From Lawsonibacter sp. (lineage in GTDB: Bacteria; Bacillota; Clostridia; Oscillospirales; Oscillospiraceae), in assembly GCA_022795855.1 (NCBI GenBank), contig JAAWHL010000008.1, positions 1 to 49,761 on the forward strand: a stretch of 49,761 bases of DNA, read 5' to 3'. Shown here piece by piece: positions 1 to 49,761 of this stretch (positions within the stretch are counted from its first letter, which is position 1; each line of letters begins with the position of its first letter). The position numbers and the translations under genes are program-made. The notes beneath the pieces are model-generated. The model was not told the DNA's origin, searched no databases, and saw only the letters and a list, made by a program, of their open reading frames with translations.

Positions 1-780
1 ACGGAGTCGTCGGCCCAGCCGTGCTCGTCGTCGCCGATGAGCTTGCGGTTGGGGTCGGCGGACAGGGTGGTCTTGCCGGTGCCGGACAGGCCGAAGAAGA
101 TGGCGGAGTCCCCGTCCTGGCCGATGTTGGCCGAGCAGTGCATGGGGAATACGCCCTCCTTGGGCATCAGGTAGTTCATGACGGAGAAGACGGACTTCTT
201 GATTTCGCCGGCGTACTGGCTGCCGGCAATCAGGACCATCTTCTTCTCATAGTCGATCATGATAGCGGCCTCGGAATTCACGTGGTCCCGCTCGGGGATG
301 CACTTGAAGCCGGGGGCGGCGATGATGGTGAAGTCGGGGGTGTAGCTGTCCAGCTGCTCCTGAGTGGGGCGCAGCAGGAGCTGGTGGATGAACAGGTTCT
401 GGGAGGCCAGCTCGTTGACAATGCGGAAGGCCTTGGTGTATTTGGGGTCGGCGCCGGCAAAGCCGTCGAAGATGAAAATCTCGCGGTTCTGAAGGTAGGC
501 CACCATCTTTTCATACAGCGCGTCGAAGACCTCCTGGGTGGTGGGCACGTTGACCTTGCCCCAGGCGATATCGTCATGGACGCCGGCGGAATCAACGATG
601 AACTTATCGTTGGGGGACCGGCCGGTATACTTGCCGGTGCTGACGCACAGTGCGCCGGTGTTGTTCAGGAAGCCCTCGCCCCGGGCCACGGCCTTCTCGG
701 TGAGAACGGCAGGGGAGAGGTTACGGTAAACGGCGCTGGGATTGATGATGCCCAGCGCTTCCAGGCCATAGGTTTCCATG
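1..780 (-). CDS. pckA: Phosphoenolpyruvate carboxykinase (ATP), N-terminal part, truncated by window edge
   Basis: Minus-strand translation METYGLEALGIINPSAVYRNLSPAVLTEKAVARGEG...GLSGTGKTTLSADPNRKLIGDDEHGW contains the PEPCK P-loop; runs off the window start. The plus-strand ORF here is antisense. Confidence 0.93.
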
Positions 781-987
781 ATGAATTCCTCCTTAGCACA
801 GCTAAAAATTAAAGGGACTTCTTCCAGGGTATTTTACCGCATCTTTTCTGGAAAGGCAAGGGAAAGTTTGGGCCCTCCCCAGGGGCGGAGGCGTTTTTGT
901 CGGTTTTGTTATTTTTCCAGGACGGATGCGGATTCCGGCTGTCAAAAAAGGCCGGTGCCCTTTGGCGGGAAAAATGCCGCCGCGCGA

Positions 988-1016
988 TTGACAGAAAAAG
1001 CGCGGACCGGTATAAT
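988..1016 (+). promoter_or_regulatory. Sigma-A type promoter TTGACA-N17-TATAAT upstream of DUF951-hisC
   Basis: ttgaca 988-993, 17-nt spacer, tataat 1011-1016. Confidence 0.8.
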
Positions 1017-1050
1017 GGAACAAAATCACGGCAAAGGGGAGGGGTTCCCT

Positions 1051-1254
1051 ATGGACATCCGGGTAAACGATGTGCTGAAAATGAAAAAGGCCCACCCCTG
1101 CGGAAGCCAGGAGTGGCTGGTGCTGCGGGTGGGCATGGACTTCAAGATGCGGTGCCGGGGCTGCGGACACGAGGTGATGCTCCCCCGGTCCAAGGCGGAA
1201 AAAAGCGTCCGCCGGGTGTTCCGGGAGGGGCAGCCGGTGGAAAATCCGAAATGA
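1051..1254 (+). CDS. DUF951 family small protein
   Basis: MDIRVNDVLKMKKAHPCGSQEWLVLRVGMDFKMRCRGCGHEVMLPRSKAEKSVRRV; conserved PCGS and CxxC-like pattern of DUF951; RBS ggggaggggtt upstream. Confidence 0.85.
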   Translation: MDIRVNDVLKMKKAHPCGSQEWLVLRVGMDFKMRCRGCGHEVMLPRSKAEKSVRRVFREGQPVENPK

Positions 1255-1268
1255 AGGAGGGCGGGGCA

Positions 1269-2336
1269 GTGGACAAGAGATACTGGAGCAGCCGCATCCG
1301 GGCGCTGGAGCCCTACGTCCCGGGGGAACAGCCCAAGGACCGGGTGTTCATCAAGCTGAATACCAACGAAAACCCCTATCCCCCCTCGCCGCGGGTGCTG
1401 GAGGCGGCCCGGCGGGCCGCAGACGGGAGCCTGCGCCTGTACCCCGACCCGGAGGCCTGCGCGCTGCGGGCCGCCCTGGCGGAGCTTTACGGGCTGAGGC
1501 CGGAGCAGGTCTTCTGCGGCAACGGCTCGGACGAGGTGCTGGGCCTGTGCTTTTACGCCTTCTTCTCCCCGGGGAAAAAGGTGGTCTTCCCCGACATCAC
1601 CTACAGCTTCTACCCGGTGTACGCCCGGCTGTTCGGCCTGGACTTTGAGGAGATTCCCCTGAACGGGGACTTCACCCTGCCGGTGGAGAAGTTTTTGGGG
1701 GGGAACGGCGGCGCGGTGGTGTGCAACCCCAACGCCCCCACGGGCAGGGCACAGCCCCTGGAGAACATCCGCCGCATTGCGCAGGCCAACCCGGACGCGG
1801 TGGTGCTGGTGGACGAGGCCTACGTGGATTTCGGGGCGGAGTCGGCGGTCCCGCTGATTGACGAGTACCCCAATCTGGCGGTGGTGGGCACCATGTCCAA
1901 GTCCCGGTCCCTGGCGGGGATGCGCCTGGGCTGGGCGCTGGGGAGCGCGGATCTGATTGCCGGGGTGAACTGCGTGAAGAACTCCTTCAACTCCTACCCC
2001 CTGGACCGGGTCGCCCTGGCCGCCGGGCAGGCCGCCGCGGAGGACCGGGAATATTTTGAGGAGACCCGGCATAAAATTATGGCCACCCGGGAGCGCGCCG
2101 CCGCCCGCCTGCGGGAGCTGGGCTTTGCCGTCCACGACTCCAGCGCCAATTTCCTCTTTGCCGCCCACCCGGACTGCCCCGGGAAGGACCTTCAGCAGGG
2201 CCTGCGGGACAGAGGGGTGCTGGTGCGCCGGTTCGACCGGCCCCGCATCGAAAACTACCTGCGCATTTCCATCGGCACCGATGAGGAGATGGAGGCCCTG
2301 TGCCGGGCCTGTGAGGAAATTCTGAACGGGCGCTGA
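1269..2336 (+). CDS. hisC: Histidinol-phosphate aminotransferase family (PLP-dependent class I/II)
   Basis: LNTNENPYPPSPRVLEAARRAADGSLRLYPDPEACALR..., MSKSRSLAGMRLGW lysine motif; GTG start with aaggagg RBS 8 nt upstream; an ATG at 1251 is an alternative start. Confidence 0.85.
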   Translation: MDKRYWSSRIRALEPYVPGEQPKDRVFIKLNTNENPYPPSPRVLEAARRAADGSLRLYPDPEACALRAALAELYGLRPEQVFCGNGSDEVLGLCFYAFFSPGKKVVFPDITYSFYPVYARLFGLDFEEIPLNGDFTLPVEKFLGGNGGAVVCNPNAPTGRAQPLENIRRIAQANPDAVVLVDEAYVDFGAESAVPLIDEYPNLAVVGTMSKSRSLAGMRLGWALGSADLIAGVNCVKNSFNSYPLDRVALAAGQAAAEDREYFEETRHKIMATRERAAARLRELGFAVHDSSANFLFAAHPDCPGKDLQQGLRDRGVLVRRFDRPRIENYLRISIGTDEEMEALCRACEEILNGR

Positions 2337-2366
2337 CCGCCCGAAAACCGGAAAGGAAACCGCGCC

Positions 2367-3245
2367 ATGCGATACGACAGCGACCTTTTATACCGCCCCC
2401 CGGGGGAGTGGAAGAGCTACCTGCTTCAGTGCACCATCGGCTGCTCCCACAACAAATGCACCTTCTGCGCCATGTACAAGAGCAAGCAGTTCCGCATCCG
2501 GCCCACCGCCGAAATCCTGGAAGACATCGACATGGCCCTGGACTATTACGGCCCCGGCCTGGAGCGGGTGTTCCTGATGGACGGCGACGCCATTGTCATG
2601 CGGACGGAGGAGCTGCTGAAGGTGCTGCGCAAGCTGTACGGCACCTTCCCCAACCTGAAGAAGGTGACGGTCTACGCCGGGCCCAAAAGCACCCTGTCCA
2701 AGTCCCCGGAGGAGCTGCGGGAGCTTCACGCCGCCGGCCTGTCCCGGGCCTACCTGGGGGTGGAGAGCGGCAGCGAGGCGGTGCTGAAGTCCATCAACAA
2801 GGGGTGCTCCGCCGCCGAGATGCTGAAGGCGGGGCAGAATCTGGCCCAGGCGGGGATTGACCTGTGGGCCATCGTCATTATGGGCCTGACCGGCCAGGAC
2901 GGGGATTGGGAGGAGCACATCCTGTCCACCGCCCGGATGATGAACGAGATGAAGCCCCGGCACCTGTCGGCCATGACCTTCGCCCCCGCCAAGGGCACCC
3001 CCCTGGGGGACGACGTGCTGGCCGGCCGGTTCCGGGTGTGCACCCCCGACCAGATCCTGGAGGAGTGCCGCCTGCTGCTGGAGCACCTGGATGTGGATCC
3101 GCTCCACTTCACCAGCAATCACGCTTCGAATTATCTGCCCCTGAAGGGGAGCCTGCCGGAGGACCGGGAGGAGTTTTTGACCCTGATTGACCGGGCCCTG
3201 AAGGGCAAGATACGCCTGCGCAAGACCCTGAACCGCGGCATATGA
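2367..3245 (+). CDS. Radical SAM protein
   Basis: CTIGCSHNKCTFCAMYK radical SAM cysteine cluster; GVESGSEAVLKSINKG motif. Confidence 0.85.
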   Translation: MRYDSDLLYRPPGEWKSYLLQCTIGCSHNKCTFCAMYKSKQFRIRPTAEILEDIDMALDYYGPGLERVFLMDGDAIVMRTEELLKVLRKLYGTFPNLKKVTVYAGPKSTLSKSPEELRELHAAGLSRAYLGVESGSEAVLKSINKGCSAAEMLKAGQNLAQAGIDLWAIVIMGLTGQDGDWEEHILSTARMMNEMKPRHLSAMTFAPAKGTPLGDDVLAGRFRVCTPDQILEECRLLLEHLDVDPLHFTSNHASNYLPLKGSLPEDREEFLTLIDRALKGKIRLRKTLNRGI

Positions 3246-3249
3246 AACC

Positions 3250-3283
3250 GGCCCCGGCGCTGCTTCACACAAGCGCCGGGGCC
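3250..3283. terminator. Bidirectional intrinsic terminator between convergent genes
   Basis: ggccccggcgct...agcgccggggcc perfect stem. Confidence 0.75.
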
Positions 3284-3310
3284 TTCCTCTGCCTCTTGCC
3301 GGGGGTGCTG

Positions 3311-4561
3311 CTATTCGCTGTAGATGGGGTGCTGCCGGGTCAGGGCCAGGGCCTGCCGCCGCAGCTCGGGGGCGTCCTGCGCAAAGTCCGCCCGGGCGGC
3401 CCGGCAGATGAGGCTGCCCACCGCGGCCATGTCCCGCTGGGTGAAGCCCCGGGAGGTGACGGCGGGGGTGCCCACCCGGATGCCCGAGGTGACGGCGGGG
3501 GGCTGGGGGTCGCCGGGGATGGCATTTTTGTTGACGGTAACGCACACCTCGTCCAGGCGGCGCTCCATCTCCTTTCCGGTCAGGCCGGCGGGGCGCAGAT
3601 CCACCAGCATCAGGTGGTTGTCCGTGCCGCCGGAGACCAGCTCCAGCCCGCCCTCCAGAATGGCCTGGGCCAGGGCGGAGGCGTTTTGCAGAATCTGCAT
3701 CTGATAGGTTTTGAACTCCGGCGTCAGGGCCTCGCCGAAGGCCACCGCCTTGGCGGCGATGATGTGCTCCAGCGGCCCTCCCTGGGAGCCGGGGAAGATG
3801 GCGGAATTCAGCTTTTTGGCAATCTCCGGGTCGCTGCACAGCAGCAGTCCGCCCCGGGGCCCCCGCAGGGTCTTGTGGGTGGTGGTGGACACCACGTCGG
3901 CATAGGGCACCGGGGAGGGGTGCAGGCCGGCGGCCACCAGCCCGGCGATGTGGGCCATGTCCACAAAGAGATACGCCCCGGCCTCATGGGCGATATCGGC
4001 GAAGGCCTGAAAGTCGATGGTCCGGGGGTAGGCGGAGGCCCCGGCCAGAATCATTCTGGGCCGGTGCCGCAGGGCCAGCTCCCGCACCTGGCCGTAGTCG
4101 ATGAAGCCGCGGCTGTCCACCCCGTAGGACACCATATTGTAGTGCTTTCCCGAATAATTGGCGGGGGAGCCGTGGGTCAGGTGGCCGCCGCTGGCCAGGC
4201 TCATGCCCATCACCGTGTCCCCCGGCCGGCACAGCGCCTGATAGACGGCGTAGTTGGCCTGGGCCCCGGAGTGGGGCTGGACGTTGGCGTACTCCGCGCC
4301 GAACAGCTTTTTGGCCCGCTCAATGGCGATGTTCTCCACCTCGTCTACGCACTGGCACCCGCCGTAGTACCGGCGTCCGGGATACCCTTCGGCGTACTTG
4401 TTGGTGAGCACCGTGCCCGCGGCGGCCAGCACGGCGGGGGAGACGATGTTTTCCGACGCAATCAGCTCGATGTTGCGCTGCTGGCGGTCGAACTCCGCCC
4501 GGACGGCCCGGCCCACCTCGGGGTCGGCGGCGGTGAGAAAATCCATGGCTTGGCTGAGCAT
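3311..4561 (-). CDS. glyA: Serine hydroxymethyltransferase
   Basis: 416 aa; [62 protein letters not shown]. Confidence 0.97.
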
Positions 4562-4766
4562 GAAAAGCTCCCTTCCGGATTAAGAATCCTGAAAAATACG
4601 CCCCCTGGGGGGAGGAGACGCCGCGTCCTGCGCGGCGTTCTCCGATATTATAGCAGGTTTTTGAGGAAAAACAAGAAAGGACGCAAAAAATTGTGGTCGA
4701 ATTTTTCCGCAAGCTGTGATAGAATAGCCCTACCGCGCCAAATTATTTTCCCAAGGAGGGACACCG

Positions 4767-5435
4767 ATGAAAACAAAGCAGGAAATCCACGCCATTATTG
4801 AGGAGCTGAAGCGGCTGTATCCGGACGGAATCTGCTCTCTGGAGTACCGGAAGGACTACGAGCTGCTGTTCTCGGTGCGGCTGGCCGCCCAGTGCACCGA
4901 CGAGCGGGTGAACAAGGTGACCCCCGCCCTCTATGCCCGGTTCCCCACCCTGGAGGCCCTGGCCGGGGCCGAGGTGTCCGAGGTGGAGGAGTACATCCAC
5001 TCCACCGGCTTTTTCCGGGCCAAGGCGAAGGACATTGTGCTGGCCTCCCAGATGCTGCTGCGGGATTACGGCGGAAGGGTGCCCGACACCATGGAGGAGC
5101 TGCTGAAGCTGCCCGGCGTGGGGCGCAAGACGGCCAACCTGATTCTGGGGGATGTGTACCGCACCCCCGGCGTGGTGGTGGCGGACACCCACTGCATCCG
5201 CATCACCGGCCTGCTGGGCCTGACCGACGGCACCAAGGACCCGGTCAAGACGGAGAGCCAGCTGCGGGCCGTCCTCCCGCCGGAGGAGTCCAACGACTTC
5301 TGCCACCGGATGGTGCTCCACGGCCGGGCGGTGTGCGTTGCCCGCCGGCCCCAGTGCCAAAGCTGTACCCTGCGGCCCTGGTGCAGCCATTTTGCCAGTA
5401 TACAGGAAGCGGCCGGAGAGGAGAAGCGCACATGA
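4767..5435 (+). CDS. nth: Endonuclease III
   Basis: HhH LPGVGRKTANLIL, C-terminal CVARRPQCQSCTLRPWC Fe-S cluster. Confidence 0.96.
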   Translation: MKTKQEIHAIIEELKRLYPDGICSLEYRKDYELLFSVRLAAQCTDERVNKVTPALYARFPTLEALAGAEVSEVEEYIHSTGFFRAKAKDIVLASQMLLRDYGGRVPDTMEELLKLPGVGRKTANLILGDVYRTPGVVVADTHCIRITGLLGLTDGTKDPVKTESQLRAVLPPEESNDFCHRMVLHGRAVCVARRPQCQSCTLRPWCSHFASIQEAAGEEKRT

Positions 5436-6094
5436 AGAAAGCGAGCCGTCTGCTGATTTACAGCGCGGGGATGCTCCTCCTGGCGGCGGGTATCACCCTG
5501 AACACCAAAACCGGGCTGGGGGTGTCCCCCATCATCTCGGTGGCCTACAGCGTTTCGGCCGTCTGGGGCCTGAATTTCGGCCTGATGACCACGCTTCTTT
5601 ACCTCCTGTTTGTGGCGGCCCAGCTGTTTCTCCGGAAAAAAGAGGAGCGGGCCGCGACCCTCTACCAGATTGCCGTCAGCGCGATATTCGGAGGCCTTCT
5701 CAACTGGTTCTCCGACTGGATTCCCTACGACAGCGCCTGTCACGGACTGGCGGCCAACCTGGGCCTGCTGGCCCTGGCCATCGTCCTGACGGGAGCCGGC
5801 GTGTCCATGACGGTGAATATGCGGCTGGTCCCCAACCCCGGGGACGGCATCGTCCAGGCCATCGCCGCCAAAGCGGGCTGGGAGCTGGGCCTGACCAAGA
5901 ATATCTTTGACCTGGGCTGTGTGGCTGTCACAGTTCTGCTGGGGCTGGTTTTCGCCGGGCGCGTCGTGGGCATCAGCATCGGCACCCTGCTGGCCATGCT
6001 GGGGGTGGGCCGGGCGGTGGCGCTGACCAACCGCCTGTTCCGGGAGAAAATGTGCGCCGCCGCCGGCCTGGCGGAGGGCGGAGAAGAGGTGTGA
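5432..6094 (+). CDS. YczE/YitT-like integral membrane protein
   Basis: Hydrophobic multi-TM; LNTKTGLGVSPIISVAYSVSAVWGL...; ATG overlaps nth stop. Confidence 0.7.
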   Translation: MKKASRLLIYSAGMLLLAAGITLNTKTGLGVSPIISVAYSVSAVWGLNFGLMTTLLYLLFVAAQLFLRKKEERAATLYQIAVSAIFGGLLNWFSDWIPYDSACHGLAANLGLLALAIVLTGAGVSMTVNMRLVPNPGDGIVQAIAAKAGWELGLTKNIFDLGCVAVTVLLGLVFAGRVVGISIGTLLAMLGVGRAVALTNRLFREKMCAAAGLAEGGEEV

Positions 6095-6098
6095 GCTT

Positions 6099-7361
6099 AT
6101 GGCCTACCGGCCTTTGGCGGACGAAATACGTCCCACCACCCTGGACGAGGTGGTGGGACAGCGGCACATTCTGGGGGAGGACGGACTGCTGCGCCGGGTG
6201 ATTGAGGGGGGCAGCATTCCCAACCTGATTTTTTACGGCCCCTCCGGCACCGGGAAAACCACCGTGGCCAACATCATCGCCCAGCGGACCAACCGGCCCC
6301 TCCACCGGCTGAACGCCACCACCGCCTCCATTGCCGACATCAAGGAGATTATGGAGGAAATCGGCACCCTGCTGGCCCCGGAGGGGGTGCTGCTCTATCT
6401 GGACGAGATTCAGTATTTTAACAAGAAGCAGCAGCAGTCCCTGCTGGAGTTCATGGAGAACGGCAAAATCACCCTGATTGCCTCCACCACGGAAAACCCC
6501 TTTTTCGCCGTGTTCGGGGCGGTGCTGTCCCGGGCCACGGTGTTCGAGTTCAAAACCGTCACCGCTGCGGACGCCCTGCCGGCGGTGGACCGGGGCATCT
6601 CCATCATGGAAAAGCGCCTGGGGGCCCGGGTGGCCTGCCAGGAGGGGGTGCGGGAGCATCTGGCCTGGGCCTGCGGCGGGGATATCCGCAAGGCCATGAA
6701 CGCCATCGAGCTGCTGCTGGGCGCCGCCCGGCGGGAGAGCGGCGTCATCACCGTCACCCTGGACGACGCCAAAACCGCGGCCCAGAAATCCGCCATGCGC
6801 TACGACCGGGAGGGGGACGCCCACTTTGATATCGCCTCCGCCCTGATGAAGTCCATGCGGGGCTCCGACCCGGACGGGGCGCTGCACTACCTGGCCCGCC
6901 TGCTGGAGGCGGGGGATATGATTACCGCCATCCGGCGCATCCTGTGCTCGGCCAGCGAGGACGTGGGGATGGCCTACCCCCAGGCGGCGCTGATTGTCAA
7001 GGCCCTGGTGGACAACGCTTTGCAGCTGGGCCTGCCGGAGGCCCGGCTCCCCCTGGCCCAGGCGGTGATCCTGCTGGCCACCGCCCCCAAGTCCAACTCG
7101 GTATACCAGGGCATCGCCGCCGCCCAGGCCGACGTGCGGGCGGGGCGCACCGGGGACATCCCCCGGCACCTCCAGAACGTCCACGCCGACTCGGCGGGGC
7201 TGGAGCGGGAGCAGGGCTATCTCTACCCCCACGGCTACCCGGGACACTACGTCAGGCAGCAGTACCTGCCCGACGAGCTGAAAGACCGCCGCTACTACCA
7301 GTTCGGCGACAATAAAAACGAACAGGCAGCCCGGCGGTACTGGGACGAGATAAAAAAGTGA
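6099..7361 (+). CDS. rarA: Replication-associated recombination protein A (AAA+ ATPase)
   Basis: MAYRPLADEIRPTTLDEVVGQRHILGEDG, YGPSGTGKTTVANIIA, HADSAGLEREQGYLYPHGYPGHYVRQQYLP. Confidence 0.95.
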   Translation: MAYRPLADEIRPTTLDEVVGQRHILGEDGLLRRVIEGGSIPNLIFYGPSGTGKTTVANIIAQRTNRPLHRLNATTASIADIKEIMEEIGTLLAPEGVLLYLDEIQYFNKKQQQSLLEFMENGKITLIASTTENPFFAVFGAVLSRATVFEFKTVTAADALPAVDRGISIMEKRLGARVACQEGVREHLAWACGGDIRKAMNAIELLLGAARRESGVITVTLDDAKTAAQKSAMRYDREGDAHFDIASALMKSMRGSDPDGALHYLARLLEAGDMITAIRRILCSASEDVGMAYPQAALIVKALVDNALQLGLPEARLPLAQAVILLATAPKSNSVYQGIAAAQADVRAGRTGDIPRHLQNVHADSAGLEREQGYLYPHGYPGHYVRQQYLPDELKDRRYYQFGDNKNEQAARRYWDEIKK

Positions 7362-7370
7362 GGCTTCGCT

Positions 7371-7622
7371 ATGGGAGAGCTGAGAAAAATCCCCGGAATC
7401 GGGAAGCAGGGGGAAAAGGACCTGACTGCCCTGGGCTATACCACCGTGCAGTCGCTGAAGGGCGCGGACCCGGAGGAGATGTACCGCCGGGAATGCGGGC
7501 AAAAAGGGCGCATAGTGGACCGGTGCGTGCTGTACGTCTACCGGTGCGCGGTGTACTACGCCTCCACCCCCGACCCGGACCCGGAGAAGCTGAAGTGGTG
7601 GTACTGGAAGGACGGGACGTAG
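7371..7622 (+). CDS. Small helix-hairpin-helix protein (Cdd1/'pathogenicity locus' family)
   Basis: LRKIPGIGKQGEKDLTALGYTTVQSLKGADPEEMYRRECGQKG...CVLYVYRCAVYYAS. Confidence 0.75.
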   Translation: MGELRKIPGIGKQGEKDLTALGYTTVQSLKGADPEEMYRRECGQKGRIVDRCVLYVYRCAVYYASTPDPDPEKLKWWYWKDGT

Positions 7623-7646
7623 GATGGGGAACGGCGGCAGGGCGGG

Positions 7647-8831
7647 CTAATTATAATCCCCCCGGTCCTTCAGCCAGCTGGGCAGGGCCTGGGCCTGGAC
7701 GCTGGAGACGATGCCCATGGCGGCGAACATGGTGACAATGGACGACCCGCCGTAGCTGATAAAGGGCAGGGTCAGCCCCATGACGGGGGAGATATACAGG
7801 CACATGCCCACGTTAAAGCCAATCTGCGCCAAAAGCATGGCCGCCGCGCCCATGGCCACATAGGCGGCAAAGCGGGTGTCCGACTTGTGGGCAATCCAGA
7901 TGCACCGGAATACAATCAGGAACAGAATGGCCAGCAGCAGCACGCAGCCAATCAGCCCCAGCTCCTCCCCGCAGACGGAGAAAATAAAGTCGGTCTGCCG
8001 GGCGGGGAGGGAGGAGCTGAAGGAGGACTGGGTCTGGGTCCCGTTGAGGTAGCCCTGCCCGGTCAGCTGGCCGGACCCGATGGCCAGAAGGGAGCGGTTC
8101 TGCTGAAAGCCCCGCCCGGAGGGGTCCAGGCTGTGGTCAAACACCACCCGGAAGCGCATCAGCCGGTAGTCCGTCCAGTACTTGGTCTTAGGCAGAATGA
8201 AAATCCACAGAACGGCCGCGGACAGGCCGCCCACAAGGCCGGTCCCCGCAAACCAGCGCAGCTTGACCCCGGCCGACCAGGCCATTACCGCAAAAATACA
8301 CACATAGATGACGCACATGCCCATGTCGCCGCACACGCCGGCCACCAGGGCCACCATGAACAGGGTGTGCCCGGCCAGCTGGAAGACAGAGGGAATGGAG
8401 CTGATGTCGTGCTCCTTTTCCCGGATGCGGCTCATCTGCCAGGCCAGCAGGAGAATCAGGGGCAGCTTGACGATTTCGTCGGGCTGAATCAGGGGCAGGG
8501 AGTCATGGAATTTCAGCCAGTTCCGGTTGCCGTCCACAGAGTGGCCGAAGGGGGTCAGCACTGAGAGCACAAAGGCCACGTCAAAAAAGGCGATCCACTT
8601 CCAGCACTTGTCCACGAACAGGCGCAGGTCCACAAAGGTCAAAATGATGTAAGCCGCCACCCCCAGGCAGATGGCCAGCAGCTGAACCAAAACGGGGCGG
8701 TTGGAGCGGAGATAGCGGGTGGCGCTGTAAATCAGCACCAGACCGTACCCGCTGGCCAGCAGGCACAGAAAGAGAAGCACCTTGTCCCCTTTCCGGAAAA
8801 ACTCCTCAAAGGGGGAAAACAGCGTCCGCAC
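7647..8831 (-). CDS. rodA: Rod shape-determining protein RodA / FtsW-type SEDS glycosyltransferase
   Basis: 394 aa multi-TM; GRGFQQNRSLLAIGSGQLTGQGYLNGTQTQ...FIFSVCGEELGLIG; MGLTLPFISYGGSSIVTMF. Confidence 0.9.
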   Translation of the reverse strand: MRTLFSPFEEFFRKGDKVLLFLCLLASGYGLVLIYSATRYLRSNRPVLVQLLAICLGVAAYIILTFVDLRLFVDKCWKWIAFFDVAFVLSVLTPFGHSVDGNRNWLKFHDSLPLIQPDEIVKLPLILLLAWQMSRIREKEHDISSIPSVFQLAGHTLFMVALVAGVCGDMGMCVIYVCIFAVMAWSAGVKLRWFAGTGLVGGLSAAVLWIFILPKTKYWTDYRLMRFRVVFDHSLDPSGRGFQQNRSLLAIGSGQLTGQGYLNGTQTQSSFSSSLPARQTDFIFSVCGEELGLIGCVLLLAILFLIVFRCIWIAHKSDTRFAAYVAMGAAAMLLAQIGFNVGMCLYISPVMGLTLPFISYGGSSIVTMFAAMGIVSSVQAQALPSWLKDRGDYN

Positions 8832-9004
8832 GGCCTCACCTCGTCTCCGTTTTTGTCGAGTTTATATTCTAACACTTTTTTGTGGAAAGGTAAACCATAA
8901 GTGTGCTATAATCTTTTCAAAACCGGAAAACTTTGTGTGAACACGCCGGGCATCCGCTCCGGCCCGGGGGCCGGCTGAAGTCCGCCTGCCGGGCGGAACC
9001 TGAA

Positions 9005-9062
9005 GCAAAACGCGGTTTTGCGCAAAAAGTTCTTTTTTCTGCCAAGAAAAAAGGGTGAACCA
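9005..9062 (+). repeat. Intergenic double-hairpin repeat (copy A) in the tsaE 5' region
   Basis: gcaaaac-gcg-gttttgc followed by cttttttct...agaaaaaag stem; related arrangement at 16093-16156. Confidence 0.55.
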
Positions 9063-9087
9063 CAACACCCCAAGGAGGCGTTCCCTG

Positions 9088-9513
9088 ATGGAATACACAA
9101 CCAACAGCGAGGCGGAGACCGAGGCGCTGGGCGAACGGCTGGGCCGGGTGCTCCGGCCGGGGACGGTGGTGGCCTACACGGGGGATTTGGGGGCGGGGAA
9201 GACCGCCTTCACCCGGGGGCTGGCCCGGGGGCTGGGCTGCCCGGAGCGGGTGACCAGTCCCACCTACACCGTGGTCAACGAGTACGAGGGGGGCCGTCTG
9301 CCCCTGTTCCACTTTGACATGTACCGCCTGGGCGGGCCGGAGGAGCTGTACGGCATCGGCTGGGAGGACTATCTGGCCCGGGGCGGCGTGTGCGCCGTGG
9401 AGTGGAGCGAAAACGTGTCCGAGGCCCTGGAGGAGGACGCGGTCCGGGTGGACCTGCGCCGGGGCGGGACGGAAAATCAGCGGCACATTGTGATCAGGGG
9501 GGCGGAAGTGTGA
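9088..9513 (+). CDS. tsaE: tRNA threonylcarbamoyladenosine biosynthesis protein TsaE
   Basis: GDLGAGKTAFTRGLARGLGCPERVTSPTYTVVNEYEG; caaggagg RBS before ATG 9088. Confidence 0.93.
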   Translation: MEYTTNSEAETEALGERLGRVLRPGTVVAYTGDLGAGKTAFTRGLARGLGCPERVTSPTYTVVNEYEGGRLPLFHFDMYRLGGPEELYGIGWEDYLARGGVCAVEWSENVSEALEEDAVRVDLRRGGTENQRHIVIRGAEV

Positions 9514-10217
9514 AAATTTTAGCGCTGGAATCCTCGGCTGCCGCCTGCTCGGCGGCCCTGTGCGAGGACGGGACCCTGATTGCCCAGAGCTGGCAGTGCA
9601 GCGGCCTGACCCACAGCCGCACCCTGCTGCCCATGGTGACGGACATGCTGAAAAACTGCGGGGTCCCCCTGTCCCAGGCGGAGGTAATCGCCGTGGCGGC
9701 GGGGCCCGGTTCCTTTACCGGCGTGCGCATCGGCGTATCCGCCGCCAAGGGGCTGGCCTGGGCGGGGGACAGGCCCTGCGCCCCCTGCTCCACCCTGGAG
9801 TCCATGGCCTGGCCTCTGGCCCATCTGGAGGACAGGGTGATTGTCTGCGCCATGGACGCAAGGCGCAGCCAGGTCTACAACGCCCTGTTCCTGGCCCGGG
9901 GCGGCGCACTGGAGCGGCTGTGTCCCGACCGGGCCGTCTCCCTGGAGGAGCTGGGGGAGGAGCTGAAAAAAATCGAAAAAGCCAAAATCGTGGTTGGAGA
10001 CGGGGCCAATCTGTGTTATAATACCCTACAGCAGCAGGGCGTTTCCCTGACCCTGGCGCCGGAGCACCTGCGTATGCAGAGCGCGTGGGGCGTGGCCCGG
10101 GCGGCGGCGGAGCTGGTCCGCAGGGGCGGCCTGGTCCCGGCGCAGGAGCTGACGCCGGTCTACCTCCGCCTGTCCCAGGCGGAGCGGGAGAGGCTGGAGC
10201 GGGAAAACGCAAAATAA
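9510..10217 (+). CDS. tsaB: tRNA threonylcarbamoyladenosine biosynthesis protein TsaB
   Basis: MKILALESSAAACSAAL...AAGPGSFTGVRIGVSAAKGLAWA; GTG start overlapping tsaE stop. Confidence 0.93.
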   Translation: MKILALESSAAACSAALCEDGTLIAQSWQCSGLTHSRTLLPMVTDMLKNCGVPLSQAEVIAVAAGPGSFTGVRIGVSAAKGLAWAGDRPCAPCSTLESMAWPLAHLEDRVIVCAMDARRSQVYNALFLARGGALERLCPDRAVSLEELGEELKKIEKAKIVVGDGANLCYNTLQQQGVSLTLAPEHLRMQSAWGVARAAAELVRRGGLVPAQELTPVYLRLSQAERERLERENAK

Positions 10218-10238
10218 AACGGAAAAGGAGCAGCCGCC

Positions 10239-10874
10239 ATGTTTGACAGCAAAGTACACATTCTGGACCATCCCCTGCTCCAGCACAAGCTGGGCATCCT
10301 CCGGGACAAGAACACCGGAGTGAAGGAGTTCCGTGAAATTGTTTCCGAGGTCGCCGCGCTGGAGTGCTACGAGGCCACCCGGGACCTGCCCCTGGAGGAC
10401 GTGGAGATTGAAACGCCCATCGCCAAGGGCACCTTCAAGTGCCTGGCGGGCAAGAAGCTGGCCATTGTCCCCATCCTGCGGGCCGGCCTGGGTATGGTGG
10501 ACGGCATTCTGAACCTGGTGCCCTCCGCCAAGGTGGGCCACATCGGCCTGTACCGGGATCCGGAGACCCACCAGCCCGTGGAGTACTACTGCAAGATGCC
10601 TGACGACATCGACCAGCGGGACGTGATTGTCCTGGATCCCATGCTGGCCACCGGCGGTTCCGCCGTGGCGGCCATCCAATTCATGAAGAATTACGGCTGC
10701 CAGCACATCAAGCTGATGAATATCCTGGCCGCCCCCCAGGGGATTGAGGCGGTGCGCAAGGCCCATCCGGACGTGGACATCTACGTGGCCGCGGTGGACC
10801 CGGAGCTGAACGGCCACGCCTATATCGTCCCCGGCCTGGGCGACGCGGGCGACCGTATTTTCGGCACAAAATAA
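10239..10874 (+). CDS. upp: Uracil phosphoribosyltransferase
   Basis: 211 aa; [41 protein letters not shown]. Confidence 0.96.
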
Positions 10875-11030
10875 GGACCTGCCTTCACAGCCGAATATGA
10901 CGCCCAGGTGAGGAGCTTTTCCGCCAGGTAAGGCATATTTTCGCAGGAATGCTTTTGCCCCTGTGAAATCTGCCTTGCCCGGCGGCGAAATTCCCCGTCG
11001 TTCGGCATACTTCTAGATACTAAGCAGGCG
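10875..11030 (+). repeat. Dispersed palindromic intergenic element (family member, directly after upp stop)
   Basis: ggACCTGccTTCAcAgCCGAAtATGACGCCcaGGTGAGGAgcTTTTCCGCC aligns to the reverse complement of 14341-14265. Confidence 0.6.
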
Positions 11031-11046
11031 CTGAGGGAGGACTGAT

Positions 11047-12183
11047 ATGGCATACTACATCAGCCTGTTTTCGCCGGAGACCTATTTCGCCTTTACAGCT
11101 TCCGAGAAAAATACGGCCGGCGTCAGGGAGCATCTGCAAAACGCGGCCTCCAGGGTCAGGCCCGGAGACAAGCTGGTCTGCTACCTGACAAAGCTGTCCC
11201 GCTGGGTGGGGATTCTGGAAGTAAAATCCCCCTGCTTCCTGGACAACACGCCCATTTTCCTGCCGTCTGCGGATCCCTTCAAGGTGCGGTTCCAGGTGTC
11301 CCCGCAGGTATGGCTGGCGCCTGAATATGGGATTCCGGTCCAGGAGAACGTCTGCTGGGAGCGCCTCTCCTTCACAAGGGAGCTGCCCCGAAACAGCACC
11401 GTCTGGACGACGATGTTCCGCAGGAGCTTGCGGGAGCTGCCGGAGGAGGACGGCTGCTGCCTGGAACAGCTGCTGACCGGGCAGGAGGCCGAAAAGGTCC
11501 GGTATGAGTTCTCCGCCGCCGACCGGAAAAATCTTCGGCCCTCCCTGGTGAACGCGGAAACCAGGCAAATCCCGGTTCTCATTCCCGAGGACGAGCCGGA
11601 ATCCAATCCTCACAGCGAGCCGGAATCCGATTCCGGAACCTGCGGCGGGCCGGAGGCCGGGCATACGCGGATACAGGCCCTTCTGGCGGAAATCGGCGCC
11701 GAGATGCGGTTCAAAATCTGGCTGCCGCGCAATGACCGGCAGCGGGTTCTTGCGGTATGGAACCCTCCTTCGGAGGGAGTCCTGCTGGACCGGCTCCCCA
11801 TGAATTTGGACCAGCTCACCATGAGGATGATTGAAAACATCGACGTGCTCTGGATTCGGCGCAGGGCGATTGTCCACGCGTTCGAGGTGGAGCACTCCAC
11901 ATCCATCTACTCCGGCCTGCTGCGCATGGCCGATTTGATGGCGGTCCACCCCAACCTGGCAATCAAGGCGCACATCGTGGCGCCCTTGAGCCGGCGCACC
12001 AAGGTGCTACGGGAGATTTCCCGCCCGGTGTTCTCCCTGATTGAGAGCGGGCCTATGTCCGAAACCTGTTCCTACCTGTCCTATGACGCGGTGGCGGAGC
12101 TGCGCAGTGAGCGAAACCTCCAGCACCTGAATGACAGCGTGCTGGAGGAGTATACGGAGTACGCGGCGGAGACGGAATTTTGA
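11047..12183 (+). CDS. EVE/PUA-like domain protein with putative nuclease-like C-terminal domain
   Basis: N-term MAYYISLFSPETYFAFTASEKNTAGVREHLQNAASRVRPGDKLVCYLTKLSRWVGILEVKS resembles EVE/PUA-like modified-base readers; C-term IDVLWIRRRAIVHAFEVEHSTSIYSGLLRMADL resembles a D...ExE nuclease core. Confidence 0.6.
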   Translation: MAYYISLFSPETYFAFTASEKNTAGVREHLQNAASRVRPGDKLVCYLTKLSRWVGILEVKSPCFLDNTPIFLPSADPFKVRFQVSPQVWLAPEYGIPVQENVCWERLSFTRELPRNSTVWTTMFRRSLRELPEEDGCCLEQLLTGQEAEKVRYEFSAADRKNLRPSLVNAETRQIPVLIPEDEPESNPHSEPESDSGTCGGPEAGHTRIQALLAEIGAEMRFKIWLPRNDRQRVLAVWNPPSEGVLLDRLPMNLDQLTMRMIENIDVLWIRRRAIVHAFEVEHSTSIYSGLLRMADLMAVHPNLAIKAHIVAPLSRRTKVLREISRPVFSLIESGPMSETCSYLSYDAVAELRSERNLQHLNDSVLEEYTEYAAETEF

Positions 12184-12189
12184 ACTGGA

Positions 12190-12226
12190 AAATCCGGTGA
12201 AGAGGCTTTGCCTCCTCACCGGATTT
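12190..12226. terminator. Intrinsic terminator between convergent EVE gene and cdd
   Basis: aaatccggtgaagaggc-ttt-gcctcctcaccggattt. Confidence 0.75.
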
Positions 12227-12229
12227 GTT

Positions 12230-12628
12230 TCAGCAGTCCAGGGACTTGGGCCCGAAGCCGTGGGGCAGGAGCTGGGACAGGGGCACCCGGGCGAACTGGC
12301 CGTCCTGGCGGGCGGCCAGCACGATAAGCTCGGGGGCGAACTCGTACAGCATCTGCCGGCAGGCGCCGCAGGGCCAGCAGAAGTCCGTCCCCTGCCCGGC
12401 GATGGCGATGGCGGAAAAGCCGCCGGTGCGCCCCTCGCTGACCGCCTTGACCAGGGCGGTGCGCTCGGCGCAGATGGTGGAGCCGTAGGCGGCGTTCTCC
12501 ACGTTGCAGCCGGTAAAAACCGTGCCGTCGCCGCACAGCAGGGCGGCCCCCACGGGGAAGCGGGAATAGGGAACATAGGCGCGTTGTTCCATCTCAACGG
12601 CCAGAGCGACCAGTTCCTGGTCTGTCAT
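12230..12628 (-). CDS. cdd: Cytidine deaminase
   Basis: YVPYSRFPVGAALLCGDGTVFTGCNVENAAYGSTICAERTAL; PCGACRQ. Confidence 0.95.
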   Translation of the reverse strand: MTDQELVALAVEMEQRAYVPYSRFPVGAALLCGDGTVFTGCNVENAAYGSTICAERTALVKAVSEGRTGGFSAIAIAGQGTDFCWPCGACRQMLYEFAPELIVLAARQDGQFARVPLSQLLPHGFGPKSLDC

Positions 12629-14064
12629 CACAAATCATCCTTTCGCAGATTATAGAATCGTTCCGTCAAAGCGGCCAGGCCGAAGCCGGCCAGAAGGAAG
12701 ACGGCGGGCATCAGGAAATAGCGGTATCGGGACTGCACCTCCACAATCAGGTGGACGCCGTAGTAGCCGCACAGCAGAAAGGCCGGCAGCAGTGCCCCCT
12801 GCCCGCCGGAGCCCCGGCGCAGCAGCGCGGCCGCCCCCGCCAGGGCCAGGAGGAAGACGGCGGAATAGACCCCCTTGTCCCCGCTGCACAGCACCTGAAC
12901 CAGCTGATTTACCGTCGCCGGGCCGAACCGGCGCTGGCCGTCCAGATGGCCGAAGCCCCAGAACATATACTCCTCCGCCCCCCACATGACAGCGCTTTTG
13001 CGCACGGCCAGCCTGGCCAGAGCGGCGGGACCGGCCCCCAGGCGCTCCCGGACGGCCTGGCGCATGGCCTGGTCGGCCTCTTGGGCGGGGAGGGAGAGAA
13101 AACTGTCGTAGTCGGTGCGGTTCCAGCCGCCGCTGCTGTCCGGGTTCAGGCCCAGTACAAATTTCCACATGGGCTGGTTGTTGGTCAGCCCCTGGGGGTT
13201 CAGGCCGGACCAGACAATGGCCTGGGAGCACAGGGAAAAGACCAGAAAATACGTCCCGGCCAGAGCGGCCAGCTTTGCCGCGGCCCTGCCCCAGCGCTCC
13301 CTGTGAGTGAGCAGCTGTTCCACCGCCGCCCAGCACAGAGCGGCCAGGACCAGGATGATGCCGATGGGCCGCATGACGTTGCCCAGGGCGATGACCCCTC
13401 CGGCCAGAGCGGCCCGGGGCAGGGAGAGCTCCTTGCGGCCCAGGAGAATCCAGACGGCCAGATAGTAGAAGAAGGCGGCGATATGCTGGTTGGTCAGCAC
13501 GGCGGCCAGAAAGTAGGGCGCGGGGTACAGGGCGAACAGCAGGGAGGCCCCCAGAGCGGCCCGCCGGGGCAGCAGGCGCAGGGCGATGCGGAAGACCAGC
13601 ACGCCGGTCCCCCCCAGCCACACCGCGTTCATCACCTGCAGGGACAGCTGCCCCGGGCCGAAGAGGCGCAGCAGCAGGCTCTCATAAAAGACAAAGCCCG
13701 TCTGATAGGCCCAGTTGTAGTAGTAAACATTTTCCAAATAGTCCCGCCCGCCCCGGGCCATGTCCTGGGCGGCGGTGTACATGGTGCTGAAGTCCTGCAC
13801 CGGCTGGGCGCCAATGAGCAGAATCACCGCCATTGCCAGCCCGAACCGCACCAGAAACAGGGTGATGCAGGTGTTCCGGTCGCCCATAGGCCAGAACCGG
13901 ACCGCCAGAACCAGCACCGCCGCCGCGCACACCCCGCCTGCGGCGGAAATGAGCGGGTGGGAGCCCAGGGCGGCCAGGATGCTCTGGACCGAGATAACCC
14001 CGCAGAAGACGGCGGCGCACAGCAGACAGAACCGCTCGCACAGCCAGCTGGTTTTTCGCTCCAT
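12628..14064 (-). CDS. Multi-TM glycosyltransferase-like membrane protein (GT39/ArnT-like)
   Basis: 478 aa, many TM segments; TMYTAAQDMARGGRDYLENVYYYNWAYQTGFVFYESLLLRLFG typical of GT-C fold. Confidence 0.65.
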   Translation of the reverse strand: MERKTSWLCERFCLLCAAVFCGVISVQSILAALGSHPLISAAGGVCAAAVLVLAVRFWPMGDRNTCITLFLVRFGLAMAVILLIGAQPVQDFSTMYTAAQDMARGGRDYLENVYYYNWAYQTGFVFYESLLLRLFGPGQLSLQVMNAVWLGGTGVLVFRIALRLLPRRAALGASLLFALYPAPYFLAAVLTNQHIAAFFYYLAVWILLGRKELSLPRAALAGGVIALGNVMRPIGIILVLAALCWAAVEQLLTHRERWGRAAAKLAALAGTYFLVFSLCSQAIVWSGLNPQGLTNNQPMWKFVLGLNPDSSGGWNRTDYDSFLSLPAQEADQAMRQAVRERLGAGPAALARLAVRKSAVMWGAEEYMFWGFGHLDGQRRFGPATVNQLVQVLCSGDKGVYSAVFLLALAGAAALLRRGSGGQGALLPAFLLCGYYGVHLIVEVQSRYRYFLMPAVFLLAGFGLAALTERFYNLRKDDL

Positions 14065-14125
14065 ATCAGAAACCTCCAGGGGATGGATTTTTGCCCAAGG
14101 TACAGTGGGAAAAGCGGCACGCTAA

Positions 14126-14341
14126 GAACCTGTATTCATAACCTCAAACGCACGCCTGGGCGGGCCCTTTCCTGCCGTCCTGCGTGAAATTTTTTTGAAA
14201 TATCGCATGGTTCTAAGCGGTTTCACCGCTTAGAACCATGGTATCCCCCTTGCGGGGCACCAAGGATTCCCGCGAAAATTTGCCTTGTCCGGCGGAAAAA
14301 TTCCTCACCCAGGCGTCATTTTCGGTTATGAATACAGGTCC
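14126..14341. repeat. MITE-like palindromic element with terminal inverted repeats ACCTGTATTCATAACC / GGTTATGAATACAGGT
   Basis: Perfect 16-bp TIRs at 14128-14143 and 14324-14339; internal perfect 15-bp hairpin catggttctaagcgg-tttca-ccgcttagaaccatg at 14206-14240. Confidence 0.7.
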
Positions 14342-15021
14342 TAAAAAAACAGCGCCAGAACGGATGTGAAAATGCCGCACACACAGATCGCGATGGAGCT
14401 CATGGCCCCCTGAAGGGACCCCAGCTCCATGGCCTTGGAGGTGCCGACGGCGTGGCTGCACGAGCCGATGGCCACCCCCTCGGCCGCCGGGTCGGTGATG
14501 CGGAACACCTTGGCGAACCAGGGGGCCAGGATGGCGCCCTCCACGCCGGTGATGACCACGGCGGCGGCGGTCAGGCCCTGGATGCCTCCGCCGCTCTCCG
14601 AGATGCCCAGGGCGATGGCGGTGGTGACGCTTTTGGGCAGCATGGAGGCGGTAAAAGCATCCCCGGTCCGGAACAGGCGGCACAGCAGCAGCACACAGCC
14701 GATGCTGGCGGCGCTCCCCGCCAGACAGCCCGCAAGCACGGGGAAAAAGTGCCGCTTCAGCACCGCCCGCTGCTGGTAGATGTTCAGGGCCAGCACCGCC
14801 GTGGCGGGGGAGAGCATCAGCTTGATCAGATCTCCGCCGGCGCTGTAGCGCTCCAGGGGGATCTGAAAGACCGTCAGCACGGCGATAATCAGCGCCGAGG
14901 CGGTCAGCACCGGGTTGCAGACCAGCAGCCCGGTCTTTTTTTGCAGCAGCACCGCCAGGCACCAGCAGGCAGCGGTGAGGAACAGCCCGAAAAAGGGGGA
15001 GGAGAGGACCGGATCAAGCAT
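14341..15021 (-). CDS. lrgB: LrgB family membrane protein
   Basis: MLPKSVTTAIALGISESGGGIQGLTAAAVVITG; GSCSHAVGTSKAMELGSLQGAMSS. Confidence 0.92.
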   Translation of the reverse strand: MLDPVLSSPFFGLFLTAACWCLAVLLQKKTGLLVCNPVLTASALIIAVLTVFQIPLERYSAGGDLIKLMLSPATAVLALNIYQQRAVLKRHFFPVLAGCLAGSAASIGCVLLLCRLFRTGDAFTASMLPKSVTTAIALGISESGGGIQGLTAAAVVITGVEGAILAPWFAKVFRITDPAAEGVAIGSCSHAVGTSKAMELGSLQGAMSSIAICVCGIFTSVLALFF

Positions 15022-15394
15022 GTTTTTCCCCTTCCTTTCCCCGCAGAAGCCGCATCAGCAGCTGCACCGACCAGCCCGCAGCCAGATAGACCGCCGGCGT
15101 GACCAGCAGGGTGACGGCCAGGAAGGGGAGCAGACAGGCCTTCAGCGTCTCCGCGTGCTCCAGTGCGCCCACCAGGGAGGGGACGAAGAACAGCCCCATA
15201 TTGGCCGTCAGAAACTGCGAAACGTTCTGGATCTGCCGCTGCTTCACCGCGCCGGACAGCAGCAGGACCATCAGCAGCACCATAGCCGCCACGCTGGCCG
15301 GGAAGGGGACGGGCAGCAGGGAGACGGCCAGCTCCCCCGCCAGACAGACCCCGAAAATCAGGGCCAGCTCCTGTATGATATGCAAATGAAACAC
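15014..15394 (-). CDS. lrgA: LrgA/CidA family holin-like protein
   Basis: HIIQELALIFGVCLAGELAVSLLPVPFPASVAAMVLLMVLLL...LFFVPSLVGALEH; GTG start proposed; longer ORF to 15496 is probably repeat-derived. Confidence 0.8.
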   Translation of the reverse strand: MFHLHIIQELALIFGVCLAGELAVSLLPVPFPASVAAMVLLMVLLLSGAVKQRQIQNVSQFLTANMGLFFVPSLVGALEHAETLKACLLPFLAVTLLVTPAVYLAAGWSVQLLMRLLRGKEGEKHA

Positions 15395-15510
15395 CTCAAA
15401 ACTGTCGAAAAATTCCTCGCCCAGGCGGCATCCCCGGTTATCAGGGCCTGTTTGAAAATTGCCCATACGTCCAACCGACAGGCCTTTTTCCGCCATTCTG
15501 CGCTGAATTA
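15394..15510 (-). repeat. Degenerate copy of the dispersed palindromic element upstream of lrgA
   Basis: Reverse complement ACAGGCCCTGATAACCGGGGATGCCGCCTGGGCGAGGAATTTTTCG aligns to ACCTGTATTCATAACCGAAAATGACGCCTGGGTGAGGAATTTTTCC. Confidence 0.5.
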
Positions 15511-15629
15511 TCCATCCCTTTTACCTTTCGTGCTGATAAATATCCATCCATCTTCTCATCTGCCGAAATGACTGAGCTGGCAGTTATAACCGCCTGATAA
15601 ATGGGAAGCTGCGCTCATAGTTTTCATTG

Positions 15630-16007
15630 TCACATTGGGTCAATCGTGTGAAAGATACGTTTGACTCTGCCTTCCAAGTATAAAAACCTGAGCTGTAAAC
15701 GCAGGTAGACCAGTTCTCCGCCAGAGGTAAGGTCATACTCTGCATCAAAGCCTCCGGGGCGCTTATAAAACTCCACTTCATGATGGTACTCATATTGCGG
15801 GCGGAAATTGCAGGGAACGCCATACTCATCGAACGTATCAAAATCGTTCATGTCCAATGTCCCCTGAATGCACTCCCGGATTTCCTCTGTATCGTCCCAT
15901 TCCATTTCGTCCACACAGGACGGCAAATCCTCATATCTCTTTTCGTGAAGAACATGGAGAATGTCTTTTACCGTCTGAATGGCTGTTTCTTTTTCCTGCT
16001 CCGTCAT
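15630..16007 (-). CDS. Conserved hypothetical protein, acidic, about 125 aa
   Basis: MTEQEKETAIQTVKDILHVLHEKRYEDLPSCVDEMEWDDTEEIRECIQGTLDMNDFDTFDEYG. Confidence 0.7.
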   Translation of the reverse strand: MTEQEKETAIQTVKDILHVLHEKRYEDLPSCVDEMEWDDTEEIRECIQGTLDMNDFDTFDEYGVPCNFRPQYEYHHEVEFYKRPGGFDAEYDLTSGGELVYLRLQLRFLYLEGRVKRIFHTIDPM

Positions 16008-16092
16008 AAAATGCCTCCCGCATAATTATCTGAAAAAATTCCGATTGATATCACAGCCAATTTTTCAAATGAGGCCTGAATACAGGTTCAGA

Positions 16093-16156
16093 GCAAAACG
16101 AAGTTTTGCGCCAAAAATTTTCTTTTCATTCTTTTCTTTTTTAAAAGAAAAGAATG
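16093..16156. repeat. Intergenic double-hairpin repeat (copy B) downstream of lysA
   Basis: gcaaaac...gttttgc (16093-16109) then perfect 14-bp stem cattcttttctttt/aaaagaaaagaatg (16127-16156). Confidence 0.6.
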
Positions 16157-16166
16157 AACAACAGGC

Positions 16167-17435
16167 TCAATCCCACACGGCGGTGGCGAAATAGTCCTCC
16201 GGGGTCTCGGCCCGGCGGATGAGGCGGACGGAGCCGTCCTCCTGGAGCAGCAGCTCGGCGGAGCGCAGGCGGCCGTTGTACTGGTAGCCCATGGCGTGGC
16301 CGTGGGCGCCGGTGTCGTGGATGACCAGCAGGTCGCCGGTCTCGATTTCAGGGAGCGTCCGGTCCACGGCGAATTTGTCGCAGTTCTCGCACAGGGAGCC
16401 GGTGACGTCATACCGGCGGTTACAGGGGGCGTCCTCTTTGCCCATGACAGTGATGTGGTGATAAGCCCCGTAGATGGCCGGACGCATCAGGTTGGCGGCG
16501 CAGGCGTCCACCCCGATATACTCCTTGTAGGTGTGCTTCTGGTGGAGGACCCGGGTGACCAGGTGGCCGTAGGGGGCCAGCATGAAGCGGCCCAGCTCGG
16601 TGCACAGGGCCACGTCCCCCATGCCGGCGGGGACCAGAATCTCCTCAAAGGCCCGGCGCACCCCTGCGCCGATGGCGGCAATGTCGTTGGCGCTCTGCTC
16701 GGGGCGGTAGGGCACCCCCACGCCGCCGGACAGATTGATGAAGGTGATATGGGCCCCCGTCTCCTCCTTCAGCTCTGCGGCGGTGCGGAAGAGGATGGCG
16801 GCCAGGGCGGGGTAGTAGTCGTTGGACAGGGTGTTGGAGGCCAGGAAGGCGTGGATGCCGAACTCCTCGGCCCCCTCCTCCCTCAGCCGCCGGAAGGCCT
16901 CCGTCATCTGGGGGCGGGTCAGGCCGTACTTGGCATCCCCCGGGTTGTCCATCACCTGGAAGCCCTCCTTGCTCTCCCCCAGGGTGAAGGTGCCGCCTGG
17001 GTTATACCGGCAGGATATTTTCTTGGGAATACAACCGATTGTTTTCTTCAAAAAGTCGATGTGGGTCAGGTCGTCCAGGTTGATGACCGCCCCCAGCTGC
17101 TGGGCCAGGGCAAACTCCTCGGCGGGGGTGTCGTTGGAGGAGAACATAATCTCATCCCCCTGAAACCCGCAGCGCCGGCTCATCATCAGCTCGGTCAGAG
17201 AGGAGCAGTCCACGCCGCAGCCCTCCTCCCGCAGCAGCTTGAGAATCTGGGGGTTTGGGGTGGCCTTGACGGCGAAATATTCCTTAAACCCGGGGTTCCA
17301 GGAGAAGGCCCGGTACAGGGCGCGGGCGTTTTCCCGGATGCCCCGCTCGTCGTACAGATGGAAGGGGGTGGGATACTGCCGGGTGATATCCCGGAGCTGC
17401 TCCAGGGTGACAAAGGGCTTTTTCATATGCGGCAA
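16167..17435 (-). CDS. lysA: Diaminopimelate decarboxylase
   Basis: FKEYFAVKATPNPQILKLLREEGCGVDCSSLTELMMSRRCGFQGDEIMFSSNDTP; EIETGDLLVIHDTGAHGHAMGYQYNGRLRSAELLL. Confidence 0.9.
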   Translation of the reverse strand: MPHMKKPFVTLEQLRDITRQYPTPFHLYDERGIRENARALYRAFSWNPGFKEYFAVKATPNPQILKLLREEGCGVDCSSLTELMMSRRCGFQGDEIMFSSNDTPAEEFALAQQLGAVINLDDLTHIDFLKKTIGCIPKKISCRYNPGGTFTLGESKEGFQVMDNPGDAKYGLTRPQMTEAFRRLREEGAEEFGIHAFLASNTLSNDYYPALAAILFRTAAELKEETGAHITFINLSGGVGVPYRPEQSANDIAAIGAGVRRAFEEILVPAGMGDVALCTELGRFMLAPYGHLVTRVLHQKHTYKEYIGVDACAANLMRPAIYGAYHHITVMGKEDAPCNRRYDVTGSLCENCDKFAVDRTLPEIETGDLLVIHDTGAHGHAMGYQYNGRLRSAELLLQEDGSVRLIRRAETPEDYFATAVWD

Positions 17436-17459
17436 ACTCCTTAATCTTTGAAAATAGGG

Positions 17460-18698
17460 TCAGGACGGCGACGCCCCGGCGGGGAGCAGGCCGTCGGCCG
17501 TGTAGCTGTTCTGGGCGTTCCAGATGATCCAGTCGGTGCAGCCCGCGTCGTAGACCGCCTGAATCTGGGCGCGCAGCTCCTCGCCGCCGTAGCGGATGTG
17601 CCCTGGCACCCAGGAGGCGGTGAAGCCCTGGAGCCAGACCCGTACCCCGGCCCGCTCCTCCTCCGCCACGGCGGACAGGACGGTCTGGGACTGCTGAAGG
17701 GCGGTGAGAACCGTGCGGTAGGGTTCCCGGTCGGGCACGTCCAGGCCGAAGGCCCCGGCGGCGTAGTGGGAGGGGTAGACCATGGGGCAGATGAAATCGG
17801 CCGCCCGGGCCATGCCGGTGTAGCTCTGGCCGATGAGCCCGGCGTCCAACTGGCTGGAGATGACCGTGCCGAACACGTCGGCGGAGACCCACACCCCCTG
17901 GGCGTGGAGGGCGGAGCGGGCGTGGGTCAGAAATCCGGTGACGGCCTCCTCCCGGGTGGAGCCCTGGGCGGCGGGGTCGAAGTCGATTTCGTCCACGTTT
18001 TTCACAGTGGGGAAACGGACATAGTCAAACTGCACCTCGTCAAAGCCGGCCCGGGCGGCGTCCAGGGCGATTTCCGTCAGGTAGTCCCACACCTCCCGCT
18101 CGTAGGGGTTGACCCAGGCGGGGCCGCCCCCCTCGGTCAGAGGGGTCCCGTCAGTGCGGCGCAGGGCCAGCTCCGGGCGGGCCTGGGCCAGCACCGGGTC
18201 CTTGAAGGCGACCACCCGGGCGATGGTGTAGATTCCCTTCTCCTTCAGAGAGGCCACCAGCCCCGGCAGGTCGGAGATATAGCGCACTCCGGCCCCCAGC
18301 TCCGCCGCCGTGCCCGCCTCCGGAAGGTAGGTCAGCTTTCCCTCGTCGTTTTTCACGTCAATGACCACGGCGTTGAGCTCGGTGTCCTCAATCAGCCGGG
18401 TTAGTTCCTCCATATGGGCGCTGCCCGCCATGGGGCCGGAGATGTAGATGCCCCGGATAGGGCCGGGCGCGGGGGGCATGACCTCCTCCGGGCCGGGCTC
18501 GGACGGCGCCTCGGGTTCTGCCGGAGTGGAGACGGCGGCCTGGCGCGCGCTGGGCGGTTCCCGCCCCTCTTCGGTGAGGGCGGGCCGGAGCCAGGACCAC
18601 CCGGCCAGGGCGGCCAGGGCCAGCGCCGCCAGAAGCAGCAGGCCGGAGGGGCCCCGGCTGCCCCGGTAGCGGTTGGCAGAGCTGCTGTATCGGGACAT
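17460..18698 (-). CDS. Putative glycoside hydrolase (DUF4015-like TIM barrel) with N-terminal TM anchor
   Basis: GIYISGPMAGSAHMEELTRLIEDTELNAVVIDVKNDEGKLTYLP; GFDEVQFDYVRFPT; ADVFGTVIS. Confidence 0.8.
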   Translation of the reverse strand: MSRYSSSANRYRGSRGPSGLLLLAALALAALAGWSWLRPALTEEGREPPSARQAAVSTPAEPEAPSEPGPEEVMPPAPGPIRGIYISGPMAGSAHMEELTRLIEDTELNAVVIDVKNDEGKLTYLPEAGTAAELGAGVRYISDLPGLVASLKEKGIYTIARVVAFKDPVLAQARPELALRRTDGTPLTEGGGPAWVNPYEREVWDYLTEIALDAARAGFDEVQFDYVRFPTVKNVDEIDFDPAAQGSTREEAVTGFLTHARSALHAQGVWVSADVFGTVISSQLDAGLIGQSYTGMARAADFICPMVYPSHYAAGAFGLDVPDREPYRTVLTALQQSQTVLSAVAEEERAGVRVWLQGFTASWVPGHIRYGGEELRAQIQAVYDAGCTDWIIWNAQNSYTADGLLPAGASPS

Positions 18699-18918
18699 AG
18701 TGCTCCTCCTTCCGGCAGAACGTGACATTCTTTTTCCGAACAGGTCGATTATACCGGGAAATTCCCGTCAGGGCAAGAGGAACGGCAAAAAAATCCGGAG
18801 TTTTGCGGTCGGAACGCGCCGGTTCCGTCCGAAAATCGGAAAAAACCACAAAGGCCGGGGCCGGAGAGCGGCGGCGTTTGGAGCGATAGGAAAAAAGAGA
18901 GAAATCCGGCGTTCCCTC

Positions 18919-18947
18919 TTGCGCTTCCTCCCGCCTTCTGATATAAT
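18919..18947 (+). promoter_or_regulatory. Promoter TTGCGC-N17-TATAAT for the permease gene
   Basis: ttgcgc 18919-18924, tataat 18942-18947. Confidence 0.65.
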
Positions 18948-19042
18948 AAGCCGAAAATTGAGAAGGGGGTGGAGCGGCGATGGCGAAGGGACTGTTTTTC
19001 CCCTGGGCCGCGGCGCTGTTATTCTTTTCTCTTTCGCCGGAT

Positions 19043-19071
19043 GACAATCACGTTTGTGGTTGTCTTTTTTT
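19043..19071 (+). terminator. Terminator-like hairpin in the leader of the permease gene (attenuator candidate)
   Basis: GACAATCAC-gttt-GTGGTTGTC followed by TTTTTTT, located between promoter and start codon. Confidence 0.65.
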
Positions 19072-19099
19072 GTGGAGAAATCTGAGAGGGGAGAAAGAA

Positions 19100-20455
19100 A
19101 TGAATCCAAACGAACCCATCCGCGACGCCCGGCAGCTGGGCGTGCCCAAAATGCTGGTTCTGGGCATTCAGCACATGTTCGCCATGTTCGGCGCCACCAT
19201 CCTGGTCCCTATCATCGTCAGCAGCCAGTACGGCCTGCCCCTGAACATCCAGACCACCCTGTTTTTCGCCGGAATCGGCACCCTGTTTTTCCACCTCTGC
19301 GCCCGGATGCGGGTGCCCGCCTTCCTGGGGTCCTCCTTCGCCTTCCTGGGTGGCTTTGAGACCATGTCCAGGCTGGACCAGGGGATTTACGCCGGCATGG
19401 AGCCTGCGGAAAAGCTCCAGTACGCCTGCGGCGGCATTGTGGCCGCCGGCCTGCTCTATCTGATCCTGGCCCTGCTGGTCAAGGTGGTGGGTGTGCGGAA
19501 GGTGATGCGGTTCCTGCCCCCGGTGGTCACCGGCCCCATCATTGTGTGCATCGGCCTGAACCTGGCCCCCTCGGCGGTGAGCAACGCCGCCACCTGCTGG
19601 CCTCTGGCGCTGATAGCCCTGGCGGTGATTATCATCTTCAACATCTGGGGAAAGGGGATGCTGAAAATCGTCCCCATCCTGCTGGGCGTGGTGGTGTCCT
19701 ATCTGGCGGCTCTGGTGATGAACGCCTGCGGCGTGACCGCCGCCGACGGAACGCCCCTGCTGGACTTCACCGCCGCGGTCCAGGCCGGCTGGGTGGGCCT
19801 GCCCCCCTTCCAGCTGGCAAAGTTTGACCTGTCCGCCGTGCTGGTCATGGCCCCCATCGCCGTCGCCGCCATGATGGAGCACATCGGCGACATGTCCGCC
19901 ATCTCCGCCACCGTGGGGGAGAACTTCCTGGAGGACCCCGGCCTGCACCGCACCCTGGTGGGGGACGGACTGGCCACCACCCTGTCCGCCCTGTTCGGCG
20001 GCCCCGCCAACACCACCTACGGCGAAAACACCGGCGTGCTGGTGCTCTCCCGGGTCTACGACCCCAAGGTAATCCGCCTGGCCGCCCTCTATGCGGCGGT
20101 GCTGGGCTTTATCCCCAAAATGGCCGGGCTGATTGGTTCCATGCCCTCCGCCATCGTGGGCGGCGTGTCCTTCATGCTCTACGGCATGATTTCCGCCATC
20201 GGCGTGCGCAACATTGTGGAGAACCGGGTGGACTTCACCAACTCCCGCAACCTGATTATCGCCGCCGTGATTCTGGTGTGCGGGCTGGGCTTTTCCGGCG
20301 GCCTGACCTTCCAGGTGGGGGGCGCGTCGATGACCCTGACCTCCCTGGCCATCGCGGCCATCGCCGGCATCGCGCTCAACGCCGTCCTGCCCGGCAACGA
20401 CTACGAATTCGGCATCAACCCCGAGGGGGACAAGCACCGGGGCATCCACCCGTAA
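19100..20455 (+). CDS. uraA: Uracil/xanthine permease (NCS2 family)
   Basis: MLVLGIQHMFAMFGATILVPIIV; GPANTTYGENTGVLVLSRVYDP; in-frame upstream start at 18980 considered unlikely. Confidence 0.9.
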   Translation: MNPNEPIRDARQLGVPKMLVLGIQHMFAMFGATILVPIIVSSQYGLPLNIQTTLFFAGIGTLFFHLCARMRVPAFLGSSFAFLGGFETMSRLDQGIYAGMEPAEKLQYACGGIVAAGLLYLILALLVKVVGVRKVMRFLPPVVTGPIIVCIGLNLAPSAVSNAATCWPLALIALAVIIIFNIWGKGMLKIVPILLGVVVSYLAALVMNACGVTAADGTPLLDFTAAVQAGWVGLPPFQLAKFDLSAVLVMAPIAVAAMMEHIGDMSAISATVGENFLEDPGLHRTLVGDGLATTLSALFGGPANTTYGENTGVLVLSRVYDPKVIRLAALYAAVLGFIPKMAGLIGSMPSAIVGGVSFMLYGMISAIGVRNIVENRVDFTNSRNLIIAAVILVCGLGFSGGLTFQVGGASMTLTSLAIAAIAGIALNAVLPGNDYEFGINPEGDKHRGIHP

Positions 20456-20470
20456 AAACTGCGGCAAGTT

Positions 20471-20512
20471 TCACCTCTCCCGCTCATAAACATGACGGGA
20501 GAGGTGATTTTT
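20471..20512 (+). terminator. Hairpin tcacctctcccg/cgggagaggtga followed by T-run, overlapping yqfC SD
   Basis: Perfect 12-bp stem 20471-20482/20496-20507. Confidence 0.6.
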
Positions 20513-20794
20513 ATGGAAAAACGAGGGCGGCGCGAGGGCCTGCTGGAGCGGACGGCCCAGGCCCTGGACCTGCCGGCCGACGCGGTGGCCGGCCTGCCCA
20601 GGGTGGAGCTGGTGGGGGACAAGGAGCTGCGGATGGAGAACCACCGGGGCATCCTGGCCTACGGGGACCGGGAGATCCACATCAGCGGCGGGCCCTTTGT
20701 GGTAAAAGTGACGGGAGAGGGGCTGGAGCTGCGGGCCATGACGGGGCTGGAGCTGCTGATTACCGGCCGCATCGCCGGCGTGCAGCTGTCCTGA
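20513..20794 (+). CDS. yqfC: Sporulation protein YqfC (YabP family)
   Basis: LPRVELVGDKELRMENHRGILAYGDREIHISGGPFVVKVTGEGLELRAMTGLELLITGRI; followed by yqfD. Confidence 0.9.
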   Translation: MEKRGRREGLLERTAQALDLPADAVAGLPRVELVGDKELRMENHRGILAYGDREIHISGGPFVVKVTGEGLELRAMTGLELLITGRIAGVQLS

Positions 20795-20806
20795 GGGGGT
20801 GGGGAG

Positions 20807-22018
20807 ATGAGAAGACTGGTCAACCTCCTCCGGGGGGTGGTGGAGCTGACCGCCCAGGGGCCCTTCCCCGAGCGGCTGCTGAACCTGTGCGCCCAGCGCC
20901 GCCTGGAGTTCTGGGGGCTGGAGTGGGAGGACGGACACACCATGTCCCTGAAAATCCGGCGGCAGGACCTGAAGGAGCTGCGGCAGCTGGGGGAGCGGGT
21001 GGGCTGTGCCGTCACGGTGCGCTCCGGGCGGGGGCTGCCCAGCTTTCTGGGGCGGTTCCGGAAGCGGTACGCCTTTCTGGCGGGACTGGCGCTGTCCCTG
21101 TCGGCGGTGTGCGTGCTGTCCAGCTTTGTGCTGTCCATCCAGGTGACGGGCAACCAGCGGGTGCCCGCCGCCCAGATTCTGGGGGAGCTGCGCCGCCTGG
21201 GGCTGCGCCCGGGGGTGTACGGCCCGGGCCTGGAGCTGAAGCAGCTGTCCCAGGAGGCCCTGCTGAGCCTGGAGGAGCTGTCCTGGATGACCATCAACCT
21301 GTGCGGCACCCGGGCGGAGGTCATTGTGCGGGAGGCGGTGCCGCCCCCCAAGCTGGACGAGGAGGAGGGGTGCTACGACGTTGTGGCCCAGGCGGACGGC
21401 CTGATTACCCACATCGAACCCCTGAACGGCGAGGCCCTGGTGCAGGAGGGGGACACGGTGCTGGCCGGGGAGGTGCTGATTTCAGGCAATGTGAGCATGG
21501 AACCGCCCATGTACAGCAGCCTGCCCGTGCGGTACTACCAGACCCACGCCCGGGGCCGGGTGTGGGCCCAGACCTGGCGGGTCATCACGGCCAGAATTCC
21601 CCTGACGGCGGCGGTGAAGCACTACACCGGGGAGGAGCTCACCCGCCGCAGCCTGAATTTTTTCGGCAGCCGGCTGGATTTTTACAGAAACAGTAGCATT
21701 TCATGGCCGTTCTATGATAAAATAACGGAGGTCTATCCGCTGACCCTGCCCGGCGGGCTGGAAACCCCCATCCGCTGGGGGGTGGAGCGCTGCCGCGCCT
21801 ACTCCGTTCAGACGGAGGAGGTGGACCGGGACGCCGCCCAGACCCTGCTGGAGGAGCGGCTGAGCCTGCGCCTGGAGCAGGCCATAGGGGCGGAGGGCGC
21901 GGTGGAGGAAAAGCAGTTCGCCGCCCGGGTGGACGACGGCTGGCTGGAGGTCACCCTGACCGCCCGGTGCCAGGAGGAGATTGGCCGCGAGGTCCCAGCC
22001 CAATACGGGGAGCCGTAA
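20807..22018 (+). CDS. yqfD: Sporulation protein YqfD
   Basis: 403 aa, single TM, position between yqfC and phoH; ADGLITHIEPLNGEALVQEGDTVLAGEVLISG. Confidence 0.92.
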   Translation: MRRLVNLLRGVVELTAQGPFPERLLNLCAQRRLEFWGLEWEDGHTMSLKIRRQDLKELRQLGERVGCAVTVRSGRGLPSFLGRFRKRYAFLAGLALSLSAVCVLSSFVLSIQVTGNQRVPAAQILGELRRLGLRPGVYGPGLELKQLSQEALLSLEELSWMTINLCGTRAEVIVREAVPPPKLDEEEGCYDVVAQADGLITHIEPLNGEALVQEGDTVLAGEVLISGNVSMEPPMYSSLPVRYYQTHARGRVWAQTWRVITARIPLTAAVKHYTGEELTRRSLNFFGSRLDFYRNSSISWPFYDKITEVYPLTLPGGLETPIRWGVERCRAYSVQTEEVDRDAAQTLLEERLSLRLEQAIGAEGAVEEKQFAARVDDGWLEVTLTARCQEEIGREVPAQYGEP

Positions 22019-22054
22019 TTCCAACAAGGAGATTGTACCAAGGAGACAGTGCCA

Positions 22055-23035
22055 ATGACAGAACAGAGCATCAGCCTGGAGCGCATGGAGGAGACCATCA
22101 GCGTCTTCGGGTCGTTTGACGAAAATATCCGCATCATCGAGCGGGAGCTGGGCGTCTCGGCGGTCAGCCGGGACTCGGCCCTGAAGGTGTCCGGCGAGGA
22201 CCCGGAGGCGGTGCTGCTGGCCGTGAAGGCCATCCAGGGGCTGATGTCCCTGGCCGCCCGGGGGGAGGCCATCCAGGAACAGAACGTGCGCTACATCATC
22301 CAGCTGGTCCGCTCGGGCAGCGAGGAGAAAATCGGGCAGCTGGCGGCGGACGTGCTGTGCGTCACCGCCAAGGGCAAGCCCATCAAGGCCAAAACCCTGG
22401 GCCAGAAAAAGTACGTGGAGGCCATTAAAAACAACGTGGTCACCCTGGGCATCGGCCCGGCGGGCACCGGCAAGACCTATCTGGCCGTAGCCGCCGCCGT
22501 GGCCGCCTTCCGGGCCAAGGAGATTAACCGCATCATCCTGACCCGACCGGCGGTGGAGGCGGGGGAGCGGCTGGGCTTTCTCCCCGGGGACCTCCAGTCC
22601 AAGGTGGACCCCTATCTGCGGCCCCTGTATGACGCCCTGTTTGACATGCTGGGCCCCGAGACCTACCAGAAATATCTGGAGCGGGGCAATATCGAGGTGG
22701 CCCCCCTGGCCTATATGCGCGGCCGCACCCTGGACGACAGCTTTATCATCCTGGACGAGGCGCAGAACACCTCCCGGGAGCAGATGAAGATGTTCCTGAC
22801 CCGCCTGGGCTTCGGCTCCAAAATCGTCATTACCGGCGACATCACCCAGATTGACCTGCCCGCCGACAAGGTCTCCGGACTGCGGGAGGCCATGCGGGTG
22901 CTGAAGGGGGTGGAGGGCATCGCCGTCCTCCGCCTGACCGAGTCGGATGTGGTCCGCCATGCCCTGGTGCAGAAAATCATCAGGGCCTACGAGGCGGACG
23001 AGGACCGGCGGGAGAAAAAGGAGCACAGGCGGTGA
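22055..23035 (+). CDS. phoH: PhoH-like ATPase
   Basis: TLGIGPAGTGKTYLAVAAAV; AYMRGRTLDDSFIILDEAQNT; VITGDITQIDLP. Confidence 0.96.
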   Translation: MTEQSISLERMEETISVFGSFDENIRIIERELGVSAVSRDSALKVSGEDPEAVLLAVKAIQGLMSLAARGEAIQEQNVRYIIQLVRSGSEEKIGQLAADVLCVTAKGKPIKAKTLGQKKYVEAIKNNVVTLGIGPAGTGKTYLAVAAAVAAFRAKEINRIILTRPAVEAGERLGFLPGDLQSKVDPYLRPLYDALFDMLGPETYQKYLERGNIEVAPLAYMRGRTLDDSFIILDEAQNTSREQMKMFLTRLGFGSKIVITGDITQIDLPADKVSGLREAMRVLKGVEGIAVLRLTESDVVRHALVQKIIRAYEADEDRREKKEHRR

Positions 23036-23463
23036 GCCGGCAGGAGCGGTTCGGCTTTGTGCTGGAAATTGACGGGGCGGCCTCACGGGAGTGGTACGCC
23101 CAGGCGGGGGAGTGGGACTGCGGATGCGGCCACTGCCGGAATTTTTTGAAGCTGGCCCGGGCGCGGGCGCTGCCCGCCCCGGTGCTGGAATTCCTGGACG
23201 GGCTGTCTATTCCGCCGGAAAAGTCCACCTATGTGTGCCAGATGGGCCGGGAGGGGGACAGGCATTTTTACCAGTTCAACTACCGTCTGGCGGGGCGGGA
23301 GCCGGCCGGGCCGGAAGGGGATTCCGGCAAACAGGGCTGGGGGAGCGTGTGGTGCGGGCATGACCCCTACCCCTACGGCGCGCCGGGGTTTCCGGAGCCC
23401 AATTTTGATTTGGCCTTTTTTGTATGGCTGCCCTGGGCGCTGGACGAGCCCCAGGACGGCTGA
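23032..23463 (+). CDS. Hypothetical protein with CxCxxC motif
   Basis: GTG start overlapping phoH stop; EWDCGCGHCRNFLKLARARALPAPVLEFLDGLSIPPEKSTYVC. Confidence 0.65.
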   Translation: MSRQERFGFVLEIDGAASREWYAQAGEWDCGCGHCRNFLKLARARALPAPVLEFLDGLSIPPEKSTYVCQMGREGDRHFYQFNYRLAGREPAGPEGDSGKQGWGSVWCGHDPYPYGAPGFPEPNFDLAFFVWLPWALDEPQDG

Positions 23464-23487
23464 ATAGAGAAGAGAGGGAGCAGTTCC

Positions 23488-24864
23488 GTGTTTTCATTTC
23501 TGAAGCAGGGCCCCGGCTTTTACCGGCAGGTGGTCCTTTTGGCCGCGCCCATCGTCTTGCAGAACCTGATTACCAGCACCCTGGGCATGGCGGATACCTT
23601 TATGGTGGGGATGCTGGGGGAGGCCCCCATGGCGGCGGTGACCCTGGCCAACATCCCCCTGTTTGTGGTGCAGCTGTTTATCTTCGGCGTGCAGAGCGGG
23701 TCCTCCGTGCTCATCAGCCAGTACTGGGGCCGGCAGGAGATGGAGTCCATCAACCGGGTGCTGGGAGTGGCCATGTGGGTGGCCCTGCTGGCCTCCTCCC
23801 TGTTTGCCGCCGTGCTGCTGGCGTGCCCGGCGGAGTTTTTAAGCCTGTTCGGCAACGAACCGGAGGTGATTGCCCTGGCCGCCCAGTACGGATCCGTCGC
23901 CGGGCTGTCCTATGTGTGCAGCGCCTTCACCATGATGTATGTGGCGGCCTACCGCAGTATGGAGCGGCCCCAGCTGGGCATGTACATCCTGGTGGCCTCC
24001 ATGGTGCTGAATACCTTCCTCAACTGGGTGTTTATCTTCGGAAAGCTGGGCGCGCCCGCCCTGGGCGTGCGGGGGGCGGCCCTGGCTACCCTGATTGCCC
24101 GGATAATGGAGGTGGTCATTGTAATCCTCCATATGGCCAAAACCCGCTTCTTCCGCGTCCGGCCCCGCCTGCTCCTGCGGCCCGGAATGGACATGGCCCG
24201 CCGCTTCCTCCGGTACGGCGGGCTGGTAGTGTTCAACGAGACCACCTGGGGCCTGGGGACCTCCGTCTTCCCCACCATCATGGGGCATATGGCGGGCAGC
24301 ACCGAAATCCTGGCCGCCTATACCGTGGCGGGCAACGTGGATAAAATCTGCATGGTGGTCTCCTTCGGCCTGGCCGCCACCACCTCCATCATCATCGGCC
24401 GGGAGGTGGGGGCCGGACGGCCCGAGAAGGTCCGGCCCGCCGGAGCGGCCATGTGCGCCCTGGCCCTGATATGCGGCCTGTCCATCGGCCTGATACTGTT
24501 CCTCTTTGCGCGGATCCTGGCCCCGGCCTGGGTCTTCCCCCTGTTCAAAATGTCGGCCCGGTCGGCCTCCGTGGCTGTGATGATGATGACGGTCCAGGCC
24601 CTGGTCCGCCCCCTGAAGGACTTCAACAGCGTGGCCGTGGTGGGCGTCCTCCGGGGCGGCGGCGATGTGCGCATGGCGACCATCATCGACACCGCCCCCC
24701 AGTGGCTCATCGCCATCCCCGCGGCGGTGATTCTGGGCTCGGTGCTGAAGCTGGACATTCTCTGGGTCTATCTGGCCATGAGCCTGGAGAATATCGTAAA
24801 ATTCGTCTTCGGCCTGCGGCGCATCCGCTCCGACGCCTGGATTCGGGATTTGACCCGGGCGTAG
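23488..24864 (+). CDS. MATE family efflux transporter
   Basis: 458 aa; LAAPIVLQNLITSTLGMADTFMVGMLGEAPMAAVTLANIP; GVQSGSSVLISQYWGR. Confidence 0.92.
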   Translation: MFSFLKQGPGFYRQVVLLAAPIVLQNLITSTLGMADTFMVGMLGEAPMAAVTLANIPLFVVQLFIFGVQSGSSVLISQYWGRQEMESINRVLGVAMWVALLASSLFAAVLLACPAEFLSLFGNEPEVIALAAQYGSVAGLSYVCSAFTMMYVAAYRSMERPQLGMYILVASMVLNTFLNWVFIFGKLGAPALGVRGAALATLIARIMEVVIVILHMAKTRFFRVRPRLLLRPGMDMARRFLRYGGLVVFNETTWGLGTSVFPTIMGHMAGSTEILAAYTVAGNVDKICMVVSFGLAATTSIIIGREVGAGRPEKVRPAGAAMCALALICGLSIGLILFLFARILAPAWVFPLFKMSARSASVAVMMMTVQALVRPLKDFNSVAVVGVLRGGGDVRMATIIDTAPQWLIAIPAAVILGSVLKLDILWVYLAMSLENIVKFVFGLRRIRSDAWIRDLTRA

Positions 24865-24865
24865 G

Positions 24866-25048
24866 TTAGGTTTCGTCCCAGCAGGCGCGGGCCAGCCGGA
24901 GTCCCAGGCACAGCCCCTGATAGAAGGACCAGAGACCGTGGCCCCGAACGGGATCGTTTTGGAGGTATTCGGGCCACTGTTCAGGGTCGGGCGGAGGAAC
25001 CAGGCCGAGATAAAGAGTTTCCACAACAACAGGAATCGAATCTTTCAT
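24866..25048 (-). CDS. Small hypothetical protein (60 aa), divergent from the HTH-YbeY gene
   Basis: MKDSIPVVVETLYLGLVPPPDPEQWPEYLQNDPVRGHGLWSFYQGLCLGLRLARACWDET; preceded by minus-strand promoter TTGACA-N17-TATACT. Confidence 0.55.
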   Translation of the reverse strand: MKDSIPVVVETLYLGLVPPPDPEQWPEYLQNDPVRGHGLWSFYQGLCLGLRLARACWDET

Positions 25049-25064
25049 GGCAATGTCTCCAAAC

Positions 25065-25082
25065 ACGTACTTTTTTGTACGT
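25065..25082. promoter_or_regulatory. Dyad operator candidate ACGTAC-tttttt-GTACGT in divergent promoter region
   Basis: Perfect 6-bp inverted repeat overlapping putative promoter elements of both directions. Confidence 0.55.
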
Positions 25083-25084
25083 TT

Positions 25085-25114
25085 AGTATACACGGCTAAG
25101 ATGTACATGTCAAG
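25085..25114 (-). promoter_or_regulatory. Minus-strand promoter TTGACA-N17-TATACT
   Basis: Reverse complement reads TTGACATGTACATCTTAGCCGTGTATACT. Confidence 0.7.
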
Positions 25115-25124
25115 GAGAGAGATA

Positions 25125-25838
25125 ATGATTTTCAACGAACGGCTCAAGGAGCTGAGAAAAGAGAAGGGCCTGACCCAGATGGAGGCCGCCCGGGCGCTGG
25201 GGGTGAACTACCGCCACTACCAGCGGCTGGAGGCCGACGGGAATACCCCCAATTTTTCCAACCTGGTGCAGATTGCCGACCTGTTTGACGTATCCATGGA
25301 CTACCTGGCCGGGCGCACCGGCCGGAGGGAGGTAAACCGGGAAATGCGCCATACCGTTATCTTCTCCGCCGACGCGGCTGTCCCTGCCGGGATGGAGGAG
25401 CGGCTGGAGCAGGTCATTGCCGCCGCCCTGTCCGAGGAGGGGGTGGGCCTGCCCTGTGAAATCGACGTGCTGATGACCGGGGACGAGGGCATCCGCCAAA
25501 TCAACCGGGAGCAGCGGGGGGTGGACCGGCCCACCGATGTGCTGTCCTTTCCCATGTTCGAGCTGACGCCGGGGGAACACCCAGGCCGGGAGGACGCCGA
25601 CCCGGAGACCGGGCTGGCGCCCCTGGGGGACATGGTGATTTCCCTGGAGCGGGCCCGGGCCCAGGCGGCGGAGTACGGCCACAGCCTGGAGCGGGAGGTG
25701 TGCTATCTGGCCGTCCACTCGGTGCTCCACCTGCTGGGCTATGACCACATGGACGAGGGCCCCGGAAAGCAGCAGATGCGAGAACGGGAAGAGGCCATTC
25801 TGGGCCGGCTGGGGATTACCCGGGAGGGCGCGGAATGA
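25125..25838 (+). CDS. ybeY: XRE-family HTH domain fused in-frame to rRNA maturation endoribonuclease YbeY
   Basis: N-term FNERLKELRKEKGLTQMEAARALGVNYRHYQRLEADGNTPNFSNLVQIADLFDVSMDYLAGR; C-term INREQRGVDRPTDVLSFPMFE...GDMVISLERARAQAAEYGHSLEREVCYLAVHSVLHLLGYDHMDE; no stop codon between them. Confidence 0.88.
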   Translation: MIFNERLKELRKEKGLTQMEAARALGVNYRHYQRLEADGNTPNFSNLVQIADLFDVSMDYLAGRTGRREVNREMRHTVIFSADAAVPAGMEERLEQVIAAALSEEGVGLPCEIDVLMTGDEGIRQINREQRGVDRPTDVLSFPMFELTPGEHPGREDADPETGLAPLGDMVISLERARAQAAEYGHSLEREVCYLAVHSVLHLLGYDHMDEGPGKQQMREREEAILGRLGITREGAE

Positions 25839-26602
25839 ACCTGCTGATGCTGCTGGCCGCAGCGCTGCTGAGCCTGACGCCGGCCGGGCCGGTTCAGACC
25901 CCGCCCGACCTGACGGACGCCCTGCGGGTGGATACCGGGGGGAGGCTGGGGACCCTGGCGGTGACAGCCCGGTGGGCCCGGGAGGGGGAGACCGCTCTGT
26001 TTGAGGTCTGGGACCCCGCGGAGACGGACAAGCCCCTTCAGACCATCGTCCGGCCCGCGGAATTCCTGGGCAGCGGCAGGGTGGAGGAGATCAATTTTGA
26101 CGGTTATCCGGATTTTTCCTATACGACGGGTTATTTTCAGTATTTATATTGCATATGGGACGAAGAACAGGGCAGGTTTGTCCCAACCGGCCAGCTGGAC
26201 GGCCTGCGGGCCCCGGCGCCCGACCCGGAGCGGCGGCTGATTGTGGACGAGTACTGGGGAGCGGAGTCCACGGCCTGCCTCTATCAATGGGAGGAGGGAG
26301 AGCTGGTGCTGGTACGCCGGCTGACCCTCCACGACCCTTACCTCCCGGAGACGGAGATCCTGCGGCGGACCGAGAGGTATCTGCCCGATTACGACCCCAA
26401 CGGCCTGCCCCGCTTCCGCCTGCTGACGGTGGAGGACCGGGACGGCAGCGGGGAGATGACGGAAATTTTTGCCGGGATACAGGACGAGAGCCGGCGCGGC
26501 CCGGAGGAGCCGGTATTTGACCCGCGGTGGTACGACCTGGAGTTCCGGGGCGCGGCCCAATCGGGGGAGCAGAGAGACGGAGGACTGGAATATGGAAATT
26601 AA
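25835..26602 (+). CDS. Secreted hypothetical protein (signal peptide)
   Basis: MNLLMLLAAALLSLTPAGPVQ...VEEINFDGYPDFSYTTGYFQYLYCIWDEEQGRFV. Confidence 0.65.
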   Translation: MNLLMLLAAALLSLTPAGPVQTPPDLTDALRVDTGGRLGTLAVTARWAREGETALFEVWDPAETDKPLQTIVRPAEFLGSGRVEEINFDGYPDFSYTTGYFQYLYCIWDEEQGRFVPTGQLDGLRAPAPDPERRLIVDEYWGAESTACLYQWEEGELVLVRRLTLHDPYLPETEILRRTERYLPDYDPNGLPRFRLLTVEDRDGSGEMTEIFAGIQDESRRGPEEPVFDPRWYDLEFRGAAQSGEQRDGGLEYGN

Positions 26603-27488
26603 AAAATCGGGCATTATCACCATCTGCGGACGGCCCAATGTGGGCAAGTCCACCCTGACCAACGCCTTTGTGGGCGAAAAGGTGGCCATTGTCACCAACA
26701 AGCCCCAGACCACCCGCAACCGCATCTGCGCCATCCTGAACCGGGGGGGGAGCCAGTTCGTCTTCCTGGACACCCCGGGCCTGCACAAGGCCCGCACCCG
26801 CCTGGGGGACTACATGGTGGACGTGGTGAAGGAGAGCGTGGCCGACGTGGACGGGGTGCTGCTGCTGGCGGAGCCCATTGCCCACATCGGCGCCCCCGAG
26901 CAGGAGCTGATAGACCGCATCAAGGCCCTGAACTGCCCCTCCGCCCTGGTCATCAACAAGGTGGATACCCTGGAACGCAAGGAGACTCTGCTGGAGGTCA
27001 TGGCCGTGTACGGACAGGCCCACGCCTTCGACGCGGTGATGCCCCTCTCCGCCAAAACCGGGGAGGGAGTGGAGGAGCTGCTGGCGCTTCTGGAGGACTG
27101 GCTGCCCGCCGGTCCCCGGCTCTTCCCGGAGGACATGGTCACGGACCAGCCGGAGCGGCAGATGATGGCGGAAATTTTAAGGGAAAAGCTGCTGCTGTGC
27201 CTGGAGCAGGAAATCCCCCACGGCGCGGCTGTGGAAATCACCAGATTCTCCGAGCGGGACGACCAGGTCATCGAGGTGGACGCCACCATCTACTGCGAGA
27301 AGAACAGCCACAAGGGAATCATCATCGGCAAGGGCGGGGGAATGCTGAAGAAGGTGTCCACTCAGGCCCGGCAGGATATGGAGCGCTTCATGGGAACTAA
27401 AATTTTCCTCCAGACCTGGGTCAAGGTCAAGGAAAACTGGCGGGATAACCCGGCGGCTATCCAGAATTTCGGCTACAGAAAGGAGTGA
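26592..27488 (+). CDS. era: GTPase Era
   Basis: GRPNVGKSTLTNAFVGEKVAIVTNKPQTTRNRI; C-terminal KH EVDATIYCEKNSHKGIIIGKGGGMLKKV. Confidence 0.96.
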   Translation: MEIKKSGIITICGRPNVGKSTLTNAFVGEKVAIVTNKPQTTRNRICAILNRGGSQFVFLDTPGLHKARTRLGDYMVDVVKESVADVDGVLLLAEPIAHIGAPEQELIDRIKALNCPSALVINKVDTLERKETLLEVMAVYGQAHAFDAVMPLSAKTGEGVEELLALLEDWLPAGPRLFPEDMVTDQPERQMMAEILREKLLLCLEQEIPHGAAVEITRFSERDDQVIEVDATIYCEKNSHKGIIIGKGGGMLKKVSTQARQDMERFMGTKIFLQTWVKVKENWRDNPAAIQNFGYRKE

Positions 27489-27496
27489 GCGGACGT

Positions 27497-27718
27497 ATGG
27501 AGGGGGCGGAATTTTCAAAGGAAGACCTGACGGAGGCCAAGCGGCAGATTGCTTCCACCCTGCACAAGCTGAGAGAGGCCGTGAAAACCCTGCGGGCAAA
27601 GGCGGAGCCGGCGCGTTACCGCTCCCAAATCACCCTGGCGGAAAACCGGATCAGGGCCTTTGAAATTGCGGAATGCCTTCTGGAAAAGGAACTGCATTCT
27701 AAAAATTCCCACTTATAG
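27497..27718 (+). CDS. Small hypothetical protein between era and yqzL
   Basis: MEGAEFSKEDLTEAKRQIASTLHKLREAVKTLRAKAEPARYRSQITLAENRIRAFEIAECLLEKEL. Confidence 0.6.
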   Translation: MEGAEFSKEDLTEAKRQIASTLHKLREAVKTLRAKAEPARYRSQITLAENRIRAFEIAECLLEKELHSKNSHL

Positions 27719-27800
27719 TTTTCTCCTGCCCTGCCAGCCTAAGCACCAGGGAAAAAATCAGACCTGAAAGTTTCGCCCGCCTTTTCAAAGGCGGCGGGGT

Positions 27801-27860
27801 CCGGGGCAGAGCCCCGGCGGGTCTGGGCGGAGCCCAGCGGGGCCCGGGGCAGAGCCCCGG
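27801..27860. repeat. Two copies of GC-rich palindrome CCGGGGCAGAGCCCCGG
   Basis: 27801-27817 and 27844-27860; third copy at 40489-40505. Confidence 0.7.
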
Positions 27861-27900
27861 CGCTCCGGCGCTCCGGAGGTGCTCACGAGGAGGAGCGGAG

Positions 27901-28050
27901 ATGGACGAAACGGGACTTTGGCGTTTATTCTGGGCCACGGGGCTGCCCGAGGCCTATCTGGCCCTGTCGGAGCGGCGGGAGCAGGAGCGGAGGTACGAGC
28001 CGGCCAAGACGGCGTTTGCCGCCCGCCCGCCCAAGGAGATTGAAAGTTGA
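27901..28050 (+). CDS. yqzL: YqzL-like small protein (49 aa), absent from the supplied ORF track
   Basis: MDETGLWRLFWATGLPEAYLALSERREQERRYEPAKTAFAARPPKEIES*; aggagcggag RBS; canonical era-yqzL-recO position. Confidence 0.75.
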   Translation: MDETGLWRLFWATGLPEAYLALSERREQERRYEPAKTAFAARPPKEIES

Positions 28051-28060
28051 GGGACGAGAG

Positions 28061-28834
28061 ATGCACTGCCACACCAAGGCGCTGGTGCTGCGGTCGGTGG
28101 ACTACAAGGAATCGGACCGCATTCTGACCCTGCTGACCCGGGAGCAGGGCAAGCTGACCGCCTCCGCCCGGGGCAGCAGGCGGCGGGGGAGCGCCATCGC
28201 GGCGGGCACCCAGCTGCTGAGCTGGTCGGACATGGTGCTCTATGAATACCGGGGCCGCTGGGCGGTGAAGGAGGCGGCGGTGGAGCGGCAGTTCCGGGGG
28301 GTGGAGCAGGACGTGGAGCGGCTGAGCCTGGGGTGCTACTTTGCCGAGGCGGCGGAGGCGCTGGCGCTGGAGGACGTGCCGTCGCCGGAGCTGCTGAGCC
28401 TGACGCTGAACAGCCTGCACGTGCTGGACTGCCTCCCGCGCAAGCCCCTGGAGCTGGTGAAGGCGGCCTTTGAGCTGAAGGCCATGTGCCTGTCCGGCTA
28501 TGAGCCCTCCCTGGACGGCTGCGCCGTATGCGGCCGGGAGCACCCGGAGCGGGCCGGCTTTCATCTGCGGGAGGGGGCGGTCCACTGCGCCGCCTGCCGC
28601 GACCGGATGGGAGAGGGCATCTCCCTGCCCCTGAGCGCCGCCGCCCTGGCCGCCATGCGCCACGTCGTTCTGGGCGACCCGGGGCGGCTGTTCTCCTTCC
28701 GGCTGGAGGGGGAGCCCCTGGGACAGCTGGGCGGCGCGGCGGAGGCCTATCTGATGACCCAGCTGGAGCGGGGGTTCGGCACCCTGGACTTTTTCAAACG
28801 GCTGCGGATACCGGTACATAAACAGGAGGGATGA
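28061..28834 (+). CDS. recO: DNA repair protein RecO
   Basis: MHCHTKALVLRSVDYKESDRILTLLTREQGKLTASARGSRR; C-terminal zinc site CAVCGREHPERAGFHLREGAVHCAAC. Confidence 0.94.
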   Translation: MHCHTKALVLRSVDYKESDRILTLLTREQGKLTASARGSRRRGSAIAAGTQLLSWSDMVLYEYRGRWAVKEAAVERQFRGVEQDVERLSLGCYFAEAAEALALEDVPSPELLSLTLNSLHVLDCLPRKPLELVKAAFELKAMCLSGYEPSLDGCAVCGREHPERAGFHLREGAVHCAACRDRMGEGISLPLSAAALAAMRHVVLGDPGRLFSFRLEGEPLGQLGGAAEAYLMTQLERGFGTLDFFKRLRIPVHKQEG

Positions 28835-28837
28835 CCC

Positions 28838-29560
28838 ATGGCACAGCAGCGCCTGGACAAGCTGCTTGCCGGGACCGGACGCTGGTCCCGGCGGGAGGTG
28901 AAGGACCTGATTCGCCAGGGCAGGGTGGCTGTGGACGGCCTCCGGGCCGGGCGGCCGGAGGACAAGTGCGACCCCGCCCTGTCCGTCCTGACAGTGGACG
29001 GGGAGGAGGCGGACTGCGCCCCCTTTGTCTATCTGATGCTCCATAAGCCGGCGGGCCTGCTGTCCGCCACCGAGGACCGCAGCCAGAAAACCGTGCTGGA
29101 CCTGCTGCCCGAGCCCCTGCGCCGCCGGGGGCTGTTTCCGGTGGGGCGGCTGGACAAGGACACCGAGGGGCTGCTTCTGCTCACCGACGACGGCCCCCTG
29201 GCCCACGGCCTGCTCTCCCCCAGAAAGCACGTGGACAAGGTGTATTTTGCCCGGGTGGACGGCCTTCTGACCCGGGAGGACGTCCGGGCCCTGGGGGAGG
29301 GGATGACGCTGGGGGACGGCCTGCGGTGCCTCCCGGCGGACCTGGAGGCGCTGGGGGACGGCTCGGAGTGCCGGCTGACCCTGCGGGAGGGCAAATACCA
29401 CCAGGCCAAGCGGATGCTGGCCGCCCGGGGAAAGCCGGTGCTCTATTTAAAGCGGCTGTCCATGGGCCCGCTGATGCTGGACGAGGCGCTGGAGCGGGGC
29501 GCCTGGCGGCCGCTGAAGCCGGAGGAGCTGCGGGCGCTCCGGCAGGAAACGGGGGCCTGA
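28838..29560 (+). CDS. 16S/23S rRNA pseudouridine synthase (RsuA/RluB family)
   Basis: S4 domain then GLFPVGRLDKDTEGLLLLTDDGPLAHGLLSPRKHVDKVYFARVDG; KYHQAKRMLAARGKPVLYLKRLSMGPLML. Confidence 0.9.
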   Translation: MAQQRLDKLLAGTGRWSRREVKDLIRQGRVAVDGLRAGRPEDKCDPALSVLTVDGEEADCAPFVYLMLHKPAGLLSATEDRSQKTVLDLLPEPLRRRGLFPVGRLDKDTEGLLLLTDDGPLAHGLLSPRKHVDKVYFARVDGLLTREDVRALGEGMTLGDGLRCLPADLEALGDGSECRLTLREGKYHQAKRMLAARGKPVLYLKRLSMGPLMLDEALERGAWRPLKPEELRALRQETGA

Positions 29561-29604
29561 GCGGGAACTTTCGGCATTTTCCACAAAAAAATCTCCAAAA
29601 CCTC

Positions 29605-29634
29605 TTGCCAAACCGGGGGGCGAGACGTTATAAT
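29605..29634 (+). promoter_or_regulatory. Promoter TTGCCA-N18-TATAAT upstream of the CdaR-like regulator
   Basis: ttgcca 29605-29610; tataat 29629-29634. Confidence 0.65.
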
Positions 29635-29742
29635 AGGGACAAACGAAAAAACAGCCCCCACAGAGGGGAAAACGGCTGAATGGTTGAAGTGATGGCTGGA
29701 ATATAAAGAAAGAACGAACCTTAGGTTTGGGAGGGATCAATT

Positions 29743-30834
29743 GTGTCTAGCAGGATGTTCCAGGGAGTGGTACTCCAGATGAAGGACAGCATCGACCGCA
29801 TGGTAGGCGTGATCGATGCGGAGGGAATTGTGGTTGCCTGCAGCGAGCTGACCTGCATCGGAGAGCATTGGTCCGGCGCGGTGGCCGCGGTGAACGCCGC
29901 GGACAGCGGAGCGGCTTACTATGAGGGGCGCACCTTCAGGCCCCTGGCCGGCTGGGGAGCCCAGTTTGACTACGCGGCCTTCGTCCGGGGAGAGGACGAG
30001 ACGGCCGGCGCTCTGTGCGCCATGGCCGTGGTGGCCTTCAACGGAGCCAAGACCTATTATGAGGAGAAGCACGACAAGGCCACCTTTGTCAAGAATATCA
30101 TCTCGGACAACATCCTGCTGGGGGACATCTATACCCAGGCCAAGGAGCTGCACTTTGTATCCGAGGCGCCCCGGGCCGCCTTTTTGGTGCGCCAGCTGGG
30201 ACAGGCAGACGTGACTACCATCGACGTTATCCAGAACCTGTTCCCCGACAAGCAGACCGACTTTGTTATCTCCATCAACGAGACCGACGTGGCCCTGATT
30301 AAGCAGCTGCCCGAGGGGGCGGATGCCAGAGAGCTTCAGAAGATTGCCAAGCAGATTTCCACCGCCGTCACCCAGGAGCTGGGCATCAAGGTGGTCATCG
30401 GCATCGGCACCGTGGTCAGCCACATCCGGGACCTGGCCCGCGCCTATAAGGAGGCGGGGGTGGCCATCGACGTGGGCAAGGTGTTTGACACGGAAAAGAC
30501 GGTCATCAACTATGAAAATCTGGGCATCGGCCGCCTGATTTATCAGCTGCCCACCATCCTGTGCCAGATGTTCCTTCAGGAGGTTTTCAAGAAGAACCCC
30601 ATTGACGCTTTGGACCAGGAGACGCTGCTGACCATCAATAAGTTCTTCGAGAACAACCTGAACGTGTCCGAGACGGCCCGAAAGCTGTTTGTCCACCGGA
30701 ATACCCTGGTCTACCGGCTGGAGAAAATCAAAAAGCTCACCGGCCTGGACCTGCGGGAGTTTGACGACGCCATCACCTTTAAGGTGGCGCTGATGGTAAA
30801 GAAATATCTGATTTCCCGGGGGATTGAGTCCTGA
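29743..30834 (+). CDS. CdaR/PucR-type transcriptional regulator
   Basis: C-terminal PucR HTH: TINKFFENNLNVSETARKLFVHRNTLVYRLEKIKKLTGLDLREFDDAITFKVALMV. Confidence 0.88.
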   Translation: MSSRMFQGVVLQMKDSIDRMVGVIDAEGIVVACSELTCIGEHWSGAVAAVNAADSGAAYYEGRTFRPLAGWGAQFDYAAFVRGEDETAGALCAMAVVAFNGAKTYYEEKHDKATFVKNIISDNILLGDIYTQAKELHFVSEAPRAAFLVRQLGQADVTTIDVIQNLFPDKQTDFVISINETDVALIKQLPEGADARELQKIAKQISTAVTQELGIKVVIGIGTVVSHIRDLARAYKEAGVAIDVGKVFDTEKTVINYENLGIGRLIYQLPTILCQMFLQEVFKKNPIDALDQETLLTINKFFENNLNVSETARKLFVHRNTLVYRLEKIKKLTGLDLREFDDAITFKVALMVKKYLISRGIES

Positions 30835-30867
30835 TTTCCCGGGGGCCTTGTGTAACCGAAGAACAGA

Positions 30868-30909
30868 GGAGGCCTCCGCGTGCCGGAGAGGCACGCGGGG
30901 GCCTTTTTT
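30868..30909 (+). terminator. Intrinsic terminator after the CdaR-like gene
   Basis: aggcctccgcgtgccggagaggcacgcgggggccttttttc. Confidence 0.75.
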
Positions 30910-30939
30910 CACGCGGCAGAATTTTCCGCAATTTTCCCG

Positions 30940-30968
30940 TTGACAAGCGGAGGTTACGGGTGTAACCT
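30940..30968 (+). promoter_or_regulatory. ftsE promoter region with dyad AGGTTAC-GGGT-GTAACCT after a TTGACA -35
   Basis: ttgaca 30940-30945; dyad 30951-30968. Confidence 0.55.
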
Positions 30969-31036
30969 ATACAAGACGGCGGCTGCGGCCCCCGAAAGGA
31001 GACGGTCCCGCGGCCACAGATAGAGAGTGGAACAAC

Positions 31037-31726
31037 ATGATACGTCTGATTGAGATTTATAAGGAATATGACAACGGGACCAAGGCCCTGAAGGGGGTCT
31101 CCATGCGCATTGAGGACGGGGAATTTGTGTTTCTGGTGGGCCCCTCCGGCTCGGGCAAATCCACGCTGATTAAGCTGATTACCGGGGAAATCGCCGCCAC
31201 CCAGGGCCGGCTGATGGTCAACGGCTACAATATGAACAACATCCGCCCCCGGCAGATTCCCTACATGCGCCGGACCCTGGGCATCATCTTTCAGGACTTC
31301 CGCCTGATTGAGAAAAAGACGGTGTACGAAAACCTGTCCTTTGCCATGCGGGCCATCGGCGCCTCCAACCGGGAGCTGAAACGCCGCATCCCCTATGTGC
31401 TGGAGCTGGTGGGCCTGGAGGAGAAGGCAGACCGATACCCCGGCGAAATCTCCGGCGGCGAGCAGCAGCGGGTGGCCATCGCCCGGGCCCTGGTCAACAA
31501 CCCCAGCATGATTATCGCCGACGAGCCTACGGGCAATCTGGACCCCCAGCGCTCCCTGGAAATCATGATGCTGCTGGAGCGCATCAACGAGCTGGGCACC
31601 ACCGTGCTGGTGGTCACCCACGAACGCGCCCTGGTCAACCGCTTTGCCAAGCGGGTGGTGGCCATTGAAAACGGAAGGATTATCAGCGACGAGACAGGTG
31701 GGTATTACAATGGCCAGACGATTTGA
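31037..31726 (+). CDS. ftsE: Cell division ATP-binding protein FtsE
   Basis: VGPSGSGKSTLIKLITGE; ISGGEQQRVAIARALVNNPSMIIADEPTGNLDP; followed by ftsX. Confidence 0.95.
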   Translation: MIRLIEIYKEYDNGTKALKGVSMRIEDGEFVFLVGPSGSGKSTLIKLITGEIAATQGRLMVNGYNMNNIRPRQIPYMRRTLGIIFQDFRLIEKKTVYENLSFAMRAIGASNRELKRRIPYVLELVGLEEKADRYPGEISGGEQQRVAIARALVNNPSMIIADEPTGNLDPQRSLEIMMLLERINELGTTVLVVTHERALVNRFAKRVVAIENGRIISDETGGYYNGQTI

Positions 31727-32600
31727 TTTTGGATATTTTGTCAGGGAGGGCTTCCGCTCCGTCTTTACCCACGGCTTTATGTCCTTTGCCGCGGTGTGCA
31801 TGACGGTGGCCTGCCTGCTGATTATGGGTTCCTTCTCCCTGCTGGCGGTGAACCTGGACCACATGCTGGGCGACCTGGAGCGGGAGAACGAGATTCTGGC
31901 CTATATCAACGAGGACTACACCGAGGAACAGGCCCGGGCGGTGCAGAAAAGGCTGGAGCAGGTGCCCAACGTGTCCTCGGTGACCTTCGTCACCCGGGCC
32001 CAGGCCAAGGAGGACTTCCTGGAGGGCCGGGAGACCAACCCCCTGCTGGACTCCCTTCCCGCCGAGGCGCTGCGGGACCGCTACCGCATCCATATCTTTG
32101 ATATTGAGCTGCTCTCCCAGACCAAGGCCGCCATTGACGCGGTGGAGGGCGTGGAGAATACCCGGGCGGCGGAGGATGTGGCCCAGGGCTTTGTCATGGT
32201 GCGCAACATCACCACCGGCGTGGCCCTGGTGCTCATCGGGATGCTGCTGTTCATCTCCTTGTTTATCATTGCCAACACCATCCGCCTGGCCACCTTCTAC
32301 CGCCGGGAGGAGATCGCCATCATGAAAATGTGCGGCGCCACCAACGGTTTTGTGGAGTGGCCCTTCGTGGTGGAGGGGATGATTCTGGGGCTGACCGGGG
32401 CGCTGGTGGCCTTTTTCCTGGAGTGGGGCCTGTACGAGCTGGTGGGGCAGATGGTGGTGCGCTCCAGCGGGCTGTCGCTGGTGAACCTGATTCGCTACCA
32501 GTCCATGGCCCGGGTGATTCTGCCCGTGTTCTGCGGCACCGGGCTGCTCATCGGCGTGGGCGGGTCCCTGGTGGCCATCCGCCGGTTCCTGCAGGTTTGA
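31710..32600 (+). CDS. ftsX: Cell division protein FtsX
   Basis: YFVREGFRSVFTHGFMSFAAVCMTVACLLIMGSFSLL; VSSVTFVTRAQAKEDF; NTIRLATFYRREEIAIMKMCGATNGFVEWPFVVEGMILG. Confidence 0.95.
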   Translation: MARRFDFGYFVREGFRSVFTHGFMSFAAVCMTVACLLIMGSFSLLAVNLDHMLGDLERENEILAYINEDYTEEQARAVQKRLEQVPNVSSVTFVTRAQAKEDFLEGRETNPLLDSLPAEALRDRYRIHIFDIELLSQTKAAIDAVEGVENTRAAEDVAQGFVMVRNITTGVALVLIGMLLFISLFIIANTIRLATFYRREEIAIMKMCGATNGFVEWPFVVEGMILGLTGALVAFFLEWGLYELVGQMVVRSSGLSLVNLIRYQSMARVILPVFCGTGLLIGVGGSLVAIRRFLQV

Positions 32601-32620
32601 TTTGATAGGAGGATAGCGTG

Positions 32621-32719
32621 ATGAAGAGAACAACCCGGCAAAAGCTGATGGCTGCACTGGCGCTGGCAATGGCGGTCCTGATGGTCCTGCCTATTCTGGC
32701 CAATGTGTTTGTGCGCTGA
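32621..32719 (+). CDS. Membrane microprotein (32 aa) between ftsX and the M23 peptidase
   Basis: MKRTTRQKLMAALALAMAVLMVLPILANVFVR*; taggaggatagcgtgATG gives a strong RBS. Confidence 0.65.
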   Translation: MKRTTRQKLMAALALAMAVLMVLPILANVFVR

Positions 32720-32736
32720 GCTTTGGAGGCGTGAGG

Positions 32737-33972
32737 ATGAAACGACAGAAAAAGCTGTGGACCGGCCTGCTGGCGGCGCTGCTGGCGGTCTGCCTGACCG
32801 CCGCTCTGCCGGTGTATCTGGCTCCGGAGGCTTCCGCCGTGACCCAGGAGGAGATTGACGCGCTGAAAAACAGCGCCAAGGACCTGGACGGACAGAAGAG
32901 GGAGCTGCAGCAGCAGCTGGCCGCCGTGGCGGCGGACAAGAACAGGGCCCTGGAGCAGAAGGCCCTGCTGGAGCGGCAGATTGCCGTGCTCAACACCCAG
33001 ATTGCCAACATCGCCGAGCAGATTGCCATGTACGACCAGCTGATTGCCGAGAAGACCGAGGAGCTGGCCCGGGCCGAGGAGGACGAGGCGAGGCAGTACG
33101 ACCTGTTCTGCCAGCGGGTACGGGTGATGGAGGAGGAGGGCGAGGTGTCCTACTGGTCCATCCTCTTCAACTCCAGCGACTTTGCCGACCTGCTGGACCG
33201 GTTTATCATGGTGGAGGAGATTATCGACTATGACAACGCGGTGATGGATCAGCTGATTGCCATCCGGGAACAGATTGCGGTGGACAAGGCCGGGCTGGAG
33301 CTTGCCCGCCAGGGACAGCAGGAGGCCAAGGAGGAGCAGGAGGCCGCCAAGGCCGAGCTGAAGGACCAGGAGGCCAGGGTGGAGCAGCTGATTCGGGAAA
33401 TCAGCGCCAAGGAGGAAGAGCTGGAAAAGGCGGAGGCCCAGCTGAAGGCGGCCGCCGAGGCCATGGACAGGGAGATTAAGGAGAAGGAGAAGGCCCTGGC
33501 CGCCCAGCTGGCTAAAATCGTCAGCGAGGCGGGCTTTATCTGGCCGCTGAAGAGCGACAAGACCCTGACCTCCCTGTTCGGAAACCGGACCCACCCCATT
33601 ACCGGAAAGCCCAACAACCACACCGGGATCGATATTGCCGCCGGCGGCGGAACCCCGATTCTGTCTGCCAAGAGCGGTCTTGTGACCACCTCCGGCTACA
33701 ACAACTCCTACGGCAACTACGTGGTGGTCAGCCACGGCGGGGGACAGAGCACCCTGTACGCCCATATGAGAAGCCGGGCCGTCAGCGAGGGGCAGAGCGT
33801 CACCCAGGGACAGACGCTGGGCTACGTGGGCTCCACCGGCTCGTCCACCGGCAACCACCTCCATTTCGAGGTGCGCCTGAACGGCGGCCGCGTAGACCCG
33901 CTGAACTACTTCAAGGGCTCCACCCTGTATATCCGCTCGAAGGGACAGACCGTGACCTATGTGGTGCCATAA
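32737..33972 (+). CDS. Murein hydrolase activator / M23 peptidase with N-terminal coiled coil (EnvC/PcsB-like)
   Basis: Signal peptide, long coiled coil, then FIWPLKSDKTLTSLFGNRTHPITGKPNNHTGIDIAA...VVVSHGGGQSTLYAHM...GSTGSSTGNHLHFEV. Confidence 0.93.
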   Translation: MKRQKKLWTGLLAALLAVCLTAALPVYLAPEASAVTQEEIDALKNSAKDLDGQKRELQQQLAAVAADKNRALEQKALLERQIAVLNTQIANIAEQIAMYDQLIAEKTEELARAEEDEARQYDLFCQRVRVMEEEGEVSYWSILFNSSDFADLLDRFIMVEEIIDYDNAVMDQLIAIREQIAVDKAGLELARQGQQEAKEEQEAAKAELKDQEARVEQLIREISAKEEELEKAEAQLKAAAEAMDREIKEKEKALAAQLAKIVSEAGFIWPLKSDKTLTSLFGNRTHPITGKPNNHTGIDIAAGGGTPILSAKSGLVTTSGYNNSYGNYVVVSHGGGQSTLYAHMRSRAVSEGQSVTQGQTLGYVGSTGSSTGNHLHFEVRLNGGRVDPLNYFKGSTLYIRSKGQTVTYVVP

Positions 33973-33979
33973 AATTGCC

Positions 33980-34017
33980 CGAAAGCGCCGGGGGCCGTAC
34001 AGCCCCCGGCGCTTTCT
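33980..34017. terminator. Bidirectional terminator between convergent genes
   Basis: gaaagcgccgggggc-cgtaca-gcccccggcgctttc. Confidence 0.8.
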
Positions 34018-35409
34018 TTAAGCTCCCTCCTGCTCCGTCTCGATAGGCTGGGTGCAGCCCTGGCAGCCCCGGGAGCACTGCCACAGCCGGTCGGCCGCCG
34101 GGGCCCACTGCTCCGCCTTCTCCCGGCACTTCTCGCTGAGCTCATGCACGTCCTCCGGGTGCTGAAGGTCGGTGGATTTGGCCCCCGACTGCTCCACCAT
34201 GGCGCTCAGTGCGCCGGGGTTGTCCAGCAGGGGACAGGGCCGCAGCATATTGCCGTTGAAGGGCTGGCCCCTGCGGTAGGCCTGGAACAGGGGGGAGCGC
34301 AGGGAATCCAGCAGGGACTGCCGGTGGATGTTGGAGTTGGAGTAGTGGATGAAGGCGCAGGGCTCTACATCGCCGTTGGCGTTGATGTGGAGATAGTTGC
34401 GGCCCCCGGCGATACAGCCGCCCACATACTCCCCGTCGTTCCAGAAATCCATGGTGAACAGCGGCTTGGTCTGGCGGAACCGGCGAATCCTGTGATACAT
34501 ATACTCCCGCTGCTCCGCCGTGGCCATCAGGCCGGTGGGGGCCCCGCGGCCCACGGGCATGTAGGTGAAGAACCAGCAGAATTTGGCCCCCTGGTGAACC
34601 ATCCAGTCAAAATACTCCTCGCTGCCGATGACCTCCACGTTCTGGCTGGTGTAGCAGCAGGAGATGCCGAAGGGCAGCTTCTTCTGCCGCAGGATTTCCA
34701 TCCCCCGGGTCAGCCGCTGGAAGGTGCCCTTGCCCCGGCGGAAGTCGGTGTCCTCCTCAAAGCCCTCCACCGAGATGGCGGGGATGAAGTTTTTCACCCG
34801 CAGCATTTCGTCGGCAAACTTCTCGTCAATGAGGGTGCCGTTGGTGAAGGCCAGAAACTCGCAGTCCGAGTGCTTGTTGCACAGGGCGATAATGTCGTCC
34901 TTGCGCATCAGCGGCTCGCCGCCGGAGTAGATGTACATGGTGATGCCCAGCTCCTTGCCCTGCCGGATGATGGAGTCCAGGGTGTCAAAATCCATGTTCA
35001 GCTGATTGCCGTACTCCGCCGCCCAGCAGCCGGTGCAGCGGAGGTTGCAGGCGCTGGTGGGGTCCATGAGGATGGCCCAGGGGATGTTGCAGTCGTAGCG
35101 CTCCATGCACTCCTGCCGCCTGGGCCCCCAGTTGAAATTGGCGTTGAGAATGAAATTCTCAAAGGCCTTTTTCCGCACCTCGCTGTCCACGTCGGCCCAG
35201 AGACTGTATACCAGCCTGCTCCAGTTGCTCTCAGGGTCACTGAGGGCCTTCCGCACCCCCTGGACCTGCTTCCCGTACTCCGCGGGGGCCAGCCGGTCTG
35301 CCAGGTCCAGCAGCTTGGGAATGCTGCTTTTCGGGTCCCGGTCCAAATATTCGTAAGCCTTCCGCAGTCCGATTGATTTTACCTGATCGTATACGGCCAT
35401 ATTATTCAC
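34018..35409 (-). CDS. Radical SAM/SPASM-like protein
   Basis: MDPTSACNLRCTGCWAAEYG; YSGGEPLMRKDDI; C-terminal CSRGCQGC. Confidence 0.88.
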   Translation of the reverse strand: MNNMAVYDQVKSIGLRKAYEYLDRDPKSSIPKLLDLADRLAPAEYGKQVQGVRKALSDPESNWSRLVYSLWADVDSEVRKKAFENFILNANFNWGPRRQECMERYDCNIPWAILMDPTSACNLRCTGCWAAEYGNQLNMDFDTLDSIIRQGKELGITMYIYSGGEPLMRKDDIIALCNKHSDCEFLAFTNGTLIDEKFADEMLRVKNFIPAISVEGFEEDTDFRRGKGTFQRLTRGMEILRQKKLPFGISCCYTSQNVEVIGSEEYFDWMVHQGAKFCWFFTYMPVGRGAPTGLMATAEQREYMYHRIRRFRQTKPLFTMDFWNDGEYVGGCIAGGRNYLHINANGDVEPCAFIHYSNSNIHRQSLLDSLRSPLFQAYRRGQPFNGNMLRPCPLLDNPGALSAMVEQSGAKSTDLQHPEDVHELSEKCREKAEQWAPAADRLWQCSRGCQGCTQPIETEQEGA

Positions 35410-35584
35410 GTTCCTTTTTCCGAATTCACAGGCGCCGCCGCCCCTGTGTCTGGGTTCATCTTACCGGTTCCCGACGGCTTTCTCCATAGACATGCCGGCG
35501 GAAGCTGTCAAAAATCCTGACAGGATCCGGCTTTTGTGAGAGATGGGGAAGTGAGGCGGAAAACAGGGAGAGGCGGGGCCCGCC

Positions 35585-35626
35585 GAAACCCGCCCAGGCG
35601 CGCATTTGAGGCCGTGAATACAGGTG
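35585..35626 (+). repeat. Partial copy of the dispersed element (…GCCCAGGCGCGCATTTGAGGCCGTGAATACAGGT)
   Basis: Matches reverse complement of 14160-14126 (GCCCAGGCGTGCGTTTGAGGTTATGAATACAGGT). Confidence 0.55.
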
Positions 35627-35665
35627 AGGGAGCGCGGCGGATGCCGCGCTCCCTGTATGTCTGGG

Positions 35666-36470
35666 TTACAGATAAAACTTATGGGAGCCGATGGTGGCGT
35701 AGTAGGTGCGGCTGCTGGAAATCCAGCTGCCCGACGACAGGGCGGGGGCGTAGAAATACAGGCTCTCGCCCGCCACGCTGGCCCCCTCCAGGCACAGCTT
35801 GGCCGCCAGGACGCTGGAAGCGGCGGGGGATTGGTAGATGGAGCCGTTGGATACAGGCTCGAACTGCACCGCGCCGTTGAAAACCTCGAAAATGACCTCC
35901 TTGACGGTGCTGGGGCACAGCTCGCTTTTCACCCGGTTGAGCACCACGTTGCCCACGGCAATCTGCCCCGGGAGGGGCTCGCCCCGGCTCTCGGCGGAGA
36001 TGATGCGGGACAGCCAGTACAGGTCCTCCGAGTTGTAGTCCGCCTGCGGACCCCAGGCCCGGGTCAGGTCCAGGCAGGCGGTGGCGGTCCCGGCGTTCCA
36101 GGTGAGCTGCCCGCCCAGAGCGTCCTCCAGCAGGCGCAGGGGCAGGGCCGTGCGGCCCTGGCGGAGGGTGACCCCCTGAGGCAGGTACAGGGCCCGGCCA
36201 TTGACCTCCACATAGCAGCTGTCCGGCTGAGCGGTGAGCTCCGCGCCCCGGCCGGAGAGGACGGCGGCGGATCCGTCCCAGGTCAGGGTGTAGCCGGCGC
36301 TCTGGCTGAGGGCTGCCAGAGTCACATAGCTGACCCCGTCCTCCACCCAGCCGTCCTGCCCGGACAGGGGCGTGCCGTTAATCTCGATCCCGGCTGCGGC
36401 GGCGGGGAGGGTTATGGCAGAGGCTGCCAGCAGCGCGGCAGCGGTTTTGCGAATCCATGCGAAATACATT
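35666..36470 (-). CDS. Spore-cortex-lytic-type hydrolase (SleB/CwlJ family) with copper amine oxidase-like N-terminal domain
   Basis: GDL-type core YWLSRIISAESRGEPLPGQIAVGNVVLNRVKSELCPSTVKEVIFE...FEPVSNGSIY; signal peptide. Confidence 0.88.
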
Positions 36471-36544
36471 GAGTCAATCCTCCTGTGTTTTGTAACCGAA
36501 TTGTAACCTTTTTTACAGGAAAATTGCAAGCTGTAAATACTGGA

Positions 36545-36579
36545 AAATCGGGGGCCGCCCTGCGGCAGCCCCCGATTTT
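36545..36579 (-). terminator. Terminator downstream of bactofilin gene
   Basis: aaatcgggggc...gcccccgatttt. Confidence 0.7.
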
Positions 36580-36585
36580 CAGCAA

Positions 36586-37026
36586 TCAGTATAGAAATGT
36601 GGGTTCCTTCCCCTTTTTCGTCATGGTGCACCGGCCGTTCAGGCATCCGCCGTCCTCAATGACGAAGGAGCCGGTTTTCACGTTGCCGTCTACGGTTCCC
36701 GTCATCTCCAGGCGGAGATGCTCCCGGGCCAGCACGTCGCCCTCGATATATCCGGAGACGTGGACCACGTCGGCCTCTACCGGGCCCTTAATCCGGCCGG
36801 TCTCGGTTACCACGGCGGCGCCGTTCAGGACCAGCTCGCCCTCGACCACGCCCTCGATTTTGACCAGGCCGCTGCCGGACACCCGCCCGGTGATGGTCAT
36901 ATCCTTGGCAATTACTGTTTCCGACTGCTTTTCAGGCAGCTCGGGGAGGTTAGTGGCTTCCTCCACCGGTTCCTCTACAACTTCCGGGGCCTCTGCCGGT
37001 TTTGTCTGTGCGCTGAAAAAACCCAT
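36586..37026 (-). CDS. Bactofilin (polymer-forming cytoskeletal) family protein
   Basis: ETVIAKDMTITGRVSGSGLVKIEGVVEGELVLNGAAVVTETGRIKGPVEADVVHVSGYIEGDV. Confidence 0.88.
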   Translation of the reverse strand: MGFFSAQTKPAEAPEVVEEPVEEATNLPELPEKQSETVIAKDMTITGRVSGSGLVKIEGVVEGELVLNGAAVVTETGRIKGPVEADVVHVSGYIEGDVLAREHLRLEMTGTVDGNVKTGSFVIEDGGCLNGRCTMTKKGKEPTFLY

Positions 37027-37082
37027 GTAAGCCAACTCCTTTTGTAGATGATTTCCTATTTTACCACAAGGTTCGACAGGTT

Positions 37083-38474
37083 TCAAGAGACGAACTTGCT
37101 CCAATAGCCGGCGGCGAAGATAAACAGCACCAGGAAGGGCAGAATCCAGGTGACATAGAACCGGACCCCGGCGGGAAAGCGGAGGCCCTCGCCGGTGTTG
37201 GCCTCGGCAAGGAAGCGGTCCCAGCCCCAGCCCCGGCGGCTGACGCAGAACAGCAGGTAGATGAGCGAGCCCAGGGGCAGCAGGTTGTCGCTGATGAGGA
37301 AGTCCTCCAGGTCCATGATGGAGGAGCCCGGGCCCAGAGGCTGAATCCCGGCCCACAGGTTCAGGCCCAGGATACAGGGCATGGACAGGGCCAGGATGGC
37401 CGCCAGATTGACCGCCGCAGCCCGTTTTCTGCTCCAGCCCCACTTGTCCATGGCAAAGGAGAGAATATTTTCAAACACGGCAATGACGGTGGACAGGGCG
37501 GCGAAGGACATGAACACGAAGAACAGAAATCCCCACAGCCGGCCTCCGCCGGGCATGGCGTTGAACACGTTGGGCAGGGTGATGAAAATCAGGGAGGGAC
37601 CGGCCCCCGGAGTGACCCCGAAGGCGAAGCAGGCGGGGAAGATAATCAGGCCCGCCATAAAGGCCACCAGCGTGTCCAGCAGGGCCACCCGGACAGCCTC
37701 GCCGGCAAGGGTGCGCTCCCGGCCGATATAGCTTCCGAAAATGGCCAGAGCCCCGATGCCCAGAGAGAGGGTGAAAAAGGCCTGTCCCATGGCGGCGTAG
37801 ACGGTCTCGCCCAGGATAAAGCTGCCCTGGCTGTCATAGACCAGATTGCGGAAATCGGGCTTGAGATAGAATTCCAGACCGGCCCCCGCCCCCGGGAAGG
37901 TGATAGAACGGACCACCAGCACCGCCATGACGAACAGCAGGCAGAGCATCATAATTTTATTGACCTTCTCCACGCCGTTCTGAAGGCCCCGGGAGCAGAT
38001 CAGCATACTGACGGCCACTACCAGAGCCATAAAGGCGGTCATCAGCCACGGACGGCCCATGAGCGCGGAGAACTCCGCCTCCACTCCGGCGGCGTCCAGG
38101 CCCACAAAGTCGCCCTTGGCCATTTTGACGCAGTAAAGCACCAGCCAGCCGGCCACAGAGGTGTAGAACATCATCAGCAGATAATTGCCGGCGATGCCGA
38201 ACCAGCTGTAGAGATGCCACCGGGTGCCCGGCGGCTCCAGGGCCTGAAAGGACAGCGCAATGCTGCGCTGGCTGGCCCGGCCCACGGAAAACTCCATCAC
38301 CATTACGGGCAGACCCAGAATCACCAGAAACAGCAGGTAGACCAGCACAAAAGCCGCGCCGCCGTACTTGCCCGTGATATAGGGGAAGCGCCACACATTG
38401 CCCAGCCCAATGGCGCACCCCGCCGAAATCAGCAAAAACCCCAGTCGTGAGGAAAACCCTTCCCTCTGCCTCAT
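37083..38474 (-). CDS. Sodium-dependent transporter (neurotransmitter:sodium symporter family)
   Basis: FSSRLGFLLISAGCAIGLGNVWRFPYITGKYGGAAFVLVYLLFLVILGLPVMVMEFSVGRAS. Confidence 0.94.
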   Translation of the reverse strand: MRQREGFSSRLGFLLISAGCAIGLGNVWRFPYITGKYGGAAFVLVYLLFLVILGLPVMVMEFSVGRASQRSIALSFQALEPPGTRWHLYSWFGIAGNYLLMMFYTSVAGWLVLYCVKMAKGDFVGLDAAGVEAEFSALMGRPWLMTAFMALVVAVSMLICSRGLQNGVEKVNKIMMLCLLFVMAVLVVRSITFPGAGAGLEFYLKPDFRNLVYDSQGSFILGETVYAAMGQAFFTLSLGIGALAIFGSYIGRERTLAGEAVRVALLDTLVAFMAGLIIFPACFAFGVTPGAGPSLIFITLPNVFNAMPGGGRLWGFLFFVFMSFAALSTVIAVFENILSFAMDKWGWSRKRAAAVNLAAILALSMPCILGLNLWAGIQPLGPGSSIMDLEDFLISDNLLPLGSLIYLLFCVSRRGWGWDRFLAEANTGEGLRFPAGVRFYVTWILPFLVLFIFAAGYWSKFVS

Positions 38475-38598
38475 TCCATTTTTCCTTCCTCTCCAAGCTT
38501 TTTTAGAGTACCAGCATACCACAAAACAGCCGGTTCCGCAATCCCCGGGCAAAGCCGTCCGCTTTCCCCGGCCCGGCGGCCGGAACAGACGGCGGCGG

Positions 38599-39636
38599 CT
38601 ACGCCGCCTGAGCCGGGCTGTCCAGCCCCAGGTTCTCCCGCACCTGGGCGCGGAACTCCACCAGCTCCGGGTAGTCGTAGAAGAAATTGACCTTCTGAGA
38701 CCAGACGCTCTCCCCGTCGCCCCGGCCCCACAGAACAAAGAAGGAGAAGCTCTCGGAGATGTCCTCCGACGGGTCGGTGGAGGCGTAGGCGGAGACAAAA
38801 TCGTCCTCGTGACGCAGGAAGAAATTGTAGCTGTCCATATTGGCCAGGCGGTCGTCCAGGTAATCGGTCCAGAACCGATGGTAAAAGTCGTTGAGATAGG
38901 AGTCCGGCAGGGAGAAAAGCCCCTCCTCACAGTAGGTCTCCAGATTGGGGCCGCCGCTGTAGCGGACCTGGGTGTCGTTCAGGGTCAGGTAGTGGCAGTA
39001 CTCGTGAAGCACCGTCTCCAGGAACAGCTCCTCGTCCTCCTGGTCGGCGGGATCCAGGTAGAGCTCCCACTGGCGGCCCCGGTTGTCCCAGGGCTGGACA
39101 TAGGCCATGGTCTCCCCCTCCCCGTCGGTGAACAGACAGAAACGGATGAAGCTGTCAAAGGCCCCGTCGGGCAGAATGGAAACCATCTTCCCCCACAGCG
39201 CCTCCAGGTCCTCCTGGGCCCAGGGACCGTGGCTTAAATCCAGGGAGTTGGCCAGCAGGGCCAGCTGCTCGCCGTTCTTGATGCGGTAGCGGGCAATCTG
39301 CTCCTCCTCCGGATTGGCGTAGCCCCAGCCCAGGCCGTCGCCCCCCAGATACTGGATGGTGTACGCCTCGTACAGACCGTTCAGCTTCTCCAAAAGACTC
39401 TCCTCCCGGCTGCTCTTCTCGTACTCTCCCCGCTCCAGCCGCTTCTCCCGCAGGCCCCTGGCCTGAATCCAGAGATTCATGGCCTCCTTCCGCTGGCTGT
39501 CCGTGATGGCCTCCGCCAGCAGGCCCAGCTGAGCGTCCAGCTCCCGGTCCAGGACGGCCTGGTCCGCCGCCGTCCGGGCACAGCCGGACAGAGCCGCAAT
39601 CAAAATCAAAACCAATACCCGCTTGACCCATTTCAT
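38599..39636 (-). CDS. Putative lipoprotein
   Basis: MKWVKRVLVLILIAALSGCARTAAD lipobox; 345 aa; contains FLETVLHEYCHYLTL (HExxH) motif. Confidence 0.75.
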   Translation of the reverse strand: MKWVKRVLVLILIAALSGCARTAADQAVLDRELDAQLGLLAEAITDSQRKEAMNLWIQARGLREKRLERGEYEKSSREESLLEKLNGLYEAYTIQYLGGDGLGWGYANPEEEQIARYRIKNGEQLALLANSLDLSHGPWAQEDLEALWGKMVSILPDGAFDSFIRFCLFTDGEGETMAYVQPWDNRGRQWELYLDPADQEDEELFLETVLHEYCHYLTLNDTQVRYSGGPNLETYCEEGLFSLPDSYLNDFYHRFWTDYLDDRLANMDSYNFFLRHEDDFVSAYASTDPSEDISESFSFFVLWGRGDGESVWSQKVNFFYDYPELVEFRAQVRENLGLDSPAQAA

Positions 39637-39734
39637 TTCTATCTCTCCCCATGGCCCGGAGGGCGTTCTATCCTATTCAGAATTATACTTGGAAGAGCGG
39701 CGCATGGCAAGGGTATTTTTGTTTCTGAGCCCCG

Positions 39735-40313
39735 TTACATGGGCTTCAGATTCCGATTGAGCCGGTCTATCATCCAGGCCGTCCGTTTTTCCCGCCCGGC
39801 GTCCGTCTTGGCGTCAAAATAGGCCCGGGTATAGGTCTTCCTTACGGACAGGGGCATGGCGTGAAAATTTGCGCAGGCGGGCTCGTGCCCCTCCAGCAGC
39901 GCGGATACGCAGGCAATCTGCTCCTCTGTGACCGCCTCGGGTTTTGGCGCGTACCATTGGCCGTTTTTTTGGGCCTCCTCGATTTTCTTCCTGCCGAAAT
40001 CGGTCATAAGCCCCCGCTCCTCAAGCTGCCTGACCAGTGCCTTGTTTTTCTCCGACCATTTGCTCTTTCCGCGGCGCATAGAAAAATATTTCCGGTAGGT
40101 TTTGCTGTCAATGCTCTGCATCTGGCCGTCAATCCAGCCAAAGCAGAGGGCCTCCTCAAGGGCCTCTCCCGCCGTTATGGTTTTCGGCCCGCCGGCCTTG
40201 CCGAACAAAAGCCAAACGCCGTCTTCGGACAGGCAGTGGGCGCAGAGCCATTCCCGAAACTCCTCTCTGCCGGAAAATTGCAGCGGCTCGCTCACGGTGT
40301 ACTCCTCCTTCAA
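39735..40313 (-). CDS. YdeI/OmpD-associated family protein
   Basis: EALEEALCFGWIDGQMQSIDSKTYRKYFSMRRGKSKWSEKNKALVRQLEERGLMTDFGRKKIEEAQKNGQW. Confidence 0.85.
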   Translation of the reverse strand: MKEEYTVSEPLQFSGREEFREWLCAHCLSEDGVWLLFGKAGGPKTITAGEALEEALCFGWIDGQMQSIDSKTYRKYFSMRRGKSKWSEKNKALVRQLEERGLMTDFGRKKIEEAQKNGQWYAPKPEAVTEEQIACVSALLEGHEPACANFHAMPLSVRKTYTRAYFDAKTDAGREKRTAWMIDRLNRNLKPM

Positions 40314-40488
40314 ATTCTATATTCGCGGCCCTTTCTCCGCAAGGTTCCAATCTCAACGGCAAAAAAACGTCCCGCCCCGGGCCTTCTGCGGCGGGGACGG
40401 GGCGTTTTTATGATAGCGCAAAAGGAATCAAAATGAAATTTTGATTCCGCCGCAGGGGTGCAGGGGGCGGCACGCCCCCTGCCGGGGC

Positions 40489-40505
40489 CCGGGGCAGAGC
40501 CCCGG
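40489..40505. repeat. GC-rich palindrome CCGGGGCAGAGCCCCGG
   Basis: Third exact copy of the palindrome found twice at 27801-27860. Confidence 0.7.
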
Positions 40506-40535
40506 ACAGGGGCGGCACGCCCCGCGCCGGGCGGG

Positions 40536-41435
40536 TCAGACTGCCTCCAGGGGGAGGGCCATCAGGTCGGCGACAGCTTTTTGGGCCTGGGAATCCAAGG
40601 GCCGGAAGGGGGCGCGGCAGAAACCGCAGTCCACGCCCCGCAGGGTCCAGCCGTATTTCATGGCGTTGAAGATGCCCACCTTGACGGTGGCCTCCACCCG
40701 CAGGCTGATGGCGTGCTGCCAGCGGTAGGCCAGGGCCATATCCCCGGCCTGGAAGGCCTCGCGCACCTTGTGGAACAGGGGAGCGAACAGGTTGACGGTG
40801 GTGCCGATGGTGGCGCAGGAGCCCATGGCCATAGCGCCCAGGAACTGCTCGTCAAAGCCGTTAATCAGGGCCTTGCCGGGGAAGGCCTGCCCCATGCGCT
40901 CCATGGCGTACAGGTTGGTGGAGGTGTGCTTGATGCCCACGATATTCTCGTTGGCCAGCAGTCGGCCGGCGTTGTCCTTGTTGAACTCCACCCCGGTGAA
41001 CTGAGGGATATTATAGACAATGGCGGGCACGTCGGGGAGGGCGCGGATTACGTCCTCATAGTAGCCCATAATCTCGTCCATGGAGAACTTATAGTAGTAG
41101 GGGGGAATCATGGACACGGCCATGGCCCCGGCGGACATGGCGTGGCGGGCCAGATCCGTCACATCCTTTGTGCGGATGGTGCCCACGTGGGAGATGACCG
41201 GGACGCGGCCGTCCGCCGCCTTCAGGACGTGCTCCAGCACCTGCTTGCGCTCGTCCAGGGAGAGCAGCAGGCCCTCGCCGGAGGAGCCGCAGCAGTAAAA
41301 GCCCTCCACGCCGTCCTGGAGCTGAAGCTCCACCACCCGCTCCAGGGCCTCGTAATTCACGCTCTCGTCGGCGTTGGTGGGGGTAATCAGGGCGGACCAG
41401 ATGCGGGCGAACTGCCCGGGCTTTACGCTTACCAT
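40536..41435 (-). CDS. Dihydrodipicolinate synthase / N-acetylneuraminate lyase superfamily aldolase
   Basis: GSSGEGLLLSLDERKQVLEHVLKAADGRVPVISHVG; IVYNIPQFTGVEF; NIVGIKHTSTNLYAMERM (NAL-like Lys motif). Confidence 0.88.
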   Translation of the reverse strand: MVSVKPGQFARIWSALITPTNADESVNYEALERVVELQLQDGVEGFYCCGSSGEGLLLSLDERKQVLEHVLKAADGRVPVISHVGTIRTKDVTDLARHAMSAGAMAVSMIPPYYYKFSMDEIMGYYEDVIRALPDVPAIVYNIPQFTGVEFNKDNAGRLLANENIVGIKHTSTNLYAMERMGQAFPGKALINGFDEQFLGAMAMGSCATIGTTVNLFAPLFHKVREAFQAGDMALAYRWQHAISLRVEATVKVGIFNAMKYGWTLRGVDCGFCRAPFRPLDSQAQKAVADLMALPLEAV

Positions 41436-42262
41436 GCCGTCCAGCCTCCGTCAATCACCAGATTGGAGCCGGTCATGAAGGAGGAGGCCTTGGAGGCCAG
41501 GAAAATCAGCGCTCCGTTGTACTCGTTCTCCTGAGACATGCGGCCCATGGGCATACGGGCGCAGAAATTGCCCTGGAAAATCTCGTCCTGGGTATCACGC
41601 CACACGCCGGCCGGGGTCAGGGTGTTGACCCGGATGCCCTGCTTGCCCCAGTAGGTGGCCAGATAGCGGGTCAGATTGTAGATGCCCGACTTGGCGGCGG
41701 AGTAGGCTACCGGCTTGATGAAGGGCACGCCGGTCATTTCCTTCTTATAGGCGTAAATATCCTGAATGGGGGACAGCATCCCGTAGATGGAGCCCACGTT
41801 GATGATGGAGCCGCCCTTGCCGGCCTTCACCATCCGGGCGCCCACCGCCTGACAGGCCAGGAAGGTGCCCACCAGGTTCACGTCCACCACCTCGCGGAAA
41901 ACCTCCTCGGGGAAGTTCTCAAAGGGGCCGGACACTTCGGGCGGCGCGGAGGGCTGGGTGTCAATGCCGGCGTTGTTCACCAGCACGTCGGGGGCCTCGC
42001 CCCAGGCCTGCTCCATGTCGTCCAGGGCGGCGTTCAAAGTGTCCTTTTTGTTGATGTCCACGCTGTAGAAGCGCAGCTTGGGGTCCTTCAGGGCCTCCTG
42101 GCCCAGGGTTTTGGCAATACGCTCGTCATTGACGGTACGGCCCCAGACGGCTACCCGGGCGCCCCGCTTCCACAGCTCCTGGACGAAGTTCTTGCCAATC
42201 TGGCCCAGGCCGCCGGTGACAATGCAGATTTTGTTTTCAACGCTGAAAAGCTCGTCAGTCAT
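41429..42262 (-). CDS. Short-chain dehydrogenase/reductase
   Basis: IVTGGLGQIGKNFVQELWKRGARVAVWGR; VLVNNAGID; YSAAKSGIYNLTRYLATYWGKQGIRVNTLTPAGV. Confidence 0.92.
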   Translation of the reverse strand: MTDELFSVENKICIVTGGLGQIGKNFVQELWKRGARVAVWGRTVNDERIAKTLGQEALKDPKLRFYSVDINKKDTLNAALDDMEQAWGEAPDVLVNNAGIDTQPSAPPEVSGPFENFPEEVFREVVDVNLVGTFLACQAVGARMVKAGKGGSIINVGSIYGMLSPIQDIYAYKKEMTGVPFIKPVAYSAAKSGIYNLTRYLATYWGKQGIRVNTLTPAGVWRDTQDEIFQGNFCARMPMGRMSQENEYNGALIFLASKASSFMTGSNLVIDGGWTAW

Positions 42263-42306
42263 GAGAAAAACTCCTCTCTTCTAAAAAAACAGATGTACGG
42301 ACGGGG

Positions 42307-43581
42307 TCAGGACGCGGACAGCAGCGCGTTGGGCAGGGCTGTGACCAGTCCCGGTATGTAGGTGACAAGAAGCAGAGTCAAAACCAGGGGGATCATGAAG
42401 GGCAGGATGGATTTGTACAGCTGCTCCAGCTTGACCTTGTTCACATCGGAGATGACGAACAGGCACACGCCGAAGGGCGGAGTGACCTGGCCTATCATCA
42501 GATTCAGGACAATCATCACGCCGAAGTGGACCAGGTTCAGGCTCAGGCCGTTGGCGATAGGCAGCAGCACGGGGAGCATCAGGGTCAGAATGGCGCCCGG
42601 CTCCATGACCATGCCCAGCACCAGCAGCAGCACGTTGATGACCAGCAGCACCACGTTGGGGTTGCTGCTGATGCCCAGAATGAAGTCGGCCATCTGGCGG
42701 GAGATGCCCTCCATGGCCATGACGTAGGTGAACAGGGTGGAGGTGCCGATGATGAACAGGGTGTTGGCCGAGGAGATGGCCGAGTCCTTCAGGCACTTGA
42801 CGAAACTTTTCCAGTCCAGAGTGCGGTAAAGGAACAGGGCAATCAGCAGGGAGTAGATTACGGCGATGGAGGAGGCCTCGGTGGGGGTGAACCAGCCCAC
42901 GGTAAAGCCGCACAGGATAATCAGGGGGGTAACCAGCGCCGGGATGGAGTAGAGGAACTGGCGAACCAGCTTCATGAAGTGGAAGGGATGGCGCTCGTAC
43001 CGGCGCACAATGGCAAAGCCGAAAATCATCACCATCAGCAGCACGCCCATGAGCACGCCGGGGACCACGCCGCCCATAAACAGCTGGTCCACGCTGACGC
43101 TGGCTACGCTGCCGTAGATAATCAGCGGAATGGAGGGCGGGAAGATGGGACCGATGACCGAGGAGGCGGCGGTGACCGCGCCGGAGAATTCCTCGTCGTA
43201 GCCGTTGGTCTTCATGGCCTCCATCTCGATGGCGCCCAGGCCGCCGGCGTCAGCCACGGCGGAGCCCGACATGCCGGCGAAGATGATGCTGGCCACCACG
43301 TTGGCGTGGGCCAGGCCGCCGGGGATCCAGCCCACCAGCTCCTTGGCGGTATCAAACAGCTTTTCGGTGATTTTGCCGGCGTTCATCAGGTTGCCGGCCA
43401 GGATAAACAGAGGAACCGCAATCAGCAGGAAGGAGTCGATGCCGCTGACCATCTTCTGGCCGATGACCACCAGAGGATAGCCCAGGGACAGGCAGCCCAG
43501 CACGGCGGACGCGCCAATGGAGATGCTGATGGGGACGCCGATGACCAGAAGGACCACAAAGCCAACCAAAAATACTACCAT
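42307..43581 (-). CDS. dctM: TRAP transporter large permease (DctM)
   Basis: 424 aa; SIIFAGMSGSAVADAGGLGAIEMEAMKTNGYDEEFSGAVTAASSVIGPIFPPSIPLIIYG. Confidence 0.95.
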   Translation of the reverse strand: MVVFLVGFVVLLVIGVPISISIGASAVLGCLSLGYPLVVIGQKMVSGIDSFLLIAVPLFILAGNLMNAGKITEKLFDTAKELVGWIPGGLAHANVVASIIFAGMSGSAVADAGGLGAIEMEAMKTNGYDEEFSGAVTAASSVIGPIFPPSIPLIIYGSVASVSVDQLFMGGVVPGVLMGVLLMVMIFGFAIVRRYERHPFHFMKLVRQFLYSIPALVTPLIILCGFTVGWFTPTEASSIAVIYSLLIALFLYRTLDWKSFVKCLKDSAISSANTLFIIGTSTLFTYVMAMEGISRQMADFILGISSNPNVVLLVINVLLLVLGMVMEPGAILTLMLPVLLPIANGLSLNLVHFGVMIVLNLMIGQVTPPFGVCLFVISDVNKVKLEQLYKSILPFMIPLVLTLLLVTYIPGLVTALPNALLSAS

Positions 43582-43596
43582 ATCTGCCGTCCTCCC

Positions 43597-44100
43597 TTAT
43601 GCCTTTTTGGACTGCGCCCCGGCCAGGGCCAGGACGCGCTCCAGAATCTGCTGTACGGAAACCAGGGCGATATAGGCCCCGGAGATGGCCATAGGGACAT
43701 ACTGAATCGTGTAGGGAACCTTCAGGCTGAAGGTGGAGTAGGTCCGGCTGGCCACGAAGGGGACCTGGTCCTTGAAGGCGATGACCATAATCACGCCCAG
43801 CATCAGGCTGAAGGCCTTGTTCACAAAGTAAATGAGGTCCGAGGCGGCGCCCCGGGTACGGGAGGACAAAAAGTCCAGACGCATCAGGCCGCTGTCGTGA
43901 TACAGGGGAATCAGGCCGATGAAGGCCATCCACAGAAAGCAGATGCCGCACAGCTCAATGGTGCCCCGGTAGGACTGGTTGAAGAAGTTGCGCCGGATCA
44001 GCTCGGTGACAATCAGCAGCACCAGGGCGGAAATCATCACCATGCAGATGACTTCACAGACCTTGGCGATGACGTCGGTAATTCTCTTAAATATGTTCAT
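43597..44100 (-). CDS. dctQ: TRAP transporter small permease (DctQ)
   Basis: Four-TM; LIVTELIRRNFFNQSYRGTIELCGICFLWMAFIGLIPLYHDSGLMRLDFL. Confidence 0.9.
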   Translation of the reverse strand: MNIFKRITDVIAKVCEVICMVMISALVLLIVTELIRRNFFNQSYRGTIELCGICFLWMAFIGLIPLYHDSGLMRLDFLSSRTRGAASDLIYFVNKAFSLMLGVIMVIAFKDQVPFVASRTYSTFSLKVPYTIQYVPMAISGAYIALVSVQQILERVLALAGAQSKKA

Positions 44101-44118
44101 ATTCTCCCTCATAAAAGA

Positions 44119-44151
44119 GACAGCTGCACAGGCAGGGCCTATGCAGCTGTC
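44119..44151 (-). terminator. Stem-loop between dctP and dctQ
   Basis: gacagctgca...tgcagctgtc perfect 10-bp stem in the intercistronic gap. Confidence 0.6.
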
Positions 44152-44190
44152 GGATTCAACGCAGCGGAACAGGTTTACAGTGCGGGGGAA

Positions 44191-45267
44191 TCAGCGAACG
44201 GCGGCCAGAATGGCATCCAGCAGGGCCTGGTCATACCAGGTCTCGTCCTTGTAGCGGTCATAGTAGCTGTCGCCGCCCAGCATGTCCTTGAAGGACTGCA
44301 CGTCGGGCTCGAAGTCGAACTCCACGCCGGCGTCCTGGAGGGTCCTGGTGGCGGTCTCGTTGTCGGCGGCGATGGTGTCGAAGCTGTACTTGGCGGCGGC
44401 CTTGGCCTGCTCCTTCAGGATAGCCTGAACGGCGGGATCCAGCTTGCCCCAGGTGGTGCTGTTGACGGCCATGGTGCAGCCCATCCACATATAGTTGATG
44501 TTGGAGAAGTACTTGATGTCGTCATAGGTGGCGTTGGCAACCAGGTGATAGGTGGCGTTGTCCTGGCCCTCGGCGGTGCCGTTGGACAGGGCCAGAGCCA
44601 GCTCAGGCAGGGCCAGGGCAATGGGGGTAGCGCCCAGGGCCTCCCACACGTCCAGATACAGCTGGCTGGTGGGGACGCGGATCTTCAGGCCGCTGATGTC
44701 GGCGGCGGTGTGGATGGGCCGGTTGGTGGTGGAGACGTGGCGCATACCGTTGTCGCCCTCGGCCAGATAGACCAGGTTGAAGGCCTCGAACCCGGCGAAG
44801 ATCTGCTCGCCGATTTCGCTGTTGGTCACCTCGTAGGCCTGCTCGGCGCTGTCAAACAGGAAGGGCAGGTCCAGAACCTTGGCGGGCTCGTAGAAGGAGG
44901 TGAAGCCGGAGGTGCCGGCGAAGATGATGTCGATGGTGCCCATACGGGTGGACTCGATGGACTCCGCGTCGTTGCCCAGCTCGTTGGAGTGGTGGACGTC
45001 CAGGGTGATGGCGCCGTCGGAGGCCTCGCTCACCAGGCGGGCGTACTCGATGATGGTCTTGGTGGGCACGGAGTTCTCGTTGCCGGGGGAGTAGATGGTC
45101 AGCGTGACCGGGTCGATGGCGGGCTGAGCGGGGGTGCTGGCGGCGGGAGTGCTGGCCGCAGGGGTGCTGGCGGGCGGCGTGGGATTAGAGGGGGTGCTGC
45201 TGTTGCCGCAGGCGGCCAAGGAGAAAACCATGGCGCCGGCCAGCAGGGCGGAGACAAATTTTTTCAT
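44191..45267 (-). CDS. dctP: TRAP transporter substrate-binding lipoprotein (DctP)
   Basis: MKKFVSALLAGAMVFSLAACGNSS lipobox; YEPAKVLDLPFLFDSAEQAYEVTNSEIGEQIF; DISGLKIRVPTSQLYLDVWEALGATPIAL. Confidence 0.94.
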   Translation of the reverse strand: MKKFVSALLAGAMVFSLAACGNSSTPSNPTPPASTPAASTPAASTPAQPAIDPVTLTIYSPGNENSVPTKTIIEYARLVSEASDGAITLDVHHSNELGNDAESIESTRMGTIDIIFAGTSGFTSFYEPAKVLDLPFLFDSAEQAYEVTNSEIGEQIFAGFEAFNLVYLAEGDNGMRHVSTTNRPIHTAADISGLKIRVPTSQLYLDVWEALGATPIALALPELALALSNGTAEGQDNATYHLVANATYDDIKYFSNINYMWMGCTMAVNSTTWGKLDPAVQAILKEQAKAAAKYSFDTIAADNETATRTLQDAGVEFDFEPDVQSFKDMLGGDSYYDRYKDETWYDQALLDAILAAVR

Positions 45268-45361
45268 TGCAAATCCTCCTAGCTCTTTTCTTTGGGAGGG
45301 CGGGGCCCTCCTCCGGAATGGGTTCACACAATCTTAACAGAATTGTATGACATCTGACACT

Positions 45362-45389
45362 ATTGTATCAAGGTTTGGAAAAAAGTCAA
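45362..45389 (-). promoter_or_regulatory. Promoter of the TRAP operon TTGACT-N16-TACAAT (extended TGn)
   Basis: Reverse complement TTGACTTTTTTCCAAACCTTGATACAAT. Confidence 0.6.
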
Positions 45390-45437
45390 TCCCGTAAAAA
45401 CAGCGAAAAACAGCGGTGTTTTTTGTTCTTTTTGCCA

Positions 45438-45465
45438 GGAGAGCCGCCCCTTCGGGGCGGCTCTC
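45438..45465. terminator. Strong hairpin terminator between the TRAP operon promoter and gntR
   Basis: gagagccgcccc-ttc-ggggcggctctc. Confidence 0.75.
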
Positions 45466-45517
45466 TCATGAAAATCCGCATAGGAAAATCCCCTGTCCGC
45501 AGGACAGGGGAAACCGG

Positions 45518-46219
45518 TCAGGCCGGGTTATTCACGTTTTCGCTCAGGTCCTCCTCCACCTTGTCCAGGTGGACGCGCATTTCCCGCTCGGCCCCCGCGC
45601 CGTCCCGGGCCTGGATGGCCTCCATGATGCGGGTGTGGGGCTCCACCGCGTTGCGGATGTTCTGGGCCACCTGGAAGGTCTTGGCCCGGAAGGTCTTCAT
45701 CCCCAGGTTGACCTGCTGGTTGATGGCAATCAGCAGATAATTGCCGCTGCCGGCCACGATGGCGCTGTGGAAGGCCTCGTCCAGCTGGGCGATTCGGGCG
45801 GAGTCCCCCTCCTCCAGGGCGGCCATGAAGCGGACATGCAGCCTTTTCAGGGCCAGAATATCCGCGTCCTCGCCCCGGGCGGCCATGCGCCGGGCGGCCA
45901 TGGGCTCCAGGGCCCGGCGGACCTCAATGGCGTCACGGAGCTCCTGCTCGTTCTGAATCAGCCACTCCACCGCGCCCACGTCCTCGCCGAAGGGGCGCTG
46001 GGAGACAAAGGCCCCCCGGCCCGGCTTGATTTCCACATACCCCTTGGCCTGGAGCAGACGGAAGGCCTCCCGCACGGTGCCCCGGCCTACGCCCAGCTGC
46101 TGGCACAGCTCCATCTCGGCGGGGAGCTTCTCCCCCGTTTTGAATTTTCCTTGGGCGATTAACTCCCGGATGGAGTGCTCGACCTGCTGCACGATGGGGA
46201 TCCGCTTGATGGGTTCCAT
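45518..46219 (-). CDS. GntR/FadR-family transcriptional regulator (FCD domain)
   Basis: RELIAQGKFKTGEKLPAEMELCQQLGVGRGTVREAFRLLQAKGYVEIKPGRGAFV. Confidence 0.92.
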   Translation of the reverse strand: MEPIKRIPIVQQVEHSIRELIAQGKFKTGEKLPAEMELCQQLGVGRGTVREAFRLLQAKGYVEIKPGRGAFVSQRPFGEDVGAVEWLIQNEQELRDAIEVRRALEPMAARRMAARGEDADILALKRLHVRFMAALEEGDSARIAQLDEAFHSAIVAGSGNYLLIAINQQVNLGMKTFRAKTFQVAQNIRNAVEPHTRIMEAIQARDGAGAEREMRVHLDKVEEDLSENVNNPA

Positions 46220-46375
46220 ATCTGCCCGCTCCTTCTGTGGTGAACGTAGAAAAGCCCCGGCCGCAGGGGCAAGGCTGGCTTTAGTATACCGCCCTTTTTC
46301 TCCCGCGTCAACGCACAAAATGAGAAAATTATGAATTTCCGCCGCTTTCTCCAAAAAAGCGCCGGAAACGGGCGC

Positions 46376-46479
46376 TCAGCTCCGGCACAGCACTATCGCC
46401 ATGTGGGCCGGGGAGCTCCCGTGCCGGAACAGCTCCTCCTTGCTGCCCAGCTCGGGGAAGCCCGGGTACAGCGCCGGAC
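46376..46479 (-). pseudogene. Remnant: C-terminal 33 codons of an unidentified protein
   Basis: SGPALYPGFPELGSKEELFRHGSSPAHMAIVLCRS* with in-frame stop immediately upstream and no N-terminal portion. Confidence 0.4.
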
Positions 46480-46507
46480 CTGATTATTTCGCAGGGCCCC
46501 TGTGGAA

Positions 46508-46955
46508 AAGGCCCGGGACAGACGCAGGCGGGGGCGGGCCGAAGCCCGCCCCCCTGTGGTTGGGTTTATGCGGTTTTTGCCAGGAACTCCGGCGTTATCA
46601 CGCTCGGATTGGCCGCATGGCCGGCTTGCTTTCCCTCCGACTCGGGCAAAACCCGCGCCGCTTTGCGGCGGCTGGGCTTTCGCCCCCGCTCCGGTCCAAG
46701 CTCCCCTATGCGGCTATCTCCGCGCGACCCACCAAGGCCCGGGACAGACGCAGGGGGGCGGGCTTCGGCCCGCCCCCCTGTGGTTGGGTTTATGCGGTTT
46801 TTGCCAGGAACTCCGGCGTTATCACGCTCGGATTGGCCGCATGGCCGGCTCGCTTTCCCTCCGACTCGAGCAAAACCCGCGCCGCTTTGCGGCGGCTGGG
46901 CTTTCGCCCTCGCTCCGGTCCAAGCTCCCCTATGCGGCTATCCTCGCGCTTACTG
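46508..46955. repeat. Tandem direct duplication of a ~224-bp non-coding unit (flagellin 3' region)
   Basis: 46508-46733 and 46734-46955 nearly identical (aaggcccgggacagacgcagg...ctgtggttgggtttatgcggtttttgccaggaactccggcgttatcacgctcggattggccgcatggccggc...). Confidence 0.85.
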
Positions 46956-47003
46956 GAGCAGCTGCAGCACGCCCTGGGGCACCTGGTTCGCCTGGGCCGC
47001 GCC
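46950..47003 (-). pseudogene. Flagellin C-terminal fragment
   Basis: Reverse complement encodes AAQANQVPQGVLQLLQ*, matching the flagellin end at 47169-47215 (AQANQVPQGVLQLLQ*). Confidence 0.7.
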
Positions 47004-47168
47004 GTCGCAAAGTCCGCTTGCCTCCGTTTCCGCCTGCGGCGAAAACTACGCCCGCTCCCTTGCTCCGGCTTTCCCCACGCGACCCGCCGCTGCGCGGCTG
47101 GGCTCGCGCGGGGGCCCCGCCATGCTGTCCCAGGCGATGCGGCGGCTGCGCCGCAATTACCGTGCTTC

Positions 47169-49761
47169 TTACTGGAGCAGCTGGAGCACGCCCTGGGGCA
47201 CTTGGTTGGCCTGGGCCAGCATGGCCTGGGCAGACTGGATCAGGATGTTGTTCTTGGTGTACTCCATCATCTCGGCGGCCACGTCGGTGTCGCGGATGGT
47301 GGACTCGGCGTCCTGGATGTTCTCCGTCATGACGCTCAGGTTGTTGATGGTGTGGTCCAGACGGTTCTGGGTCGCGCCCAGAGTGCCGCGCACGTCGGAC
47401 ACATAGTTGATGGCGGACTTGATGGCGTCAATGGCGGTGGCAGCGCTCTCCTGGTCAGCGATGGAGATGCTGCCGATGCCCATGTCTGCGGTGTGCATGT
47501 TGTAGATGGACACGGTCATCTGGTTGAAGTCCTCGGCGGTGTCGCCGATCTGGAGGCGCAGGCCACTGGTGCCGCCGTCAAACTTGACCTCGGGGGTGAC
47601 GATCTTGTTGGTCTCGCCGTCTACCAGGCCGCGCACGGTGACCTTGCCGTTCTCGTCCACGGTGACGCTGGCGTTCTTCTGGCCGTTGGCGGCTTTCGCC
47701 AGAGCGCCGCCCAGGCTGGAGGCAGTCTCCTTGGCGAAGTCGGACACCTCAAGGCCGATATACTCCTTCTTGGAGGCGTTGCCGCCCTTGTTGATGAACT
47801 CGTAGGTCTGGCCGTTGATGGTGACGGTGGAGCCCGCCTTCATCTTCTTGGGATCCAGGGTGAACTCCAGCTGGGTGGTCTTGTCGCCGGAAGCGCTGGC
47901 ATCAATAGCCTGGGCAGCGGAGCCCACCTTGGTGGTGGCAATTGTGATCTTGCTGTTGGAGGCAGTCACCTTATGGTCGTTAGCGTTCAAATCGCCCTTG
48001 ATCGCCTCAGCCAAAGCCTTGGCGGCGGAATTGAGATCGCTGATGTCATCCACAATGACAGCTTTGTTGTTGGCGTTGGACACGTCGCCCGCACTTTTCA
48101 CCAGCTCATACTTCTTGCCGTCCACTTCCACGACCGCACCATAGGACAGGCCGTCGCTCAGCGTGATGACGGAATCGGCGGAGGTCTGCTGGTCGCCGTT
48201 CTTCAAATTGGGCGACACGGCGGTGGCCGTGCCCGGAGTGATCTCAGCCTTAGTGATCATGCTGGCGGTGTGGGTACCCTTACGGGTGCTCTCAAACACC
48301 AGGTCAGTAGCAACCGTCGCACCGGCGTCAATTTTGATCTCCGCGTCATCCCCAAAGATGTCAGAGCCCGCGACCTTGGATCCATCACTCAAGGTCACCT
48401 CAAACTTGTCGCTCTCCAGCAAATTCTTCAGGTTGGCCACGGTGTCCTTGTAGGCGGTTCCTGCTTTGAAGTCCTTACCAACCTCGGCCGTAACGGAGAA
48501 GGTGCGGCCATCGGCCAGCTTACCCTCAATAGTCATCTTGTCGCCAATAGACAGGTTGGTGGAATTGGCCGTGCTAGTAGCCAGCTTGACGGTGGTCTTG
48601 GCCGCAACAGCGCCAGCGGGCATGGCAGTAGTCTCATCAGAGGCCGGGCCGGACTTGCCGCTGGTCTTGTTCGTAATGGTCAGCTTGCCAGCGGCGGTAT
48701 TGATCGCACCGTCCTTAGTGGTAAATTCAAGGTCAGTGTCATTGGCCGTGGCCACGGTAAACAGATCACCGAAGGATATCTTGGCATCATCGAAAATGGT
48801 GTCCGGGTTGGCATCCAGCTTGGCCGTGTTCAACGCGTCCTTCAAATTCTCAAGCGTGTCGCTTGTATCAGGGCCAACCTTGAAGTCCTTACCCGCCACC
48901 AAAGTGGTGGTCAGCTCAGTGCCATCATTCAGCTCAAAACCAATTTGGATTTCATCGCCATCGGTGATATCCATGCCAGTGCCATCGCCAGCATCAATCA
49001 GCTTCTCAACCGTGATCTTACCGGCAGCGTCCGCCCCAGCCGCATTAGCCCCCGTGGTGGGCGGGGTCACCTTATCTGTCACAGTAACGTCTGTCACGGT
49101 GCTGGTAATATCGTCACCGGTGCCGCTGATCTTGTTGCCCTCAACTTTGGCGGTCAGCTTAACAGCGGTGCCGTCGGCGGTGACATCGAAGTTTTTCGCG
49201 ACATTTGCGTCCTTTTTCAGTGCCTTGACAATGCTGTTGACCTGATCCTCAATGGTGTCGCCTGTGATATCAGTCCCATAGGTCAGAGTCACCACGCCAG
49301 CGGTGCCAGCTGCATCCGCTGCACCAGCGCCAGTCTTGCCGCCGAAGGTGATCGCCACTGTGTCGCCAGTGCCAAAAGCGGCATCCAGGTTGATGGTGTA
49401 CACGCCGTTGGAACCGCCGCCGCTGGAGCCCTGCACGACCTCCACGCCCTTAGCCATGTCAACCGCACTGGTCTCGACGCCGGTGGCGGTGATGTCCGCA
49501 CCGGACAGGGAGCCGTCAAACAGCTTGATGCCGTTGAAGTTGGCGCTGTCGGCGATGCGGTTGATCTCGGTGCGCAGCTGGTCCATCTCCTTCTGGAGCT
49601 GGAAACGGTCGGTGGTGTTGTCGTAGGTGCCGTTGGCGGACTGGGTAGCCAGCTCCACCATGCGGTTGAGCATGTCGTGGACCTCGGTCAGGGCGCCCTC
49701 GGCGGTCTGCACCAGGGAGATGCCGTCCTTGGCGTTCTTCTGGGCGGTCTCCAGGCCGGTG
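47169..49761 (-). CDS. Flagellin (large), N-terminus truncated by window edge
   Basis: Conserved N-part TGLETAQKNAKDGISLVQTAEGALTEVHDMLNRMVELATQSANGTYDNTTDRFQLQKEMDQLRTEINRIADSANFNGIKLFDGS; C-part INYVSDVRGTLGATQNRLDHTINNLSVMTENIQDAESTIRDTDVAAEMMEYTKNNILIQSAQAMLAQANQVPQGVLQLLQ. Confidence 0.95.
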   Translation of the reverse strand, partial: TGLETAQKNAKDGISLVQTAEGALTEVHDMLNRMVELATQSANGTYDNTTDRFQLQKEMDQLRTEINRIADSANFNGIKLFDGSLSGADITATGVETSAVDMAKGVEVVQGSSGGGSNGVYTINLDAAFGTGDTVAITFGGKTGAGAADAAGTAGVVTLTYGTDITGDTIEDQVNSIVKALKKDANVAKNFDVTADGTAVKLTAKVEGNKISGTGDDITSTVTDVTVTDKVTPPTTGANAAGADAAGKITVEKLIDAGDGTGMDITDGDEIQIGFELNDGTELTTTLVAGKDFKVGPDTSDTLENLKDALNTAKLDANPDTIFDDAKISFGDLFTVATANDTDLEFTTKDGAINTAAGKLTITNKTSGKSGPASDETTAMPAGAVAAKTTVKLATSTANSTNLSIGDKMTIEGKLADGRTFSVTAEVGKDFKAGTAYKDTVANLKNLLESDKFEVTLSDGSKVAGSDIFGDDAEIKIDAGATVATDLVFESTRKGTHTASMITKAEITPGTATAVSPNLKNGDQQTSADSVITLSDGLSYGAVVEVDGKKYELVKSAGDVSNANNKAVIVDDISDLNSAAKALAEAIKGDLNANDHKVTASNSKITIATTKVGSAAQAIDASASGDKTTQLEFTLDPKKMKAGSTVTINGQTYEFINKGGNASKKEYIGLEVSDFAKETASSLGGALAKAANGQKNASVTVDENGKVTVRGLVDGETNKIVTPEVKFDGGTSGLRLQIGDTAEDFNQMTVSIYNMHTADMGIGSISIADQESAATAIDAIKSAINYVSDVRGTLGATQNRLDHTINNLSVMTENIQDAESTIRDTDVAAEMMEYTKNNILIQSAQAMLAQANQVPQGVLQLLQ

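Follow-up and report, generated by a model that had tools for sequence, protein, structure and literature searches.

Fusions of an EVE domain to a PD-(D/E)XK nuclease were catalogued by Bell, Wolf and Koonin in 2020 as predicted type IV, modification-dependent enzymes (PMC7641849). VcaM4I, which joins an EVE domain to an HNH nuclease, is a proven binder of 5mC and 5hmC (PMC7897488). The EVE fold is also represented by the solved structures of PH1033 and MJECL36 (UPF0310), in which the domain stands alone without a nuclease. Here, we describe an EVE-nuclease gene of Lawsonibacter sp. (GCA_022795855.1, contig JAAWHL010000008.1, positions 1–49,761 of the forward strand; this whole stretch of 49,761 nucleotides is referred to as the window).

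The encoded protein is a further member of the previously predicted EVE-PD-(D/E)XK class and is not new in kind. It shares with the catalogued fusions the core architecture of an EVE reader and a PD-(D/E)XK nuclease; as that census was made at the level of architecture, the comparison is by architecture alone (PMC7641849). Our analysis adds an orthologue set, the tracing of the nuclease to a named type II restriction-modification (R-M) endonuclease family, and an ExE motif. Like VcaM4I (about 310 aa), the window protein combines an N-terminal EVE reader and a C-terminal nuclease in a single polypeptide of similar size, and the same mode of action would be expected by analogy. Unlike VcaM4I, which has an HNH nuclease and a helical linker, it has a PD-(D/E)XK-type domain and an acidic, variable linker (PMC7897488). 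The likeness to PH1033 and MJECL36 covers residues 1–143. In contrast, the likeness to the PADLOC REase_II family PDLC03534, to which homologue L008 belongs, lies in the C-terminal domain, which is homologous throughout; the PDLC03534 proteins have another N-terminal half and, at loci L020 and L021, a C5-cytosine methyltransferase neighbor that is absent in the window.

The EVE-REase gene and its site

The open reading frame is a genuine protein-coding gene (Table 1). Its GC content by codon position (0.60/0.43/0.80) is similar to that of the neighboring genes, and a shadow frame on the opposite strand mirrors this pattern. In comparison with orthologues L001, L026, L027, and L059, differences are fewest at codon position 2 and most frequent at position 3. 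The N-terminus, the Ser/Glu/Pro-rich linker (residues 183–198), and the IDVLW...FEVEH segment (residues 265–283) quoted in a first-pass annotation of the DNA are all found where that annotation had placed them.

Table 1 Features of the EVE-REase gene and its flanks in the window
Feature	Position	Strand	Basis
EVE-restriction endonuclease fusion gene, 378 aa	11047..12183	+	ORF; coding-type substitutions versus four orthologues
Shine-Dalgarno-like GAGGGAGGA, ATG 4 bases downstream	11034..11042	+	Direct sequence reading
EVE (PUA superfamily) domain, residues 1–143, UPF0310/PRK00809 branch; conserved aromatics F78 and W120	11047..11475	+	Pfam, PRK00809, and PH1033 matches
Acidic, variable linker, residues 183–205	11593..11661	+	Sequence and orthologue alignment
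C-terminal PD-(D/E)XK-type restriction endonuclease domain, residues 206–372	11662..12162	+	PADLOC REase_II 3e-14; family alignment; predicted fold; fold matches
D266 codon, proposed metal-binding 'PD' aspartate	11842..11844	+	Invariant in both alignments
E280-V281-E282 codons, proposed ExE (ExK-equivalent) catalytic motif	11884..11892	+	Both Glu invariant in both alignments
Terminator-like hairpin just 3' of the EVE-REase stop, between the convergent EVE-REase and cdd genes	12190..12226	.	-25.8 kcal/mol, z = -6.8 versus shuffles

The genes surrounding the EVE-REase gene in the window are ordinary housekeeping genes. The first-pass annotation had proposed a single-gene defence effector inserted between upp and cdd. 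While the location is correct, the site has no special meaning that we could recognize: across 29 loci from the genus, upp keeps the TsaB-like gene as its partner, but cdd lies within 1.5 kb downstream of upp in none of them, and the genes downstream of upp, where read, vary from locus to locus. Insertion into a conserved upp-cdd pair is thus rejected, and the position carries no evident functional meaning.

The N-terminal EVE domain

Sequence comparison firmly assigns residues 1–143 to the EVE family. The window protein matches NCBIfam PRK00809 with an E-value of 1.4e-8 and, as a single sequence, the solved EVE structures PH1033 (2.2e-6) and MJECL36 (2.2e-4). The Pfam EVE model is marginal for the window protein alone (22.1 bits versus a cut-off of 23) and reaches 24.5 bits for orthologue L004. 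When a profile of seven sequences was used, consisting of the six nuclease-fused EVE domains and one standalone EVE protein (L010), the PH1033 match had an E-value of 6.8e-17. The EVE/PUA-like N-terminus suggested by the first-pass annotation is borne out by the PRK00809 match and both PH1033 searches.

All seven sequences of the profile share W120, and each carries an aromatic residue at position 78. The EVE domain of VcaM4I uses Y130 and W82 as stacking residues (PMC7897488), to which W120 and F78, respectively, may correspond by position only. The standalone EVE gene L010 (G456:C8:1608-1934) has a PF00145 C5-methyltransferase gene (G456:C8:2142-3410) as a near neighbor on its contig, in the same orientation.

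The C-terminal nuclease domain

Residues 204–369 match PDLC03534, the PADLOC REase_II 'type II restriction enzyme' family, with an E-value of 3e-14, and for homologue L008 the match to the same family spans the entire protein (2.9e-93). Within the nuclease domain, L008 can be aligned with a further homologue, L009. The L008 gene is convergent to a C5-cytosine DNA methyltransferase gene at locus L020, while the L009 gene overlaps a same-strand C5-methyltransferase gene at L021; this pairing resembles that of a type II R-M endonuclease. The domain shared with these R-M enzymes makes up only their C-terminal half; in the window protein, EVE takes the place of the N-terminal half of those enzymes, which presumably confers specificity.

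The proposed active site, D266-X13-E280-X-E282, is retained without exception across the 12 aligned domain homologues, which span at least three architectures. The complete set of positions invariant in this alignment comprises Q210, G217, I265-D266, W269, E280, E282, G290, R293, V311-A312-P313, F329, and Y343. Among the six EVE fusions, D266, E280, and E282 are likewise kept in every member, and W269 is replaced by Cys in one. H206 was considered as a catalytic residue and dropped, as it is Ser in L059. The lysine usual in the PD-(D/E)XK motif is a glutamate in the window protein, giving ExE rather than ExK. The same replacement is known from BamHI, where the ExE form is active (PMC4081073).

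The nuclease domain was modeled alone from three sequences, those of the window protein and two orthologues. The best model had a pLDDT of 78.8 and a pTM of 0.82, and the other four of the five had mean pLDDT values of 33–69. Its secondary structure runs helix, short strand, an insert with two helices, strand, strand, helix, strand, helix, and contains the helix-strand-strand-strand-helix-strand topology of the PD-(D/E)XK core. In the model, D266 immediately precedes one core strand and E280 ends the next, a predicted placement that is the PD-(D/E)XK arrangement. The top six PDB fold matches were BsaWI, three chains of EcoT38I, EcoO109I, and Can2, all of them PD-(D/E)XK proteins; as each match is weak (E-values of 0.09–0.5, none reaching the criterion of 0.001 or below), what supports the fold is the agreement among the matches. 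A model of the full-length protein was poor (pLDDT of 45), and its fold matches included Mus81, XPF, EcoO109I, and Can2. A PDB sequence search with the nuclease-domain alignment returned nothing convincing.

Collectively, the restriction-endonuclease family match, the invariant D/E/E residues, and the predicted fold support the D...(E)xE, PD-(D/E)XK-like active site that the first-pass annotation had read from the sequence. The nuclease fold it had expected structure prediction to give also emerged for residues 206–372, with weak fold matches.

Orthologues and their neighborhoods

Orthologues of the same build occur in five other genomes or contigs, with identities to the window protein of 66% (L026), 59% (L027), 58% (L001), 50% (L059), and 35% (L004/L025). 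An EVE fusion is present in two of 61 same-genus genomes, one being the full copy in the window's own genome and the other truncated, and in an order-level sample of 396 genomes, it was found in the window genome and two others. A rare, patchy distribution of this kind is usual for defence genes. The annotated phage records contained no homologue, and the IMG/VR search returned a single one, L059. Two matches from the phylum search, L011 and L012, were rejected as chance matches, the matched frames being MurJ-like membrane proteins.

G008 (L003 / L028:12012-12810, at the end of G008:C15) has the C-terminal part alone, which continues at the contig end into sequence unlike EVE that occurs nowhere else in the G008 assembly. 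The replacement may reflect a disrupted gene or an error of assembly.

Two of the five orthologue neighborhoods point to defence or mobile DNA, in line with the defence context anticipated by the first-pass annotation; the housekeeping neighbors in the window do not. At L025, the EVE-nuclease gene lies on one strand behind genes for a type I HsdR, a YgjP-like metallopeptidase, and a second, standalone EVE-like protein, forming part of a type I restriction operon. At L059, which is a virus-classified contig, the EVE-nuclease gene adjoins a serine recombinase gene. L001 has genes for a NucS_C-domain protein and for small HTH proteins in its vicinity. No adjacent methyltransferase gene was found at the window locus, and none is visible beside the EVE fusions at L001, L025, L026, and L027.

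Two small genes next to these fusions were also recorded. The standalone EVE-like protein at L025:4100-4564, encoded directly upstream of the EVE-nuclease gene, has a Pfam E-value of 0.0038 and falls below the cut-off. At L059:5101-5508, a 135-aa protein whose gene overlaps the end of the EVE-nuclease gene has a GIDVIG...WIIEVKG motif that looks nuclease-like by eye, and it had no match in Pfam or PADLOC.

Methyltransferases in the carrier genomes

An enzyme that reads 5mC should be found in cells without 5mC. The search for host methyltransferases covered the families PF00145 and PF01555. The window's genome (93% complete) had no match to PF00145, for which 10 of 14 control genomes were positive, and no match to PF01555. 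Likewise, no PF00145 match was found in four other carriers. The sole carrier with a C5-methyltransferase is G008, whose assembly shows the EVE part as absent or interrupted. This pattern fits a 5mC-reading enzyme but is not significant. C5-methyltransferases occur in 36 of the 61 genomes of the genus and in only 32% of 398 genomes of the phylum; because 68% of the phylum sample is also without one, their absence in the carriers is weak evidence, and it was dropped as a proof of 5mC sensing.

Proposed function and alternative explanations

In our view, the gene probably encodes a single-polypeptide, modification-dependent (type IV-like) restriction endonuclease. A modification-sensing type of domain is fused to a nuclease-family domain, without a methyltransferase partner, as in type IV enzymes. 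The cognate methyltransferase of a type II R-M system was found neither adjacent to the gene nor, as a PF00145 or PF01555 match, in the genome. From the domain composition, we infer that the window protein recognizes a modified base and cuts DNA. The EVE domain would flip out the modified base and hold it in an aromatic-lined pocket, base flipping being proposed by analogy with VcaM4I. The recognized base would most likely be a cytosine derivative, and the nuclease domain, connected to EVE by the acidic linker, would probably act as a dimer; we infer both the identity of the base and dimerization. Incoming modified DNA would be cut near the bound base by D266, E280, and E282 with Mg2+. Self-DNA would be spared if the host does not make the recognized modification, and we propose that a methyltransferase partner is therefore not needed.

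An orphan type II-like endonuclease is an unlikely alternative, in favor of which speaks the kinship of the nuclease domain with type II R-M enzymes that have C5-methyltransferase partners. In that case, the nuclease would keep its sequence specificity, EVE would serve as an auxiliary DNA-binding module that inhibits or assists cleavage without making it depend on a modification, and the host would be protected by a methyltransferase encoded elsewhere. However, neither PF00145 nor PF01555 has a match in the host, four other carriers lack a C5-methyltransferase, and the half of the R-M enzymes that EVE replaces is presumably the one that confers specificity. It is also quite improbable that the protein acts on damaged or modified cellular nucleic acid under stress, in DNA repair or on modified RNA, rather than in phage defence. 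EVE domains do bind modified RNA and have non-defence roles (PMC7641849), and the repeated occurrence of a sister family in copper and other metal resistance loci (see below) fits a stress role of the nuclease domain. Nevertheless, the EVE fusions are rare and patchy, and their neighborhoods, among them a type I restriction operon and a virus-classified contig, are typical of defence and not of core repair. The glutamate in place of the usual lysine could mean that the C-terminal domain is non-catalytic and that the protein does no more than bind modified DNA, serving as a regulator or decoy. We regard this as very improbable, since the aspartate and both glutamates are invariant across distant homologues, including the methyltransferase-paired enzymes, and ExE is active in BamHI (PMC4081073).

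If the modification-dependent restriction endonuclease reading is right, this single gene specifies a small enzyme that may both recognize modified DNA and cut it by means of a PD-(D/E)XK domain. A type II restriction endonuclease family would then be linked to type IV restriction by a change of reader domain, providing a testable case of one kind of restriction system turning into another. A speculative extension, to which we give a small chance, is that the C-terminal domain is an exchangeable cutting cassette, used in type II R-M, in EVE-guided restriction of modified DNA, and in a lone helix-hairpin-helix-like form associated with metal resistance, with the EVE form perhaps reading a modification that no restriction enzyme is yet known to target.

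A sister family in metal-resistance loci

Members of the sister family are lone proteins of approximately 420 aa in which the same nuclease domain is combined with an N-terminus that appears helix-hairpin-helix-like by eye (KGLGPAVANLLYF). L013, L014, L016, L061, L062, L064, L015, and L063 are found on plasmids, whereas L022–L024 are chromosomal. In Sphingomonas, Variovorax, Caballeronia, Cupriavidus, Listeria, and Leptolyngbya, members lie in plasmid copper/heavy-metal resistance loci, where they have no DNA methyltransferase partner. The Streptomyces member (L015) has only a metal-domain gene nearby, and the Listeria copper locus has genes in common with the flanks shown for the Enterococcus member (L063).
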